Shown in pieces: positions 1 to 43,325 of a stretch of DNA of 43,325 nt (position 1 is the stretch's first letter; every line of letters begins with the position of its first letter). The translations under genes were made by a program, and so were the position numbers. The notes beneath the pieces were generated by a model. That model was given only the letters and a program-made list of their open reading frames with translations, had not been told where the DNA came from and did no database searches. The DNA comes from a virus, in IMG/VR virus record IMGVR_UViG_3300036780_000152, positions 1-43,325 of that record; one strand, written 5' to 3'.

Positions 1-2
1 GT

Positions 3-236
3 TCGACCTCGGGGTCAGTGACGCTGACCGGCGGCACCACGGGCCTGTTGACCGTCGCCAACATCGGCAACGGCGCCTCGGCGCTGACCATCTCCGGGGC
101 CGGGCAGTGGACCGCCAACGGCACCACGGCGGTGACCCTGACGGCGCTCGGCCCGGCCGGGGCGAACACGACGGTGCAGAAATGGTTGACGCTCACCGAC
201 AATGGCGGCGTCGTCCGCTACATCCCCTGCTTCTGA
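3..236 (+). CDS. C-terminal end of a phage structural (tail-type) protein, partial
   Basis: The reading frame is open from the window edge to TGA at 234-236, so only the last 77 codons or so are visible. The segment is rich in Thr, Gly, Ala and Val with alternating beta-type character (TLTGGTTGLLTVANIGNGAS) and ends in QKWLTLTDNGGVVRYIPCF. Repetitive beta-rich C-termini like this are common in phage tail or virion surface proteins. The gene sits just before the lysis-type genes, as tail genes often do. The exact product cannot be named from this fragment. Confidence 0.6.
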   Translation, partial: STSGSVTLTGGTTGLLTVANIGNGASALTISGAGQWTANGTTAVTLTALGPAGANTTVQKWLTLTDNGGVVRYIPCF

Positions 237-249
237 TGGGAAAAACGCA

Positions 250-612
250 GTGCCCTACACGCTGACCGACGATCTGATCCAGGCCACCAGCAACTACCTG
301 AACAACCAGGGGTCGCTGTCCGAACTGATCATGCTGCGCAAGGTGTGGTTCGGCGAGATCGCGGCGCAGGAGCGCGAGCGCCTCGCGCGCGGCGCGGCGC
401 CGAACGGCCAGGCGCAGCAGCCGGTCGCCGCGCCGCTCGACCCGACAGCGGACGGTGCGGCGGCGGATGGCGGCCAGAACCTCAGCCGTCAACAGCGGCG
501 CAAGCTCGGCCGCGAGATCGCGCGGGGCACCGTCAAGGTGAATGGGGCGGCGGCGGGCCAGCCTGCGCAACCCCAATCCCAGGCGCAGCCCAGAAATAAT
601 CCTGCGCCGTGA
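250..612 (+). CDS. Small phage protein downstream of tail gene, unknown function
   Basis: I chose GTG at 250 (MPYTLTDDLIQATSNYLNN), 13 bp after the preceding stop; an in-frame ATG at 202 would overlap that gene. The product is 120 aa. Its N-terminal half is helical (LSELIMLRKVWFGEIAAQERERLA). Its C-terminal half is Gln/Pro/Ala-rich and basic, probably disordered. It may be a tail accessory or assembly protein by position only. Its last 80 bp overlap the convergent gene at 533-1069, which is unusual for two real genes. Confidence 0.5.
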   Translation: MPYTLTDDLIQATSNYLNNQGSLSELIMLRKVWFGEIAAQERERLARGAAPNGQAQQPVAAPLDPTADGAAADGGQNLSRQQRRKLGREIARGTVKVNGAAAGQPAQPQSQAQPRNNPAP

Positions 613-1069
613 ACTCGCCGTCGCTGCCGAGTGCGCCGCGCACGATATCCACCGCAGCGTATCGGCCGGGCACGTCTCCCCGGTTGGCGCTATGAATCAC
701 CGCCCGCCACAAACTGATCGGCAACTCCATCGCGAGATGGAACCCCAGTTCGTTGGCGCGGATGAACTCCGCACGCGTGACGCGGAGGTTTGCCATCAAC
801 GCCGCCTCGATCCGCTCGCACTCGGCTTGCTCGCGCTGAAACCAGTCCAGCGCCGGCCCTACCGGAACCCGTTGCATGGCGTCTCGGTTTCTCGCCGCCC
901 GTTCGTGCAGCTTGCCAAGCTCGCTATGCACCGACGCATCGAGATGCGCGGTCAGCGACAGGAACTCGGCGATCCGCGCGACGGTCTCGGGCCGCGGGCG
1001 CCACGGACGCTCCTGCGGGTCGGCGGTCGGCGTGATCGGTGGCCGCGTCATGTTATCGAAGATGTCCAT
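533..1069 (-). CDS. Hypothetical phage protein (178 aa)
   Basis: The gene starts MDIFDNMTRPPITPTADPQE after a purine-rich ribosome site (GGAAGGA and CGGAG just upstream). The product is mostly helical and soluble, with RPRPETVARIAEFLSLTAHL near the N-terminus and a hydrophobic helix FHLAMELPISLWRAVIHSA. It is transcribed leftwards while its neighbours on both sides run rightwards, so it is a single-gene insertion in the tail/lysis region. I do not recognise a family. Confidence 0.5.
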   Translation of the reverse strand: MDIFDNMTRPPITPTADPQERPWRPRPETVARIAEFLSLTAHLDASVHSELGKLHERAARNRDAMQRVPVGPALDWFQREQAECERIEAALMANLRVTRAEFIRANELGFHLAMELPISLWRAVIHSANRGDVPGRYAAVDIVRGALGSDGEFTAQDYFWAAPGIGVAQAGPPPPHSP

Positions 1070-1141
1070 CTCCGCGTCCTTCCTTGCCGGTCAGCGTGAT
1101 GCGTGGGCACCAAGTGGTAGCGGCTGCCGGCAGGGCTATCA

Positions 1142-1594
1142 ATGGGCGAGGCTAATGGCGACCGTGAGCGTCCGTGGCGGCGCAACGGCGCGGATCGCCA
1201 AACGGTGTGGCAGATCCTCACTTTGGCGCTCGCGGCCCTGCTGGCGGTTGGCTCGGCGGCCTATTGGGTGATCGGCAGCGTCACGCAGCAGAGCGCCGCG
1301 CAGCATGAAACGAACAACCGGATGACCGATGTCTATACGCAGTTGCAGGCCAACATCGCCGACGCCCGCGCGACCTGCCAGGCCGGTATCGCTGACCTGA
1401 ACACCCGCACGGCACCGCTGCCGGATCAGAAGGCGCATCTCGATGCGCTGGAACGCTGGCAGGTTTCCATTGATAACCGGCTTCAGCAACAGGATGCCCG
1501 CCTCTTGGAGATCGAGCGCGATGTGATCGGCATGCGCTCGCGCCTCGATGGGATCGACCAGGCGTCACACCAGCCACTCGGCGGGCGCCGATGA
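1142..1594 (+). CDS. Candidate inner-membrane spanin subunit (Rz-like)
   Basis: This 150-aa protein has a basic N-terminus, one membrane segment (about residues 22-46, TLALAALLAVGSAAYWVI) and a long periplasmic helix rich in Gln, Asp and Arg (about 50-145) that reads as a coiled coil. Its stop overlaps the start of a proline-rich lipoprotein gene by ATGA. That pairing, N-in membrane coiled-coil protein followed by an overlapping small lipoprotein, is the classic two-component spanin layout for disrupting the outer membrane at lysis. The call rests on architecture, not on sequence identity; the lysozyme gene lies far away at 33037. Confidence 0.55.
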   Translation: MGEANGDRERPWRRNGADRQTVWQILTLALAALLAVGSAAYWVIGSVTQQSAAQHETNNRMTDVYTQLQANIADARATCQAGIADLNTRTAPLPDQKAHLDALERWQVSIDNRLQQQDARLLEIERDVIGMRSRLDGIDQASHQPLGGRR

Positions 1595-1872
1595 GGTGCT
1601 GGGCATTGATCTTGGTGGCGCTGTTCGCCGCTTGTGGTAACGGCGTGCCACCGCCAGCACCGCCGGCAGTCGCCATACCCGCCCTGCCGCGGCACTGCCA
1701 GTCGCCCGTCATGCCGCCGCAGCCACCCCCCGCTCCGCGCACCGTCGCGGCTATTGCGCGCTGGGGGAACCAAGCCTACGCGAGCGCACTGATCAACGCG
1801 GTGCGGCTGCGCGCGTGCGCCGAAAACCGATCCGACCTCTATCACACCACTGACCGGAGACCTCTGCCATGA
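1591..1872 (+). CDS. Candidate outer-membrane spanin lipoprotein (Rz1-like)
   Basis: The 93-aa product has a short hydrophobic signal and a lipobox LFAAC with the lipid-modified Cys at residue 15. A proline-rich stretch follows (VPPPAPPAVAIPALPRHC, then MPPQPPPAPRT), and then a helical tail with WGNQAYASALINAVRLRAC. Small size, lipobox and proline-rich linker match o-spanins. Translation is coupled to the upstream membrane protein by ATGA, and the stop overlaps the next start by ATGA. Confidence 0.55.
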   Translation: MRCWALILVALFAACGNGVPPPAPPAVAIPALPRHCQSPVMPPQPPPAPRTVAAIARWGNQAYASALINAVRLRACAENRSDLYHTTDRRPLP

Positions 1873-2213
1873 GTGACAACGCCAACCCATCGCCGCCGGC
1901 CGCCGGGACTGCGACAGATCCAGGGCCGGCGCCCACCATGTGGAACCTGGATAATTTCTTCACCGCCGTCGAGCACGGCGCCGGGCTGGTCTATCACAAG
2001 CTCCTGGCGATCGAGACCAGCGTGTCCAAGTGGGAGGCCGCCAACCCGGCGCTCCAGGCGCTGTTCGCGACGGCCGAGTCTTTCGTCAGCAGCGTGCTGA
2101 CGGCGCACGGCATGCCCGTTGCCGATGGTTTGTCGGTGGTCACCGCGATCGAGGCGGCGCTCGGCAAGATGGCGGCGGCTGATCCGACCGTGCCCAGCGG
2201 CGGGGCCGCCTGA
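1869..2213 (+). CDS. Hypothetical phage protein of the lysis/tail-end cluster
   Basis: The 114-aa product begins MSDNANPSPPAAGTATD, a disordered N-terminus. A helical core follows (MWNLDNFFTAVEHGAGLVYH, then LQALFATAESFVSSVLTAHG). No signal peptide or catalytic motif is visible. It overlaps the lipoprotein gene upstream by ATGA and the next gene by one base (TGATG), so the four genes from 1142 to 2566 form one translationally coupled unit. Confidence 0.55.
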   Translation: MSDNANPSPPAAGTATDPGPAPTMWNLDNFFTAVEHGAGLVYHKLLAIETSVSKWEAANPALQALFATAESFVSSVLTAHGMPVADGLSVVTAIEAALGKMAAADPTVPSGGAA

Positions 2214-2566
2214 TGCGAGTCCCGCCCTTCGGCCCGCTGTTGCTGGCGCTCGGCGGCTGCGCCAGCACGTCGCCTGCGGTGAGTGTCGCGGCAGCGGGTA
2301 CGGCGCTGACCACGGCGGAGCAGTTGGCGCTGGTCTATGTCACCAAGCCGCCATGCCCGCCGAGCGGCGGCGTAGACGGGGTGACGTGCAGCCAAGCCAG
2401 CACGGTGGCGACGATCAAGGCCGACGCGCTCGCCGCGCACAACGCCTACAAGGCCGCCGAGGCGGTGCTGGCGGCCGGCGGCAACCCCGACCTCACCGCG
2501 CTGACCGCCGCGCTGGCGGCGCTTCAGGCAGCGTTCCCAGCCGCCGCAGCGACACCCAGCAGTTAG
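2213..2566 (+). CDS. Small putative lipoprotein
   Basis: The N-terminus MRVPPFGPLLLALGGCAS is a lipoprotein signal with the lipobox Cys at residue 16. The mature part is an Ala/Thr-rich helical protein (TALTTAEQLALVYVTKPPC, ADALAAHNAYKAAEAVLAAG). Two further cysteines near VTKPPC and GVTCSQ could form a disulfide. It is a second lipoprotein in the cluster, and I cannot exclude that it rather than the one at 1591 is the outer-membrane spanin partner. Function is otherwise unknown. Confidence 0.55.
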   Translation: MRVPPFGPLLLALGGCASTSPAVSVAAAGTALTTAEQLALVYVTKPPCPPSGGVDGVTCSQASTVATIKADALAAHNAYKAAEAVLAAGGNPDLTALTAALAALQAAFPAAAATPSS

Positions 2567-2575
2567 GAGACCACC

Positions 2576-2782
2576 ATGCTCACGCTCGTGCCGATCGTGC
2601 TTCAGCTTCTGGAAGCCGGCATCACCGTCGTTCCGGAGATCATCTCGGCCGCGCAGGCGGAGGTGGCACTGTTCAATAGCGGCAGCGCGCCCACGGCAGC
2701 GCAACAGGCCCAGATCGACGCCGCCGAAGCCGCCGCGAGCGCCGCGCTTCAGGCTGCGGTGCAGGGCGGGGCCGCAGCCTGA
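2576..2782 (+). CDS. Small Ala-rich phage protein (68 aa)
   Basis: The gene starts at ATG 2576 behind AGGAG. The product has an amphipathic helix (LVPIVLQLLEAGITVVPEII) followed by an Ala-rich tail (AAQQAQIDAAEAAASAALQA). It is the last gene of the rightward cluster and its stop abuts exactly the stop of the convergent gene at 2783. The amphipathic helix could associate with membranes, so a pinholin or holin-like role is conceivable but not shown. Confidence 0.5.
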   Translation: MLTLVPIVLQLLEAGITVVPEIISAAQAEVALFNSGSAPTAAQQAQIDAAEAAASAALQAAVQGGAAA

Positions 2783-3346
2783 TCAGTGCAGCGTCCGTGG
2801 CGGCACAACCGGGGCCGCGCCCGTGAGCATGTTAAGCACCTGCGCGGCTCGATCGCGGGCGTCTTGCGAAGGCCGATCGTCCGCCAGCATCCCGCGCAGC
2901 AGGGGCCGATACGCTGGATTATTAACCTCCGCGCCGAGGCCGAGGACCCGGTTCGCGCTGTCGCGGAAGATCGGGCGCACGCACACCCGGTGATGCGTGC
3001 CGGCCGATCCGCGTTCGGTCTGTTCGATAATCAACAGCGGCGCATCGGCTGGCCGCTCGCGATCTGATGGTTGATCCCTGCCGCCAACGCCGATTGAACA
3101 GAGCGCTTGCGTGTCCGCGGCAATGGCGGCCAGCGTGACGATGGCGCGCAGCCGGTCGCGCCCATGCCTGTCGTCCTGCGTCAATACCGGCAGGATCTCA
3201 GTCGTCGTGCCGGCATAGTCGAGCATCAGGATGCGGAGATACATCGCTTCTCCACTCACCACCGCCATTTCGGCGAGGCGTAAATTGCTCTCCCACCACG
3301 CATCCAGCGGCGGGGTTGGCGGCTCACGCGTCGGGTCGGCGGTCAT
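2783..3346 (-). CDS. Hypothetical protein downstream of the XRE regulator
   Basis: The 187-aa product (MTADPTREPPTPPLDAWWES) contains a helical N-terminal half with LRLAEMAVVSGEAMYLRILM and a C-terminal helix-rich end (RAAQVLNMLTGAAPVV). Its start lies inside the 3' end of the XRE gene (23-bp overlap), so the two are likely co-transcribed. No family recognised. Confidence 0.5.
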   Translation of the reverse strand: MTADPTREPPTPPLDAWWESNLRLAEMAVVSGEAMYLRILMLDYAGTTTEILPVLTQDDRHGRDRLRAIVTLAAIAADTQALCSIGVGGRDQPSDRERPADAPLLIIEQTERGSAGTHHRVCVRPIFRDSANRVLGLGAEVNNPAYRPLLRGMLADDRPSQDARDRAAQVLNMLTGAAPVVPPRTLH

Positions 3347-3830
3347 GCGGTGTCTCCGGTTTTGGTATCAGATCGAGTTCCATCAGTTTGTGCAGCAGCG
3401 CCAGCGCCGTGCCGCCAGCCATGGTGATGTCCAGCCGCAGCCGCGCGGAGCCGTCTGCGGCGACGGTGAACGCCAGCACCTCGGCCAGCGCCTGGCGCGG
3501 TGGGGCCGGAGGTGACGGGGCCGGCGGTGGCCGCGCTACGGCAACTGCCGTGGTGCCCTTGCCGCTGCGGGGCGTCAGATCGGCGATCGGGATGCCGAGT
3601 ATTTGGCTGATTTTCTCGCGGGTAGCGGGGAATGGCGCGTTGCTTCCCTTGATCCATCCGTACGCTGTAGTGTGGCCGGGCGACTTCCCAAGTCGGACAT
3701 TAAGATCACCAGCAGTCATCCCGAGCGCCTTCATCCGCTCGCGCAACCGCGCGGCAATGTGGCCGTTGGCCGCGAGTCGCGCCGGGGTGACCCCTCGCTT
3801 GCTGTTGCTGGCGCGTGGCTTGGCGCTCAT
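3324..3830 (-). CDS. XRE-type helix-turn-helix regulator
   Basis: Residues of about 24-75 form a Cro/C1-type HTH: IAARLRERMKALGMTAGDLN, GKSPGHTTAYGWIKG, then TREKISQILGIPIADLTPR. A Pro/Ala-rich linker follows and then a small alpha/beta C-terminal region (FTVAADGSARLRLDITMAGG). It is encoded immediately downstream of the integrase with ATGA overlap to the gene between them. It may regulate integration or excision; its operator is not evident. It is distinct from the repressor at 13924. Confidence 0.7.
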   Translation of the reverse strand: MSAKPRASNSKRGVTPARLAANGHIAARLRERMKALGMTAGDLNVRLGKSPGHTTAYGWIKGSNAPFPATREKISQILGIPIADLTPRSGKGTTAVAVARPPPAPSPPAPPRQALAEVLAFTVAADGSARLRLDITMAGGTALALLHKLMELDLIPKPETPHDRRPDA

Positions 3831-4102
3831 GCGACCAGCCGCTGCCGGCGGCGCGCATCAGCAACCGGTGGCGCCACCGACCGGCGGATCAGTTCATAAT
3901 ACGCGTCGCGATACGCCACCGTCCGCGTCTTGAAGCCCTGGCGGTCCGCGCTGCCGTTGCGCGCGGTCCATGCCCATCCCGTCAGCAGCCGCAACTCGCC
4001 CTCGGCGCGCTGCGCGTTCCACAACTTGGTGTCGCCTGCATTGATGTAGGTGATGCGGGCGAGACGATCGACGGCAGCGATGATATCGTTTGGCAGCCAC
4101 AT
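3827..4102 (-). CDS. Hypothetical small protein between integrase and regulator
   Basis: This 91-aa basic protein starts MWLPNDIIAAVDRLARITYI and has aromatic-rich segments (LLTGWAWTARNG, AYRDAYYELIRRS). It lies 9 bp after the integrase gene and its stop overlaps the next start (ATGA), so it belongs to the integrase operon. No domain is recognised. Size, charge and position would suit an integration accessory protein, but that is only inference. Confidence 0.5.
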   Translation of the reverse strand: MWLPNDIIAAVDRLARITYINAGDTKLWNAQRAEGELRLLTGWAWTARNGSADRQGFKTRTVAYRDAYYELIRRSVAPPVADARRRQRLVA

Positions 4103-4111
4103 GGCTTCCCC

Positions 4112-5446
4112 CTAGGCCGCGTTGACCAGCGGCATGATCGTGGCGGCTGGCGGCGTCAGGCCGGCCAGCGACCAGGCATCCACCGTGTCCGCCAGGATCA
4201 GATCGGCCCACGCGCAGGCAAGCGTGCGGCGCCGGTCATGATGTTGCGCGCGGTTGTAGCGGCCCTCCGCCGCGCTGACGCCAGCGGTGTTGCCGCCACC
4301 CTTATGCGCCAGCATGGCATCGATCACCGCGCGATCTTCGGGATACCGGTCGTTCATCAGCGTGGAGAAGCTGGCCCGCCAGCCGTGCGGCACATGCGGC
4401 ACCGGCAGTGCGGCGGCGCGCAGCAGAGTGCTGAACGCCACCTCACTGATCGGCTGCGCCGCCTGGCCGTGCGCGTCCTGCCGCTGCTTGGGACCGGGAA
4501 ACACCCAGGTCTGGTCGCGGTGCAGCGTGCGCGCCACCGTCAGCACTTCGACCGCTTGCGGTGACAGCGGCACGACATGCACGCGCTTGTGGTGTTTCTT
4601 GCCCTTCATCCGCGCCGCCGGGATGGTCCAGAGCGGCGCGTCGCCACCGAGGCCGGAAAACTCCGCCCAACGCGCGCCGCGTAGCTCCGCCGTGCGCAGC
4701 ATCGTCAGGACCAGCAGGCGGTGCGCCAGCAGCGTCACGGGATGCACGGTGGTGACCGCCTCGACCGCCGCCAGCACGCCGCGCGCGTCGGGCAGCGTCT
4801 CTGCCGCCGGGTGGGGCCGCGCCACCGGCTGCACGCAGCTTGCCGCCAGCAGCGCCGCCGGATCGTATTCCAACTCCATCGGTGCGGCGGCGTGCTGGAA
4901 CACGCACGAGATGTGCTGGCGCACCGCCAGAGCGGTCCACGGCGCTTCAGGTTCGATCGCGCGGATGACCGGCAGGATGGTTTTTGCCTTGATCCGCGCG
5001 ATAGGAAGATCGCCTAAGTCCTTGTAAACGTAGTTGACCATCTGCTGGCCGACCACCTTGGCGTAACGCGCCGTCCAGTGCGGCGCCTTCACGCGTTGCC
5101 AATCCTGCGCCCAGAAGCGGAACGTCTCGCCGGTTGCCGCGCTGCCGGCGGCGAGCGGTGCGGCCAGCCGTTTCTCAATGATCGGATCGCGACCCTGGCG
5201 CAGCAGCGCCTTGGCCGCGGTCAGCGCCTCGCGCGCTTGCGCCAGGCTGATGTCCGGCCATGGGCCGAACACCAGCGTGCGCTCACGGCCTTGGTAGATG
5301 TAGCGGAACCGCCAGACCTTGTTGCCCGCGGGCGTGATATAGAGGTAAAGCGAGCGGGCGTCGGCCAGCTTGTATGGCTTGTCCGCCGGCTTCGCGTCGC
5401 GGATCGCCGCGGTCGTGAGGCCCTTTGCCTTCCGCGCGTTTGTCAC
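4112..5446 (-). CDS. int: Tyrosine recombinase / phage integrase, P4-like
   Basis: The 444-aa protein has an N-terminal DUF4102-type arm-binding domain (about 10-95, AIRDAKPADKPYKLADA, LYLYITPAGNKVWRFRY), a core-binding domain (about 105-205) and a C-terminal catalytic domain. Catalytic residues visible are Arg256 (TAELRGARW), His354 and Arg357 (HGWR), His381 (LAHK) and Tyr397 (RYNRA). All key residues are present, so it should be active. It integrates or excises the phage at an att site. Translation starts at GTG overlapping the preceding stop (GTGA). A promoter with operator lies upstream at 5845-5890. An Ala/Gly insertion follows LAHK compared with the usual spacing to the tyrosine. Confidence 0.93.
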   Translation of the reverse strand: MTNARKAKGLTTAAIRDAKPADKPYKLADARSLYLYITPAGNKVWRFRYIYQGRERTLVFGPWPDISLAQAREALTAAKALLRQGRDPIIEKRLAAPLAAGSAATGETFRFWAQDWQRVKAPHWTARYAKVVGQQMVNYVYKDLGDLPIARIKAKTILPVIRAIEPEAPWTALAVRQHISCVFQHAAAPMELEYDPAALLAASCVQPVARPHPAAETLPDARGVLAAVEAVTTVHPVTLLAHRLLVLTMLRTAELRGARWAEFSGLGGDAPLWTIPAARMKGKKHHKRVHVVPLSPQAVEVLTVARTLHRDQTWVFPGPKQRQDAHGQAAQPISEVAFSTLLRAAALPVPHVPHGWRASFSTLMNDRYPEDRAVIDAMLAHKGGGNTAGVSAAEGRYNRAQHHDRRRTLACAWADLILADTVDAWSLAGLTPPAATIMPLVNAA

Positions 5447-5757
5447 GGCGCGCGCCTCGCAGCGCGGGTTGCGGTTGTCACGGATGCCTCAATGTAGTCC
5501 GCGACATCTTCCGGGGTGACTTCCTTGAGGGGTACGCCAAGATGCCACCCAACACTGTAAAAAGCGTCGTGAATTGAAGCAACGAAGCGGCCAAACGCAT
5601 CCTCTCCCCACATTAAGCGGCAAAGCCCGATGGCGCAGGTTCTGGTGCTGGCGTAGTTCCACCGGAACCCGGCCGGCCAGCGCGTGCGGTCGCGCAGCAG
5701 GTCGGCGAGATCTTGCGGCGTGGGGTTTGGGTGCGTGGGCTGACTGTCGAACGGCAT
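5443..5757 (-). CDS. Small protein at head of integrase operon
   Basis: I chose ATG 5757 (MPFDSQPTHPNPTPQDLADL) because AAGGGAGG lies just before it; longer forms lack such a site. The product is 104 aa, with a tryptophan-rich middle (RDRTRWPAGFRWNYASTRTC) and a helical end. Its stop overlaps the integrase GTG, so the two are translationally coupled. It could be an integration accessory factor; nothing in the sequence identifies it. Confidence 0.6.
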   Translation of the reverse strand: MPFDSQPTHPNPTPQDLADLLRDRTRWPAGFRWNYASTRTCAIGLCRLMWGEDAFGRFVASIHDAFYSVGWHLGVPLKEVTPEDVADYIEASVTTATRAARRAP

Positions 5758-5844
5758 CGGGTGCCTCCCTTGGCGTGGTGTTGTCGTGCTGGTAATCAGT
5801 GCCATGGGCGGTGCCCCGTTTTGCTTGCCGCCCGCTGCCGCCAG

Positions 5845-5890
5845 TTGCCATCACGGCAACCGTTCTACCGAGGGAGCCGAGCGATTGCAA
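5845..5890 (-). promoter_or_regulatory. Integrase-operon promoter with TTGCC-N5-GGCAA operator
   Basis: On the minus strand TTGCAA (5890-5885) is followed by a 17-bp spacer and TAGAAC (5867-5862). Then come GG and the palindrome TTGCC-GTGAT-GGCAA (5859-5845). The operator therefore covers the predicted transcription start. The same -10/GG/operator spacing is seen upstream of the repressor gene and at 28024-28068. The stretch 5891-5983 holds no gene that I can support; being next to int, it is a candidate place for attP. Confidence 0.7.
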
Positions 5891-5983
5891 GGGGGTAAGC
5901 CGCTGGTTGCCGCATCATGCCGCTTGGCTTATGTTCACCACAAAGATGCGAGGAACTCTGCAAGTAGCTGAAAGGATTGGTGT

Positions 5984-6298
5984 TTATATGTCTTTCGGAT
6001 AACGTGCCCCGGCTTGTGCCATGGAATTTTTCGCCCGAGCGGTCACTGCGGCGATCTCTCGCACTTTCGTATCTAGCGAGATGCCACTCTCTCGGTAGAG
6101 GCGCGCAATGGCGGAGAGGTGGAACAGGACAGCGCGAGGTCCTCGGGTGCGGTGGACAGTTTTTAGGTAGGCGGCAACGATCCTGCTCGCCGCCATAGGA
6201 TCATCGCGCCACATAGGATGTGCAACTACGAACGCCGCTTGCGCCGCCACATACAGGCGTTTGGTGTTGGCACCCAATTTGCTGCGGGCCTTCGTCAT
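5984..6298 (-). CDS. Stand-alone SAM-like core-binding domain of a tyrosine recombinase (probable)
   Basis: Start ATG 6298 overlaps the upstream stop by ATGA. The 104-aa product reads like the N-terminal core-binding (SAM-like) domain of tyrosine recombinases: NTKRLYVAAQAAFVVAHPM, then ASRIVAAYLKTVHRTRGPRA, then LFHLSAIARLYRESGIS. The catalytic domain that normally follows is absent and no remnant of it is seen downstream. It lies just upstream of the integrase promoter. It could be a decoy, a directionality factor or a decayed recombinase. Confidence 0.5.
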   Translation of the reverse strand: MTKARSKLGANTKRLYVAAQAAFVVAHPMWRDDPMAASRIVAAYLKTVHRTRGPRAVLFHLSAIARLYRESGISLDTKVREIAAVTARAKNSMAQAGARYPKDI

Positions 6299-6489
6299 CG
6301 CCGTGTCTCTTGCTGCGGCAGCACGATGCTGGCGCGCCAACCATCCTTGGCGACGATCCGGCGGATAGCCGCAGCGTCGAGGCCGATGAAGTGGCGCAGG
6401 ATTGGTGCGGCGCGAATGCAGCGATCGTCGCGCACGATCAGGCCGGCGACGAACCAGGGCGACACCACACGCACCAGCACGTCCGCCAT
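6295..6489 (-). CDS. Hypothetical small protein (64 aa)
   Basis: MADVLVRVVSPWFVAGLIVR opens a compact protein with DDRCIRAAPILRHFIGLDAA and a C-terminal strand-helix. Both ends are coupled to neighbours (1-base overlap upstream as TAATG, ATGA downstream), which is the main support for expression. Function unknown. Confidence 0.5.
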   Translation of the reverse strand: MADVLVRVVSPWFVAGLIVRDDRCIRAAPILRHFIGLDAAAIRRIVAKDGWRASIVLPQQETRR

Positions 6490-6719
6490 TAGAACGGCAG
6501 CGGCGGGTCGGCCGGCACCAGCAGCGGGTCAGTCGCGATTGCTACGGCGAACCCCGGCACAATGTTGCTAATCAACGCCATCGTCGCAGGGCTGGGAACC
6601 CGCGACGGATAGAGCGTAACCTTCTGTCCTGCTGTGTCCAGCACGACGCTGGCCGGCAACACCGCAGGCTGGGTGGCGCGGATGATCTCGATGATCCGGA
6701 GTGATAGACTGTTACTCAT
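6489..6719 (-). CDS. Hypothetical small protein (76 aa)
   Basis: Start ATG 6719 (MSNSLSLRIIEIIRATQPAV) overlaps the upstream stop by 8 bases (ATGAGTAA). The chain has beta-type segments (LPASVVLDTAGQKVTLYPSR) and a hydrophobic C-terminal part (IVPGFAVAIATDPLL). No signal peptide is evident. It belongs to the leftward chain of overlapping small genes. Confidence 0.5.
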   Translation of the reverse strand: MSNSLSLRIIEIIRATQPAVLPASVVLDTAGQKVTLYPSRVPSPATMALISNIVPGFAVAIATDPLLVPADPPLPF

Positions 6720-7005
6720 GACGTGCATTCCCCGGCAGGACGATACCATAAACTTCACGCAACCTCGTGTGGTTTGGCTTGCCTGGCTCACTGTTGCGGT
6801 GCGCTAAAATCACGGCGCTCCCGCATTCGACTATATTGAACTCCGCGCCGCAGACCATGCAGGCGATGTTCTGCGCAACCCCGCCGCGCGGTCCATCCAA
6901 CAGAGCGGCGTCGTTCTTGCAGTCAGGGCAAACCCCACGGCTGATCGCGCGCAGCGCTTCGTCCGGCAGATGGTCAATCATCCGTTCGACCGTGCTGTAC
7001 ATCAT
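6712..7005 (-). CDS. Small zinc-ribbon protein
   Basis: Two CxxC pairs (CPDC and CMVC, about 25 residues apart) separated by LLDGPRGGVAQNI make a zinc ribbon. The protein begins MMYSTVERMIDHLPDEALRA; a shorter start at the internal Met (6981) is possible because the longer form overlaps the upstream gene by 32 bp. Zinc-ribbon proteins of this size in phages may bind nucleic acid or act as adaptors; no specific role is indicated. Confidence 0.55.
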   Translation of the reverse strand: MMYSTVERMIDHLPDEALRAISRGVCPDCKNDAALLDGPRGGVAQNIACMVCGAEFNIVECGSAVILAHRNSEPGKPNHTRLREVYGIVLPGNARHE

Positions 7006-7159
7006 CGGACCATTCTCGCAGTATCCTTGACAGCACGGTCAGCGCGACAACGGCATCCGCGCTCTTGTCGGTTTCAGCGTGACCGTGCGCGATTAGCTCG
7101 GCGGCCACCGCGCCCGCCCGCAACCCCCGCGCGTAACCTTCCCACCATCCGTCAGGCAT
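6974..7159 (-). CDS. Hypothetical small helical protein (61 aa)
   Basis: Start ATG 7159 overlaps the upstream stop (ATGA). The sequence MPDGWWEGYARGLRAGAVAA followed by HAETDKSADAVVALTVLSRI is helical and acidic toward the end. A run of similar small genes surrounds it. Function unknown. Confidence 0.5.
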   Translation of the reverse strand: MPDGWWEGYARGLRAGAVAAELIAHGHAETDKSADAVVALTVLSRILREWSDDVQHGRTDD

Positions 7160-7461
7160 CAACGCCTCGCCTTTCGAGCGGCCATGAACGCATCCTCGCG
7201 CGTCATCCAATACACCAGCAGGGGATTGCCCGGCAGCCACCTGCGTGCGGCCTCGATGCGGCATACGAGCTTAATCCGTGCCGTCTCGCGTGCGAAGCGG
7301 TGCGCCACCAGCCCTCGCCTGCGCCCGCCGCTGCGGCGGCGCCGGTATAATGCGGTATTCCTAAGTTCGCGGATACCGATCCGCATCGTGTTGGCGGTCT
7401 CTGTGATGCCGCCATCATGCCACACGAATGGTTGGAATGACGCCCGGTGAACGTCACTCAT
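7159..7461 (-). CDS. Hypothetical basic protein (100 aa)
   Basis: Start ATG 7461 (MSDVHRASFQPFVWHDGGIT) overlaps the upstream stop by 8 bases (ATGAGTGA). The middle is very Arg-rich (LYRRRRSGGRRRGLVAHRFA), suggesting nucleic-acid contact, and the end is helical (REDAFMAARKARR). No family recognised. Confidence 0.5.
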   Translation of the reverse strand: MSDVHRASFQPFVWHDGGITETANTMRIGIRELRNTALYRRRRSGGRRRGLVAHRFARETARIKLVCRIEAARRWLPGNPLLVYWMTREDAFMAARKARR

Positions 7462-7678
7462 CGGGCACACTCTGCGCCACGGCGACCCGGCCAACGAATG
7501 ACTCGCACTTTGCGCAGGTGATTACGAGTGCCCCGTCCGTCTTGTTATACATCACCGCCAGACCGGCCTTGGGATGACAGAGCGGCGTCAGGTAGAGCTT
7601 CGAGTGATCGTGCTCGCAGTCTGGCACGCCGCAACCTTGGTCATCGAGTAATCTACGGGTGAGGATGCGGTTAGCCAT
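7454..7678 (-). CDS. Small zinc-finger-like protein
   Basis: The 74-aa product carries a Cys/His cluster CGVPDCEHDH, then CH, and a C-terminal CAKC, enough for a zinc site. Start ATG 7678 overlaps the upstream stop by 8 bases (ATGGCTAA), the same arrangement as at its own 3' end. It is probably a small nucleic-acid or protein adaptor; the exact role is unknown. Confidence 0.55.
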   Translation of the reverse strand: MANRILTRRLLDDQGCGVPDCEHDHSKLYLTPLCHPKAGLAVMYNKTDGALVITCAKCESFVGRVAVAQSVPDE

Positions 7679-8003
7679 CGTTCGTCACCATGCGTAGCGC
7701 CTCGGCGTGCCCCGCCAACGCCGCAGCACGCGTGGCGTAGTGCGCCTCAAAGCGATCGTGTGCGCCACCAAATATCATAGTCTCGAATACAAGCGGCTGC
7801 CTACGCGAATTACACAACCCGATAAAGACCGTGCTTACCAAGACATAACCAACGTGATCTTGCGCCACTGGCGTGCCGCAAGCGCCGGATTGCGCCCAGA
7901 CGATCACGTCTGGCTCGAAAACAGGCTCACCGTGTGCGTCGAGCGTATAGAGCATTGGCAACCGGTACGCACGCGATAGCGCCTGTTCGTTCTCGTCACT
8001 CAT
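7671..8003 (-). CDS. Conserved phage hypothetical protein (110 aa)
   Basis: The N-terminus MSDENEQALSRAYRLPMLYT with YTLDAHGEPVFEPD, the core VLVSTVFIGLCN, and the tail VFETMIFGGAHDRFEAHYAT with AAALAGHAEALR resemble a conserved small protein that I know from many phages and prophages. Its role is not established. It overlaps its upstream neighbour by 8 bases (ATGAGTGA). Confidence 0.65.
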   Translation of the reverse strand: MSDENEQALSRAYRLPMLYTLDAHGEPVFEPDVIVWAQSGACGTPVAQDHVGYVLVSTVFIGLCNSRRQPLVFETMIFGGAHDRFEAHYATRAAALAGHAEALRMVTNDG

Positions 8004-8280
8004 CGTCGTCCTCCAACGCCTTCGGTCCCGTTGTCACCTCCACGCGCAGCGTGCCGAGCGCGCCAGCCCAATACGACCAAATCGGTTGGTTCTGGCGCCA
8101 CAAGCTATCTACCGCGAGTTTCGTCAATAGCTGCCGCAATACGGCGACCTGCTCGTACTCAGCGAGAAGTTTGCGGGACCGTCGCAAATTTAGGTGCGCA
8201 AGCACGCCGTTGGCCGCGACGGTGGCGGCGCCGACGATGACGGTCGTTATCGGCATCCAGTCGCTATGTGCAGCACCCAT
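7996..8280 (-). CDS. Small single-span membrane protein
   Basis: A GGGGAGG ribosome site precedes ATG 8280. The 94-aa product has one N-terminal membrane helix (about 9-29, MPITTVIVGAATVAANGVLA) followed by a basic, coiled-coil-like helix (LRRSRKLLAEYEQVAVLRQL) and an acidic C-terminus. It is the first gene downstream of the tRNA at 8319. A membrane-anchored helper is likely; nothing more specific can be said. Confidence 0.6.
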   Translation of the reverse strand: MGAAHSDWMPITTVIVGAATVAANGVLAHLNLRRSRKLLAEYEQVAVLRQLLTKLAVDSLWRQNQPIWSYWAGALGTLRVEVTTGPKALEDDDE

Positions 8281-8318
8281 CGGCCTCCCCTGTCAGCACG
8301 CTTGGCGACACTTCAATG

Positions 8319-8411
8319 TGGCAGCGGCAGGGGGACTCGAACCCCCAAGCGCCTTTGGGGCACCCACGAGATTCACAGTCCCGCAGCGTCTACCAGTTCC
8401 GCTATGCCGCC
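8319..8411 (-). tRNA. Class II (Leu-like) tRNA with GTG (His) anticodon
   Basis: Reading leftwards, the acceptor GGCGGCA (8411-8405) pairs with TGCCGCT (8329-8323) with one G-U. Discriminator G and encoded CCA follow (8322-8319). The D arm is the Leu-type GCGGAACTGGTAGACGC. The anticodon stem CGGGA/TCTCG encloses loop CTGTGAA, anticodon GTG at 8376-8374. A 20-nt variable region forms a 5-bp stem (GTGCC/GGCGC), so it is class II. T arm GGGGG-TTCGAGT-CCCCC is perfect. Body type and anticodon disagree: no normal tRNA-His has a long variable arm. The stop codon of the upstream gene is formed by tRNA positions 8-10. Confidence 0.85.
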
Positions 8412-9130
8412 GCATGCTGATCAACTTTTGTCGCCCCCTGCCGTAGCCGCGGTGCGACTGCGCGATTGGCGAGGCGTTGCGTGTTCCGTGCGATCACGGA
8501 TTTCCGATCCACCATCAGCCGCCCCGGCAGGCCCTTTGTCGGCTTACCGCGAAACTCGGCGACGATCACCGCCGCAATCTCACCCGCCCAGATCCACTGG
8601 AATATCATCTGCCCGGCGCTATCCGGCCGCACGCCAGCCAGGATCTCCACCGCGTCATCCGTGGTGATATATCCGTCAGGCCGTTTTGCGACCGTCTTGC
8701 AGACCTGCCGCAACGACCGGCGGGGCGCTTTTGCGGCGGGAGTTTCCGCAGGGCGAGGCCGTGGGGCGGGCTGCGCTGGCACGGCTTCCGGTTGGCGCAC
8801 GGCCAGATCGAGCGGTCTGATCGCCGCCCTGGCACCCAACGAATACGGTTGCTCCGCATAGCGCTGCGATACCGGTGGCTCTGTGATGGCCGGCTCTACG
8901 ATGGCCGGTGGCCTAGCTGCATCCGGCAGCGGCTCCTGCGCTGCCTCGCGGGCCGGCGTGGCTGGCTGGTCAGCGGTGGCCTGACCGAGAAAAGCTGCCA
9001 GGATCGGATCGCGCGCCAGCGTCCTGACTGCGCTGACCAAGGCACGCGCCAGCGATCGGGCGAGCATATCGCCGATGCGGTCCATGTCATTGTCGTCCAG
9101 CGTCACTGTCAAGTCCGCCGCCAATCGCAT
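8402..9130 (-). CDS. Hypothetical protein ending inside the tRNA gene
   Basis: ATG 9130 is preceded by GGAGG at suitable distance, favouring it over the TTG at 9142. The 242-aa product has an N-terminal helical part (LDDNDMDRIGDMLARSLARA), a long Pro/Ala/Glu-rich linker, and a basic C-terminal domain (RRSLRQVCKTVAKRPDGYIT, then GQMIFQWIWAGEIAAVIVAE). The C-terminal part looks like a small DNA-binding fold but I cannot place it. An operator palindrome lies upstream at 9174-9188. Its TAG stop overlaps the tRNA by 10 bp. Confidence 0.6.
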   Translation of the reverse strand: MRLAADLTVTLDDNDMDRIGDMLARSLARALVSAVRTLARDPILAAFLGQATADQPATPAREAAQEPLPDAARPPAIVEPAITEPPVSQRYAEQPYSLGARAAIRPLDLAVRQPEAVPAQPAPRPRPAETPAAKAPRRSLRQVCKTVAKRPDGYITTDDAVEILAGVRPDSAGQMIFQWIWAGEIAAVIVAEFRGKPTKGLPGRLMVDRKSVIARNTQRLANRAVAPRLRQGATKVDQHAAA

Positions 9131-9173
9131 GACGTCCTCCAAGATCGTCGGATCGCGGCACGCTACGGCATAG

Positions 9174-9196
9174 TTGCCGTGAGGGCAAGCGTATCA
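9174..9196 (-). promoter_or_regulatory. TTGCC-N5-GGCAA operator with -10-like box upstream of 9130 gene
   Basis: The palindrome at 9174-9188 reads TTGCC-GTGAG-GGCAA on the plus strand. On the minus strand it is preceded, two bases away, by TGATAC (9196-9191), which keeps the -10/2 bp/operator spacing seen at stronger sites. The matching -35 position is poor. It lies between GcrA and the next leftward gene, so it probably adds a repressible start inside the long operon. Confidence 0.5.
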
Positions 9197-9775
9197 GACT
9201 CGCGCCGCGCCGCCCAGCGCGCCCACGGTGAGTGGCCTGGTGGGTTGGTAGGCGAGTGCCGCGTGGGCGGCGCAAAACGGGGTGCCGGCCGCCACCTCCG
9301 GGTCATCGCAGAACCGCCAGGGCCGGCCCTCTGATAGCGGCCATTGGCACATATCCGCCAACGGCCGTGCGCCGCGCCGCGCCGCGCATGGCACGGGTGC
9401 GCGAGCCGCCGGCTCGTGGACGATTTGCGGCGCCGAATGCGGATTGAGCCGCGCAGCCGGCGACGGCAATAGACCGCCCTCTGCTTCGTAGATGTCACGG
9501 CGGTGGCGCAGTGTTGATGTATTGAGGCCGAACGCGGCTGCGACCTGGTGCCAATCCGCGCCCTTGACGCGCATGGCGGCGACCTGTTCCCAGTCCACAA
9601 CCTTGTGCCGTTGCACGAATACCGATGGGCCGTGAGGCTGCAACTTCATGCGCCGCACCCGGCCCGTCACCGATCCCTTTGTGCAGCGCAGCCGCTGCGC
9701 AATCTCGGGGGCCGAAAGCCCTTCCACCTCCCACCACTGCCGGATCTGCTCCGCCTCAGAATCGTCATGCGTCAC
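9194..9775 (-). CDS. GcrA-family cell-cycle regulator homolog
   Basis: The N-terminus (about 8-46) is an HTH: IRQWWEVEGLSAPEIAQRLR then GSVTGRVRRMKL. The C-terminus (about 145-178) carries the GcrA Cys/His signature CQWPLSEGRPWRFCDD followed by CAAHAALAY. GcrA proteins, known from alphaproteobacteria, contact RNA polymerase sigma70 holoenzyme at promoters with CcrM-methylated GANTC sites. A phage copy could redirect host cell-cycle transcription. A second HTH-like segment lies between. Start is GTG 9775, overlapping a stop codon (GTGA). Confidence 0.8.
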   Translation of the reverse strand: MTHDDSEAEQIRQWWEVEGLSAPEIAQRLRCTKGSVTGRVRRMKLQPHGPSVFVQRHKVVDWEQVAAMRVKGADWHQVAAAFGLNTSTLRHRRDIYEAEGGLLPSPAARLNPHSAPQIVHEPAARAPVPCAARRGARPLADMCQWPLSEGRPWRFCDDPEVAAGTPFCAAHAALAYQPTRPLTVGALGGAARV

Positions 9776-9887
9776 GGCAGCAAGCCCTCCGCAAGCCGGA
9801 TTTGCCGCTCCACCGCAGGGAGCGCCTCAAGGCCGTCGTGGTGACGCGCTGAAGGATTTCTTGTTGCGTCAGCGCCGGCCTACTCAT
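9772..9887 (-). pseudogene. Small gene between alpA-like and gcrA-like genes, probably frameshifted
   Basis: ATG 9887 overlaps the upstream stop by 8 bases and begins MSRPALTQQEILQRVTT. In that frame the end becomes unnatural (RWSGKSGLRRACCRDA) and stops at 9765. The -1 frame instead reads DGLEALPAVERQIRLAEGLL and stops at 9774-9772, exactly overlapping the next GTG start as GTGA. The original protein was probably about 40 aa, joining the first frame to the second. No classical slippery heptamer is visible, so mutation is more likely than programmed shifting. Confidence 0.45.
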
Positions 9888-10155
9888 TGCCGACAGCCTC
9901 CATCTCTGGCGCTTTTTGCCAGCGCCGCCGCCGTTTGCTGTCGCCAGGCTGCTTCTCCGGCAGGGCGTCGTACCATTGGTTGATCGCCACGGCCGACCAG
10001 GCGATGGCGTTGACGCCCAATCGCCGCGGCGGCGGGAACTGCTTGTCGCGCACCTTCTTGCGCAGCGTGCGCGGCGCGATGCCGGTGATGCGCTGCACCT
10101 CACGCACGTGCAGCAGCATATCTGTCATACCGGCATCGATCTTAATGAGCGGCAA
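9880..10155 (-). CDS. AlpA/MerR-like HTH protein, possible excisionase
   Basis: The region LLHVREVQRITGIAPRTLRK, VRDKQFPPPRRLG, IAWSAVAINQWYDALPEK follows the AlpA-type winged-helix pattern (HTH, basic wing with PxPxRLG, then W near a final helix). Such proteins act as excisionases or activators of integrase genes in P4- and CTX-like elements. ATG 10155 is used here; an internal ATG at 10128 is equally plausible. It pairs functionally with the P4-like integrase at 4112. Confidence 0.7.
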   Translation of the reverse strand: MPLIKIDAGMTDMLLHVREVQRITGIAPRTLRKKVRDKQFPPPRRLGVNAIAWSAVAINQWYDALPEKQPGDSKRRRRWQKAPEMEAVGNE

Positions 10156-10438
10156 CGATCGGCCCTCGCGCGCCAGGCGTCGGCTGTGTCTGGTCCACCC
10201 CGGCCAGCAGATCCCCGGTGCTGTCGTGGTCTGGCACCTGATGGCGCTTCTCCGCTTCCGTTAAGGTGGGAGACCATGGCAGGAAGCGGCGCGCCCAGAT
10301 GTATTGCGCCATGCGCTCGCGCGCGTCATCGCTCGGCAGCGCTGCCATCTGGCGCAGCATGTTGCGGATCACGCGGGACTCAATGTCGCGTATCACGATC
10401 GTCTCCTGTTGCAGCTTCGCGGGCGGCACGGGCGGCAT
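10142..10438 (-). CDS. Hypothetical early protein (98 aa)
   Basis: I favour ATG 10438 (MPPVPPAKLQQETIVIRDIE). The protein has a helix IESRVIRNMLRQMAALPSDD and an aromatic patch YIWARRFLPWSPTLTEAEKR. It overlaps its upstream neighbour by 59 bp and its downstream neighbour by 14 bp. No domain recognised. Confidence 0.45.
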   Translation of the reverse strand: MPPVPPAKLQQETIVIRDIESRVIRNMLRQMAALPSDDARERMAQYIWARRFLPWSPTLTEAEKRHQVPDHDSTGDLLAGVDQTQPTPGARGPIVAAH

Positions 10439-10619
10439 GCGTGAGTTCGGCAATCCGCACGATACACGCTGCCGCGTTCGCAACACAGTCGGCGCGGCAT
10501 TCCGCTTGATTATCCCTCTCGACCATGGCCGTCATGCGGTCGATCCAGATGCCCAGCGCCACGCTTAATACCGCACTGCCATCGGGTGGCGAGCACTCGT
10601 GCATGGTGAGCCACGCCAC
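10380..10619 (-). CDS. Hypothetical early protein; probable longer gene interrupted by in-frame TAA
   Basis: The intact part starts at GTG 10619 (MAWLTMHECSPPDGSAVLSV) and contains helices (IDRMTAMVERDN, then ADCVANAAACIVRIAELTHA). Upstream in the same frame, GTG 10682 overlaps the previous stop by 8 bases, the pattern used at several neighbouring junctions. It runs MSDDGTDNLAQAKIL and then meets TAA at 10637-10635, five codons before the GTG. The natural gene was therefore probably 10380-10682 and now carries a nonsense codon, with possible reinitiation at 10619. Confidence 0.5.
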   Translation of the reverse strand: MAWLTMHECSPPDGSAVLSVALGIWIDRMTAMVERDNQAECRADCVANAAACIVRIAELTHAARAAREAATGDDRDTRH

Positions 10620-10674
10620 TATCGACTGCGCATATTACAGGATCTTGGCCTGCGCCAGGTTGTCGGTTCCATCA

Positions 10675-10878
10675 TCAGACACGGTCGATCTCCTGCAACG
10701 CCCGAAGGTTGCGCAATGTATCCAGCACCGCTGCCATCACGTCGATCCGCCGCCAGGCCGAGCGTTGGTTCATCTGACCGTGCCGCGCGAGACGGCCATA
10801 GACCTCACGCCGCCGTTCGCATTCGCGCTGCACTTCGTCAATTTGCGCGTCGAGGCTGACCGGCACTAACCCGCTCAT
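10675..10878 (-). CDS. Small phage protein with helical repeat (67 aa)
   Basis: MSGLVPVSLDAQIDEVQREC begins a fully helical, charged protein (REVYGRLARHGQMNQ, then MAAVLDTLRNLRALQEIDR). Proteins of this pattern are frequent in phage early regions near recombination genes, but I know of no assigned role. ATG 10878 overlaps the upstream stop by ATGA. Confidence 0.55.
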   Translation of the reverse strand: MSGLVPVSLDAQIDEVQRECERRREVYGRLARHGQMNQRSAWRRIDVMAAVLDTLRNLRALQEIDRV

Positions 10879-11069
10879 CCGCGCTCCCCGACCTTATAAC
10901 AGGTGCAGGCCGCAAACTCCGCGACCGTGTCATCGACCGGCAAGCAGTCACTATCGAAGCACCAGTGCGCGAACTTGCCGGTCAGCACACGGCCGTGCCA
11001 GCGCATGCAGTCCTGCGCCCATGTGACCGATGGTTGGGCAACCGGCGGCCGTCGTTCAGTGTCTGGCAC
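10875..11069 (-). CDS. Small Cys-rich protein (64 aa)
   Basis: GTG 11069 (MPDTERRPPVAQPSVTWAQD) overlaps the end of the upstream gene, so I prefer it to an upstream ATG at 11138. Cysteines occur as DCMRWH, HWCFDSDC and CTCYK, enough for a metal site, though spacing is not a standard zinc ribbon. Unknown function. Confidence 0.45.
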   Translation of the reverse strand: MPDTERRPPVAQPSVTWAQDCMRWHGRVLTGKFAHWCFDSDCLPVDDTVAEFAACTCYKVGERG

Positions 11070-11310
11070 GGGGCACCGAGGCAGTGACGCGTTCCACAAA
11101 GTATTCCATGGCGCGATCCGCCGCCCGCAGCATGTCACTGCGGGTTTCCTCGCTAATATCTTCCAATGCTTCGGCGGCGGTCATGCCGTCCGGACGTTCC
11201 GACTGCGTGATCGCTTCGGCGATGCGGCAAGCGAGTTCAGCGACCTCAAAACTGGCCTCGAACACGCCAGCCGCATAGTCCTGCGGCGTCATCTTGTCGC
11301 TGTCGTTCAT
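11056..11310 (-). CDS. Hypothetical acidic helical protein (84 aa)
   Basis: MNDSDKMTPQDYAAGVFEAS followed by ELACRIAEAITQSERPDGMT is helical and acidic, ending with AADRAMEYFVERV. Start overlaps the upstream stop by ATGA. Part of the early left operon headed by Gp157 and RecT. No family recognised. Confidence 0.5.
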   Translation of the reverse strand: MNDSDKMTPQDYAAGVFEASFEVAELACRIAEAITQSERPDGMTAAEALEDISEETRSDMLRAADRAMEYFVERVTASVPRARH

Positions 11311-11693
11311 GGCGTGGGTGCCAGTTCATACACATGGTTGCGCGCGGTGCCGGGTCGCGGGCTGATGAGGCCGCGCGCGGCGAGTTGCTTCACATAGTAG
11401 CTGACGTGACTGCGCGATCTAGTGTCCTTGCGGGGCAATCGCATGTGATCGCCGATCTGCATGGAGTTCTTGGGGCCGTGCTTGACCGCCGCCAACACGT
11501 CGTGGTCGGTGAAATCGGTGAACGGTTTCGCCCATCCGTTGATCGGCGCCTTGGATACATCCGCCGGCCACTTGGTAACGCCGCGATAGACGCCGAGGCA
11601 ATGGTCGCCATAAACCAACAATAGATCCCCAACCTTGGCGGTGATCTCGGCCTGGCATGTCACCAACGTGGCATCGAGTTGGATAATTGCCAT
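11307..11693 (-). CDS. Winged-helix-like protein next to recT
   Basis: The start MAIIQLDATLVTCQAEITAK (ATG 11693) follows the RecT stop by 4 bp. The N-terminal half is small and beta-rich. The C-terminal half is a winged-helix pattern: VLAAVKHGPKNSMQIGDHMR, SHVSYYVKQLAARGLISPR, and the wing NHVYEL. It may bind DNA and assist recombination or control the operon. Confidence 0.55.
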   Translation of the reverse strand: MAIIQLDATLVTCQAEITAKVGDLLLVYGDHCLGVYRGVTKWPADVSKAPINGWAKPFTDFTDHDVLAAVKHGPKNSMQIGDHMRLPRKDTRSRSHVSYYVKQLAARGLISPRPGTARNHVYELAPTP

Positions 11694-11697
11694 GGCA

Positions 11698-12939
11698 TCA
11701 GCGCCTCCCGTCGGCGGTTCGCAGCGCGCGCGCGATCTTCTGCTGCACCTCCATTTCGGACGCGAGATCGGCATCCGCCACCTGGCGTAAGTGCGTGGCG
11801 TTCATCGTGTGCAGCGCGCGCAGGTCGTTTGGTTGCTCGCGATGCGCGGCGATCAGTTCATCCCATTTGCCCAGCCAACTGATCGGCTCCGCGAAGGTGT
11901 ATGACAGCGTCGGCGTGGCGATGCGGTAGTCCTCCGTTGCGGCCGGCTCTGGTGCCGGCTCAGAGGGCGGTGCGTCCGCCTCCGGCGCGTCGGTGGGTGC
12001 GTCAATGCTCTCGGGAAAGCGGCGGAGCGCCGCCGAGACCACGCGGTCCAGACGCTCGCGCACGTTGGCGCTGGCCTGATCCAGTACTTTCTGCACCGCA
12101 TCGCTGGCGAGTACGCGGTCGATCGCCGCGCGGCTGTCCGCGCCCGCGAACGCAGCCTCGATCTCGTCCACCAGCACGGCCCAGGTCTTGCGCGCGGGTG
12201 GCGCGGCGGGATCGGCCGCGTTTTCAATCCGCTCCGCAGGTCTCTCGGCGGGCGGGTTGGCCGCCTCGCGCTCCGCGACGCCATCGATGGTCATGCCGGC
12301 CTCGACCTCCCGGTCCTCCATCTCCTCCGCCGCGTAGCCGAACCCTTCCTCCGGGAAGGTGGCGCGCAACACCGCGGCTTTCACACACTTGTGCAACATC
12401 TGCCGTGGCGCCTGCTGCCACCGCGCGTTCGGCACTTCGCTACGGAACCCAGCGCGCCCATAGCTCTCCTCCCAGAACAACTCCTCAGTGAAGGGCTGGC
12501 GCGCACCGTCCACCATCTTGTAGACGGTGACGCGGCACGACAGCGGAAATTGCAAGGACACGCTGCCGGCACGGCGCTCGCCGGTCTGCTCATCCTCCAC
12601 CTGACCGCGGAACGTGCGCTCCACCAGCTTGCCCCATTCCGGCGGGTCCATGCCGGCCCATTTGCCGGTGCGGTGCGCGGTGGTCTCGATTTCGTTGATG
12701 CCGGGCATGACCACCTGCACCTTGCGGCGCACCCGGCTGTTGTACATCGGCACGATGTGGACGGGCTTTTTGTACGGGTCTAGCTTGCGCATGGCGCAGT
12801 AGTCGAGCACCGCCAGCACCACCTCCACGCTTTCCGCAGACGGGTAGAGATCGCACAGCGTGCGCCACGCGACCTCGCTGCCGCTGAACTGATGGGGCTT
12901 GGTGTGTCGCGGGGCGACGGTCATGGGGGCGTAGGCCAT
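11698..12939 (-). CDS. RecT/Bet-family single-strand annealing protein
   Basis: The 413-aa protein starts MAYAPMTVAPRHTKPHQFSG. The Bet/RecT signature is clear in YCAMRKLDPYKKPVHIVPMY, VVMPGINEIETTAHRTGKW with AGMDPPEW, and the core EVPNARWQQAPRQMLHKCVK followed by AVLRATFPEEGFGYAAEEM. These proteins anneal complementary single strands in phage recombination and replication. The second half (about 225-413) is a long Ala/Pro/Glu-rich tail with helices, longer than lambda Bet. No exonuclease of the RecE or Exo type is adjacent, although a VRR-NUC nuclease lies at 14871. Confidence 0.85.
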   Translation of the reverse strand: MAYAPMTVAPRHTKPHQFSGSEVAWRTLCDLYPSAESVEVVLAVLDYCAMRKLDPYKKPVHIVPMYNSRVRRKVQVVMPGINEIETTAHRTGKWAGMDPPEWGKLVERTFRGQVEDEQTGERRAGSVSLQFPLSCRVTVYKMVDGARQPFTEELFWEESYGRAGFRSEVPNARWQQAPRQMLHKCVKAAVLRATFPEEGFGYAAEEMEDREVEAGMTIDGVAEREAANPPAERPAERIENAADPAAPPARKTWAVLVDEIEAAFAGADSRAAIDRVLASDAVQKVLDQASANVRERLDRVVSAALRRFPESIDAPTDAPEADAPPSEPAPEPAATEDYRIATPTLSYTFAEPISWLGKWDELIAAHREQPNDLRALHTMNATHLRQVADADLASEMEVQQKIARALRTADGRR

Positions 12940-12949
12940 AGCATGCCTC

Positions 12950-13144
12950 TCAGTCTAGATTGAGTATAAGCAGCGCAGATGCGACGCCTATAAAGAACTC
13001 ATACAGAAGACACATCGACAGTTGGTAATTTGTGACAGTCACCAACGCGCTAGAGACGGAAAATAACTCACGCCGGAAAGCGTAGGGAGCCGCAGCCGCC
13101 GCGCCGAGAATAACGCCGACTGCGGCGCCACCGAATGCGTCCAT
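12950..13144 (-). CDS. Small two-span membrane protein (64 aa)
   Basis: The product has hydrophobic segments at about 5-22 (GGAAVGVILGAAAAAPYAF) and 42-62 (LSMCLLYEFFIGVASALLIL) joined by a short polar loop. It sits between Gp157 and RecT genes with 4-10 bp spacing. Base composition is less GC-rich than its neighbours, which hints at a recent insertion. Function unknown. Confidence 0.5.
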   Translation of the reverse strand: MDAFGGAAVGVILGAAAAAPYAFRRELFSVSSALVTVTNYQLSMCLLYEFFIGVASALLILNLD

Positions 13145-13148
13145 GATA

Positions 13149-13697
13149 TCACCGCGCGCGCAGTTGCAGGGTTACGCCGCCCTCGGCCAGCGCCACGCCG
13201 TCGATCACCACGCCATGCTTCAGATCGGCCAGGATCTCGCGCCGCTTCAATCTGCGCTCTGTCTCGGCGTATTCTGCCGGCACCTGCGCTTCGTCTAGCA
13301 CCACGACGCTGGCGGCGGCGCGTGCCAGCGACGCGCGTGCCAGCCGTGCGTCGAAGTGCTTGCGTTGCAGCGTCTGCATGAGTTGCAGCAGCGTGTCGCG
13401 CATCACCTCGGCGCGGCGTTCGTAGCGCTGCTTGCGCTCGGCCATTACCGCCGCCAGCGCCTTCGCCTCGGCGGTGCGCATCTCGGCCCACACTGTTGCA
13501 TCGACCAGGCGCTCCAGCAGGTCGTCCGCCGTCAGGGTGGCGGGGTCCGCGCCTAGCGCCTCGGCGATAGCGTTCTCATCGGCCGCCAGCGTCACGTCAG
13601 CGGCGAGCGCATCCTTGGCTTGGTGCCATGCGGCCAGCGTGCGCTCGATCTGCCACGCGCTTGGCGGCGTTGTTACGATATCATGTGTGTCGGCCAT
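13149..13697 (-). CDS. Siphovirus Gp157-family protein
   Basis: ATG 13697 follows GAGGGGAAG. The 182-aa protein has a long helical N-terminal region (WQIERTLAAWHQAKDALAAD ... AEAKALAAVMAERKQRYERR) and the Gp157-type end: MRDTLLQLMQTLQRKHFDAR, VVVLDEAQVPAEYAETERRL, KRREILADLKHG, and GVTLQLRAR. Gp157 proteins are encoded in early phage operons beside recombinases; a role in phage resistance was proposed in Streptococcus, otherwise it is unclear. It is the promoter-proximal gene of the left operon. Confidence 0.75.
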   Translation of the reverse strand: MADTHDIVTTPPSAWQIERTLAAWHQAKDALAADVTLAADENAIAEALGADPATLTADDLLERLVDATVWAEMRTAEAKALAAVMAERKQRYERRAEVMRDTLLQLMQTLQRKHFDARLARASLARAAASVVVLDEAQVPAEYAETERRLKRREILADLKHGVVIDGVALAEGGVTLQLRAR

Positions 13698-13754
13698 GCT
13701 GCGCTTCCCCTCGCTATGGCTCGCGGCGGCACAGTGAGGCAGGCCGCAGCGGAG

Positions 13755-13769
13755 TTGCCTTAATGGCAA
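13755..13769 (-). promoter_or_regulatory. Operator palindrome at head of early left operon
   Basis: TTGCC-TTAAT-GGCAA lies 58 bp upstream of the Gp157 start, and its core is identical to the site at 14421. A convincing -10/-35 pair is not visible, although TAGGAA immediately precedes it on the minus strand. The surrounding gap 13698-13923 otherwise contains only an inverted pair GTTGCCAGC (13839-13847) and GCTGGCAAC (13887-13895), which may be extra half-sites or the repressor-gene terminator region. Confidence 0.6.
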
Positions 13770-13923
13770 TTCCTAGAGCGGCGCGCAAGGGGTATTTTGG
13801 CCCGTCCGCCCGGACGCTGGATTAACGCGCGGTTCACAGTTGCCAGCGGGTGGAGGGCGCGGCATTACAACCGGGTTATATCACCGGCTGGCAACAAAGG
13901 GACGCTGATGGGAAGGTCGCCGG

Positions 13924-14319
13924 CTATAGAGATACCGCGGCACGCGGTATTTGTTTCGTACGGCGAGCGTGTGCTGGCCGGCTTTCGGAAGTTTCGCGAC
14001 CATGCTCTGCGAGCGTCCGCGCGACCTTCAGGTCAGCGCGGTGATGGCGCAGCAGATACTGCCGCAATTCAGGGTCCATCTCAACCGTCAGCAGGCCGAG
14101 AAACACATAATCGGCGGACGCGCGAGTCTCGCGGATGATCGTCGCGACGATGTCCAGGTGCGGCAAGCGTTGGCCCGCTTCCCACCGGTTGATAACCTGG
14201 TTTGTCACGCCCAAGGAGTCCGCCCATTCAACCTGAGTATGCCCGAACGCCTCCCGTAGCCAAGTCAACCGCTGTCCGACAGCGCGCAGCGTGTCTTGGC
14301 TGGCAGTGCGGCGTGGCAT
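13924..14319 (-). CDS. XRE-family phage repressor (C1-like)
   Basis: The 131-aa protein has an HTH at about 12-68: LRAVGQRLTWLREAFGHTQV, WADSLGVTNQVINRWEAGQR, LPHLDIVATIIRETRAS, YVFLG. A short helical C-terminus follows; there is no LexA-type protease domain. It is divergently placed from the rightward early genes and is transcribed from a promoter that carries a variant operator (14345-14359), so it probably represses itself. It is the best candidate to recognise TTGCC-N5-GGCAA across the genome. Confidence 0.75.
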   Translation of the reverse strand: MPRRTASQDTLRAVGQRLTWLREAFGHTQVEWADSLGVTNQVINRWEAGQRLPHLDIVATIIRETRASADYVFLGLLTVEMDPELRQYLLRHHRADLKVARTLAEHGRETSESRPAHARRTKQIPRAAVSL

Positions 14320-14344
14320 ATGGCGGATTTCCTTCTATTTCCAG

Positions 14345-14390
14345 TTGCGGCAACCGCAACCATATAAGGCTGTTCAGCCTACGCTGGCAA
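14345..14390 (-). promoter_or_regulatory. Repressor promoter with variant operator
   Basis: On the minus strand TTGCCA (14390-14385), 17-bp spacer, TTATAT (14367-14362), GG, then TTGCG-GTTGC-CGCAA (14359-14345). The half-sites differ from the common form at one symmetric base (C to G), which may tune affinity for autoregulation. The repressor ATG is 26 bp downstream of the operator. Confidence 0.75.
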
Positions 14391-14413
14391 GGTCGACTAT
14401 TAGTCCACATCGC

Positions 14414-14441
14414 TTGACGATTGCCTTAATGGCAATTTAAG
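14414..14441 (+). promoter_or_regulatory. Early rightward promoter with operator as its spacer
   Basis: TTGACG (14414-14419) and TTTAAG (14436-14441) are separated by 16 bp, and this spacer is one base plus the complete operator TTGCC-TTAAT-GGCAA (14421-14435). A bound repressor would block RNA polymerase directly. The ATG of the next gene is at 14450, about where transcription should begin, so the message may be leaderless. Confidence 0.65.
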
Positions 14442-14449
14442 CTCGCGGC

Positions 14450-14866
14450 ATGGACCACGCCCGGATCATCGGCGACCTGGCCGCCCGATCCGGTTCGGCG
14501 GCGCTGGCGCGTAAATTCCGCCGCACGCCAGCCGCGGTCGCGCGCTGGCGCACGGACGGCATCCCGCGGGAGTTCTGGGCGCGAGTCCTCCGCACCACCG
14601 ATCGGGCTGGCGCTGGCATCACCGACGCGCAGCTTGCTGGTCCAGCCGAGCGCGCATTCGACCTAGTCGCCGCCACGTTCGGCACGCAGCGCGCGCTGGC
14701 CGATGAGATCGGCGTCGATTTCACCCGCATCTCGCACTGGCTGACGGACGGCATTCCACCGCGGCACTGGCCCGCAGTGCTACGGATCGCGCGCCAGAGC
14801 GGCTACGCGCTGACCCTGGAGGATCTGGAGACCGGTTCCCCGCTGCTGCGTGCCGCCGCGGCGTGA
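14450..14866 (+). CDS. Tandem-HTH regulator (Cro-like position)
   Basis: The 138-aa protein contains two similar HTH units: ALARKFRRTPAAVARWRTDG then IPREFWARVLR (about 18-47), and RALADEIGVDFTRISHWLTD then GIPPRHWPAVLRIARQSG. This unit (HTH, W, GIPxxxWxxVLR) resembles the small Cro-like or carph-isopro type domain in phage regulators. As first gene of the rightward early operon and divergent from the repressor, it takes the cro position. No clear ribosome site precedes the ATG. Confidence 0.65.
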   Translation: MDHARIIGDLAARSGSAALARKFRRTPAAVARWRTDGIPREFWARVLRTTDRAGAGITDAQLAGPAERAFDLVAATFGTQRALADEIGVDFTRISHWLTDGIPPRHWPAVLRIARQSGYALTLEDLETGSPLLRAAAA

Positions 14867-14870
14867 GGTC

Positions 14871-15284
14871 ATGCGCCGCGCGCTCCACCAGGTGCGGCAA
14901 GCGGCACCCGTGGTTCCGGAGCATTCGCTGGCACGGCAGATCGCCGATGTCCTGACGCTCGAACTGGCGCCACCCGGCCGGCTCTCGCGGCACGGCGTCG
15001 TCTGGTATGCGATCGATCACGCGGCCTATGCCGGCGTCGCGCCAGGCGCGCGGGTTGGCCGCGGCATCATCGCCGGCATCCCTGACCTGTTCGTCCTGTG
15101 CGGCGGACTCGCAGGCTTCATCGAGATCAAGACTGGGGCGGGCGTGCTGTCACAATCCCAGCGTGCGGTGATCGCCGCGGTATTGGGCGCCGGAGGCCGG
15201 GTTGGCGTCGCACGCGACGCGGCGACGACGCTGGCCTGCCTGGATGGCTGGCGCATCCCGCGCTGCGGCATCACCCGGCTGTAG
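14871..15284 (+). CDS. VRR-NUC domain nuclease
   Basis: The 137-aa product is a small PD-(D/E)xK-type VRR-NUC nuclease: GRGIIAGIPDLFVLC supplies Asp72 and AGFIEIKTGAG supplies Glu85 and Lys87; SQSQRAVIAAVLGAGG and GVARDAATTLACLDGW complete the fold. Family members cleave structured DNA. I chose ATG 14871, 4 bp after the previous stop; an in-frame upstream ATG at 14850 would overlap that gene. It could process recombination or replication intermediates with RecT. Confidence 0.75.
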   Translation: MRRALHQVRQAAPVVPEHSLARQIADVLTLELAPPGRLSRHGVVWYAIDHAAYAGVAPGARVGRGIIAGIPDLFVLCGGLAGFIEIKTGAGVLSQSQRAVIAAVLGAGGRVGVARDAATTLACLDGWRIPRCGITRL

Positions 15285-15357
15285 CGCCGGTCCAACAAGG
15301 AGGGGAGGAACGGCGAGTGATAGATGCGCAAACATTGCTCCATATGGAACCACGCCA

Positions 15358-15642
15358 ATGAAGCCGCGCAACGTGTTCGCCGGCTTCGGGCGTCCCGGTC
15401 ACGACGTGTCGCCGGCCGTGCTGGAGCGGGTGCTGCGCGGCATCGAGGTATGCGCCCGTGAGGGCCTGCCGCTGCCGACCAGCGGCACGATCGCGCAGCG
15501 GATCGGGCATTCCGAGGCTTACGTGGCCGACGCCTTCGCGGTGTTACTGGCCGCCGGCTTCGTCGCCGATATCGGCAACCGGGCGGGCCGCGCCGGGCGC
15601 CGCCGAGTGGTGACGCTGCATGATGGGAGCCGCACGGCATGA
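15358..15642 (+). CDS. Winged-helix protein upstream of initiator
   Basis: The 94-aa product (MKPRNVFAGFGRPGHDVSPA) contains a winged-helix pattern: VLRGIEVCAREGLPLPTSGT, AQRIGHSEAYVADAFAVLLA, then wing RAGRRRVVTL. The stop overlaps the initiator start by ATGA, linking it to replication. The 70 bp between it and the nuclease gene show no gene. Confidence 0.6.
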   Translation: MKPRNVFAGFGRPGHDVSPAVLERVLRGIEVCAREGLPLPTSGTIAQRIGHSEAYVADAFAVLLAAGFVADIGNRAGRAGRRRVVTLHDGSRTA

Positions 15643-16586
15643 CGGATCATCCCGACCCAAGGCCGCCGCCGCTGGTTCCGGCCGAGGTGGATCTGACGGA
15701 TTTCAGCTTCATGCCGCTCTACATCGCCAGGCTGAAACAGTCCAAGGCATGGGCCTACGCACGGCGCAATCCGGCCATTGGATTCTACCTCATCAACCTC
15801 TGGACTCACGCCTGGCACGGCGCCCCTGCGGGCAGCCTGGAGGACGATGAAATGCTGCTCGCCGACGCGGCGCAGTGTAATATAAAAATTTGGACGAAGG
15901 TAAGCAGTACTGTCCTACGTAGCTGGATACAATGTAACGACGGCCGCTACTATCACCCGGTTATCGCCGACATCGTTCTGGAGGCATGGCAGAGAAAGGT
16001 TGCGCAACACGAACGTACCGAAGCTGCGCGCCGCGCAAAACAACAGAAACGCGCCAAACTACTGAACGGTAGCGGCTCCCCTGACGGCGGCGTCCTGGCG
16101 TCTGTCACAACCTCTGTAACAGAGCCTGTAACAGAGCCTGTAACAACCTCTGCGACAACCGATGTAACAGTGACTGTGACAGACCTGTCACTGCATCCAA
16201 GGGACAGGGACAGGGACAGGGACAGTAAAAGAAAGAAAAGGGAGAGTTCACTACGTTCACTCTCCCAAACGAAAGCGCCGGACGACGATCCGGCGTTCGA
16301 CCGGTTCTGGACGAGCTACCCGCGCCGGGTCGGCAAGGGCCAGGCGCGGCGTGCGTTCGCGCATGCGCTGCGGCGCACCTCGCTCGGCGCGATCCTGGCC
16401 GCGTTGGAACGCCAGCACGCCGCTGGCGTGTTCCGCCGCCAGCAATTTGTTCCGCATCCAGCGACTTGGCTGAACGGCGAGCGCTGGCTGGACGACCTGC
16501 CGGAGCATCCCGACGCCGCCGTGCTGCGCGCCGTTGGCGTCGATCCGGACGACCTCGACAACCCGCTGGGAGGGCTGCTGCATTGA
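15639..16586 (+). CDS. Phage replication initiator-like protein (lambda O analogue)
   Basis: The 315-aa protein has a DUF1376-like N-terminal domain (about 20-125: FMPLYIARLKQSKAWAYARR, GFYLINLWTHAWHGAPAGSL). A repetitive linker follows (151-205: VTEPVTEPVTT, RDRDRDRD). The C-terminal domain (219-300: FDRFWTSYPRRVGKGQARRA, FVPHPATWLNGERWLDD) is typical of phage replication proteins. The linker-coding DNA is made of short direct repeats and is probably the origin. Winged-helix and nuclease genes precede it; ATGA and TTGA overlaps couple it to both neighbours. Confidence 0.75.
   Translation: MTDHPDPRPPPLVPAEVDLTDFSFMPLYIARLKQSKAWAYARRNPAIGFYLINLWTHAWHGAPAGSLEDDEMLLADAAQCNIKIWTKVSSTVLRSWIQCNDGRYYHPVIADIVLEAWQRKVAQHERTEAARRAKQQKRAKLLNGSGSPDGGVLASVTTSVTEPVTEPVTTSATTDVTVTVTDLSLHPRDRDRDRDSKRKKRESSLRSLSQTKAPDDDPAFDRFWTSYPRRVGKGQARRAFAHALRRTSLGAILAALERQHAAGVFRRQQFVPHPATWLNGERWLDDLPEHPDAAVLRAVGVDPDDLDNPLGGLLH
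16114..16266 (+). repeat. Candidate replication origin inside the initiator gene
   Basis: Three 12-bp iterons follow head to tail (CTGTAACAGAGC 16114-16125, 16126-16137, then CTGTAACAACCT 16138-16149), with related GTAACAGTG and GTGACAG units after them. Four GGGACA repeats (16201-16224), an A/G-rich easily melted stretch (16225-16242) and an 8-bp inverted repeat GGGAGAGT/ACTCTCCC (16240-16247, 16259-16266) complete it. Iterons, a purine-rich tract and a hairpin inside the initiator gene match the lambda ori-in-O layout. Confidence 0.6.
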
Positions 16587-17041
16587 CCCGAAACGTTTGG
16601 CTCGCGATGCTGGCAAAGCTGGCCGCACCGTCGCACCCGACCGAAGCCGCCGCGGCGCTCGCGGCCATGCTGCCGCTGCTCGGCGATCTGCCGGACGCGG
16701 CGTTCACCGCCGGCAGCCTCGACCACGTCGCCAGGCACGCGACGCACGGGTGCCCGAACTACGCCACGGTGCGTGCCGCGCTAAGCGCCTGGTGGAGCGA
16801 ACACCGCCCGCCAGCGATTGCCAACACCGCAACGGACGGCCTCTCGGCGATGGATCGCGTGTGGCTGGCGCATTGGCGGAAACTGCGCGCCAACGGGTTC
16901 CAGCCCGAGGTGGATTTCGCCGTCGAAGCCGGCAAGCCGCGTGACTACCGGGCGCACACCGCGAGCCTGATCCGGCAGCGCTCGCCGAAGGCGTGGGCGG
17001 CGATCGAGGCGGCGGGCGAGACCGGCTGGCAGGTGGTGTGA
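16583..17041 (+). CDS. Conserved phage hypothetical protein downstream of initiator
   Basis: TTG 16583 overlaps the initiator stop (TTGA) and gives 152 aa beginning MTRNVWLAMLAKLAAPSHPT. The segment DAAFTAGSLDHVARHATHGC and YATVRAALSAWWSEHRPPAI follows a pattern I recognise from phage proteins next to initiators. The C-terminal half contains WLAHWRKLRANGFQPEVDFA. It is likely a replication accessory protein. Confidence 0.6.
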   Translation: MTRNVWLAMLAKLAAPSHPTEAAAALAAMLPLLGDLPDAAFTAGSLDHVARHATHGCPNYATVRAALSAWWSEHRPPAIANTATDGLSAMDRVWLAHWRKLRANGFQPEVDFAVEAGKPRDYRAHTASLIRQRSPKAWAAIEAAGETGWQVV

Positions 17042-17682
17042 TTGGGCTTGCGCCGCCGCTCGCCGCCGTGGCAATTCCGCGCACGCACAGTCCAGGAAAC
17101 CTCCCGATGGCGCACCCACGACGCGGAAAGCGAGTTGCCCACAAGGCAACTTTCGGCGGCATGACGGGCGTGATCGCCGAGGCGGTGGCCGATCCGGATT
17201 GCCCGCGGCGCACGCTGCGCCGCAGCCGCCGGGTTGACCCGGTGGTCGCGTTGCTGGCCTCGGGTGCGCTGACGATCCGCCAGGCGATGGCGTGCGAGCA
17301 ACTGCGCGGCGACCTGGAAGCCGCCGTGCCGCGCCTGCCGGCTGCTGCGGCGGCCAACCCGATCCACGCCGCGCCGTGGGCGCGCGCCGTGATGGCGGAT
17401 CGCCAGGTGGGCGCCTGGCAGCGCGCCAGGCAGGCGCTGGCCGGCCTCACGCCGTGGCAGCGCCAGGCGGTGCTCTGGCTGGCGCTCGGCGGGTCGATGG
17501 ACGGCTTCGTTGCGCAATATCGCTGTTGCCGTTTGCGGGCGCTCAGAGGGGTCGCCAGCGGCTTGGAAATCCTGGACGGTCATTATGACCCGCCGACTTC
17601 TAAAACCCGCGCAGACCCCCTTGCAGCCTCCGTACGGCGGCATGTGCTGCATGCCGGACCGCGCGTCAGCGCTGCGCTATGA
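17038..17682 (+). CDS. Hypothetical helical protein in replication operon
   Basis: GTG 17038 overlaps the previous stop (GTGA) and gives 214 aa; ATG at 17107 or 17161 are alternatives. The shorter form starting MTGVIAEAVADPDC would place the operator at 17135 just upstream. The body is helical: VDPVVALLASGALTIRQAMA, WARAVMADRQVGAWQRARQA, GLTPWQRQAVLWLALGGSMD. The last segment resembles an HTH with an LxxL tail. Function unknown. Confidence 0.5.
   Translation: MIGLAPPLAAVAIPRTHSPGNLPMAHPRRGKRVAHKATFGGMTGVIAEAVADPDCPRRTLRRSRRVDPVVALLASGALTIRQAMACEQLRGDLEAAVPRLPAAAAANPIHAAPWARAVMADRQVGAWQRARQALAGLTPWQRQAVLWLALGGSMDGFVAQYRCCRLRALRGVASGLEILDGHYDPPTSKTRADPLAASVRRHVLHAGPRVSAAL
17135..17149 (+). promoter_or_regulatory. 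TTGCC-N5-GGCAA operator palindrome
   Basis: TTGCC-CACAA-GGCAA lies 12 bp before ATG 17161 and within the longer version of the same gene. No clear promoter accompanies it. It could act as an intragenic roadblock, or indicate that the true start is 17161. Confidence 0.45.
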
Positions 17683-17882
17683 GCCGCACCAGCGACATCC
17701 TCGGCAATTCGGCCACGTTCTGCACGCTGCGCGTGTGGGATGAGGTGGAGTTTTGCTATCATGAGTTGGTTGATATGGTGCGTGACCGCGATGCGATGGA
17801 GGAGATGTTGACGCTCCATCAACCGCCGCTTGTGGTGGTGATATCGGTGCGGTGTGGCAGCAAGTCGGCCCGTCCGTCGTGA
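17679..17882 (+). CDS. Hypothetical small protein (67 aa)
   Basis: ATG 17679 overlaps the preceding stop (ATGA). The chain MSRTSDILGNSATFCTLRVW followed by FCYHELVDMVRDRDAMEEML has an alpha/beta look and ends in a hydrophobic strand (PPLVVVISVRC). No family recognised. Confidence 0.5.
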   Translation: MSRTSDILGNSATFCTLRVWDEVEFCYHELVDMVRDRDAMEEMLTLHQPPLVVVISVRCGSKSARPS

Positions 17883-18109
17883 CCGAACCGCGTCTTGTGG
17901 TGCTGATCGTTGGGCAGGGCGAAGCAACGGTGCTGGCGCGGCTGCTGGACAGCGAGCGCGGGCGGGTGCGGCGCGCGGTCGATCGGCCGGAGTTCTCCGG
18001 CCGGCATCACATTTCTCACAAAAGCGAAATGACCGCCCGGCTGGCCGTGTTAGATGTGTTAGCCGAGACCGTCCGGCGTGAATTGCTGGCCGCGCTGGAT
18101 CAGGGTTGA
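17879..18109 (+). CDS. Hypothetical small protein (76 aa)
   Basis: GTG 17879 overlaps the preceding stop (GTGA). MTEPRLVVLIVGQGEATVLA opens a strand-helix, followed by the helical LAVLDVLAETVRRELLAALD. It ends the rightward early operon and converges with the HTH gene at 18100-18345 (10-bp overlap). Confidence 0.5.
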   Translation: MTEPRLVVLIVGQGEATVLARLLDSERGRVRRAVDRPEFSGRHHISHKSEMTARLAVLDVLAETVRRELLAALDQG

Positions 18110-18345
18110 CAGGCAGAGGGCGAAGGTGCGCTAATTGTCATCCTGGCACGCGGCGTGCTTGGCGGCGGGTTCGCCTCGATCGCGCTGGTGATCTGTTCCA
18201 GCCATGCAGCAATCACCGCCGGCACCGGTTCCAGGTCCAGCGCCCAGCGCCGCGGCGCGTTGGTATCGATGTGCAGCCGCTTCGCCATCGTGCGGTGTTT
18301 CCAGCCGAGCACGCGCTCGCACTCGCGGTAGCGTTCAGCAGTCAT
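18100..18345 (-). CDS. Small HTH protein, second of a tandem pair
   Basis: MTAERYRECERVLGWKHRTM, AKRLHIDTNAPRRWALDLEP, VPAVIAAWLEQI is an HTH of the small phage Cro-like kind (GW..., R.L.ID...RRW..). A Pro/Ser-rich tail follows. It overlaps the preceding HTH gene by 11 bp. The two are likely ancient duplicates and may bind related sites; no target is visible. Confidence 0.6.
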   Translation of the reverse strand: MTAERYRECERVLGWKHRTMAKRLHIDTNAPRRWALDLEPVPAVIAAWLEQITSAIEANPPPSTPRARMTISAPSPSACQP

Positions 18346-18565
18346 CGTCGGGCGCGTAACTGATTGGTCCATGTGGGTTGCTATCTCTCACTTCCTGCAA
18401 CGTCGTGTGCAGCCGTTCCAGTCCGTCTGCCAGCCCGTCCGGCAGTTGCTGCACACCGGTTGCGCTGCGCCGGATGGTGTGGCGCGTCACCCCAAGCGCC
18501 TCCGCGGCGGAAGTGTAGCCCCACCGGAAGGCGTTCAGAATGTCGCGTAGGCGGGTTGGTGTCAT
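18335..18565 (-). CDS. Small HTH protein, first of a tandem pair
   Basis: MTPTRLRDILNAFRWGYTSA, AEALGVTRHTIRRSATGVQQ, LPDGLADGLERLHTTL matches the same small HTH pattern as the next gene. The 76-aa product ends in an acidic tail (YAPDDDC). Probably a DNA-binding regulator of the accessory genes. Confidence 0.6.
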   Translation of the reverse strand: MTPTRLRDILNAFRWGYTSAAEALGVTRHTIRRSATGVQQLPDGLADGLERLHTTLQEVRDSNPHGPISYAPDDDC

Positions 18566-18569
18566 ACGG

Positions 18570-18740
18570 TCAGCCGAACACGCAACCGAGCAGCGCTAGT
18601 GTCATCAGCGCCGCGAGGATGCTGGCAAGGATGCCGAGCGGGTTGGCCTGGGCGATCATCACGATAACAAAGTAAACGACGTTCAGCACCAACCAGATCA
18701 GGAACGCGGCAAGTATGATGCCGCCGGCTATTGCGAGCAT
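18570..18740 (-). CDS. Small two-span membrane protein (56 aa)
   Basis: ATG 18740 follows GGGAGATC. The product MLAIAGGIILAAFLIWLVLN continues VVYFVIVMIAQANPLGI and ASILAALMTLALLGCVFG: two hydrophobic segments (3-29, 35-55) with almost no polar sequence. Its size would suit a holin-like or superinfection-exclusion protein, but no evidence decides. It is followed 5 bp later by the HTH pair. Confidence 0.55.
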   Translation of the reverse strand: MLAIAGGIILAAFLIWLVLNVVYFVIVMIAQANPLGILASILAALMTLALLGCVFG

Positions 18741-18752
18741 GTTGATCTCCCT

Positions 18753-19409
18753 TCAATCTGCCGCGTCGCGATACGCATACGCCGCGAGTTTTTCAACGCA
18801 CTCCATCTCGTGCGCCTCATCCGTGATCTCCCGTGTGTGGTCACCGTCTTGCTGACGGTGGCGTGCGTGCTGGTCAAGCAGCCGCTCCGCCTGCATGCGA
18901 TCCCAATCCTCGCCCGGCATGGCCGCGGCGTCGGGGCGGAAGTAATGGGCGTTGCCGAACATTTCGCAATCGGACGGCGCCTTGCCGGTCTGGTGTGCCA
19001 TGTGCCAGCGATCGGCCCATCTCACCGGTTGACAATGCGGCGGCAGCCGGACGGGTTCGCCGATCGGCTCAAACTCATCGTGTTCGTCCACCCAGACCTG
19101 CCGCGCGCGTGAGCCTTTGCGTCCCATGACGTGCTGGGGACGAAAGGGCGCATCCGGTGCGTCCGGGGATGTCCAGTAGCCGTAAACGTGGCGTGCCTCG
19201 CCGAATGTGACCACGTTGCCGCTCACCTCGCCTTTCAGGTTGGCCGGCACGTCAACGCCCATCGTGCCGAGTTTCCAGCACGCCCACTCGATGGCACGCG
19301 CGCTGGCACGCGCGTATTCGCCGATCTTGGCGTATGTGTTGGCGGCAACCCAGTCCGCGCGGGTTTCCTTGGTCAGTTGGTTCGGTGGTAGCTTCGCTGG
19401 TTTGCGCAT
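18753..19409 (-). CDS. Hypothetical protein (218 aa)
   Basis: ATG 19409 follows GTAGGAGAT. The protein starts MRKPAKLPPNQLTKETRADW, contains EYARASARAIEWACWKLGTM and a His/Trp-rich centre (PPHCQPVRWADRWHMAHQ), and ends in an acidic helix. I do not recognise a family. Confidence 0.55.
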   Translation of the reverse strand: MRKPAKLPPNQLTKETRADWVAANTYAKIGEYARASARAIEWACWKLGTMGVDVPANLKGEVSGNVVTFGEARHVYGYWTSPDAPDAPFRPQHVMGRKGSRARQVWVDEHDEFEPIGEPVRLPPHCQPVRWADRWHMAHQTGKAPSDCEMFGNAHYFRPDAAAMPGEDWDRMQAERLLDQHARHRQQDGDHTREITDEAHEMECVEKLAAYAYRDAAD

Positions 19410-19418
19410 GTCGATCTC

Positions 19419-19649
19419 CTACCACCCGTTATGTCGGGACATTGGCCGGCCATAACCATCTAGCGACAGGCCAGGGAAAAACTCGGCAGCGGCACGCTCC
19501 CACCCCTTGATCCAGGCCGCATCGAAAACGCGACGGCTGTGCGCCCATCCCGGAGAGTGCCAAAACGCCGCGCCACGTTGCCACGCTGCCGCGCCTTGAT
19601 CTTCGATAGCGCGCAGTAGCTCGGGCGCGGGTTGATATCGTTGACGCAT
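19419..19649 (-). CDS. Hypothetical Trp/Arg-rich small protein (76 aa)
   Basis: Start ATG 19649 (MRQRYQPAPELLRAIEDQGA). Segments AAFWHSPGWAHSRRVFDAAW and EFFPGLSLDGYGRPMSRHNG are aromatic and compact. It follows its neighbour's stop by 1 bp. Unknown. Confidence 0.5.
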   Translation of the reverse strand: MRQRYQPAPELLRAIEDQGAAAWQRGAAFWHSPGWAHSRRVFDAAWIKGWERAAAEFFPGLSLDGYGRPMSRHNGW

Positions 19650-19650
19650 G

Positions 19651-20022
19651 TCACTCCCCCACCAGCGCGAGCGTGCCAGTGATGCGGTTGGTGACATCGT
19701 AGAGTTCCGACCACATCACTGGCACGATGACCAATCCGGCATGTTGGCGTGCGTTCAAAATGCCAGATAGGTGTGCGAGCGCCCGCAACTCAATCAGCAA
19801 CTGCGGTGCCGCTGCGATCAGCCTGCCGTGTGCCAGCGTCTCGGTCAGCCGCGCGTCGTGGTTGTCGCCTTGCGCGGCGTGGCGATAGACGTTCTCAAGC
19901 TCGCAGATCGTCCGCGTGTGGTCCGCGGTGGTGATGGTGACAATGTGGCGGGTGACGGCGCCATCCGTGCTTTGGTAGTGGTTCATGCGCCAAGTTGGCG
20001 CGGTTGCGGTCTCTATGCTCAT
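19651..20022 (-). CDS. Hypothetical protein (123 aa) with shared accessory leader
   Basis: The 5' leader is the CGAGC...GGCTTG type shared with several neighbours (20023-20041). The product MSIETATAPTWRMNHYQSTD has beta strands (RHIVTITTADHTRTICELEN) followed by helices (AAPQLLIELRALAHLSGILN), similar in shape to small phage proteins of unknown role. Confidence 0.55.
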   Translation of the reverse strand: MSIETATAPTWRMNHYQSTDGAVTRHIVTITTADHTRTICELENVYRHAAQGDNHDARLTETLAHGRLIAAAPQLLIELRALAHLSGILNARQHAGLVIVPVMWSELYDVTNRITGTLALVGE

Positions 20023-20077
20023 ATCAAGCCTCCGTCGCTCGGGTGATGGCCGGGCACAACCGCTCGGCCGGTGTGCA

Positions 20078-20479
20078 TCAACCGCCGAAGTAAAACGACT
20101 GCGCGTATGTCAACAGCGGCGTCCTGTCGCAGGGGACATTAGTCCATAGCGATCCCCAATCTTGCCATTCAAGGCGCGCGCTGTCGGGTTCGTAGTAGCC
20201 GTTCAATTCGCCGATGACGCGCAAGGCCGGCCCTCCGGTTGTTAGTAGCAGGCAGTATTCGCCTTCTCTCGCTGATAGTGTCGCGCCCGGATCTGCCCAT
20301 GCGCTGCGGACCTGCGCCGCTAGTGGAGCCGGTTTCGCGTCTTCGTGCGCGTCACTGTCGTATTCGCCGAAGTCAGAACCTGATTCTACGCCGATCTTGC
20401 CGGCAGCCGCGCACCACGCAGCTATCTCCGCATGCCATGCGCGCGCGTTGTCGATTGCGTGTCGGTTGTTGCTTGCCAT
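20078..20479 (-). CDS. Hypothetical acidic protein (133 aa) with shared leader
   Basis: ATG 20479 follows the conserved leader CGAGCAAAGAAAGGCTTAAC. The product MASNNRHAIDNARAWHAEIA has a negatively charged stretch (SDFGEYDSDAHEDAK) and aromatic C-terminal part (LEWQDWGSLWTN, YAQSFYFGG). An acidic surface would suit DNA mimicry, but that is only a suggestion. Confidence 0.55.
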   Translation of the reverse strand: MASNNRHAIDNARAWHAEIAAWCAAAGKIGVESGSDFGEYDSDAHEDAKPAPLAAQVRSAWADPGATLSAREGEYCLLLTTGGPALRVIGELNGYYEPDSARLEWQDWGSLWTNVPCDRTPLLTYAQSFYFGG

Positions 20480-20531
20480 TGTTAAGCCTTTCTTTGCTCG
20501 GTTACGCACGACCCATGCCGCGCGCCTTGGT

Positions 20532-20583
20532 CCGAACCAAGGGACAAGCGGGCATCGTGCGATGCCCCTTGCCTCATGGTTAG
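20532..20583 (-). repeat. Linker hairpin A of the accessory region
   Basis: AACCA (20535-20539) and TGGTT (20577-20581) enclose a GC stem GGGCATC/GATGCCC with tetraloop GTGC. The element overlaps the end of the 20580 gene and precedes the leader of the 20479 gene. Elements B and C have the same plan. No uridine run follows, so it is not a standard terminator. Confidence 0.65.
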
Positions 20584-20795
20584 TGACCTAACGCGCGCAG
20601 CAGCGCGGTAATCATCGCCACCAGCGCGCCAGTGAATGCAGCGCCAGCACCGAACGCCAGCGCCATCGCTTTCCAGGGTTCCCAGCGTATCTGCCCCTTC
20701 AAGTGCTCGATCTGGATGGTCATAAGTGCGATCCTCAGTTGTCGTTCCGCCGCGTCGTGGCGCACTGTCACGCGCTCGCCTTTACGCATGCGCAC
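20580..20795 (-). CDS. Small single-span membrane protein
   Basis: The N-terminal half is a charged helix (AAERQLRIALMTIQIEHLKG) and the C-terminal half one membrane span (about 43-68, AMALAFGAGAAFTGALVAMI). ATG at 20795 or 20789. It overlaps the upstream gene by 28 bp. Candidate holin or anchor; no proof. Confidence 0.55.
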   Translation of the reverse strand: MRMRKGERVTVRHDAAERQLRIALMTIQIEHLKGQIRWEPWKAMALAFGAGAAFTGALVAMITALLRALGH

Positions 20796-21139
20796 ATACG
20801 CGCCAACGATCCGCGTGCTTCCTTTGTCGCTTCGCTGACCATATCGCGGAAGTATCCGCCCGACTTGAAGTCGGCCCAGCCGTGATAGCTTAACCCGCCG
20901 AGGTAATCTTCGCCCAGCACGCGCTCGCGCGTCATCGCCCAGTTCTTGGGGTTATCCGCGTCAATGAACGCGACCCGCACCCGCGCCATGAACCAGTGCC
21001 AGCCGCCCTCGCGCGCGAACGCAACGTCGTCGGCGGCATCGAACTGTCCGGCCGGATCATCATCCTCCGGGGCAACAGCACACGTGACGGCAAAGCGCGC
21101 CGTGCGGAACTCCCAAACCGTTTCCCATTGTGCGCCCAT
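20768..21139 (-). CDS. Hypothetical protein (123 aa) with shared leader
   Basis: A leader CGGAGCGGATGGCTTGAC precedes ATG 21139, which itself follows a strong promoter (21191-21219). The product MGAQWETVWEFRTARFAVTC begins beta-rich and continues GGWHWFMARVRVAFIDADNP and a helical basic end. It reads like a conserved small phage protein, but I cannot name it. Confidence 0.55.
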   Translation of the reverse strand: MGAQWETVWEFRTARFAVTCAVAPEDDDPAGQFDAADDVAFAREGGWHWFMARVRVAFIDADNPKNWAMTRERVLGEDYLGGLSYHGWADFKSGGYFRDMVSEATKEARGSLARMCACVKASA

Positions 21140-21190
21140 GTCAAGCCATCCGCTCCGTTGGGGCAGACCCCATGCCCGCCCCGTGTGATT

Positions 21191-21232
21191 GTTCTACTCG
21201 TGTCGCGTCGTGGTGTCAACGCGGATTATGCG
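21191..21232 (-). promoter_or_regulatory. Promoter of the 21139 gene with upstream CGCATAATC element
   Basis: On the minus strand TTGACA (21219-21214), 17-bp spacer, TAGAAC (21196-21191). Directly upstream of the -35 is CGCATAATCCGCG (21232-21220), an imperfect palindrome also found in inverted form beside the TTGACA at 24068-24073. It may be an activator or repressor site specific to the accessory block. Confidence 0.65.
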
Positions 21233-21236
21233 TCGC

Positions 21237-21515
21237 CTAGGTCTTAGTGTGTGGCGGATATACGCCCGTGATGTGCTGCGCATCCCAGACCACGGAAGCG
21301 ACCGAACCATCAAGGTTAGCGCGTTCGCACACTAGGCCATCGTGCAAGCCGTCATCACGAAGATCGAATGCTACACGCCAACCATCTGCCGGGGTTGCGT
21401 TGGCCGCGTAGTCTCCGCGCTGTTGCCCCATGTCGCGCTGATACTCGCCGCGCAGGATGTGCAGGTCCGGAATGACGATCCAGCCTACAAGGCTGCCGCT
21501 AGGGAGTTTTGTCAT
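21237..21515 (-). CDS. Hypothetical protein (92 aa)
   Basis: Start ATG 21515 (MTKLPSGSLVGWIVIPDLHI) follows the previous stop by 2 bp. Beta-rich with WRVAFDLRDDGLHDG and SVASVVWDAQHITGVYPP. No domain recognised. Confidence 0.5.
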   Translation of the reverse strand: MTKLPSGSLVGWIVIPDLHILRGEYQRDMGQQRGDYAANATPADGWRVAFDLRDDGLHDGLVCERANLDGSVASVVWDAQHITGVYPPHTKT

Positions 21516-21517
21516 CG

Positions 21518-21757
21518 TCAGCCCATCCGTCCGCCAAGTGCCCACGCGGCAACGGTGCCTTGCGGGTAGGGTGCGAGCGCCAGGATGGCGCAGGTGCAGG
21601 TCTGCACATGCCCCGCCTCGGGATGCTCCGCTTCCTTCAGTGCCGCGCCAGCGCCGATAAAGAACTCGAACACTGCGGCATCCGCCCTGCGCCCCTTCAG
21701 ATCCAGCGCTTGTTTGCGTTCGATCCACTTGATGGCCAGTTTCTGTAACATCATCAT
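21518..21757 (-). CDS. Hypothetical small protein (79 aa) with shared leader
   Basis: Three ATG codons in a row follow the leader CGAGCAAGGGCTTGACG; I use the first (21757). MMMLQKLAIKWIERKQALDL then AAVFEFFIGAGAALKEAEHP and CTCAILALAPYPQGTVAAWA suggests a compact alpha/beta protein, with EAGHVQTCTC as a possible metal site. Confidence 0.5.
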   Translation of the reverse strand: MMMLQKLAIKWIERKQALDLKGRRADAAVFEFFIGAGAALKEAEHPEAGHVQTCTCAILALAPYPQGTVAAWALGGRMG

Positions 21758-21806
21758 CGTCAAGCCCTTGCTCGATTGGCACGGCACTGCGCCGCGCCAC
21801 CATGAT

Positions 21807-21856
21807 CCGAACCATGGGAGAGGCAGCGCGCGAGCGCTACCTCCCTCCTGGTTAGG
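21807..21856 (-). repeat. Linker hairpin B of the accessory region
   Basis: AACCA (21810-21814) and TGGTT (21849-21853) enclose the stem AGCGC/GCGCT with tetraloop GCGA, extended by GG/CC pairs. The ArdC stop codon TAA is part of the outer arm (TAACCA on the minus strand). It lies between the ArdC stop and the leader of the 21757 gene. Confidence 0.65.
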
Positions 21857-22574
21857 CTGCGACCTGCTGCGTGGGCGCTTCTGCCAGTTTGGACAGGTAG
21901 TCCACTGCATCGCTTGCCTTGCTAGCGGCCGTGAAGATCGCCCGCTTGTCATTCTTCAGGACCCGCAACCAATTGGCGATGTAGGCCGCGTGGTCGCGCC
22001 GGAACTCTGGCGTGATCTGCAACGCGCCGCACACGAACGCCGCGCCCATCTCTGCAATCAGTTCCTCAGCCGCATAGGCTTCATCGCCGAACCGGCCGGT
22101 AAGGTTCCGGTTGCAGCGCGATGGTGTCGCCGTCCAATGTGTCAATTCGTGGAACAGCGTGCCATAGGCCGCCTCTTGCGCCACGTTGAAAACGTGCGAG
22201 TGTTTCAGGAAGCGCACTGTGCGCGCGCTGTCATCGTCACCGGATGGTGCGCTAGGGTCACGCACAGTGGTCGAACCGTAATAGACCACCAGCGCGCCGC
22301 GCTCCCCCTTGTGCACCTGCGCGCCCGCCGTGGTCCATTGCTGATAGCTTGCCCAATGGTTCCGCTGGTAGCCGCAACCCGCTGCGGTCATACCGAGGGA
22401 GATAATGTTAATCCCGCGATACGCTTTCCCGGTGGTCGCGTTCATGGCGTTGCCAACCCGCGCTGCGGCGATCCATGGCATTTCCCAAGTGCCCGCGCCT
22501 TGCTCGATTGCGGAGATCACTTTGTCAGTGATCTCCTGATAGATGTCGCGTCGTTCCGTTGTGTCTCGTGCCAT
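21852..22574 (-). CDS. ardC: ArdC-like antirestriction protein with internal deletion
   Basis: The N-terminal ssDNA-binding ArdC domain is clear (MARDTTERRDIYQEITDKVI, AYRGINIISLG, QVHKGERGALVVYYGSTTV). So is the zincin-like C-terminal part (HELTHW at 142-147, AEELIAEMGAAFVCGALQI, AAYIANWLRVLKNDKRAIFT). ArdC proteins protect incoming DNA from restriction. In the usual family the VFNV motif is separated from the metallopeptidase region by roughly 60 residues (D-G-L-P ... A-Y-Y); here VFNVAQ runs directly into EAAYGTLF. The product is thus 240 aa rather than about 300. Metal ligands are kept. Leader CGAGCGAAAGGCTTG precedes it. Confidence 0.85.
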   Translation of the reverse strand: MARDTTERRDIYQEITDKVISAIEQGAGTWEMPWIAAARVGNAMNATTGKAYRGINIISLGMTAAGCGYQRNHWASYQQWTTAGAQVHKGERGALVVYYGSTTVRDPSAPSGDDDSARTVRFLKHSHVFNVAQEAAYGTLFHELTHWTATPSRCNRNLTGRFGDEAYAAEELIAEMGAAFVCGALQITPEFRRDHAAYIANWLRVLKNDKRAIFTAASKASDAVDYLSKLAEAPTQQVAA

Positions 22575-22627
22575 CGTGCAAGCCTTTCGCTCGTGTTTCC
22601 GGTCACCTGTGCAACCGGCCTTGATTA

Positions 22628-22678
22628 CCGAACCAAGGGACTAACGGCGCGCGTGCGCCGCTGGCCTATTGGTTAGGT
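22628..22678 (-). repeat. Linker hairpin C of the accessory region
   Basis: AACCA (22631-22635) and TGGTT (22670-22674) enclose CGGCGC/GCGCCG (22645-22650, 22655-22660) with tetraloop GCGT. It separates the ArdC leader from the small peptide gene upstream and has the same outer arms as A and B while the inner stem differs, so pairing rather than sequence is kept. Confidence 0.65.
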
Positions 22679-22734
22679 TCCGACAGCGGCCGAGGGAAGG
22701 GAAGGCTGGCGCGCTGGAAAATGTCGGAAGGCAT
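22666..22734 (-). CDS. Possible 22-residue peptide gene
   Basis: ATG 22734 follows the preceding stop by 3 bp and encodes MPSDIFQRASLPFPRPLSEP plus NQ, ending at TAG inside hairpin C. Stops inside the same kind of hairpin are seen for ArdC and the 20580 gene, which supports it. It is too short for firm assignment. Confidence 0.35.
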   Translation of the reverse strand: MPSDIFQRASLPFPRPLSEPNQ

Positions 22735-22737
22735 GTG

Positions 22738-23016
22738 TCAGACTCCCTTCGCCCACGTCCACAGTTCCGGTCCGTCTTCATAGGTGGCGATCAAGCGTCG
22801 GTCGGATGGGCAACCGTCATCGTCAGCAAAATCGCCAAGTTGATCGATCGTCACATAGTCTAGCTCAAGGCCCGGCTTAGGCTCGCGGCACTTCGGCACC
22901 TGACTTTCCACGTATTTGCGCATCTGCGCCCATGTGTTGAAGTCGGCTTGCTGGATGCTCCCGACGATCTCGTCAGCGTCGCCCCGGCGGTAACGCCAGA
23001 TGATTTCCGCCTTCAT
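22738..23016 (-). CDS. Hypothetical protein (92 aa)
   Basis: MKAEIIWRYRRGDADEIVGS begins an alpha/beta protein with FNTWAQMRKYVESQVPKC and a C-terminal strand-rich part (LELDYVTIDQLGDFAD, RLIATYEDGPELWTW). A GGAGGATTGAACG region precedes the ATG. It reads like a small accessory phage protein of unknown role. Confidence 0.55.
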   Translation of the reverse strand: MKAEIIWRYRRGDADEIVGSIQQADFNTWAQMRKYVESQVPKCREPKPGLELDYVTIDQLGDFADDDGCPSDRRLIATYEDGPELWTWAKGV

Positions 23017-23019
23017 CGT

Positions 23020-23232
23020 TCAATCCTCCGCCGGACCATCGCACCAGAAGGATAGGCCCTTCTCGGCAAAGGCTTGGCGAGAGAACATCCAACGGCGCCC
23101 AGCGACGATCCACAAACCATCCGCCCTATAAACCGGCGCGCGACTCAGAAGTAGGTAGCGATACCGGATAGCTTCCGCTCCCCTATCAAGTATATCCCCG
23201 GCTTTCGCCGTCCGAAAGTCGGTTGCGAGCAC
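23020..23232 (-). CDS. Hypothetical protein (70 aa or slightly longer)
   Basis: GTG 23232 begins MLATDFRTAKAGDILDRGAE; the frame stays open upstream to the previous stop (EPTTNQKAPPPG), so a rare ATT start at about 23271 overlapping that stop is possible. Content YRYLLLSRAPVYRADGLWIV and WMFSRQAFAEKGLSFWCDGP suggests a small beta-rich domain. Function unknown. Confidence 0.5.
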   Translation of the reverse strand: MLATDFRTAKAGDILDRGAEAIRYRYLLLSRAPVYRADGLWIVAGRRWMFSRQAFAEKGLSFWCDGPAED

Positions 23233-23266
23233 GCCCGGTGGAGGTGCCTTCTGGTTCGTCGTCGGT

Positions 23267-23419
23267 TCAATCCTCCCGCGCGGGTTGCAGTATCTCGGCG
23301 CATTCCAGCAATTCCACGAGACGCCGCGCCCACTGCGCCGCTTGCTGTTGCTTGCCGCACGCCTTGTAAGCGATGGCCTTGGACAAGGCGCGTGCGGCTT
23401 CGGTGCGATCTATGTTCAT
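23267..23419 (-). CDS. Small helical phage protein (50 aa)
   Basis: ATG 23419 begins MNIDRTEAARALSKAIAYKA, then CGKQQQAAQWARRLVELLEC and AEILQPARED. It reads as a two-helix protein. The leader GAGACTTGAACC resembles that of the neighbouring gene. Confidence 0.55.
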   Translation of the reverse strand: MNIDRTEAARALSKAIAYKACGKQQQAAQWARRLVELLECAEILQPARED

Positions 23420-23422
23420 GGT

Positions 23423-23626
23423 TCAAGTCTCTCCCGCGAGATACGCGACGGCGTCTACTTCGTTGTCGAAGTGGCGCTTACCACGCTTAGGATCGGCCGG
23501 TGAGGCAATCCAGTCTACGTGGTCTCCCGGGAGCGGGCAGTAAATCAGACCGAGGTGCGGGATGCCGCGATAAACCGATATGATGTTGCCGGTTGTCTCG
23601 TGGCGGATGATTGTGAGTTTTGCCAT
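23423..23626 (-). CDS. Hypothetical small protein (67 aa) with shared leader
   Basis: Leader CGAGCATGAGGCTTGAACC precedes ATG 23626. MAKLTIIRHETTGNIISVYR then GLIYCPLPGDHVDWIASPAD and HFDNEVDAVAYLAGE form a beta-beta-alpha pattern. It follows linker hairpin D. Confidence 0.55.
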   Translation of the reverse strand: MAKLTIIRHETTGNIISVYRGIPHLGLIYCPLPGDHVDWIASPADPKRGKRHFDNEVDAVAYLAGET

Positions 23627-23656
23627 GGTTCAAGCCTCATGCTCGGTTGTGGTGGT

Positions 23657-23714
23657 CTAGGCTAGGAACAATCGGCAGGCTCGCGCGAGCCGATTGCTTC
23701 AAGGCTAGGCTAGG
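23657..23714 (-). repeat. Linker hairpin D with flanking direct repeats
   Basis: CTAGGCTAGG occurs at 23657-23666 and 23705-23714, flanking a perfect 14-bp palindrome GGCTCGCGCGAGCC (23678-23691) with further pairing AATCGG/CCGATT. The second direct repeat includes the stop codon of the 23705 gene. Same position as hairpins A-C but with different outer arms. Confidence 0.6.
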
Positions 23715-23998
23715 ATGGTTCCCCACTGTGCTGCGATGCGTCGCTGCATTGTCACGCTACCGCAGTTTGCAGATAACCAACTTCCCCGCGCCGTGCCATC
23801 GTCTAGCTTGCAGCACACGACATAGACGGTGCGGCCGGCTAGCATGTCTCGATGCATCCCGAGACCTTTCCCGCCGTTGCAGCCATTCGCGAGGCTGTAA
23901 TAGGCCAGAGGATAGTTGGTCAGGAAGCGACGCGCCGCTACTGGCGTGATGTCCTGCGTTGCGCCAGTGCTGTTGCAATGCTGGTAGATGATACACAT
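23705..23998 (-). CDS. Hypothetical Cys-containing protein (97 aa), first gene of accessory block
   Basis: ATG 23998 follows the leader CGAGCAAAGGGCTTGGAC. MCIIYQHCNSTGATQDITPV then ARRFLTNYPLAYYSLANGCN and VYVVCCKLDDGTARGSWLSA indicate a beta-rich fold with several cysteines. Transcribed from the divergent region at 24045-24098. Confidence 0.55.
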   Translation of the reverse strand: MCIIYQHCNSTGATQDITPVAARRFLTNYPLAYYSLANGCNGGKGLGMHRDMLAGRTVYVVCCKLDDGTARGSWLSANCGSVTMQRRIAAQWGTILA

Positions 23999-24044
23999 GT
24001 CCAAGCCCTTTGCTCGGTGGTCTGTTATTCGGTAGCCGTTGCAA

Positions 24045-24098
24045 CAAGTAATCGCTGTCAATCCCCCTGTCAACGCATAATCTGCGTGCTGTTACAAT
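24045..24098. promoter_or_regulatory. Divergent promoter region with double TTGACA and CGCATAATC palindrome
   Basis: Leftward, two TTGACA boxes (24061-24056 and 24073-24068) lie 12 bp apart; the distal one has a weak -10 (TTACTT, 24051-24046). Next to it is the palindrome CGCATAATCTGCG (24074-24086). Rightward, TACAAT (24093-24098) is a good -10 for the 24121 gene with a poor -35. Both directions may share control through the palindrome. Confidence 0.5.
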
Positions 24099-24120
24099 TC
24101 TCTTTGCGAGGGCCGGCCGC

Positions 24121-24618
24121 ATGCGCTTCCCGTTGCCACATTGGTGTATCTGGGACGCGCAACCCCTTGTAACTGCTAATGGCGCGTTCTATCGCGTGGC
24201 ATGTCAGCTTGCGGTGGCTTACTGGCGTAGCGGATGCGTGCCGTTGCCCGCCGACGAAATAACGCTCGCTTCGCTCGCGCGTGTGCCTGTTCCTCGGCTG
24301 CGCGACATGAAAGAGCAACTGACCGCTGCGTTCGCTGTGATCCTGCCAGCCCTGGACGCGGAGCATGTGCGCTGCGCGCACCACCACCAGCAACGTGTGC
24401 GCGCCAGCCATCACATGACCGCTGTGCGTGAGGCGAGGAAGCGACGCGCCGCGCTATCCGAGGAGTCGGCGGAGGTGACGTTCCCCCTCCCGCGGCTACA
24501 GGAGACGCCTGACGACATGCCTGCGGCCTACGTGTGCGAGCGGGGGGGAAAGGCTACAGCCTCCCAACGTCGCGCCCGGCGCCACGCTACAGCCAAGGCC
24601 GTGCCCTTCACCGATTGA
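24121..24618 (+). CDS. DUF1376-like / replication-associated phage protein (possible)
   Basis: The 165-aa product starts MRFPLPHWCIWDAQPLVTAN, with ACQLAVAYWRSGCVPLPADE, TLASLARVPVPRLRDMKEQL and a His/Arg-rich helix (VRCAHHHQQRVRASHHM). The order, hydrophobic start, PLPxD then a decision helix and a basic tail, resembles the DUF1376 family of phage replication-region proteins, and the N-terminal part of the initiator at 15639. Assignment is tentative. Confidence 0.5.
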   Translation: MRFPLPHWCIWDAQPLVTANGAFYRVACQLAVAYWRSGCVPLPADEITLASLARVPVPRLRDMKEQLTAAFAVILPALDAEHVRCAHHHQQRVRASHHMTAVREARKRRAALSEESAEVTFPLPRLQETPDDMPAAYVCERGGKATASQRRARRHATAKAVPFTD

Positions 24619-24905
24619 CCACCGGCTAGCGGTCGTTCGCAGCGACGTGGCGAGGCTGCACCGATCCCCATGGCATGGGGCATGGCACAGCCTGACCGCC
24701 ATGCGACAAAGCGCAGCGATACCAACATGTTGCCACGATCCGCGTGTCTTGCGCCCTAGCGCGAGGCGCCTCCCCATCCCCTTGTCCGCCGGCCGGCCCT
24801 CCCTGCGCCGCGCCGCTGGCCGCCAGCCAGCGCCAGCCCCGCGCCAGGCGTCGGGACGCGGTCCTGGTCGGTCGAGTGCCACCCCGCCACTTTCGCGGAG
24901 GAAAA
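24619..24905. other. Gene-free stretch
   Basis: I see no supported gene, promoter or tRNA here. Long open frames exist on both strands but have the composition of GC-rich chance frames. A small palindromic patch CCATGGCATGG (24669-24679) is the only local structure. A short frame with a good ribosome site (GCGGAGG) starts at ATG 24906 and ends at 24965, overlapping the next gene's start; it may be a leader peptide. Confidence 0.5.
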
Positions 24906-24951
24906 ATGCCCATGTCCGCAGACCAGCAGTTCCCGCACCCACGAGCGTCGC

Positions 24952-25326
24952 TTGCAGATCCGTGACCTCACCAACCAGAGGTTTGGCAGCCTGACGGCGG
25001 TGAGCCGCCTCGGTAGTAAGGACGGCGGATCGGTTTGGCTGTGTCGTTGCGACTGTGGGCGAGAGATCGAGGCCAGGAGCGCCATTCTGGTTCGCAACAA
25101 GCGCCGGTACTGCGACTGGCTCAATCACTTGGGCGAGATTGTGCGCCGCCCACGCCAAGGCGTCGAAGTCGGTGCGTCGTTTGGTGACCGCGTGAGCATA
25201 GTGATGGAGCGGCTGGCGTCCGGAGAGACGCCGGCGACACTCCGGCGCGCCGGTTTCCGCAACACCGAGATCATCCGCGCCAAGCGCTACCTGGCGGCGC
25301 TTGCCCGCAGTCCGTCATCGGTATAG
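24952..25326 (+). CDS. AP2/HNH-type N-terminal domain protein with HTH-like end
   Basis: TTG 24952 gives MQIRDLTNQRFGSLTAVSRL, then GGSVWLCRCDCGREIEARSA and NKRRYCDWLNHLG. This zinc-ribbon-like motif (LTxQRFGxLTV ... WLCRCDCG) is common at the N-terminus of phage AP2-domain and HNH homing-type proteins. The C-terminal half resembles an HTH (ERLASGETPATLRRAGFRNT, IRAKRYLAAL). No HNH motif is present, so it is probably a DNA-binding protein only. Confidence 0.6.
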   Translation: MQIRDLTNQRFGSLTAVSRLGSKDGGSVWLCRCDCGREIEARSAILVRNKRRYCDWLNHLGEIVRRPRQGVEVGASFGDRVSIVMERLASGETPATLRRAGFRNTEIIRAKRYLAALARSPSSV

Positions 25327-25400
25327 TTTGCGTATTGTGAGGGTGGCGTGGTATGCCATACCCAGGGAAGCGGGTCGCAAGCCTATCCCCAGGGCGTGGA

Positions 25401-25492
25401 TTGCCGATAAGGCAACCGCGCTACTCCCACCGGTCGGCGCGGGCGCGCCACCGACGTTCGGCTCCCGTTCCTGTTAGCGCAGGACGGGAGCC
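25401..25492 (+). promoter_or_regulatory. Operator followed by a long hairpin leader
   Basis: TTGCC-GATAA-GGCAA (25401-25415) lies 218 bp before the 25633 gene. Between them a strong hairpin GGCTCCCGTTCCTG / CAGGACGGGAGCC (25460-25492, one bulged T, 6-nt loop) would form in the transcript. No uridine run follows. It may be an attenuator or a stabilising leader. The intergenic stretch 25327-25632 has no gene that I can support. Confidence 0.5.
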
Positions 25493-25632
25493 GTCCATCG
25501 CGGTGACGGGAGGTGTGGAAGTGCTGGCAACAGCAAAGCACCGTGCGTCCGTTACGGCCGGATGGGCAGCCGAACCGGCCGATCACGGCTTACATAGCCG
25601 AGCCGATAAGCGTGCGCTGAACGGAGGCGTTC

Positions 25633-25941
25633 ATGTCCCTGACCAACATTCTGCGTGAGCCGCGCCGCGAGATCACCGAGACCGTTGCTGGTCTGGTGGT
25701 GTTCTTCGGCATCGGCATCCCGCTGGTCTACGCCGATTACGTGTTCGCCGTTTGGGTGAACCGCGAGTCCGGAGCATATCCAAACGGCTGCCCCCTGGAG
25801 ATCGGGATGGCGCTCGGGGTGTCCATTTTTATCTTCGGTATCATCCTGCTAATGCTGGTCCACGCCATTGGCGAGCGCGTCTGCAACGGGCTGGAGAGCC
25901 GCGGATATCGCGTGCGCCCGGTGCGCCGGAGGGTGCGATGA
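25633..25941 (+). CDS. Two-span membrane protein (102 aa)
   Basis: GGAGG precedes ATG 25633. The protein has two membrane segments, about 17-41 (VAGLVVFFGIGIPLVYADYV) and 55-79 (EIGMALGVSIFIFGIILLML), a short loop with YPNGC, and a basic C-terminal tail (YRVRPVRRRVR). Topology would place both ends inside. Possible holin or exclusion protein; unproven. Confidence 0.65.
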   Translation: MSLTNILREPRREITETVAGLVVFFGIGIPLVYADYVFAVWVNRESGAYPNGCPLEIGMALGVSIFIFGIILLMLVHAIGERVCNGLESRGYRVRPVRRRVR

Positions 25942-25982
25942 TGTCAGGTCGCAGCCTCATCCGGTCGTTCGTTGCGGGGTAA
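25938..25982 (+). CDS. Possible 14-residue bridging peptide
   Basis: ATG 25938 overlaps the membrane-protein stop (ATGA) and the TAA at 25980-25982 overlaps the next ATG (TAATG). It encodes MMSGRSLIRSFVAG. Overlaps at both ends suggest it is translated, at least to couple the two flanking genes. Confidence 0.4.
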   Translation: MMSGRSLIRSFVAG

Positions 25983-26299
25983 TGCACCTCTCACGCGCGA
26001 TGTTGGAGACCGGTGCTGCGGCGGCCGAGGCGGCGCTTGCGCAGTGCGCGGCGCCGCGCGCGCTCGCCGAGGCGGTGTTCCGCGCCATGACGGCGGTGAA
26101 GAACCCCGAAGGAAGGCCGCCGATCGACGCCGATATCATGGCGCGGGCCGCCGAGGATTTCCGCTGCGGCGAGTCGGTGCGGGTGGTCACCGGTCGCTAC
26201 GGCATCTGTCGCACGACGGCGTATGACCTGAAGCGGCGGATCAAGCGAGGGGAGTTCCCGCCGACGCCGAAACAACAGGAGAAGCAATGCACATTCTGA
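25982..26299 (+). CDS. HTH-containing small protein, possible terminase small-subunit-like
   Basis: The 105-aa product MHLSRAMLETGAAAAEAALA ends with an HTH: DADIMARAAEDFRCGESVRV, TGRYGICRTTAYDLKRRIKR. A resolvase-like HTH in a small protein a few genes before the large terminase could be a small terminase subunit or a regulator; no coiled-coil region supports the former strongly. Confidence 0.55.
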   Translation: MHLSRAMLETGAAAAEAALAQCAAPRALAEAVFRAMTAVKNPEGRPPIDADIMARAAEDFRCGESVRVVTGRYGICRTTAYDLKRRIKRGEFPPTPKQQEKQCTF

Positions 26300-26640
26300 T
26301 GCTCCATGTCGAGGGTCTGCCGAACCCGCTAGGCCTGCGCTACCAGAACGCCGACAAGGCGCTGACCACGTTGGAGGGGTTGCGCAACGCGCAGGCTGGC
26401 ACCACGGTGGATCTGGTGGATGACTACGGCCAGCACGTCAGCGTGCCGCGCGCGCGCCTGATCGTGCCGCAGGTGTTCGACCTGGCGCGCGACCTCGACG
26501 CCAGGTCTGACATCGCCGTGATCGAGGCGCGCGCGCAGCAGCGGCTGCAAACCACGGTGCGCAACGATCCGGTGCTGGGGTTGGCGCTCGCCGGCCAGCA
26601 GATCATGCCGGGCAGCAGCAAGATGCTGCGTCCGCAGTGA
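26287..26640 (+). CDS. Hypothetical protein (117 aa)
   Basis: AGGAGAAGCA precedes ATG 26287. The product starts MHILMLHVEGLPNPLGLRYQ, with VDLVDDYGQHVSVPRARLIV (a small beta-barrel-like stretch) and a helical rest. It overlaps the upstream gene by 13 bp and the next by GTGA. Unknown function. Confidence 0.55.
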   Translation: MHILMLHVEGLPNPLGLRYQNADKALTTLEGLRNAQAGTTVDLVDDYGQHVSVPRARLIVPQVFDLARDLDARSDIAVIEARAQQRLQTTVRNDPVLGLALAGQQIMPGSSKMLRPQ

Positions 26641-28052
26641 CGGAGGCGAGCCGGAGCGTCCGTGACGCGTATGACCTCATCACGCGCGGCGACATCGTTA
26701 CCTCGCGTGATCTGCTGGATATGCTGGCTGGTGTCGGTGACACCGATCGCTTCGACTTGCTGTCGGTCTCGGCCTACTGGCACATGAAGCAGCACCAGTG
26801 GGAACCAGCGATCGGCTTGCTGAAAACCGCCGGAACCATCCGCCCGCTCGATTACTCCGCGCCTTACAACCAGGGCTTCTGCCACCACAAGTTGGGGCAG
26901 TTCGAGCCGGCGGCGGCTTGCTATGAGCGCTGCCTGGCGCTCAATCCCAACTGCACCAAGGCGCTGGTGCGGCTCGCGCATGTCTGTCTGTTGACCGAAC
27001 ATTTCGCCCTTGGCCTGGCGCTCTACGGCTATGGCGCGGCGCTGGCGCCGAAGGACGCCGAAGCGCGGTGTGGTTACGGCACCGGTCTTAGTCTGTTCGG
27101 CGATGATGGTTCAGCGGAGAAGGAATATCGCCGCGCGTTGGAGATCGACCCGGCGTTCACCGAGGCCGAGATGGGCCTCGGTTTCACCCTGTTGCGCGCT
27201 GGTCAGTGGACGGAAGGCTGGCGGCGGCGGCAGGCGGTGCTGCGCCATCCGCCGTTCGGGGCGCCGTGGGACTATGCTCCGCCGCGCATCTGGTGCGGCC
27301 AGCCGGAGGAGATGCGCGGCAAGCGCGTGCTGCTGCGCTCGGAACAGGGTTACGGCGACACCATCCAGTTCGCCCGGTATATTCCGCTGGTGCAGCGCCT
27401 GGCCGCCGTGGTGCATGTCGAGACGCAGGAGTCGCTGGTGCGCCTGCTGGCCGCGGCAGAGGCCCACGTCGGCAGCGCCGCAGACGCGGCTGGTTATGAC
27501 ATCGTCACCACGCTGATGAGCCTCCCGGCGGTGTTCGCCACGACGTTGGAGACCTGTCCGCCCCCGGCCGAATACCACGTCGCGCCGCGCCGGCTCGGCG
27601 CCAGGCTCGGCCTCTGCTGGCACGGCGGCGCGCGTGCGCATGATCCGATGGCGCACGCCGACGACCTGCGCCGCAGCATCCCTCGCGAGATGATCGCCCC
27701 GCTCACCGACGTGGTGCCGTGGATCTCGCTCCAGCAAGAGGATCTAACACGGTGGGGGTGCAACGATTGGTATGACACGGCCTGCGTCGTCGCCGGCCTT
27801 GACCTGGTGATCACGGTGGATACCGCAGTGGCGCATCTTGCGGCCAGCCTCGGTGTGCCGACCTGGCTGCTGGCGCGGGCCAACGGGTGCTGGCGCTGGC
27901 TGAATGCCGGCACGAGCACGGTGTGGTATCCGGCGATGACGATCTACCGCCAGCCGGCGCTCGGCGCCTGGCAGCCGGTGATCACGCAAGTGACCGCGGA
28001 CCTCGCGTTGTGGGCGGCGGGGGTTGACACTGCCGGCGGCGCAAGTATGTAG
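26637..28052 (+). CDS. TPR protein with glycosyltransferase-9-like C-terminal domain
   Basis: GTG 26637 overlaps the previous stop. In 471 aa, TPR-like repeats fill about 1-200 (YNQGFCHHKLGQFEPAAACY, ALEIDPAFTEAEMGLGFTLL). The C-terminal domain contains KRVLLRSEQGYGDTIQFARY and, near the end, ITVDTAVAHLAASLG with WLLARANGCWRWL. These are hallmarks of the GT9/heptosyltransferase-like domain found after TPRs in bacterial proteins. Phage versions may modify host surface sugars and block superinfection, or decorate virions. It lies directly upstream of an operator-controlled promoter. Confidence 0.75.
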   Translation: MTEASRSVRDAYDLITRGDIVTSRDLLDMLAGVGDTDRFDLLSVSAYWHMKQHQWEPAIGLLKTAGTIRPLDYSAPYNQGFCHHKLGQFEPAAACYERCLALNPNCTKALVRLAHVCLLTEHFALGLALYGYGAALAPKDAEARCGYGTGLSLFGDDGSAEKEYRRALEIDPAFTEAEMGLGFTLLRAGQWTEGWRRRQAVLRHPPFGAPWDYAPPRIWCGQPEEMRGKRVLLRSEQGYGDTIQFARYIPLVQRLAAVVHVETQESLVRLLAAAEAHVGSAADAAGYDIVTTLMSLPAVFATTLETCPPPAEYHVAPRRLGARLGLCWHGGARAHDPMAHADDLRRSIPREMIAPLTDVVPWISLQQEDLTRWGCNDWYDTACVVAGLDLVITVDTAVAHLAASLGVPTWLLARANGCWRWLNAGTSTVWYPAMTIYRQPALGAWQPVITQVTADLALWAAGVDTAGGASM

Positions 28053-28068
28053 GTTGCCGTGAAGGCAA
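28024..28068 (+). promoter_or_regulatory. Promoter with operator upstream of the 28084 gene
   Basis: TTGACA (28024-28029), 16-bp spacer, TATGTA (28046-28051), GG, then TTGCC-GTGAA-GGCAA (28054-28068). The promoter lies inside the end of the TPR gene. The operator would cover the transcription start. This is the clearest example of the shared arrangement, and it would control the genes leading into the terminase region. Confidence 0.75.
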
Positions 28069-28083
28069 TTGAGAGATCGCGCC

Positions 28084-28848
28084 ATGCCCAAGCTGCATGA
28101 AGTGCTGGCCGTGGAGAGCGGCTTGCAGACCACGGCGAAGCGGACCAATGAGGAGACGGTGCGCACCTTCGGCAAGAAGGATGAGCACTTCATCGAAACG
28201 GTCAAGACGATCACGCATTTCGCCGAGGATGACCGCAAGCTGGACACCACCGAGACCAGCGCGATGGTGACCACGGTGTTCGACAAGCTGCTATACAACG
28301 CCGGGCCAAACGTGCGGGCGTTGGACGCGTTCTTGCAGCGTGAGGCGACCAACCAGAAGGCGGTTGCCGACATCGTCGTCGGCGAGCGTGTGCTGGCCGA
28401 GAATGTGCCGGGGGCTGTGTTGCTCGGGATGGAGACCAAGCTGGCCGAGTTGCGCGAGGTGTATCTGGCGATCCCGACCCTGGCGCCAGGCCCGGTGTGG
28501 GAGTTGGACGCCGACGCCCGCACTGGGGGCGGCGTGTATCGCGCGCGCGATCCGGATGTGACGTTTCGCACCAAGCGGCTGGTCAAGCCGATCGTCATGG
28601 CCGAGGCGACCAAAGAACATCCGGCGCAGGTGCAGGCGATCCAAGAGGATGCCCCGATCGCACGCATCGCCACCACGCGGCGCAGCGGCATGATCACCAC
28701 GGCGCAGAAAAGCGCGTTGCTGGAACGCGTTGACCGGCTGCTGCGTGCGGTCAAGCGGGCGCGCCAGCGGGCCAACAACACGGAGGTCGAGAAGCGCCAG
28801 ATCGGCAAGGTGCTGTTCGAGTATCTGCATGACGGCATCGTCGCATGA
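28084..28848 (+). CDS. Conserved phage protein (DUF7873-like)
   Basis: The 254-aa product MPKLHEVLAVESGLQTTAKR, DAFLQREATNQKAVADIVVG, LAELREVYLAIPTLAPGPVW, VYRARDPDVTFRTKR, ATKEHPAQVQAIQEDAPIAR and AVKRARQRANNTEVEKRQIG follows a conserved family that I know from phages and bacteria (named DUF7873 from memory). No biochemical function is established. It is controlled by the operator promoter just upstream. Confidence 0.7.
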   Translation: MPKLHEVLAVESGLQTTAKRTNEETVRTFGKKDEHFIETVKTITHFAEDDRKLDTTETSAMVTTVFDKLLYNAGPNVRALDAFLQREATNQKAVADIVVGERVLAENVPGAVLLGMETKLAELREVYLAIPTLAPGPVWELDADARTGGGVYRARDPDVTFRTKRLVKPIVMAEATKEHPAQVQAIQEDAPIARIATTRRSGMITTAQKSALLERVDRLLRAVKRARQRANNTEVEKRQIGKVLFEYLHDGIVA

Positions 28849-29084
28849 GCGGCAGGGCGGTTGGCGATGAGGAGATGCGGCGCATCCGCATCCGGACCAA
28901 CGATCTGGCGGATGACTTGGTGCAAAAGACATTGGCCGGGTTTCTTCATCAAGAACTCCGCAACGTCCACGGCGTGAGCGTGTCTCACGCCGACATCCAC
29001 AAAGCACTCACGGCCTACGTACAAGCCGTTGGCCTAATCCTTGACGTTGCCGCCGATATCTTTGCTGGTAACGTACCGAAATGA
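28845..29084 (+). CDS. Hypothetical small protein (79 aa)
   Basis: ATG 28845 overlaps the upstream stop (ATGA). MSGRAVGDEEMRRIRIRTND then LVQKTLAGFLHQELRNVHGV and IHKALTAYVQAVGLILDVAA is helical. Its stop is 8 bp before the first tRNA of the cluster. Confidence 0.5.
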   Translation: MSGRAVGDEEMRRIRIRTNDLADDLVQKTLAGFLHQELRNVHGVSVSHADIHKALTAYVQAVGLILDVAADIFAGNVPK

Positions 29085-29091
29085 CTAGTTT

Positions 29092-29166
29092 GCCGCGGTA
29101 GCTCAATGCTAGAGCAGCCACCTCGTCAGTGGTTGATGCCGGTTCAATTCCGTGCCCGCGGCTCCA
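29092..29166 (+). tRNA. tRNA-Thr(CGT)-like gene with altered D and T arms
   Basis: Acceptor GCCGCGG/CCGCGGC pairs perfectly, followed by T73 and an encoded CCA (29164-29166). D arm GCTC-AATGCTA-GAGC has GC where the usual GG stands. Anticodon stem GCCAC/GTGGT holds loop CTCGTCA, anticodon CGT (Thr, ACG). T stem GCCGG/CCG-T-GC carries a bulged T. T73 and the bulge are unusual; the molecule may still fold. It could be functional or decaying. Confidence 0.6.
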
Positions 29167-29252
29167 TCCGCCCCCAGGGCCAGCTTCAGCCTTATCGTCA
29201 GCTTCAGACGCCAGCTTCAGCGTCTTGCCCTGTAGCTTTATGAGTGCGTATC

Positions 29253-29317
29253 TGGAACTAGCTGCGACGGCATCCCGAGACCGCAAGACGCCGGTTCAAA
29301 TCCGGCCGCTCCAGCCA
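29253..29317 (+). pseudogene. tRNA remnant (intact 3' half)
   Basis: The 3' half is perfect: T stem GCCGG-TTCAAAT-CCGGC (29290-29306), acceptor strand CGCTCCA, G and CCA (29307-29317). Upstream, only TGGAACT (29253-29259) partly matches the needed TGGAGCG, and no anticodon arm can be drawn; the interval is about 10 nt too short. U1-A72 with G73 would fit a former tRNA-Gln, but this is a guess. It might also be the 3'-tRNA part of an attachment site. Confidence 0.5.
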
Positions 29318-29399
29318 TCATCCCTGATGGAGCGTAGCACAGTGGGCGTGCGTGCGGATCAGCATGAGGTGTCACGTCAGCGAAAGCCAGTGTGCAACT

Positions 29400-29472
29400 A
29401 CGGGTCTAGCTCAGTTGGTAGAGCACCAGATTTAAGATCTGGGTGTCGCTGGTTCGATCCCGGCGACCCAAA
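29400..29472 (+). tRNA. Class I tRNA-like gene with TAA (Leu) anticodon
   Basis: D arm GCTCAGTTGGTAGAGC, anticodon stem CCAGA/TCTGG, loop TTTAAGA with anticodon TAA (29433-29435), 5-nt variable loop and T arm GCTGG-TTCGATC-CCGGC are normal class I features. The acceptor has only 5 pairs (GGGTC/GACCC) and no CCA follows. Bacterial tRNA-Leu should be class II with a long variable arm, so anticodon and body disagree here too. The gene may be decaying or need 3' repair. Confidence 0.6.
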
Positions 29473-29510
29473 CATCGGGCGCGGGGTAGGCAATGCCCCG
29501 CGCCTACCGT

Positions 29511-29927
29511 TTATTGCCCAGCAGCAACTGTGGCGCCGTCCCGCCGTGCGGTGACCTCATCCCACACACGCGCCGCCGCCGACTTCGGCTTGTCGCGCGC
29601 GGTCGCCGCGATCCTTACGCAGCGGCCTTGCAGCAGGTCGCGCGGCAGCACCGTGATCAGCCGGCACGTCATTGGCTCGGCGACCACGGCGATGATGTGG
29701 CCTTGCAGCGGCACGAACCAGACGTGATCGCGCTTGCCGCGCACGACGTGGTGGCAGGCGCCGCTGCGGATTGACCGCTGGATCTCTGAATACTCGCCGA
29801 ATTGCAGCACCAGTCCGTAGCGCTCCCACAAGCGTCGCTGGAAATGCCAGGCGCTCTTGCCTGAGACCCAGCCGAGCCACATGGGTGCGTCGTTGTCCAC
29901 TGCGGCAGCATATATCGGGGGTGCCAT
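29511..29927 (-). CDS. Hypothetical protein (138 aa) opposite the terminase operon
   Basis: ATG 29927 begins MAPPIYAAAVDNDAPMWLGW, then VSGKSAWHFQRRLWERYGLV, FGEYSEIQRSIRSGACHHVV and GHIIAVVAEPMTCRLITVLP. The middle basic part and beta-rich end suggest a small alpha/beta protein. It is a single leftward gene between the tRNAs and the rightward late genes. Its start codon overlaps the start of the divergent gene at 29926. Function unknown. Confidence 0.6.
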   Translation of the reverse strand: MAPPIYAAAVDNDAPMWLGWVSGKSAWHFQRRLWERYGLVLQFGEYSEIQRSIRSGACHHVVRGKRDHVWFVPLQGHIIAVVAEPMTCRLITVLPRDLLQGRCVRIAATARDKPKSAAARVWDEVTARRDGATVAAGQ

Positions 29928-30165
29928 GCGGACAATGAAAACGCGCCGCCGTCCGCTACCGCCTATGGAGTGGGATGGACTGATCGACACCCCGCTTGGG
30001 TTGCTCCCGCCGGAGCAGGTGCAGGCGATCTGCGCCAATACCATCCGCATGATGGAAACCAGCCGCGCGCTCGAATGGATGCGTGCCGAGGATCGTGACG
30101 CCAAGCGCACGCCGATCGGCGGGAGGCAATTCCGCTATGACCCGACCTATCGCCGGCCAGGATAG
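29926..30165 (+). CDS. Small protein upstream of terminase (79 aa)
   Basis: ATG 29926 (MRTMKTRRRPLPPMEWDGLI) or ATG 29935. The product is basic at the start, with DTPLGLLPPEQVQAICANTI and RALEWMRAEDRDAKRTPIGG. Position before the large terminase would fit a small terminase or packaging helper, but no HTH is visible. The start codons of this and the 29927 gene overlap by two bases on opposite strands. Confidence 0.5.
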   Translation: MRTMKTRRRPLPPMEWDGLIDTPLGLLPPEQVQAICANTIRMMETSRALEWMRAEDRDAKRTPIGGRQFRYDPTYRRPG

Positions 30166-30188
30166 CGCCGTATGAGCACGACCGCCTG

Positions 30189-32084
30189 ATGCCAAGCGCC
30201 CCCAAGTGGCGCCCATTACTGTTACGTTTTATTGACAACCTCCGCATCGTCTCGCGCGAGGAGACGGCCGCTCCCGGCGAGGCTGGCATCAAGATCAAGC
30301 TCTGGCGCTCGCAGCAGCGTATTTTAGAGGAGCTAACCGCCGGCATGGATGAGGGCATCCGCCGGTTCTACGTGCTGAAATCGCGTCAGTTGGGCAGCAC
30401 AACGATCTTCGTCATCATCGCGCTGTTCTGGCTGGCGCTGCACCCCGGCATGAAGGGTGCGCTGGTGGTCGATCAGGAGAAGACGCGCGATGACTTCCGC
30501 GAGCAGATCCGCAACCTCATCGCATCGATCCCGCTGAAGTATTTCGGCGCAGCCTTCGCCATCAAAAAGGGCGGCGACAACAAGTACTTCATGGCGTTCA
30601 GTAACGGCTCGCAACTAAATTTCCTGGTCGCCGGCACGTCCGGCACCAAGGTGGCGTGGGGCGAGTCGTCGGGTTTCTCCCTGGTGCTGCTGACCGAGGT
30701 GGCGAACTACGGCAGTCCGGAGGGGTTGACCAATTTCGAGGAGGCGATGTCGGAACAGAATCCCGACCGCCTCTATGTATACGAAAGCACGGCCAAGGGC
30801 TTCAATCACTGGCGCCAGCGCTGGCTCGCCGCGCGTGGTGACGTGTTCACCAACCGATGCATCTTCGTCGGCTGGTGGGCCAAGGAGGCCAACAGCATCA
30901 AGCGGTCCAGTCCGCTGTTCGCGATCTGGGGTCTCGCCGAACCGGATGACCGCGAGCGGACGCGGATCAAGGTCGTCAAGGAGCGTTACGGCTGGGAGAT
31001 CACACCGGAGCAACTGGCCTGGCACCGCTGGCGGGCCAGCAAGGACCATCAGACCGAGTCGTCCCTGAACCAGAACCAGCCCTGGATCGAGGAAGACGCC
31101 TTCGTCATGTCGGGGCAGTCCTATTTCCAACTGCGCCGCATCGCCCACGACTACGAGCGGATCGAGCGCGAGGGGGTGGCCTATCAGGGGTATCGCTTCT
31201 GGCTTGGCAACGACTTCTGGGCGGCCGGGGTGGAGAACCTAGCGGGCGACGTGCTGCGCCAGCATGAGGTGCAGTTGCGCATGTGGGTGCCGCCGCACCC
31301 GGAGGGCCGCTACGTGATCGGCTGCGATCCGGCCGGCGGGAGCGATGAAAAAAATGATCGGCATGCCGTTTCGGTATGGAGATGTTATGCCGACAAGCTG
31401 GTGCAGGTTGCCGAGTATGCCGACAACATCGCCGAGACCCGCCAGGCGGCGTGGGTGCTGGCCTATCTCGCCGGCATCTATCAGAACTGCACCATCAACA
31501 TCGAGCTTTCCGGCGGCTACGGCAAGGCGGTGCTGGTAGAGTTCGATCACCTGCGCGAGATCCTGCGCGGTGATGTCTACCGTGCCAAGCGGGGCGCTCA
31601 CGGACGCGACCTGGATGACTTCCTCGACAACGCGCGCTATCACCTGTATCGCCGGCCGGACAACCCAGCCTCGGCCGGCTACGTCACCAACTTCCTGACG
31701 ACGGGCGACAACAAGCGGTTCATCTTCAATGAGTTCCGCGACAGCCACGTCAACGAAATGCTGGTGATCAACTCCAAGCCGCTGTTGGAGGAGATGCAGA
31801 TCGTGGTGCAGGACGGCATGTCGATCGAGGCACCGAACGGCGCCAAGGACGACCGGACATTCGCCGCCTGCCTCGCCAACACCAGTTGGGTGCAGCAGGA
31901 GCGCGGCCCGCTGCTGATGCTGGGCGCGACCTATGCCGCGTGCGAGGCGCGCGAGGCCGGTGTCAGGCCGGCTGGCAATATGGTGGATCAGATCGTGCAG
32001 CAGTATCTGCGCCAGGTCGAGGCCGGCCAGGTCGAAGAAATGACACCCGCGCAGTCATGGATGAGCGACAGGGGTCTGCTATGA
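30189..32084 (+). CDS. terL: Terminase large subunit
   Basis: The 631-aa protein has an N-terminal ATPase domain with the Walker A-like FYVLKSRQLGSTT (about 60-72), a Walker B-like SLVLLTEVANY (164-174) and coupling motif YVYESTAKG (197-205). A C-terminal RNase H-like nuclease follows with IGCDPAGGSD (Asp380), INIELSGGYG and GAKDDRTFAA acidic residues. It powers DNA packaging into the prohead and cuts genome ends. Length and layout match full-size large terminases. Confidence 0.92.
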   Translation: MPSAPKWRPLLLRFIDNLRIVSREETAAPGEAGIKIKLWRSQQRILEELTAGMDEGIRRFYVLKSRQLGSTTIFVIIALFWLALHPGMKGALVVDQEKTRDDFREQIRNLIASIPLKYFGAAFAIKKGGDNKYFMAFSNGSQLNFLVAGTSGTKVAWGESSGFSLVLLTEVANYGSPEGLTNFEEAMSEQNPDRLYVYESTAKGFNHWRQRWLAARGDVFTNRCIFVGWWAKEANSIKRSSPLFAIWGLAEPDDRERTRIKVVKERYGWEITPEQLAWHRWRASKDHQTESSLNQNQPWIEEDAFVMSGQSYFQLRRIAHDYERIEREGVAYQGYRFWLGNDFWAAGVENLAGDVLRQHEVQLRMWVPPHPEGRYVIGCDPAGGSDEKNDRHAVSVWRCYADKLVQVAEYADNIAETRQAAWVLAYLAGIYQNCTINIELSGGYGKAVLVEFDHLREILRGDVYRAKRGAHGRDLDDFLDNARYHLYRRPDNPASAGYVTNFLTTGDNKRFIFNEFRDSHVNEMLVINSKPLLEEMQIVVQDGMSIEAPNGAKDDRTFAACLANTSWVQQERGPLLMLGATYAACEAREAGVRPAGNMVDQIVQQYLRQVEAGQVEEMTPAQSWMSDRGLL

Positions 32085-32317
32085 GCAACAGCGGCAACGA
32101 CAGCGTCGCGCAAGAGCGTCTGCCGGACGGCGTGATGCTCGATGATTTCGAGCGGCTGCTGGAAATTGGCGAGGTCGGACCAACGGGCAACAAGGCCGAA
32201 AGCCTCGCCATGCTTTGTGAGCTAGCACGCTTCCTCGATGAGCACGGCCGGCGCCTGCTGCTGCTCGGCCGCATCTGTCATCAGGCCATGGAACGTCAGT
32301 CGAAGGAGCCGACATGA
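32081..32317 (+). CDS. Hypothetical small helical protein (78 aa)
   Basis: ATG 32081 overlaps the terminase stop (ATGA). MSNSGNDSVAQERLPDGVML then EIGEVGPTGNKAESLAMLCE and FLDEHGRRLLLLGRIC is helical. It may be a small morphogenesis factor; unknown. Confidence 0.5.
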   Translation: MSNSGNDSVAQERLPDGVMLDDFERLLEIGEVGPTGNKAESLAMLCELARFLDEHGRRLLLLGRICHQAMERQSKEPT

Positions 32318-32664
32318 GCAAGATCACCCAACCAACGCCATGGTGGCACAACGTCGAGCCGCGCGTGCAGGCGCTGGCGCGCAAGCTATGCGCCAACTAC
32401 TACTCGCCCAATCAGCCGGTGCTGCCGTATGAGGCGGCCAGCATCTCGGTGCCAAACAGGACCGCCACGCTGGTGCCGACATTGGACATTGTCCCGATGT
32501 GGACATGCTACGTGACCCTGGCGCGCGAGGCGTTGGAGATGCGGGATCAGCAGGCGGTCGAGGCGGTGATCACTCCGACCGACCCCGATGCGACGGCCTA
32601 TACCGACCCGTCGCCGGACCAGGCTTGGCGTGAGGAGCACGGCCTCGATGAACCGCAGACCTGA
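32314..32664 (+). CDS. Hypothetical protein in packaging operon (116 aa)
   Basis: ATG 32314 overlaps the preceding stop (ATGA). MSKITQPTPWWHNVEPRVQA, KLCANYYSPNQPVLPYEAAS and VPTLDIVPMWTCYVTLAREA are the main segments; the C-terminus is acidic (TPTDPDATAYTDPSPD). I cannot assign a family. Confidence 0.5.
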   Translation: MSKITQPTPWWHNVEPRVQALARKLCANYYSPNQPVLPYEAASISVPNRTATLVPTLDIVPMWTCYVTLAREALEMRDQQAVEAVITPTDPDATAYTDPSPDQAWREEHGLDEPQT

Positions 32665-33040
32665 TCCCGTTCCGGCCATGCCGCCGCTGCGCGGCGCACC
32701 GCGGATGGCGGTCACGCAAGAGCCGGCATCGCCGCCGCAAGCGCTTGATTTAGCGGCACTTCCCGATTTGGCGGTGCCCCTCGCGGAGACGCAACAATTA
32801 CCGCCCGGTTGGCACGGCATGGCGAGCGCGCCCACCAACCGGTCGCTCTATCTGTCGGACGATCCTGTCATTAATCCTAACGGCACCCTGGCCTACTGGC
32901 GGACCACGCGGGTGAAGGTGTGGCAGGTGCGCGGCTGGCAGGTGCGCAGCTACTGGGCTGCGGTGCTGAACCGGCGTGCGGTCGGGTTCGTCCCGGTGGC
33001 CTGGCGCGAGGCGATGCCGGCGGGGAAGGTGGCCGCATGA
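32648..33040 (+). CDS. Hypothetical protein before lysozyme (130 aa)
   Basis: ATG 32648 begins MNRRPDPVPAMPPLRGAPRM. The N-terminal half is Pro-rich and disordered; the second half is a compact Trp-rich domain (STRSLYLS-like start at TNRSLYLSDD, then YWRTTRVKVWQVRGWQVRSY). It overlaps both neighbours (17 bp and ATGA). Function unknown. Confidence 0.5.
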   Translation: MNRRPDPVPAMPPLRGAPRMAVTQEPASPPQALDLAALPDLAVPLAETQQLPPGWHGMASAPTNRSLYLSDDPVINPNGTLAYWRTTRVKVWQVRGWQVRSYWAAVLNRRAVGFVPVAWREAMPAGKVAA

Positions 33041-33462
33041 CGCGCGATCTGACCGCGCTGGCGGCGCAACTCACCGAGGATGAAGGCCGCCGGCTGAAGA
33101 TCTACCAGGATGAGTTGGGCTACGTCACGGTCGGCGTTGGTCACAATATGTCAACGGATGGCATCTCGGATGCGATCTGCGATGCGTTGTTGGCCGAGGA
33201 CATGGCGCGCGCCGCGACGGCGGTGGCGGAAAACTGGGCGTGGTCGGCGCAACTGCCGGACGCGCCGTGGGCCGTGCTGGTCAACCTTTGCTTCAACATG
33301 GGGCCGGTCGCGCTGGCTGGGTTCGTGCATTTCCTTGCCGCGATGCAGGCGGGCGACTGGCCGCGCGCCGCGGAGGAATTGCAGAACAGCGCATGGTGGG
33401 GCCAGGTCGGCCAGCGCGGCCCGCGCATGGTGAAACGGCTGATCGGCGGCGCTCCGGCATGA
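33037..33462 (+). CDS. Phage lysozyme, T4-like glycoside hydrolase 24
   Basis: The 141-aa enzyme carries the T4-lysozyme catalytic triad with canonical spacing: Glu16 (EDEG), Asp25 (YQDELG) and Thr31 (YVTVGVGHN). The segment LVNLCFNMGPVALAGFVHFL and ELQNSAWWGQVGQRGPRM complete the fold. It cleaves the peptidoglycan glycan strand at lysis. No signal peptide or SAR anchor is seen, so a holin is needed; none is adjacent. It sits among packaging genes, far from the spanin-like pair at 1142-1872 on the linear map. Confidence 0.88.
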   Translation: MTRDLTALAAQLTEDEGRRLKIYQDELGYVTVGVGHNMSTDGISDAICDALLAEDMARAATAVAENWAWSAQLPDAPWAVLVNLCFNMGPVALAGFVHFLAAMQAGDWPRAAEELQNSAWWGQVGQRGPRMVKRLIGGAPA

Positions 33463-33872
33463 TCCTACTGGCCGGCCAGACCCGTCTCGATCTGCCCCCG
33501 GACGCGGTGGCGATGCTGGCGATGGTGCATGCGACCGGCAAAGGCGTCCGCTGCCGCACGCCGCTGATGCGCTGCCTGCCGGCGTGGCTTGACGCGATGA
33601 CCGGAGCAGAGCGTGCGCAGCGCGGCCAGCCGCTCTATTGGTGCCCGCGCGACGGATGGGTGGAGGTGTGGCCGGTGCCGCACGAAGCGTTCCAGATCCA
33701 GGCGCGCGGGCGCGGCGGCGCGATCTTGGGGCGCGACGTTGCCGCCAAGCCGGTCGCCGTCGTGCCGGTGGAGAGCTACATCAACGCGATTGCGAAGGCC
33801 CATCAGAACGATCGCCAGGCGCTGGCGCAGCCGCCGCGGGTCGAGCGGTTCTCGCTGCTGGGAGAGGAGTGA
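33459..33872 (+). CDS. Hypothetical protein after lysozyme (137 aa)
   Basis: ATG 33459 overlaps the lysozyme stop (ATGA). MILLAGQTRLDLPPDAVAML, RTPLMRCLPAWLDAMTGAER and YWCPRDGWVEVWPVPHEAFQ are the main parts; the C-terminus is helical. Unknown. Confidence 0.5.
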   Translation: MILLAGQTRLDLPPDAVAMLAMVHATGKGVRCRTPLMRCLPAWLDAMTGAERAQRGQPLYWCPRDGWVEVWPVPHEAFQIQARGRGGAILGRDVAAKPVAVVPVESYINAIAKAHQNDRQALAQPPRVERFSLLGEE

Positions 33873-34108
33873 GTATGACGCGGCACGGTGAGTTCTTCCT
33901 CGGCGGCTACAGGTTCCAGGCGCTGATGCCATCAGGCGATGATGAGCCGCGACACTGGGCCATCGTCGTTGCGCATGACGGCAAGGAAGTGCGCCGCGAG
34001 ACGCTGCCGATGCTATATCCGCCACGTTTCGGTGTGGATATGGGAGACCTAGCCGCGCTGAACCAGCGCATCGAGGAGATCATTGCCGAGATGGGGCTGG
34101 AGGGGTGA
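33869..34108 (+). CDS. Hypothetical small protein (79 aa)
   Basis: GTG 33869 overlaps the upstream stop (GTGA); ATG 33875 is in the same frame. MSMTRHGEFFLGGYRFQALM then HWAIVVAHDGKEVRRETLPM is beta-rich, ending in a helix (LAALNQRIEEIIAEMGLEG). No family known. Confidence 0.5.
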   Translation: MSMTRHGEFFLGGYRFQALMPSGDDEPRHWAIVVAHDGKEVRRETLPMLYPPRFGVDMGDLAALNQRIEEIIAEMGLEG

Positions 34109-34115
34109 CATACGG

Positions 34116-34319
34116 GTGATAGCTACCGAGTCATGGCGCTGGATATCCTATGGCAAATGGCAGAATGGCCGTCTGGTAACCATCCGTAGATTTGAGTCTC
34201 TGCGTCTCGAACGGTCTATGCGGTTGCGGCGCAGGGTGCCGCGCCGCCAACGGCGGTCTGTGTTCCGCCGCCACGACGGTTTTTGGCGTCACCACCGTCA
34301 ACCCCATGAGGGCAGATGA
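34116..34319 (+). CDS. Small very basic protein (67 aa)
   Basis: GTG 34116 gives MIATESWRWISYGKWQNGRL, TIRRFESLRLERSMRLRRRV and PRRQRRSVFRRHDGFWRHHR. Its TGA overlaps the next ATG (ATGA), the main reason to accept it. The extreme Arg content suggests DNA or RNA binding, or capsid DNA charge balance. It could also be a chance frame in a short intergenic interval. Confidence 0.4.
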   Translation: MIATESWRWISYGKWQNGRLVTIRRFESLRLERSMRLRRRVPRRQRRSVFRRHDGFWRHHRQPHEGR

Positions 34320-34834
34320 CCCGGTTTCAACTCACCATCCGCTGCACGATCTGCGGCACGCGCTACAAGGGGGTCGTGAAGGTGCCGGACGAAGCGGCGC
34401 TCGATCTACTGCCGGACCCGCCGTGCCCGACCTGCAAGCGCAAGGCGCGGCGCAAGAAATTCGACTACGTCTCACAGGTCGCGCCCGCCGTGGTCGGCTC
34501 ACTGCGAGTCCGCGCGGTGGACCAAACGGCGAAGATCGTCATGGAGGATCATGCCATGACCGATCTGCGCAGTGACGTACGCGAGGGCGAGACGATGGCG
34601 CCCAAACTGCCACCGCGCTTGCAGGCGATGGCGGATAATATGTTCGCCCGGCCGAAACAGCAACGTCAGCAGCGCGGCGGGATCTTCGATCTGCCCCCAC
34701 GCGCGGTCATGCAGGCAGCGGTCAGCGGCCGGTTCAACACGCGCGACACGGTGAACCCGGTGGCGATCCAGCACGCACGCAAGGACAGCGCGCCCGTGCA
34801 TATCATTGCGGGGGATGGGGTGCGGAGCGGTTAG
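34316..34834 (+). CDS. Zinc-ribbon protein in morphogenesis region (172 aa)
   Basis: The N-terminus MTRFQLTIRCTICGTRYKGV and DPPCPTCKRKARRKKFDYVS provide two CxxC pairs for a zinc ribbon. The rest is basic and probably flexible (KLPPRLQAMADNMFARPKQQ, RFNTRDTVNPVAIQHARKDS). I recall zinc-ribbon proteins like this near phage packaging genes, with unknown role. It is the last rightward gene before the reversed segment. Confidence 0.6.
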   Translation: MTRFQLTIRCTICGTRYKGVVKVPDEAALDLLPDPPCPTCKRKARRKKFDYVSQVAPAVVGSLRVRAVDQTAKIVMEDHAMTDLRSDVREGETMAPKLPPRLQAMADNMFARPKQQRQQRGGIFDLPPRAVMQAAVSGRFNTRDTVNPVAIQHARKDSAPVHIIAGDGVRSG

Positions 34835-35076
34835 ACCGCCTCGGGTGGCCGCTGAAGGCCATCAGCAGTCGAGACTGCACACTGTTCAACCTGCCAGCCG
34901 ATAGACTGGATCGTCGCCCATTTTCCCTTCGGAAACCACTCCGGCTTGTCCTGTAGAAACTTCAGAACCGCGCATACCCATGCCATGCGCTCCGGCGTCT
35001 CCACGACAGAGAAATCGCCGATGCCAATCGAGCTAAGAGCCGCAGCGGCCTGCTGCGACATGGTGATCGTGTCCAT
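34831..35076 (-). CDS. Hypothetical small protein (81 aa)
   Basis: MDTITMSQQAAAALSSIGIG then MAWVCAVLKFLQDKPEWFPK and WATIQSIGWQVEQCAVSTAD. Its stop overlaps the stop of the convergent zinc-ribbon gene inside a 13-bp palindrome GCGGT-TAG-ACCGC (34827-34839). Its start overlaps the upstream stop. Last gene of the leftward block. Confidence 0.5.
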   Translation of the reverse strand: MDTITMSQQAAAALSSIGIGDFSVVETPERMAWVCAVLKFLQDKPEWFPKGKWATIQSIGWQVEQCAVSTADGLQRPPEAV

Positions 35077-35327
35077 CAGGCGTCCTCCGCGTAAAGCCGA
35101 TCAACCAATTCGCGTGTCCCTGCTGCGCCTAGTTCCATCCAGGCCGGATCTTGGTAGCAGTGCAGCAGGAACGCCGCGCGCGCCATTTCGATATCCGACG
35201 CCTGCTTGACGATCGATGGCAGAGGATCTGCATGTCGATCGCACGCTGGCGTGCGTGTATTCGCCGGTTCAGTGTTCGGATGACCCACCGCAGTGAATAC
35301 CAGGATCGTCTGGAGCGGCTGCATCAT
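35076..35327 (-). CDS. Hypothetical small protein (83 aa)
   Basis: ATG 35327 overlaps the upstream stop (ATGA). MMQPLQTILVFTAVGHPNTE has a short hydrophobic start; DIEMARAAFLLHCYQDPAWM and ELVDRLYAEDA are helical. Unknown. Confidence 0.5.
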   Translation of the reverse strand: MMQPLQTILVFTAVGHPNTEPANTRTPACDRHADPLPSIVKQASDIEMARAAFLLHCYQDPAWMELGAAGTRELVDRLYAEDA

Positions 35328-35524
35328 GGCGGTTGCATCCGCAGCCAATCGGTCATACCGGGCGCAGGCTGATCGAGTGTATCGCCGTGCTCGGCGAGGA
35401 TCGTGTCCCGCGTCAGGCCGCGCCGCAGCATCAGGCGGTAACCGACCTCGCATTCGTCCGCAGTGATCGGTGTCTTGCGCGACGTTGCCGGTTGGCCGCA
35501 GCACGGGCAAATCAGGGGCATCAC
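35324..35524 (-). CDS. Small Cys-motif protein (66 aa)
   Basis: MMPLICPCCGQPATSRKTPI has a CPCC zinc-knuckle start, then ADECEVGYRLMLRRGLTRDT and an acidic middle. Such short N-terminal Cys motifs are typical of small phage zinc proteins. ATG 35521 is an alternative in the same frame. Confidence 0.5.
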   Translation of the reverse strand: MMPLICPCCGQPATSRKTPITADECEVGYRLMLRRGLTRDTILAEHGDTLDQPAPGMTDWLRMQPP

Positions 35525-35772
35525 TGTCGCGACGCCGATTGATCACGTTCGGCCAACGCGCCAGGCGCAGGTTTCGCGCGCCGCGCGTCATCCCGCGACA
35601 CGCAGTGGCTGCATACGATCTCACTGCCGGGGTGCCGTTGTAGGATGCGTTGCCCTGATGGGTAGATGCCAACCGGCTCATTGCAGCATCGGCAGTTACG
35701 GCTCGCATCCATCTCCGGATGCACGCGCGACATGTCCTTTAGCCGCATGACGATCAGCCTGTAGTAGCTCAT
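35521..35772 (-). CDS. Small zinc-finger protein (83 aa)
   Basis: MSYYRLIVMRLKDMSRVHPE, then CRCCNEPVGIYPSGQRILQR and CSHC form a four-cysteine zinc finger. The end is basic. It may be a nucleic-acid binding accessory protein. It overlaps the upstream gene's 3' end by 77 bp. Confidence 0.5.
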   Translation of the reverse strand: MSYYRLIVMRLKDMSRVHPEMDASRNCRCCNEPVGIYPSGQRILQRHPGSEIVCSHCVSRDDARRAKPAPGALAERDQSASRQ

Positions 35773-35920
35773 ACATGCACTCCCGCCCTGGAAGTAGATA
35801 CTGGCACTCGCCGGGGCATCGCCTGCGAGGCTGCCGCCAGCAACGCGGCAACGGCTGTGGCCGCGGTTTGGTGTTCTGCCGCAGCGCTGCCTGACGCTTA
35901 AGTGCGGCCTTGCGCGCCAT
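35696..35920 (-). CDS. Small basic protein, weakly supported
   Basis: ATG 35920 (MARKAALKRQAALRQNTKPR) lies 16 bp after the operator promoter at 35936-35979, which supports it. The chain is Arg/Pro-rich with three cysteines (RCPGEC, GRECMY). It overlaps the following gene by 77 bp, which is long, so a shorter product or chance frame cannot be excluded. Confidence 0.4.
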   Translation of the reverse strand: MARKAALKRQAALRQNTKPRPQPLPRCWRQPRRRCPGECQYLLPGRECMYELLQADRHAAKGHVARASGDGCEP

Positions 35921-35935
35921 CTCCGGTCTCCGCGG

Positions 35936-35979
35936 TTGCCTTGAGGGCAACTATAGAGCGTGGCGTTTGCGGTCGTCAA
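35936..35979 (-). promoter_or_regulatory. Promoter with operator for the small genes of the reversed block
   Basis: On the minus strand TTGACG (35979-35974), 17-bp spacer, CTATAG (35956-35951), then directly TTGCC-CTCAA-GGCAA (35950-35936). The -10 overlaps the stop of the 36169 gene. The operator would block this promoter. Confidence 0.65.
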
Positions 35980-36169
35980 TATCGCGGCCAAGCAGCGCCT
36001 TGGCCTTGCTGATGCAGCCGGTTGCGTAGCCGAGTGCCGCAGCCGTATCGGCGGACATGCTATGCAACGCGCGCTCTGAGTAGACCAGATCGAGAAGTTC
36101 ATCGTGCGTGGCGCGCAGCCTCGCGTGGATCGCCTCTAGCGCAGCGGTATCGCTTTGATCGTCTGCCAT
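35951..36169 (-). CDS. Hypothetical helical protein (72 aa)
   Basis: ATG 36169 begins MADDQSDTAALEAIHARLRA, then THDELLDLVYSERALHSMSA and GYATGCISKAKALLGRDIDD: a two-helix protein. Its ribosome site GGGAG is the central spacer of the operator palindrome at 36172-36186. Confidence 0.55.
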   Translation of the reverse strand: MADDQSDTAALEAIHARLRATHDELLDLVYSERALHSMSADTAAALGYATGCISKAKALLGRDIDDRKRHAL

Positions 36170-36171
36170 AG

Positions 36172-36186
36172 TTGCCCTCCCGGCAA
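36172..36186 (-). promoter_or_regulatory. Operator palindrome containing the ribosome site of the 36169 gene
   Basis: On the minus strand it reads TTGCC-GGGAG-GGCAA, 2 bp before ATG 36169. The GGGAG spacer is the only good ribosome site, so in RNA a 5-bp hairpin would hold it in the loop. No clear promoter is visible in the end of the portal gene just upstream. Confidence 0.5.
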
Positions 36187-37998
36187 TCACCTGCGCTTCT
36201 TACCACCCATGATGGAGGCCAACAACTCCGGGTGCTGCTTGATCAGTTGCGCCTGCTGGATCTCGCGGCGTTCGATATCGGCGACCATGTCGTCCTCGCC
36301 GGCTGGATGCAAGTGCTCGACGGCTTCCTCCGGCGTCATCATGCCGGCCTTGACCATGTCGAAGATCAGGCTGCGGAACTCGTAGCTGAACGCCGGGCTG
36401 GACGAATGGCTGTCCACCACCACCTTGGCGTGATCGGGGATGTGGGAGAAGCGAAACGGAAACTGGTGCATCCCCGGCGCGGGCGGCTCCAAGGTCTGGT
36501 CGTCCGGCTTCATCTGCGCGACGACATTCTGGCTCTCCGGCTTCAGCCAGGTCACCACCGTCTCATTGTTCATGGCGCGCAGGAGCGCCAGGCCCAGCGC
36601 GCCAACCTCGGTGACCGATCGCTCGATCGACAGGGCGCGATCCTTGAACCGGGGCGAGGCGTTGCGGGTCAGCGTCTCGGCGTGGCCCTGCGCGCGCACG
36701 CCGGACTCGCCGCGGCCTTGCAGCACGGGCGGCAGCCCAGCCATGGCGTCGAACATCTGATCGTACTCGTGCAGACTCTGCCACAATCCCTCCGGCAGCT
36801 TGGGGTACACGTCCTGCATCTTGGCGTTCGGCGTCGGATCGGTGAAGAACCCGCCCGGCTTGTCCATCGCCGAGAACTTCTGCTGGGTGATGCCCATGCC
36901 GCCAGCGAAATACTTGGGTGGCTTTTCCTCGCGCCGCAGCAACCGGGCGATGCCGTTCAGCCGCGCGTTGATCTGCATTTGCAGCACGCCGACATTGCAG
37001 ATCTCGGAACGACCCCAAAAATACCCATCCAGCCGGTTGGGGCAGAACTCGACAAACGGATGCAGGCCGGACAGCGGGTTCCGCTTGCGGAACTGATCCG
37101 GCAGCCGTCGCATTTGATTGTCCGGATCGAACATATCGGCGAAGGCGTTGCGGATGATCTCGCCGCCGGTCACCAGCACGTCGCCGACCATTTGGAACGT
37201 CGCCCAATCGTCGGTGGCGCTGTCTTTCACCCAGAGTTCGTCAAGGCGCAGCAGTTGCGCCATGACCTTGGCATCCCAGTTGGCTTGCGGGCCGCCCAGC
37301 CAGTTGACGATGCCGCGGCTGGTTGCGGTGGACGGCGACTGCCCGGCTTGCAAAAACGGGTTCAACCCGCCCAGCACGATCTGTTTCAGCGCGTTGGAGC
37401 GATCCGGCCGCTGGTCCGGCCGCACGCGGCTGCCGCGCTTGGTGATGTCGCGCATCAACTGCCCGAGGTTGGACAATTCACGGAATGCCGAGGCGAACTC
37501 GGATGGCGTGTAATAGGTCGTGTGGACGAACGCCTCTTGCCGGCCGAGATCGGTCACATCCGGGCGCAGCACGCCGAAGAACTCCGGCTGGATCATGTAG
37601 GGTGCGAAGCCGTCACCTTCCCAGTTCAGCTTGCAGAATGTCTTGCCTTTGACCAGCGACCACTCGACGCAGTCCGACAGCGTCGCGTAGACGCCGGCAT
37701 CGGTCATCAGGTCATGCAGCACGGCGGCAGAGGCCCGGCCCATCGCGCGCTCGGTGAGATTGCCGCCGCCATGGAACCTGATCAGGTAGCGCAACTCCAG
37801 CGGGCTGAACAGGAAGCTCGCAAGGTTGTCGATATAGGCGAAGGTTTTGGCATAGGTCGCCGGATTGCCGTTCTCATCGCCGGTCAGATAGAGGTTGCGG
37901 TAGAGCGCGCCGCGCTGGATGCGCTCCTCCAGATCCGGTGTGCATGCCTGGATGATCTCGGCGGCCCATCTGGCGATCTTGCTGCGTGGGATGAACAT
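36187..37998 (-). CDS. Portal protein
   Basis: ATG 37998 (MFIPRSKIARWAAEIIQACT) gives 603 aa. The size, the long helical core and segments such as GTIAR-type NARLNGIARLLRREEKPP, GGGNLTERAMGRASAAVLHD, AGLPPVLQGRGESGVRAQGH and RNASPRFKDRALSIERSVTE are typical of the portal family that forms the dodecameric DNA channel at one capsid vertex. A promoter lies upstream at 38036-38064. It is oriented opposite to both terminase and capsid genes, which is unusual for a head module. Confidence 0.75.
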   Translation of the reverse strand: MFIPRSKIARWAAEIIQACTPDLEERIQRGALYRNLYLTGDENGNPATYAKTFAYIDNLASFLFSPLELRYLIRFHGGGNLTERAMGRASAAVLHDLMTDAGVYATLSDCVEWSLVKGKTFCKLNWEGDGFAPYMIQPEFFGVLRPDVTDLGRQEAFVHTTYYTPSEFASAFRELSNLGQLMRDITKRGSRVRPDQRPDRSNALKQIVLGGLNPFLQAGQSPSTATSRGIVNWLGGPQANWDAKVMAQLLRLDELWVKDSATDDWATFQMVGDVLVTGGEIIRNAFADMFDPDNQMRRLPDQFRKRNPLSGLHPFVEFCPNRLDGYFWGRSEICNVGVLQMQINARLNGIARLLRREEKPPKYFAGGMGITQQKFSAMDKPGGFFTDPTPNAKMQDVYPKLPEGLWQSLHEYDQMFDAMAGLPPVLQGRGESGVRAQGHAETLTRNASPRFKDRALSIERSVTEVGALGLALLRAMNNETVVTWLKPESQNVVAQMKPDDQTLEPPAPGMHQFPFRFSHIPDHAKVVVDSHSSSPAFSYEFRSLIFDMVKAGMMTPEEAVEHLHPAGEDDMVADIERREIQQAQLIKQHPELLASIMGGKKRR

Positions 37999-38035
37999 GA
38001 CGCACAGTAACATCGCCGCAAACCGTAGAAACGTG

Positions 38036-38064
38036 CTAATACCTATTAGTTGTAGCACTGTAAA
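38036..38064 (-). promoter_or_regulatory. Promoter of the portal gene
   Basis: On the minus strand TTTACA (38064-38059), 17-bp spacer, TATTAG (38041-38036), about 40 bp before ATG 37998. The region 38000-38110 is clearly more AT-rich than its surroundings. No TTGCC operator is present, so this promoter is probably under late rather than repressor control. The rightward genes may start from TTGACA at 38104, but no good -10 follows. Confidence 0.65.
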
Positions 38065-38176
38065 TCCGTAAACTATTATTAGACGAACACTGTCGTAATG
38101 CTTGACATCGACTTGACCGGTCATCAGCCTCCGCCCCGCCGATACACCGTGTCTCGGCAGCAACAAGGAGCAAACG

Positions 38177-38215
38177 ATGCGGTTCCGCAGACACAGCAAG
38201 CGCTCCCGGCGCTAA
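38177..38215 (+). CDS. 12-residue basic peptide gene
   Basis: AAGGAG (38165-38170) precedes ATG 38177 at ideal distance, and the frame encodes MRFRRHSKRSRR before TAA. Seven of twelve residues are Arg or Lys. A hairpin CGTTCG-GTTGAG-CGAACG (38225-38242) follows. The composition recalls the tiny DNA-condensing J protein of microviruses. It is the first rightward reading frame before the scaffold-like genes. Confidence 0.45.
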   Translation: MRFRRHSKRSRR

Positions 38216-38278
38216 CGCTGACCCCGTTCGGTTGAGCGAACGCAGACCGGGCGGGGCAATAGAAGGGACTGGACCCCC

Positions 38279-38713
38279 ATGCCGCCTTTCGGTGGCGCCC
38301 TTCCCCCGACGCTGTCGCCGGCTCCACCGAATGCGGGGCCGGCGGTCGCGCCGCATGGCAATCCTGGCAACGCGACCGGCGGGCTGTCCGATGTGAAGAC
38401 GGCGCTGGAAGCGCTCCAACGCGCGCTGCCGTCCATCCCGATGGGGACTGAACTGCACAACGCGGTGCTCGACTCGGTCAAGAAGATCGGCGCGCACATG
38501 AACGAGGCGCAGGATAATCCGCAGATGAAACTACAGAGCCTGTTGCAGATGATGCAGCGGCTGAAGGCCGCCGCACCGAATGCGGCGCTCGCCGGCATGG
38601 GCGGGCAGCAACAGCCTCCGCAACCCCCCGCACTCGGCGGCGCCGAAGGCGCTGGTGGCGCACCTCCGATGCCGGGCGGCGCTGCCGCTGGCGCCATGCC
38701 GATGGCCGCGTAA
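38279..38713 (+). CDS. Pro/Gly-rich protein before capsid genes (144 aa)
   Basis: The ends are Gly/Pro/Ala-rich (MPPFGGALPPTLSPAPPNAG; GGQQQPPQPPALGGAEGAGG) and the middle is one helical segment (DVKTALEALQRALPSIPMGT, NPQMKLQSLLQMMQRLKAAA). Disordered ends plus a short helix at this position suit a scaffold or head-assembly helper. Confidence 0.55.
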   Translation: MPPFGGALPPTLSPAPPNAGPAVAPHGNPGNATGGLSDVKTALEALQRALPSIPMGTELHNAVLDSVKKIGAHMNEAQDNPQMKLQSLLQMMQRLKAAAPNAALAGMGGQQQPPQPPALGGAEGAGGAPPMPGGAAAGAMPMAA

Positions 38714-38730
38714 CGGAAAGGAACGATACG

Positions 38731-38907
38731 ATGTCGCGCTTCCCTGGACCATACCTGAACGATACGAAAGCGGAAGATCCTATCATGGAACGTGTGCCGA
38801 TGGACAAGACCTCCATCGGCGCCAATGCGGCCGGCATGCCGTCGTCCGTGCAGGACGGCACCATGGCGATCAAGCATGTCGGCGGTTCCATGGGGAAGTC
38901 TGAGTAA
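38731..38907 (+). CDS. Small conserved-position head-region protein (58 aa)
   Basis: GGAAAGGAACG precedes ATG 38731. The product is MSRFPGPYLNDTKAEDPIME, RVPMDKTSIGANAAGMPSSV and QDGTMAIKHVGGSMGKSE. TAATG joins it to the next gene. It may be a minor head or decoration peptide. Confidence 0.55.
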   Translation: MSRFPGPYLNDTKAEDPIMERVPMDKTSIGANAAGMPSSVQDGTMAIKHVGGSMGKSE

Positions 38908-39506
38908 TGTCGGGTTCGCAGCCTGGCGGCGACGGCTTCATGCAGGTCAACGCGCGCGACTATCAGGCGCAGCGCGAGATGCTGCAACTGTTCGATCAGA
39001 TCTGGAATGCGCCGGACGTTGGCGCGCAGGTCCGGCGCAAGGCGAAGGAACTCCGCCCGGCGATCCAGATCCCCGACGAGCATCCGATCGTCACCGAAGC
39101 CCGCGCCCAGCGCGCCGAGATCGAGCAGAAGCTGACCGGGCTGGAGACGGCGTTCAACGACTACCGCACCGCGGCGGAGACCAAGTCGGCCGAGACGCGG
39201 CTGCGCGCGCAGTTGGGCGAGGTGCAGGACCGGTTCAAGTTCACCGATGAGGCGATGGCGAACGTGGTGAAAACCATGCAGGACCGCCAACTCGCCGATC
39301 CGGAAGCCGCCGCGCTGCTCTACCGGGAGTCGCTGCCGAAATCGCCGCCATCATCCGCCAATAACCGGCTGTTCGGCGACAACAAGGCCGACATGTTCGG
39401 CACGACCAAGCTCGATGAGCGGTGGGAGAAATTCCACACCGATCCAGACGCCGCATTCGCAGACGTTGTGAATGAGGTGTTTTCCGAAACGCCGGTTGCT
39501 GCGTAA
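38907..39506 (+). CDS. Scaffold-like protein upstream of capsid (199 aa)
   Basis: The protein is acidic and helical with a strong coiled coil (QRAEIEQKLTGLETAFNDYR, AETKSAETRLRAQLGEVQDR) and a basic-acidic C-terminus (KLDERWEKFHTDPDAAFADV). Size, coiled coil and position immediately before the capsid gene match scaffolding proteins that guide prohead assembly. Confidence 0.65.
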   Translation: MSGSQPGGDGFMQVNARDYQAQREMLQLFDQIWNAPDVGAQVRRKAKELRPAIQIPDEHPIVTEARAQRAEIEQKLTGLETAFNDYRTAAETKSAETRLRAQLGEVQDRFKFTDEAMANVVKTMQDRQLADPEAAALLYRESLPKSPPSSANNRLFGDNKADMFGTTKLDERWEKFHTDPDAAFADVVNEVFSETPVAA

Positions 39507-39529
39507 CGGCAAGCCGAGGAGCGTAAGAC

Positions 39530-40591
39530 GTGTCAGGAACGCTAACCGGCCCGGTGTACTCTGGCATCACGCCAGGTGGTCCGCTTGGTCAACAGTTGCA
39601 GGCGATCACGCGCCGGGCGGTCATTCCTTCCGTCTACGTCCAGATCTACCAGTCGCACCCCCTCTTGTCGTTGTTCTTAGGTAACGCCCAGCGCGCGCGC
39701 GGTGGTGTCTCGCAGATCACCATCCCGGTGCAGGGCGCGTCGTTCGTGTCGTTCAACTGGGGTTCGTTCGCTGGCGACTTCCCGATGCCGGAGGATGAGG
39801 CGGCGATCCAGGACGCGCAGTTCAACCTGAAGCTCGGCATGGTGCCGATCGGCTTCTTCGGGATGGAGGCGATCGTCCAGTCGTCCGAGGTGATCATTCC
39901 GAAGCTGCGCGCGGTGACATCCGACGCCGCCGTGGTGATCAAGCAGGCGCTGGCGCAGAACCTCTATGCCAACAACGCGTCGAACCCGCTGGCGATGGAC
40001 AGCTTGTCGCAGGCGTACGACAACGGCACCAACACGCAGTCCTACGGCGGCATCCCGCGCACCAACCCATACTGGCAGGGCCAGTACTACCCGAACATGG
40101 GCGGCCAGGCGTCGGTGTCCTCGCGCACCGGCACCGCCACCTTGCTCACCCGCATCATGACCGGGGCCGGCGGCGAGGCGCCCGATTGGGGCGTGATGAA
40201 CCCGGCCGACTGGACCACGCTCATGCAGGACTTCATGAGCCTTGAGATGTTCCAGACCACGCCGCGCTCGCGCTACGGCAAGGGCGATGTGGTCAACGCC
40301 GGGTTCCGCGCGATCCGCGTGCTCGACACACCGATCTTTCCGGACCCGTTCTGCCCACGCGGGCAGGCGTTCTACGGCAACAGCCGCTACGTCGCGATGT
40401 ATCTATCCGAGGCGGCGCCGTTCGTTTTCTCCGGGTTCCAATCCGCCATCCCGCAAGGGCAGATCGCCGATATCGGCGTGCTGATCACCTGTCTGGATCT
40501 CGTGTGTGCCAAGCCGTCGTCCGGCGCTTGGGTGACCGGCATCACCGGGGCCGCCTGGCCGAATACGCCAGGCCCGCCCGCGGTGCTGTAA
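39530..40591 (+). CDS. Major capsid protein
   Basis: The 353-aa protein starts MSGTLTGPVYSGITPGGPLG. Segments YVQIYQSHPLLSLFLGNAQR, GVSQITIPVQGASFVSFNWG, LGMVPIGFFGMEAIVQSSEV, VMNPADWTTLMQDFMSLEMF and GFRAIRVLDTPIFPDPFCPR have the order of strands and spine helix seen in HK97-fold capsid proteins. It follows the scaffold-like gene and precedes beta-rich structural proteins. Identification is by fold pattern and position. Confidence 0.75.
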   Translation: MSGTLTGPVYSGITPGGPLGQQLQAITRRAVIPSVYVQIYQSHPLLSLFLGNAQRARGGVSQITIPVQGASFVSFNWGSFAGDFPMPEDEAAIQDAQFNLKLGMVPIGFFGMEAIVQSSEVIIPKLRAVTSDAAVVIKQALAQNLYANNASNPLAMDSLSQAYDNGTNTQSYGGIPRTNPYWQGQYYPNMGGQASVSSRTGTATLLTRIMTGAGGEAPDWGVMNPADWTTLMQDFMSLEMFQTTPRSRYGKGDVVNAGFRAIRVLDTPIFPDPFCPRGQAFYGNSRYVAMYLSEAAPFVFSGFQSAIPQGQIADIGVLITCLDLVCAKPSSGAWVTGITGAAWPNTPGPPAVL

Positions 40592-40603
40592 CAGGCCGCG
40601 CCG

Positions 40604-41659
40604 ATGGCCCTGTTTTGGGATGCTGCGCCACGGGTCGCCTCGCCGGAGCTTGCCCTGGCGCCGGGGCAGACGTTCATGCCGGCCGCCGGGTGGTATTGGT
40701 ACAAGCCGAGCAGCCAGTCAAACGTCCAGCGGTTCGATCCGATCGCCAATATCTGGCGCTTCTCGGGCGACGACGCGCGCGCGCTGAAGCTGCATTACTT
40801 CGACGGCCGCACAACACGCATCGCCAACACCTCCGGCTGTGTCGTTGCCGCTTCGGTGACGACGGCGGGGTCAGGCTACGCCACGGCCACGCCGCCTGCG
40901 GTCACCGCCTCGGCCGGCGGATCGCTGTGGACCGCCATCGTCGGCGGCGCGATCTCGACGGCCGCGGTGATTGCCGTGGCCGGCAGCGGCTACACCTATC
41001 CGCCGATCCTTTGGATCGAGCAGCCGCCGCAGCCCGGTGTGCAGGCGGCCGGCACGATCACCATCGCCAACGGCACCATCTCGGCCGTCACCATCACCGA
41101 TCAGGGCGCCGGCTACCTGGCGCCGCCGAACACCGAGGTGCTGAACGACTGGCGCGACATCACCGGCTATAACGGACAGGTCGCCATGGCGCTGACCGGC
41201 GCCGGCACGATCACTGCGGCGGTCTGCAACGACCACGGCAACCCCATTACCTCGGGCACGGTGCCGACGCTCGCGTTCGGCTCTGGCGCAGCGGCGGCCA
41301 CGGCGGTGATGGATTGGGCAGTGCGCAGCGTCAGCGTCACTACGGCCGGTGCCGGCTATACCTCCAGTGCGGGCGCCGCCACGGCAACCGCTGCCGGCGG
41401 CTATGTGAGCGCGACGCCTGCGTATCTCGGCGGCTTCTCTTCGACGGGCATGTCGCGTTGGCGCGAGGCGAAGATCGACCTTACGACCAATTCGTCAGGC
41501 GGCCTGGCGTCGGTCGCCGCCATCATCGACAGCGGCCATTACCAAGGCATTCCGACCCCGGCGATCTACGCCGCGCAGCCGCCGAGCACCACGGGGGTGC
41601 TGGCGCTCACCATGGGCGGCGTGAACGCGACGATCTTTCTCATGCCAGCGCAGCAGTAA
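40604..41659 (+). CDS. Beta-repeat structural protein, copy 1 (351 aa)
   Basis: The protein contains repeated units ending in a T-A-G-x-G-Y motif (VTTAGSGYATATPP, AVAGSGYTYPPILW, ITDQGAGYLAPPN, VTTAGAGYTSSAGA) and the shared segment DHGNPITSGTVPTLAFGSGA. Repeats of this kind form beta-structured virion surface or decoration proteins. It is paralogous to the next gene. The C-terminus ends VLALTMGGVNATIF. Confidence 0.65.
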   Translation: MALFWDAAPRVASPELALAPGQTFMPAAGWYWYKPSSQSNVQRFDPIANIWRFSGDDARALKLHYFDGRTTRIANTSGCVVAASVTTAGSGYATATPPAVTASAGGSLWTAIVGGAISTAAVIAVAGSGYTYPPILWIEQPPQPGVQAAGTITIANGTISAVTITDQGAGYLAPPNTEVLNDWRDITGYNGQVAMALTGAGTITAAVCNDHGNPITSGTVPTLAFGSGAAAATAVMDWAVRSVSVTTAGAGYTSSAGAATATAAGGYVSATPAYLGGFSSTGMSRWREAKIDLTTNSSGGLASVAAIIDSGHYQGIPTPAIYAAQPPSTTGVLALTMGGVNATIFLMPAQQ

Positions 41660-41671
41660 GGAACCACGACC

Positions 41672-42775
41672 GTGCGACTCTTCGGAGGATCGGGTCAGCC
41701 GCTGAACACTTACGGGCAGCCGAACACGCTGACCTTGCAGGCTGGCGAGACCTATGTGTTCAACTCGAACCTGAACCCGCAGCAGCCCGGCCAAGGCACC
41801 GGCAACGCTGGGTGGTTGAACGCCAAGCTTGGCCGCTACACCGTGTTGCAGATGCTTGACCCCGTCACCGGGATCTGGCGCGGCGTCGGCGACGACAGCA
41901 ACGCCATGCGGTTTTCCTATTCCGATGGTGTGAATTACCGGCTCGCCAACCAGTCCGGCTGCGCGGTTGGCGCGACCGTGACGACGGCCGGCTCGGCCTA
42001 CACAACGCCGCCAACGGTGATCGCTTCGGCGGGTGCGTCGAAGTGGCAGGCGGTGCTCGGCCCGCTGGTGTCCAGCATCTCGGTGGCGTTCGGCGGCACC
42101 AACTATACCTATCCGCCGTTCGTCTGGATTGCTCCGCCGCCGGCTGGCGGGGTGTGTGCGACCGCCTATGCGACGCTGACGGCTGGGGTGGTGTCATCGA
42201 TCACCGTGACCAATGAGGGTGCCGGCTATAGTGGCGGCACGCCGTTGGTCTATCTGGTGAACGACCCGCGCGACGCCACCGGCTCCGGCGCGACGGCGAC
42301 CGTCGTTCTCACCGGGGCCGGCACGGTAGCTGCGGTGCTCTGCGTCGATCACGGCAATCCTATTACCTCGGGCACCGTGCCGAGCTTGTCGTTCGGTTCC
42401 GGCTCGGCCGCGGCGACCGCGCTGATGAACTGGGGCATCACGACCTATGCGGTGACCACGGCGGGTGCCGGCTATGGCAACTCCGGCTTTGCCATCCTGT
42501 CTGGCGCAGGCCCGGCGCTGGTGAGCGGCCCGGCCTACACCAACCCGGACATTCAGGATTTGCTGGTGCGCACGCGCCAGGCGGTGATCTGGGTGCCGAC
42601 CAACTCGACCGGGGGCTTCGTGATCGGCGGCGTGATCGTGGATGGCGGCGTCTATCGCGGTGTGCCGACGCCGCTGTTCACCGCCGCACCGTCAGCGACG
42701 GCGCCGTCCACGGTTGGCGTCCTGGCGCTCACCATGGGCGGGTTTGTCGATACGTCGTTCATTTCCCCAGCGTAA
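41672..42775 (+). CDS. Beta-repeat structural protein, copy 2 (367 aa)
   Basis: GTG 41672 begins MRLFGGSGQPLNTYGQPNTL. It has the same units as copy 1 (VTTAGSAYTTPPTVIAS, GGTNYTYPPFVWIAPPPAGG, VTNEGAGYSGGTP, VTTAGAGYGNSGF) and DHGNPITSGTVPSLSFGSGS, ending VLALTMGGFVDTSF. The N-termini differ more than the repeat part, so the two copies may bind different partners. Confidence 0.65.
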   Translation: MRLFGGSGQPLNTYGQPNTLTLQAGETYVFNSNLNPQQPGQGTGNAGWLNAKLGRYTVLQMLDPVTGIWRGVGDDSNAMRFSYSDGVNYRLANQSGCAVGATVTTAGSAYTTPPTVIASAGASKWQAVLGPLVSSISVAFGGTNYTYPPFVWIAPPPAGGVCATAYATLTAGVVSSITVTNEGAGYSGGTPLVYLVNDPRDATGSGATATVVLTGAGTVAAVLCVDHGNPITSGTVPSLSFGSGSAAATALMNWGITTYAVTTAGAGYGNSGFAILSGAGPALVSGPAYTNPDIQDLLVRTRQAVIWVPTNSTGGFVIGGVIVDGGVYRGVPTPLFTAAPSATAPSTVGVLALTMGGFVDTSFISPA

Positions 42776-42793
42776 GGTCGATTGCGGGGTGCC

Positions 42794-43325
42794 GTGTCCC
42801 TACAAGATTACCAGATCGACACAGCCGCACTTTTGCACGACCAGAGCAACCTCTTTACTGGGCTGTTCCAACTAAACCGCTGGATCAACGGCGCGCGCAA
42901 CCAGGTGGCGCAGGATACCGGGTGTCTGCGCGCACTCGTCGCCGGCCAAGCGCCGTTCGGCGCGGCAGCACAAGCAGGCTCGGCGGTGCCGGGCGGTGCT
43001 GTCGCGGGACTGCCGCCGACGTGCGGGTTCAACACGATCGCCGGGCAGGAGGTGTATGCCTACGCGCTGGCGAACGAATACGTGCAGCAGCAATACCGCG
43101 GCTATGGTCAGGTGATCGACGTGTTCGACGTGGCGGTGTCGTGGGGCGGGGCCATCCGGCCAGTGCCCAACTGGATGCCGTGGGATAATCTGCAAGCCTA
43201 CGCGCGGTCCTACAACATTGGCGTGTTCAGCTATCCGTTCGTGTGGTCGGACACCGGCACCGGGCAGAATGGTCGCATCTGGCTGTGGCCGGCACCATCT
43301 AACGTTAACGAAATGGAATGGGATT
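42794..43325 (+). CDS. Connector/adaptor-type head-tail protein, partial
   Basis: GTG 42794 begins MSLQDYQIDTAALLHDQSNL, then FTGLFQLNRWINGARNQVAQ and DTGCLRALVAG, a pattern of gp4-like head-tail adaptor proteins (helical start with xxLxxWINxARxQVAxDTGC). A beta-rich part follows. The frame is open at the window end, so about 177 codons are visible. It probably starts the tail-connection module that continues beyond the window. Confidence 0.6.
   Translation, partial: MSLQDYQIDTAALLHDQSNLFTGLFQLNRWINGARNQVAQDTGCLRALVAGQAPFGAAAQAGSAVPGGAVAGLPPTCGFNTIAGQEVYAYALANEYVQQQYRGYGQVIDVFDVAVSWGGAIRPVPNWMPWDNLQAYARSYNIGVFSYPFVWSDTGTGQNGRIWLWPAPSNVNEMEWD

Follow-up and report, generated by a model that had tools for sequence, protein, structure and literature searches.

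A class II tRNA gene with a histidine anticodon

The window, meaning the whole stretch of 43,325 nucleotides that was analysed, is the IMG/VR virus record IMGVR_UViG_3300036780_000152. Its minus strand carries, at 8411..8319, a 93-nucleotide class II tRNA gene with the anticodon GUG and an encoded CCA. ARAGORN calls one tRNA-His(gtg) at 8319-8411, and the Rfam model RF00005 matches 8322-8411 on the minus strand with 42.1 bits (E 1e-5) against a gathering score of 29, which places the gene among tRNAs. The tRNA reads GGCGGCA UA GCG GAACUGGUAGA CGC U GCGGGA CUGUGAA UCUCGU GG GUGCC CCAAA GGCGC UU GGGGG UUCGAGU CCCCC UGCCGCU G CCA. The acceptor stem has 7 base pairs and begins with G1.U72, the T stem has 5 pairs within a perfect T arm, the D arm is of the Leu type and both loops, D and T, retain their motifs. 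The variable region of about 20 nucleotides contains its own 5-bp stem, which assigns the tRNA to class II. The discriminator is G73 and position -1 is C (U in the relative described below). The anticodon loop CUGUGAA (8372..8378, minus strand, with GUG at 8376-8374) is closed by a 6-bp stem, GCGGGA/UCUCGU, also seen in the ARAGORN drawing of the relative's copy. This stem has a G.U pair at its base, can alternatively be read as an extra nucleotide at 26, and makes the stretch from the D stem to the anticodon loop one nucleotide longer than in a usual tRNA.

The core of the tRNA is Leu-like: it has A14, A15 and U48, and two 3' bases at the variable stem are unpaired. In a comparison that masks the anticodon, tRNA-Leu and Leu-bodied tRNA-His come closest. 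A match of the 3' third to tRNA-Trp (93% over 30 nucleotides), considered as a sign of a tRNA-Trp origin of that part, is short and could not be told apart from general tRNA conservation. The first-pass annotation had recognized a complete class II tRNA with a His anticodon, paired arms, encoded CCA, Leu-type D arm, 5-bp variable stem and G discriminator, all of which the sequence, ARAGORN and Rfam bear out. The G1.U72 pair and the 6-bp anticodon stem had escaped it. Folding of the naked RNA, computed without modifications or tertiary contacts, gives -37.3 kcal/mol for the cloverleaf against -46.3 kcal/mol for the minimum-energy fold, an advantage of 9 kcal/mol for the alternative.

Neighboring genes and likely host

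The tRNA gene overlaps an upstream open reading frame (8402..9142, minus strand; 246 amino acids from the first TTG, no family match), whose TAG stop codon coincides with tRNA nucleotides 8-10. The overlap is kept in both known copies, and the tRNA and the mRNA of this reading frame thus probably share a transcript. The downstream reading frame (7996..8280, minus strand) encodes 94 amino acids without a family match, and the relative's copy is 99% identical. A tyrosine integrase with Arm-DNA-bind_3 and Phage_integrase domains is encoded at 4112..5446 on the minus strand, which marks the phage as temperate. The nearest plasmid-borne relatives of the integrase come from Phyllobacterium and Sphingomonas. 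A GcrA-like protein (9194..9775, minus strand; Pfam GcrA, 46.7 bits) points to an alphaproteobacterial host. A search of this protein against plasmids gave no match.

The motif GANTC occurs 34 times in the window against about 145 expected. The count is 0.24 of the dinucleotide expectation, the lowest ratio among all 16 palindromes of the same form, next to CTNAG. Two of the 34 sites fall inside the 93-nucleotide tRNA gene. A shortage of GANTC has been reported in Alphaproteobacteria bearing CcrM (PMC3973325). The GcrA-like protein, the affinity of the integrase and the GANTC depletion together indicate an alphaproteobacterial host with CcrM, and we consider the host to be probably an alphaproteobacterium on the basis of these genomic signals. 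A search for CtrA boxes was uninformative. Histidine makes up an ordinary 2.4% of codons.

Two further tRNA genes lie at 29092-29166 and 29400-29473. Compared with the relative (L121), they differ mainly in the anticodon loops (5/14 loop positions against 3/135 elsewhere; Fisher p 1.7e-4). The first pair of loops has CGU in the window and UGU in the relative. In the second pair the window loop is UUUAAGA, which puts the anticodon UAA on a tRNA of class I, and the relative's loop is AUUGUAA (UGU). Both genes have arm defects. The first lacks G18G19 and has a mismatched T stem, and the second has mismatches at 1-72 and 2-71. Between them, positions 29250-29318 resemble the 3' half of a tRNA (T arm, CGCTCCA, GCCA). 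ARAGORN does not call this element, the relative has the identical sequence, and it may be a degenerate tRNA-Gln.

Conservation in a single close relative

The only close relative found in IMG/VR is IMGVR_UViG_3300036800_000162 (62.5 kb), with DNA 92-98% identical to the window. In this relative the tRNA gene occupies the equivalent position, has GUG as well and matches the window copy at 92 of 93 bases. The single substitution converts the anticodon-stem G.U into G-C and keeps the pairing. Looking for the gene in related phages had been proposed in the first-pass annotation, and the relative indeed has GUG there and not a normal Leu anticodon. The identical loop also rules out a sequencing error at the anticodon. 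Because the surroundings are 98% identical as well (539/550), two genomes cannot prove selection on the tRNA. Searching with the terminase and RecT genes led to six additional records of more distant relatives, several being fragments, and no tRNA was detected in any. Searches of named phages by DNA, terminase and tRNA recovered no close relative. A wider IMG/VR search for other class II GUG tRNAs with U72-R73-CCA returned 37 stretches, among which the sole such tRNA was that of the known relative.

Identity elements of the tRNA

The tRNA departs from the canonical bacterial tRNA-His, which has G-1 and C73, with C (or U in the relative) at position -1 and G at 73. In a clade comprising Rhodobacteraceae, Rhizobiales, Caulobacterales and Hyphomonadaceae, tRNA-His lacks G-1 and has G1.U72 and A73, and the HisRS recognizes U72, A73 and the anticodon (PMC7590224; PMC9976931; PMC3937112). 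We saw G1.U72-A73 directly in the tRNA-His of Shinella and Sinorhizobium. An alphaproteobacterial HisRS also charges engineered class II tRNAs with G1:U72-A73 (PMC7590224), and the length of the variable arm is therefore not an obstacle. A73 has been described as critical for the non-canonical type of HisRS (PMC7590224). The window tRNA has the GUG anticodon and G1.U72 without G-1, and in place of A73 it has G73, in both the window and the relative. Two of the three determinants (U72 and GUG) are thus present.

Phages of such hosts provide parallels. The tRNA-His of Agrobacterium phage Atu_ph07 has G1.U72-A73, and that of Caulobacter phage CcrPW has U1.U72-A73. The Caulobacter phages of the genus Bertelyvirus (CcrBL9, CcrSC, RB23 and BL47) encode an ordinary tRNA-His whose end, G1.U72-G73, is that of the window tRNA, so that the set of U72, G73 and GUG recurs in these phages. 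The acceptor pairs covary among the Bertelyvirus genes (L148 3399-3470; L149-L152). Phage tRNA-His thus seem, from their acceptor ends, to track the HisRS type of the host. CcrBL9 also encodes a class II tRNA of 87 nucleotides (L148 2876-2962) whose anticodon is that of Lys (CUU) and whose discriminator is U73.

In E. coli, LeuRS ignores the anticodon, A73 is crucial for leucine identity and G73 acts as an antideterminant (PMC9976931). SerRS does not read the anticodon either and selects on tertiary shape, with C72 as a determinant and G1-C72 conserved in most bacterial tRNA-Ser (PMC9976931). All 55 Leu tRNAs that we collected have A73 (55/55; lacking in 0/55), and the G73 of the window tRNA sets it apart from them. 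G73 and the large variable region are as in tRNA-Ser, and C72 of the G1-C72 pair is replaced by U72. U72 combined with G73 is absent from both collected sets (0/55 Leu, 0/38 Ser). G1.U72 by itself is not uncommon, being present in 32 of 274 tRNAs in the collected loci (12%) and in 17 of 55 tRNA-Leu (31%). These control frequencies weaken G1.U72 as proof of histidine identity, and the argument for histidine therefore rests on the combination. The pair itself may have been inherited from a Leu ancestor.

Leu-bodied tRNAs in other genomes

A pattern scan of IMG/VR for a Leu-type D arm with a CUGUGAA loop retrieved many tRNA-His, mostly class I with G-1:C73. Apart from the relative, the class II scan yielded L098, L112, L133, L139 and L141, all with G-1:C73. 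A Curtobacterium plasmid (D40) likewise carries a Leu-bodied class II tRNA-His with G-1:C73. Judging from these sequences, phages seem to convert Leu-bodied tRNAs to tRNA-His repeatedly and to add the His determinant. We found no description of Leu-bodied phage tRNA-His in a literature search of open-licence papers. The first-pass annotation had considered neither these canonical forms in other phages nor the alphaproteobacterial histidine identity of G1.U72, A73 and GUG. Five IMG/VR contigs (L185, L186, L190, L191 and L210) encode a 94-nucleotide tRNA-Ile(UAU) with a long variable arm.

Among 84,980 bacterial and archaeal species genomes, the D-arm and loop pattern had a single match, in a Gemmatimonadetes metagenome-assembled genome. 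This genome encodes Leu-bodied class II tRNAs with GUG, GCG and GAC anticodons, each with A73 (L132 6566-6648 (-); L258; L262; L264), and a relative from the same family has the GCG form. The GUG tRNA is the only one with that anticodon among the 43 tRNAs found in an assembly that is possibly incomplete. Since the Leu discriminator A73 is retained, the Gemmatimonadetes tRNAs are predicted to be better candidates for leucine mischarging than the window tRNA.

A leucine tRNA likely remodelled for histidine

We suggest, with a probability of about 0.5, that the gene encodes a Leu-bodied tRNA re-identified as a tRNA-His for an alphaproteobacterial HisRS. An ancestral tRNA-Leu would have gained the GUG anticodon and lost its leucine identity through a change from A73 to G73. 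The acceptor end would now present G1.U72. With this pair and GUG, the tRNA would fit two of the three features that the non-canonical HisRS recognizes (U72, A73, GUG). The HisRS would charge the tRNA with histidine, and CAC and CAU would be read as His. The phage might thereby add to, or protect, the supply of His-tRNA in infected or lysogenic cells. As part of this reading we infer that the host belongs to the clade with the non-canonical HisRS. Using U72 as an argument for the HisRS clade of the host would be circular. Some Alphaproteobacteria, for example Sphingomonadales, have an ordinary G-1:C73 tRNA-His.

Histidine charging is favored because U72-G73 is absent from the collected Leu and Ser tRNAs and because phages of such hosts keep U72. 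Re-identification appears to be a recurrent process, since Leu-bodied class II tRNA-His with G-1:C73 exist in other phages and on the Curtobacterium plasmid. The most serious objection is G73, given that A73 is critical. The sole parallel for tolerance of G73 is Bertelyvirus, where charging is itself putative. The 6-bp anticodon stem could impair decoding, and the more stable alternative fold of the naked RNA, the commonness of G1.U72 and the ordinary share of His codons also count against histidine charging. The origin proposed in the first-pass annotation, a GAG-to-GUG change in a tRNA-Leu, holds for the Leu body and for a change of the anticodon, in line with the masked-anticodon neighbors. 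A simple point change does not account for the loop, as other loop positions are also unlike a typical Leu(GAG) loop.

A remodelled histidine tRNA is most likely a better description of the gene than a mistranslation device. Charging with Leu or Ser had been raised as a possibility in the first-pass annotation. Leucine charging, which would place Leu at His codons, agrees with the Leu-type body and its masked-anticodon neighbors and with a LeuRS indifferent to the anticodon. The invariant A73 of tRNA-Leu and the antideterminant G73 make it the least probable of all explanations. Serine has more in its favor. SerRS might charge the tRNA through the long variable arm and G73, which would make it an allo-tRNA-like mistranslating tRNA that places Ser at His codons in infected cells. 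The bacterial Ser elements G73, large variable region, G2-C71, C11-G24 and G30-C40 are all present, the anticodon is not read by SerRS (PMC9976931), and most allo-tRNAs have non-Ser anticodons (PMC7609411). However, U72 replaces the determinant C72 in a combination found in none of the 38 Ser tRNAs, the core is Leu-like while SerRS selects on tertiary shape, and the acceptor branch is 7/5 and not the 8/4 or 9/3 of allo-tRNAs. Serine charging is thus rather unlikely. A shade less likely is that charging with Ser, or partly with Ser and partly with His, creates a statistical proteome in the host with Ser at His codons, the gene then encoding a mistranslating tRNA of viral origin whose acceptor end is a mosaic.

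Other explanations concern the use of the gene more than its amino acid. The tRNA might be a decoy or a replacement countering tRNA-cleaving defenses, its altered body and anticodon arm resisting or absorbing an anticodon nuclease directed at tRNAs of the His or Leu type. Altered anticodon loops in phage tRNAs have been described as a probable means of resisting VapC-type nucleases (PMC10264068), and the loop differences of the two other tRNA genes would fit such pressure, yet the loop of the class II tRNA is unchanged between window and relative and no defense target is known. We regard this role as distinctly improbable, and a replacement tRNA would still need histidine charging, which is compatible with re-identification. 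Alternatively, the integrase could disrupt a host tRNA gene without restoring it, with the phage tRNA as the substitute. Such tRNA-dependent lysogeny is known in actinobacteriophages, where the phage encodes a tRNA of the disrupted isotype (PMC10865867), and the integrase of this temperate phage lies 3 kb away on the same strand. Against this, no attP or attB is known, a search near the integrase found no match to a tRNA 3' end, and the tabulated examples are Lys, Ile2 and Leu, none being His (PMC10865867). This very unlikely scenario also needs histidine charging and would extend rather than oppose re-identification. Decay into a gene without a role could be read from the extra nucleotide at 26, the more stable alternative fold, the arm defects of the other two tRNA genes and a conservation no stronger than in the surroundings. 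The paired arms, encoded CCA, intact D- and T-loop motifs and a substitution that keeps pairing speak against decay and make it remote.

If re-identification as a histidine tRNA is right, the gene would be a natural case of a virus shifting a tRNA between isotypes, with an acceptor end tuned to the histidine rules of a host clade. In the present sample, G-1:C73 or U72 in a phage tRNA-His would then report the HisRS type of the host.

Comparison with known tRNAs

The tRNA-His of Rhizobiales, Rhodobacteraceae and Caulobacterales and of Bertelyvirus, Atu_ph07 and CcrPW share GUG, the lack of G-1 and U72 with the window tRNA, and Bertelyvirus shares the complete G1.U72-G73 end. These non-canonical tRNA-His belong to class I, their variable loop is short and their anticodon stem has 5 base pairs, whereas the window tRNA is class II with a 6-bp stem, and the bacterial ones have A73 where the window tRNA has G73. 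Allo-tRNAs are likewise class II with an anticodon other than Leu, Ser or Tyr and with G73, but they have Ser identity, and the window tRNA differs in its 7/5 branch, Leu-type core and U72. Nematode nev-tRNAs and bacterial tRNA-ProX, both natural mistranslating tRNAs, also have a body and an anticodon that belong to different isotypes. They keep the acceptor identity of the body, whereas the window tRNA has lost the Leu discriminator. The Leu-bodied tRNA-His of L098, L112, L133, L139, L141 and Curtobacterium D40 share the Leu-type D arm, long variable arm and GUG, and some of them even the CUGUGAA loop. They have G-1:C73 and a 5-bp anticodon stem, in contrast to U72-G73, no G-1 and 6 base pairs in the window. 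If HisRS charges it, the window tRNA would function as a tRNA-His. It has neither G-1:C73 nor the A73 of alphaproteobacterial tRNA-His, the A73 of Leu, the C72 of Ser and the branch of allo-tRNAs are missing too, and we therefore call it, on the strength of its sequence, a putative variant of the phage Leu-bodied tRNA-His.

Follow-up and report, generated by a model that had tools for sequence, protein, structure and literature searches.

A repeated chain of RNA hairpins as a candidate cis-acting mRNA element between exchanged accessory genes of a temperate-type phage

The hairpin linkers that join small accessory genes in the phage analysed here are a strong candidate for a cis-acting mRNA element that is new in sequence, and comparison with a relative indicates that their RNA structure is very probably under selection. 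The window (the whole stretch of DNA that was analysed, an IMG/VR virus record of 43,325 bases) encodes a terminase, head proteins, a RecT-type annealing protein (RecT/phrog_2449, 11698-12939) and a P4-type phage integrase with an Arm-DNA-bind_3 domain, and the phage is of temperate type. The linkers are located in a leftward set of small genes at approximately 24.1 to 18.7 kb, nearly all of which are without database relatives, the clear exception being an ArdC-like gene (21852-22574); no defence-system clue was found when the proteins of this set were inspected for one.

Linkers A, B and C share a single plan on the coding (minus) strand, i.e. hp1, hp2, hp3, a short gap, a leader that is itself a hairpin (hp4) and the ATG (Table 1). 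hp1 is a long hairpin of approximately 12-13 bp, or approximately 18 bp including the outer stem, and in its extended form AACCA pairs with TGGTT; the latter is the 3' arm of extended hp1 and is also part of hp2 (CCWTGGT-loop-AYCAWGG). hp3 has 8-9 bp and abuts hp2 with 0 nt between them in all three linkers. The leader hairpin, GAGC-SD-GCTTG, carries Shine-Dalgarno-like purines (e.g. AAGG or GAAAG) in its loop with the ATG just downstream, which fits the proposal of the earlier note that each gene has its own ribosome site. A TAA stop codon opens the contiguous hairpin chain in A, B and C. In the window, the ORF upstream of C already ends approximately 60 nt ahead of the linker, whereas in the relative the corresponding gene uses the TAA of TAACCA as its stop codon. 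The fourth junction noted earlier, D, does have a different hairpin and is followed by the same leader. Modules E and F consist of hp3 and hp4 only, without hp1 or hp2, and F lies directly downstream of a promoter-like site, the TAGAAC of which is a weak -10 that a promoter scan did not flag.

Table 1. Positions of the linkers, their hairpins and neighbouring sites in the window
Feature	Position	Strand	Basis
Linker A, whole: TAA stop, hp1, hp2, hp3, hp4 leader to ATG of gene 20479	20480..20582	minus	pattern, fold, comparison with L089
A hp1, extended (AACCA/TGGTT paired)	20535..20581	minus	fold
A hp2, CCTTGGT-TCGG-ACCAAGG, overlaps hp1 3' arm	20525..20542	minus	fold
A hp3, 8 bp, abutting hp2 (0 nt), loop AUGG	20505..20524	minus	fold, comparison
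A hp4, leader GAGC-N7-GGCTTA	20483..20500	minus	leader pattern, comparison
Linker B, whole: between ArdC-like gene and gene 21757	21758..21854	minus	pattern, fold (z -5.1)
B hp1, extended	21810..21853	minus	fold
B hp2, CCATGGT-TCGG-ATCATGG; U-A to A-U change relative to A and C	21800..21817	minus	fold, alignment
B hp3, 9 bp	21777..21799	minus	fold, comparison
B hp4, leader UCGAGC-AAGG-GCUUGA	21760..21775	minus	fold, comparison
Linker C, whole: upstream of ArdC-like gene	22575..22675	minus	pattern, fold
C hp1, extended	22631..22674	minus	fold
C hp2, 8 bp	22619..22638	minus	fold, alignment
C hp3; 5 two-sided compensatory changes in L089	22599..22618	minus	comparison, blind fold
C hp4, leader; GAGC to AAGC in L089, pairing kept	22579..22593	minus	comparison
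Module E: hp3 20048-20069, hp4 20025-20041, upstream of gene 20022	20023..20077	minus	fold; conserved to ATG in L089
Module F: hp3 21160-21182, hp4 21143-21155, upstream of gene 21139	21140..21190	minus	fold, comparison, blind fold
Promoter-like site of F: CGCATAATCCGCG palindrome-like stretch, TTGACA-17-TAGAAC	21191..21232	minus	read by eye
Second palindrome-like stretch and TTGACA, head of leftward gene set; no clear -10	24068..24086	minus	
hp4 leader of gene 23998	24001..24017	minus	leader pattern, fold
Linker D: another hairpin, with CTAGCCTAG repeats on both sides	23657..23713	minus	fold
hp4 leader of gene 23626	23631..23645	minus	leader pattern, fold

The pattern TAACCA-N18-45-TGGTTCGG-N2-6-CAWGG occurs three times on the minus strand against 0.00 expected in shuffled sequence, confirming the three AACCA...TGGTT hairpin junctions described earlier (20525-20582, 21800-21854 and 22619-22675), and the letters of TGGTTCGG are conserved across the linkers. 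The G-starting tetraloop attributed to these hairpins was read from the wrong strand: the minus strand carries both the genes and the linkers, and the RNA loops are GCAC, UCGC and ACGC. The shared leader was substantially borne out: GAGC-N3-7-GGCTTG is found seven times in the window against 0.74 expected by chance, six of these directly before starts in the region, although the spacer is 3-7 nt rather than 5 or 6 and the leader of gene 20479 is a variant ending in GGCTTA. Altogether, 14 leaders, seven from each of the window and the relative, stand directly before the start codons of mostly unrelated genes, and their GAGC and GGCTTG letters are conserved beyond the needs of a Shine-Dalgarno sequence. 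Folding z-scores are -3.8 for A, -5.1 for B and -3.4 for C, and the lowest background windows of the region overlap B and C; the scores of E (-0.6) and F (-1.6) alone are not significant, and these two modules rest on comparison rather than energy. The earlier note had missed hp2, hp3, the hairpin nature of the leader, modules E and F, and the gene exchange around the linkers.

The only relative found, IMGVR_UViG_3300036800_000162 (L089) in IMG/VR, has flanking DNA that is 94-96% identical to the window, and it keeps all of A, B, C, E and F. Between the two phages, 19 substitutions fall in 14 stem pairs of hp2, hp3 and hp4 of these five elements and none leaves a pair unpaired in L089, where approximately 13 of the 14 changed pairs would be expected to break under random substitution and approximately 7 under transitions only, in stems that were chosen and drawn by hand, which favours pairing. 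When L089 was folded blind, the same hp3 was recovered in five of five cases (A, B, C, E and F). In C hp3, five pairs are changed on both sides, which could represent one replacement event. In an alignment of hp1 and hp2 from the six linkers, 94.7% of cells are paired, six pairs are changed on both sides and the score is 0.340, compared with at most 0.067 in slid controls; independent changes are few, because linkers with hp1 and hp2 occur in two phages only and A, B and C are paralogues. The statement that the inner stems differ in sequence yet keep pairing is therefore strongly supported by the covariation of the stems between window and L089.

Most genes at 19.6-24.1 kb differ from those of L089, with counterparts for only three of 14 proteins by BLASTP, and the blocks of identity end at or near an ATG or stop codon, i.e. 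at the edges of the linkers. Linker A (20494-20583) is 90% identical over 90 bp in L089 while both of its flanking genes are different, and in L089 leader E is separated by a 79-aa gene from the gene that comes next to it in the window. Exchange has replaced the genes on one side or on both with the linkers left in place, which gives strong support to the modular design suggested earlier, and the connectors appear from this comparison to outlast the genes they connect.

The reading to which we assign roughly even chances, on the evidence of sequence, is that of a cis-acting RNA module, repeated in the leftward accessory operon and acting on the mRNA, that would equip every accessory gene with a 5' leader that is protected and ready for the ribosome. 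hp1 would be a point of cleavage or of 3'-end protection; hp3 would be a 5' protective hairpin, lying as it does near the expected promoter-driven RNA start in F and in parallel units of other phages; and hp4 would be a standard ribosome-loading structure through which an inserted gene could be expressed independently of its neighbours. The mechanism would thus combine processing or 5' protection with ribosome loading, possibly with a switch linked to the stop codon. The combined terminator and processing hairpin of the earlier note has to be divided: no intrinsic-terminator-like site (a G+C-rich hairpin with a U run) was found at A-D, and a processing hairpin is possible. Hairpins at the junctions of an early operon recall phage T7, which has RNase III processing sites between its early genes; the linkers may similarly give each gene its own message ends, with the difference that here the module always includes a hairpin at the ribosome site.

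The closest known kind is that of the Start-Associated Sequences (SAS/ESAS) of cluster K mycobacteriophages, which are similar in logic but neither in sequence nor, for the upstream part, in nature. SAS are short conserved leaders that coincide with the ribosome-binding site in some of the non-structural genes, which belong to different families; the intergenic gaps are large, and approximately half of the SAS have an extra upstream inverted-repeat element. The ESAS inverted repeats, 17 bp long, give no support for pairing as RNA, and SigA-like promoters are present in them (PMC11373665). The linkers likewise place a conserved leader a few bases from the start codon of several unrelated genes, with an additional upstream element and large intergenic gaps. 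In contrast, their leader is GAGC-N3-7-GGCTTG rather than the 13-bp consensus GGGATAGGAGCCC or GGGAAAGGACCCC and is itself a hairpin, and their upstream element is a chain of hairpins that covaries as RNA, with no promoter-like site in A-C.

The SAS/ESAS precedents also bear on an alternative that we regard as unlikely, namely that an RNA-binding protein of the phage or its host recognises the hp4 leader and upstream hairpins and switches a set of accessory genes jointly on or off, a role that has been proposed for SAS. The letters conserved in the 14 leaders and in TGGTTCGG are what such binding would favour, but hp1 and hp3 conserve structure and not sequence, and no candidate binding protein was identified. 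Strong contiguous hairpins without terminators of their own in an early-type operon also call to mind the put sites of HK022, a cis-acting antitermination or RNA-polymerase-modifying RNA. An analogous function here has little probability, as the linkers sit at gene junctions, span the whole interval between stop and start codon and always include the leader, and E and F are without hp1 and hp2. Operators or promoters in the form of DNA-level dyads, as now proposed for the cluster K ESAS, would account for the 18-bp dyad of hp2 and for the promoter-like site and palindrome-like stretch of F. They are nevertheless very improbable: G-U outnumbers A-C on the coding strand (36 versus 5), indicating RNA rather than a DNA dyad, C hp2 has two extra loop bases, C hp3 has undergone wholesale sequence change, and A, B and C have no promoter-like site.

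Gene exchange itself raises two further alternatives. The linkers could be recombination boundaries, short shared DNA at which the RecT-type annealing protein of this phage exchanges genes, the hairpins being incidental; boundary sequences of mosaic phages, i.e. shared short DNA at the borders of exchanged genes, are an idea already described (PMC3029335), and the homology blocks do end at linker edges. Selection on such boundaries should keep letters, whereas C hp3 changed its letters and kept pairing, so that the shared DNA here differs from boundary sequences in retaining RNA pairing through sequence change. Recombination as the function is accordingly improbable, and exchange by recombination at the linkers is likely a consequence instead. 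The gene exchange, the AAC...GTT ends and the stop codon at the edge might also suggest integron-like attC sites with gene cassettes. This identity failed a test of the core sites, read from the sequence and the homology blocks, and can be almost wholly discounted: GTTCGGA and GTTCGGT do not match the R' core GTTRRRY, there is no pairing with an R'' RYYYAAC, the conserved block continues to the next start codon with no break at G/TT, and the integrase is of the P4 type.

Within the favoured reading of an mRNA module, UGGUU is contested, as it may pair with AACCA beside the stop codon (hp1 extended) or with the downstream arm (hp2). Forced folds of the two conformers lie within 2.4 kcal/mol of each other in all six linkers, and when the first 12 nt are blocked, as by a terminating ribosome, hp2 is predicted to remain in each. 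As a sub-hypothesis, UGGUU would switch between the two partners and a ribosome at the stop codon would favour hp2. The modelled two-state behaviour is suggestive only, and the switch is without covariation support because AACCA/TGGTT never varies. Pairing of a freed hp2 arm with the CTTG of the leader fails in B and was dropped, leaving no common downstream read-out of the switch among the linkers. The fullest form of the idea is a bistable, translation-sensed RNA insulator, in which the terminating ribosome would reset hp1-extended/hp2 and so determine how the next gene is processed or loaded with ribosomes, as the phages' standard connector for foreign accessory genes that are plugged in and expressed; this is decidedly doubtful.

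The covariance model proposed in the earlier note captured strong covariation, but no member was found beyond the two phages. Over 1.06 Mb of loci it returned the known sites, their reverse strands and three weak matches at chance level, and in 289 genomes from the class of an uncultured Rhodobacteraceae, which may not be the class of the host, three matches (E 0.003-0.006 each), a number close to chance expectation; no TerL was found in the same genomes. The linker pattern matched 53 stretches in IMG/VR, the sole real one being L089, and six in genome_contigs, all of which lack both the leader and the complete set of hairpins. Alignment of TerL detected no relative in genome_contigs and five contigs only in IMG/VR, four of which are under 9 kb. 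Rfam 15 (4227 models) gave no match to 19990-24130 up to E = 1. In other ArdC loci AACCA/TGGTT is scattered.

An open question of practical interest is how phage operons achieve correct expression of newly acquired accessory genes, and connectors conserved in RNA shape bear directly on it. The module could aid annotation of true starts and could find use as a natural gene insulator.

Ahead of relatives of the 50-aa gene (23270-23419), 5' hairpins show a weak general excess (19% with p<0.05). The same gene led to MT835930.1, which has a parallel unit: TTGACA, a palindrome spanning the -10, a hairpin of 8 bp whose loop has 4 nt, a GTC-AGAAAG-GAC leader hairpin and ATG. The unit is present there three times, whole or in part; two of the copies are nearly identical and precede different genes, and the third has diverged. 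IMG/VR contigs L180, L201 and L186 have the unit once each. Like the linkers, these units place a hairpin of 8 bp with a 4-nt loop before a hairpin leader with the Shine-Dalgarno sequence in its loop; unlike them, they have another sequence, lack hp1 and hp2, and carry a promoter-like site on each unit. In module F, the TTGACA-17-TAGAAC read by eye also places hp3 near the expected RNA start.

The ArdC-like protein of the window is shorter than its 96% identical counterpart of 306 aa in the relative L089 (IMGVR_UViG_3300036800_000162): some 66 aa from the middle of the protein are absent, in frame, from the window copy. L089 also carries a gene whose family (MGTRSDIIV...) has further members in large enterobacterial phages, Caulobacter phages and cyanophages.

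Coordinates of the ArdC-like gene and of the gene specific to the relative
Feature	Sequence	Coordinates	Remark
ArdC-like gene	window	21852-22574	product of 240 aa
Gene encoding MGTRSDIIV...	L089	10694-11182	in the relative only, not in the window

The 50-aa product of 23270-23419 is a small and widespread phage protein; its IMG/VR relatives number 60, and a repressor-type promoter unit precedes genes of this family in several phages. In the fecal phage MT835930.1, a near-perfect palindromic hairpin of 14-15 bp, TATACGCGTGTGTGCCCGCGCGCATACGCGTATA, lies at reverse-strand positions 934-967.

Within 22738-23280 of the window, adjacent genes without the GAGC leader, the motif just before the ATG of several minus-strand accessory genes, have a second start context in common. 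It reads roughly GGGAGG-N-TTGAAC-ATG, and its TGA is often the stop codon of the upstream gene. Elsewhere, at 16100-16184, repeated GTTACA/TGTAAC units are arranged as an inverted array.
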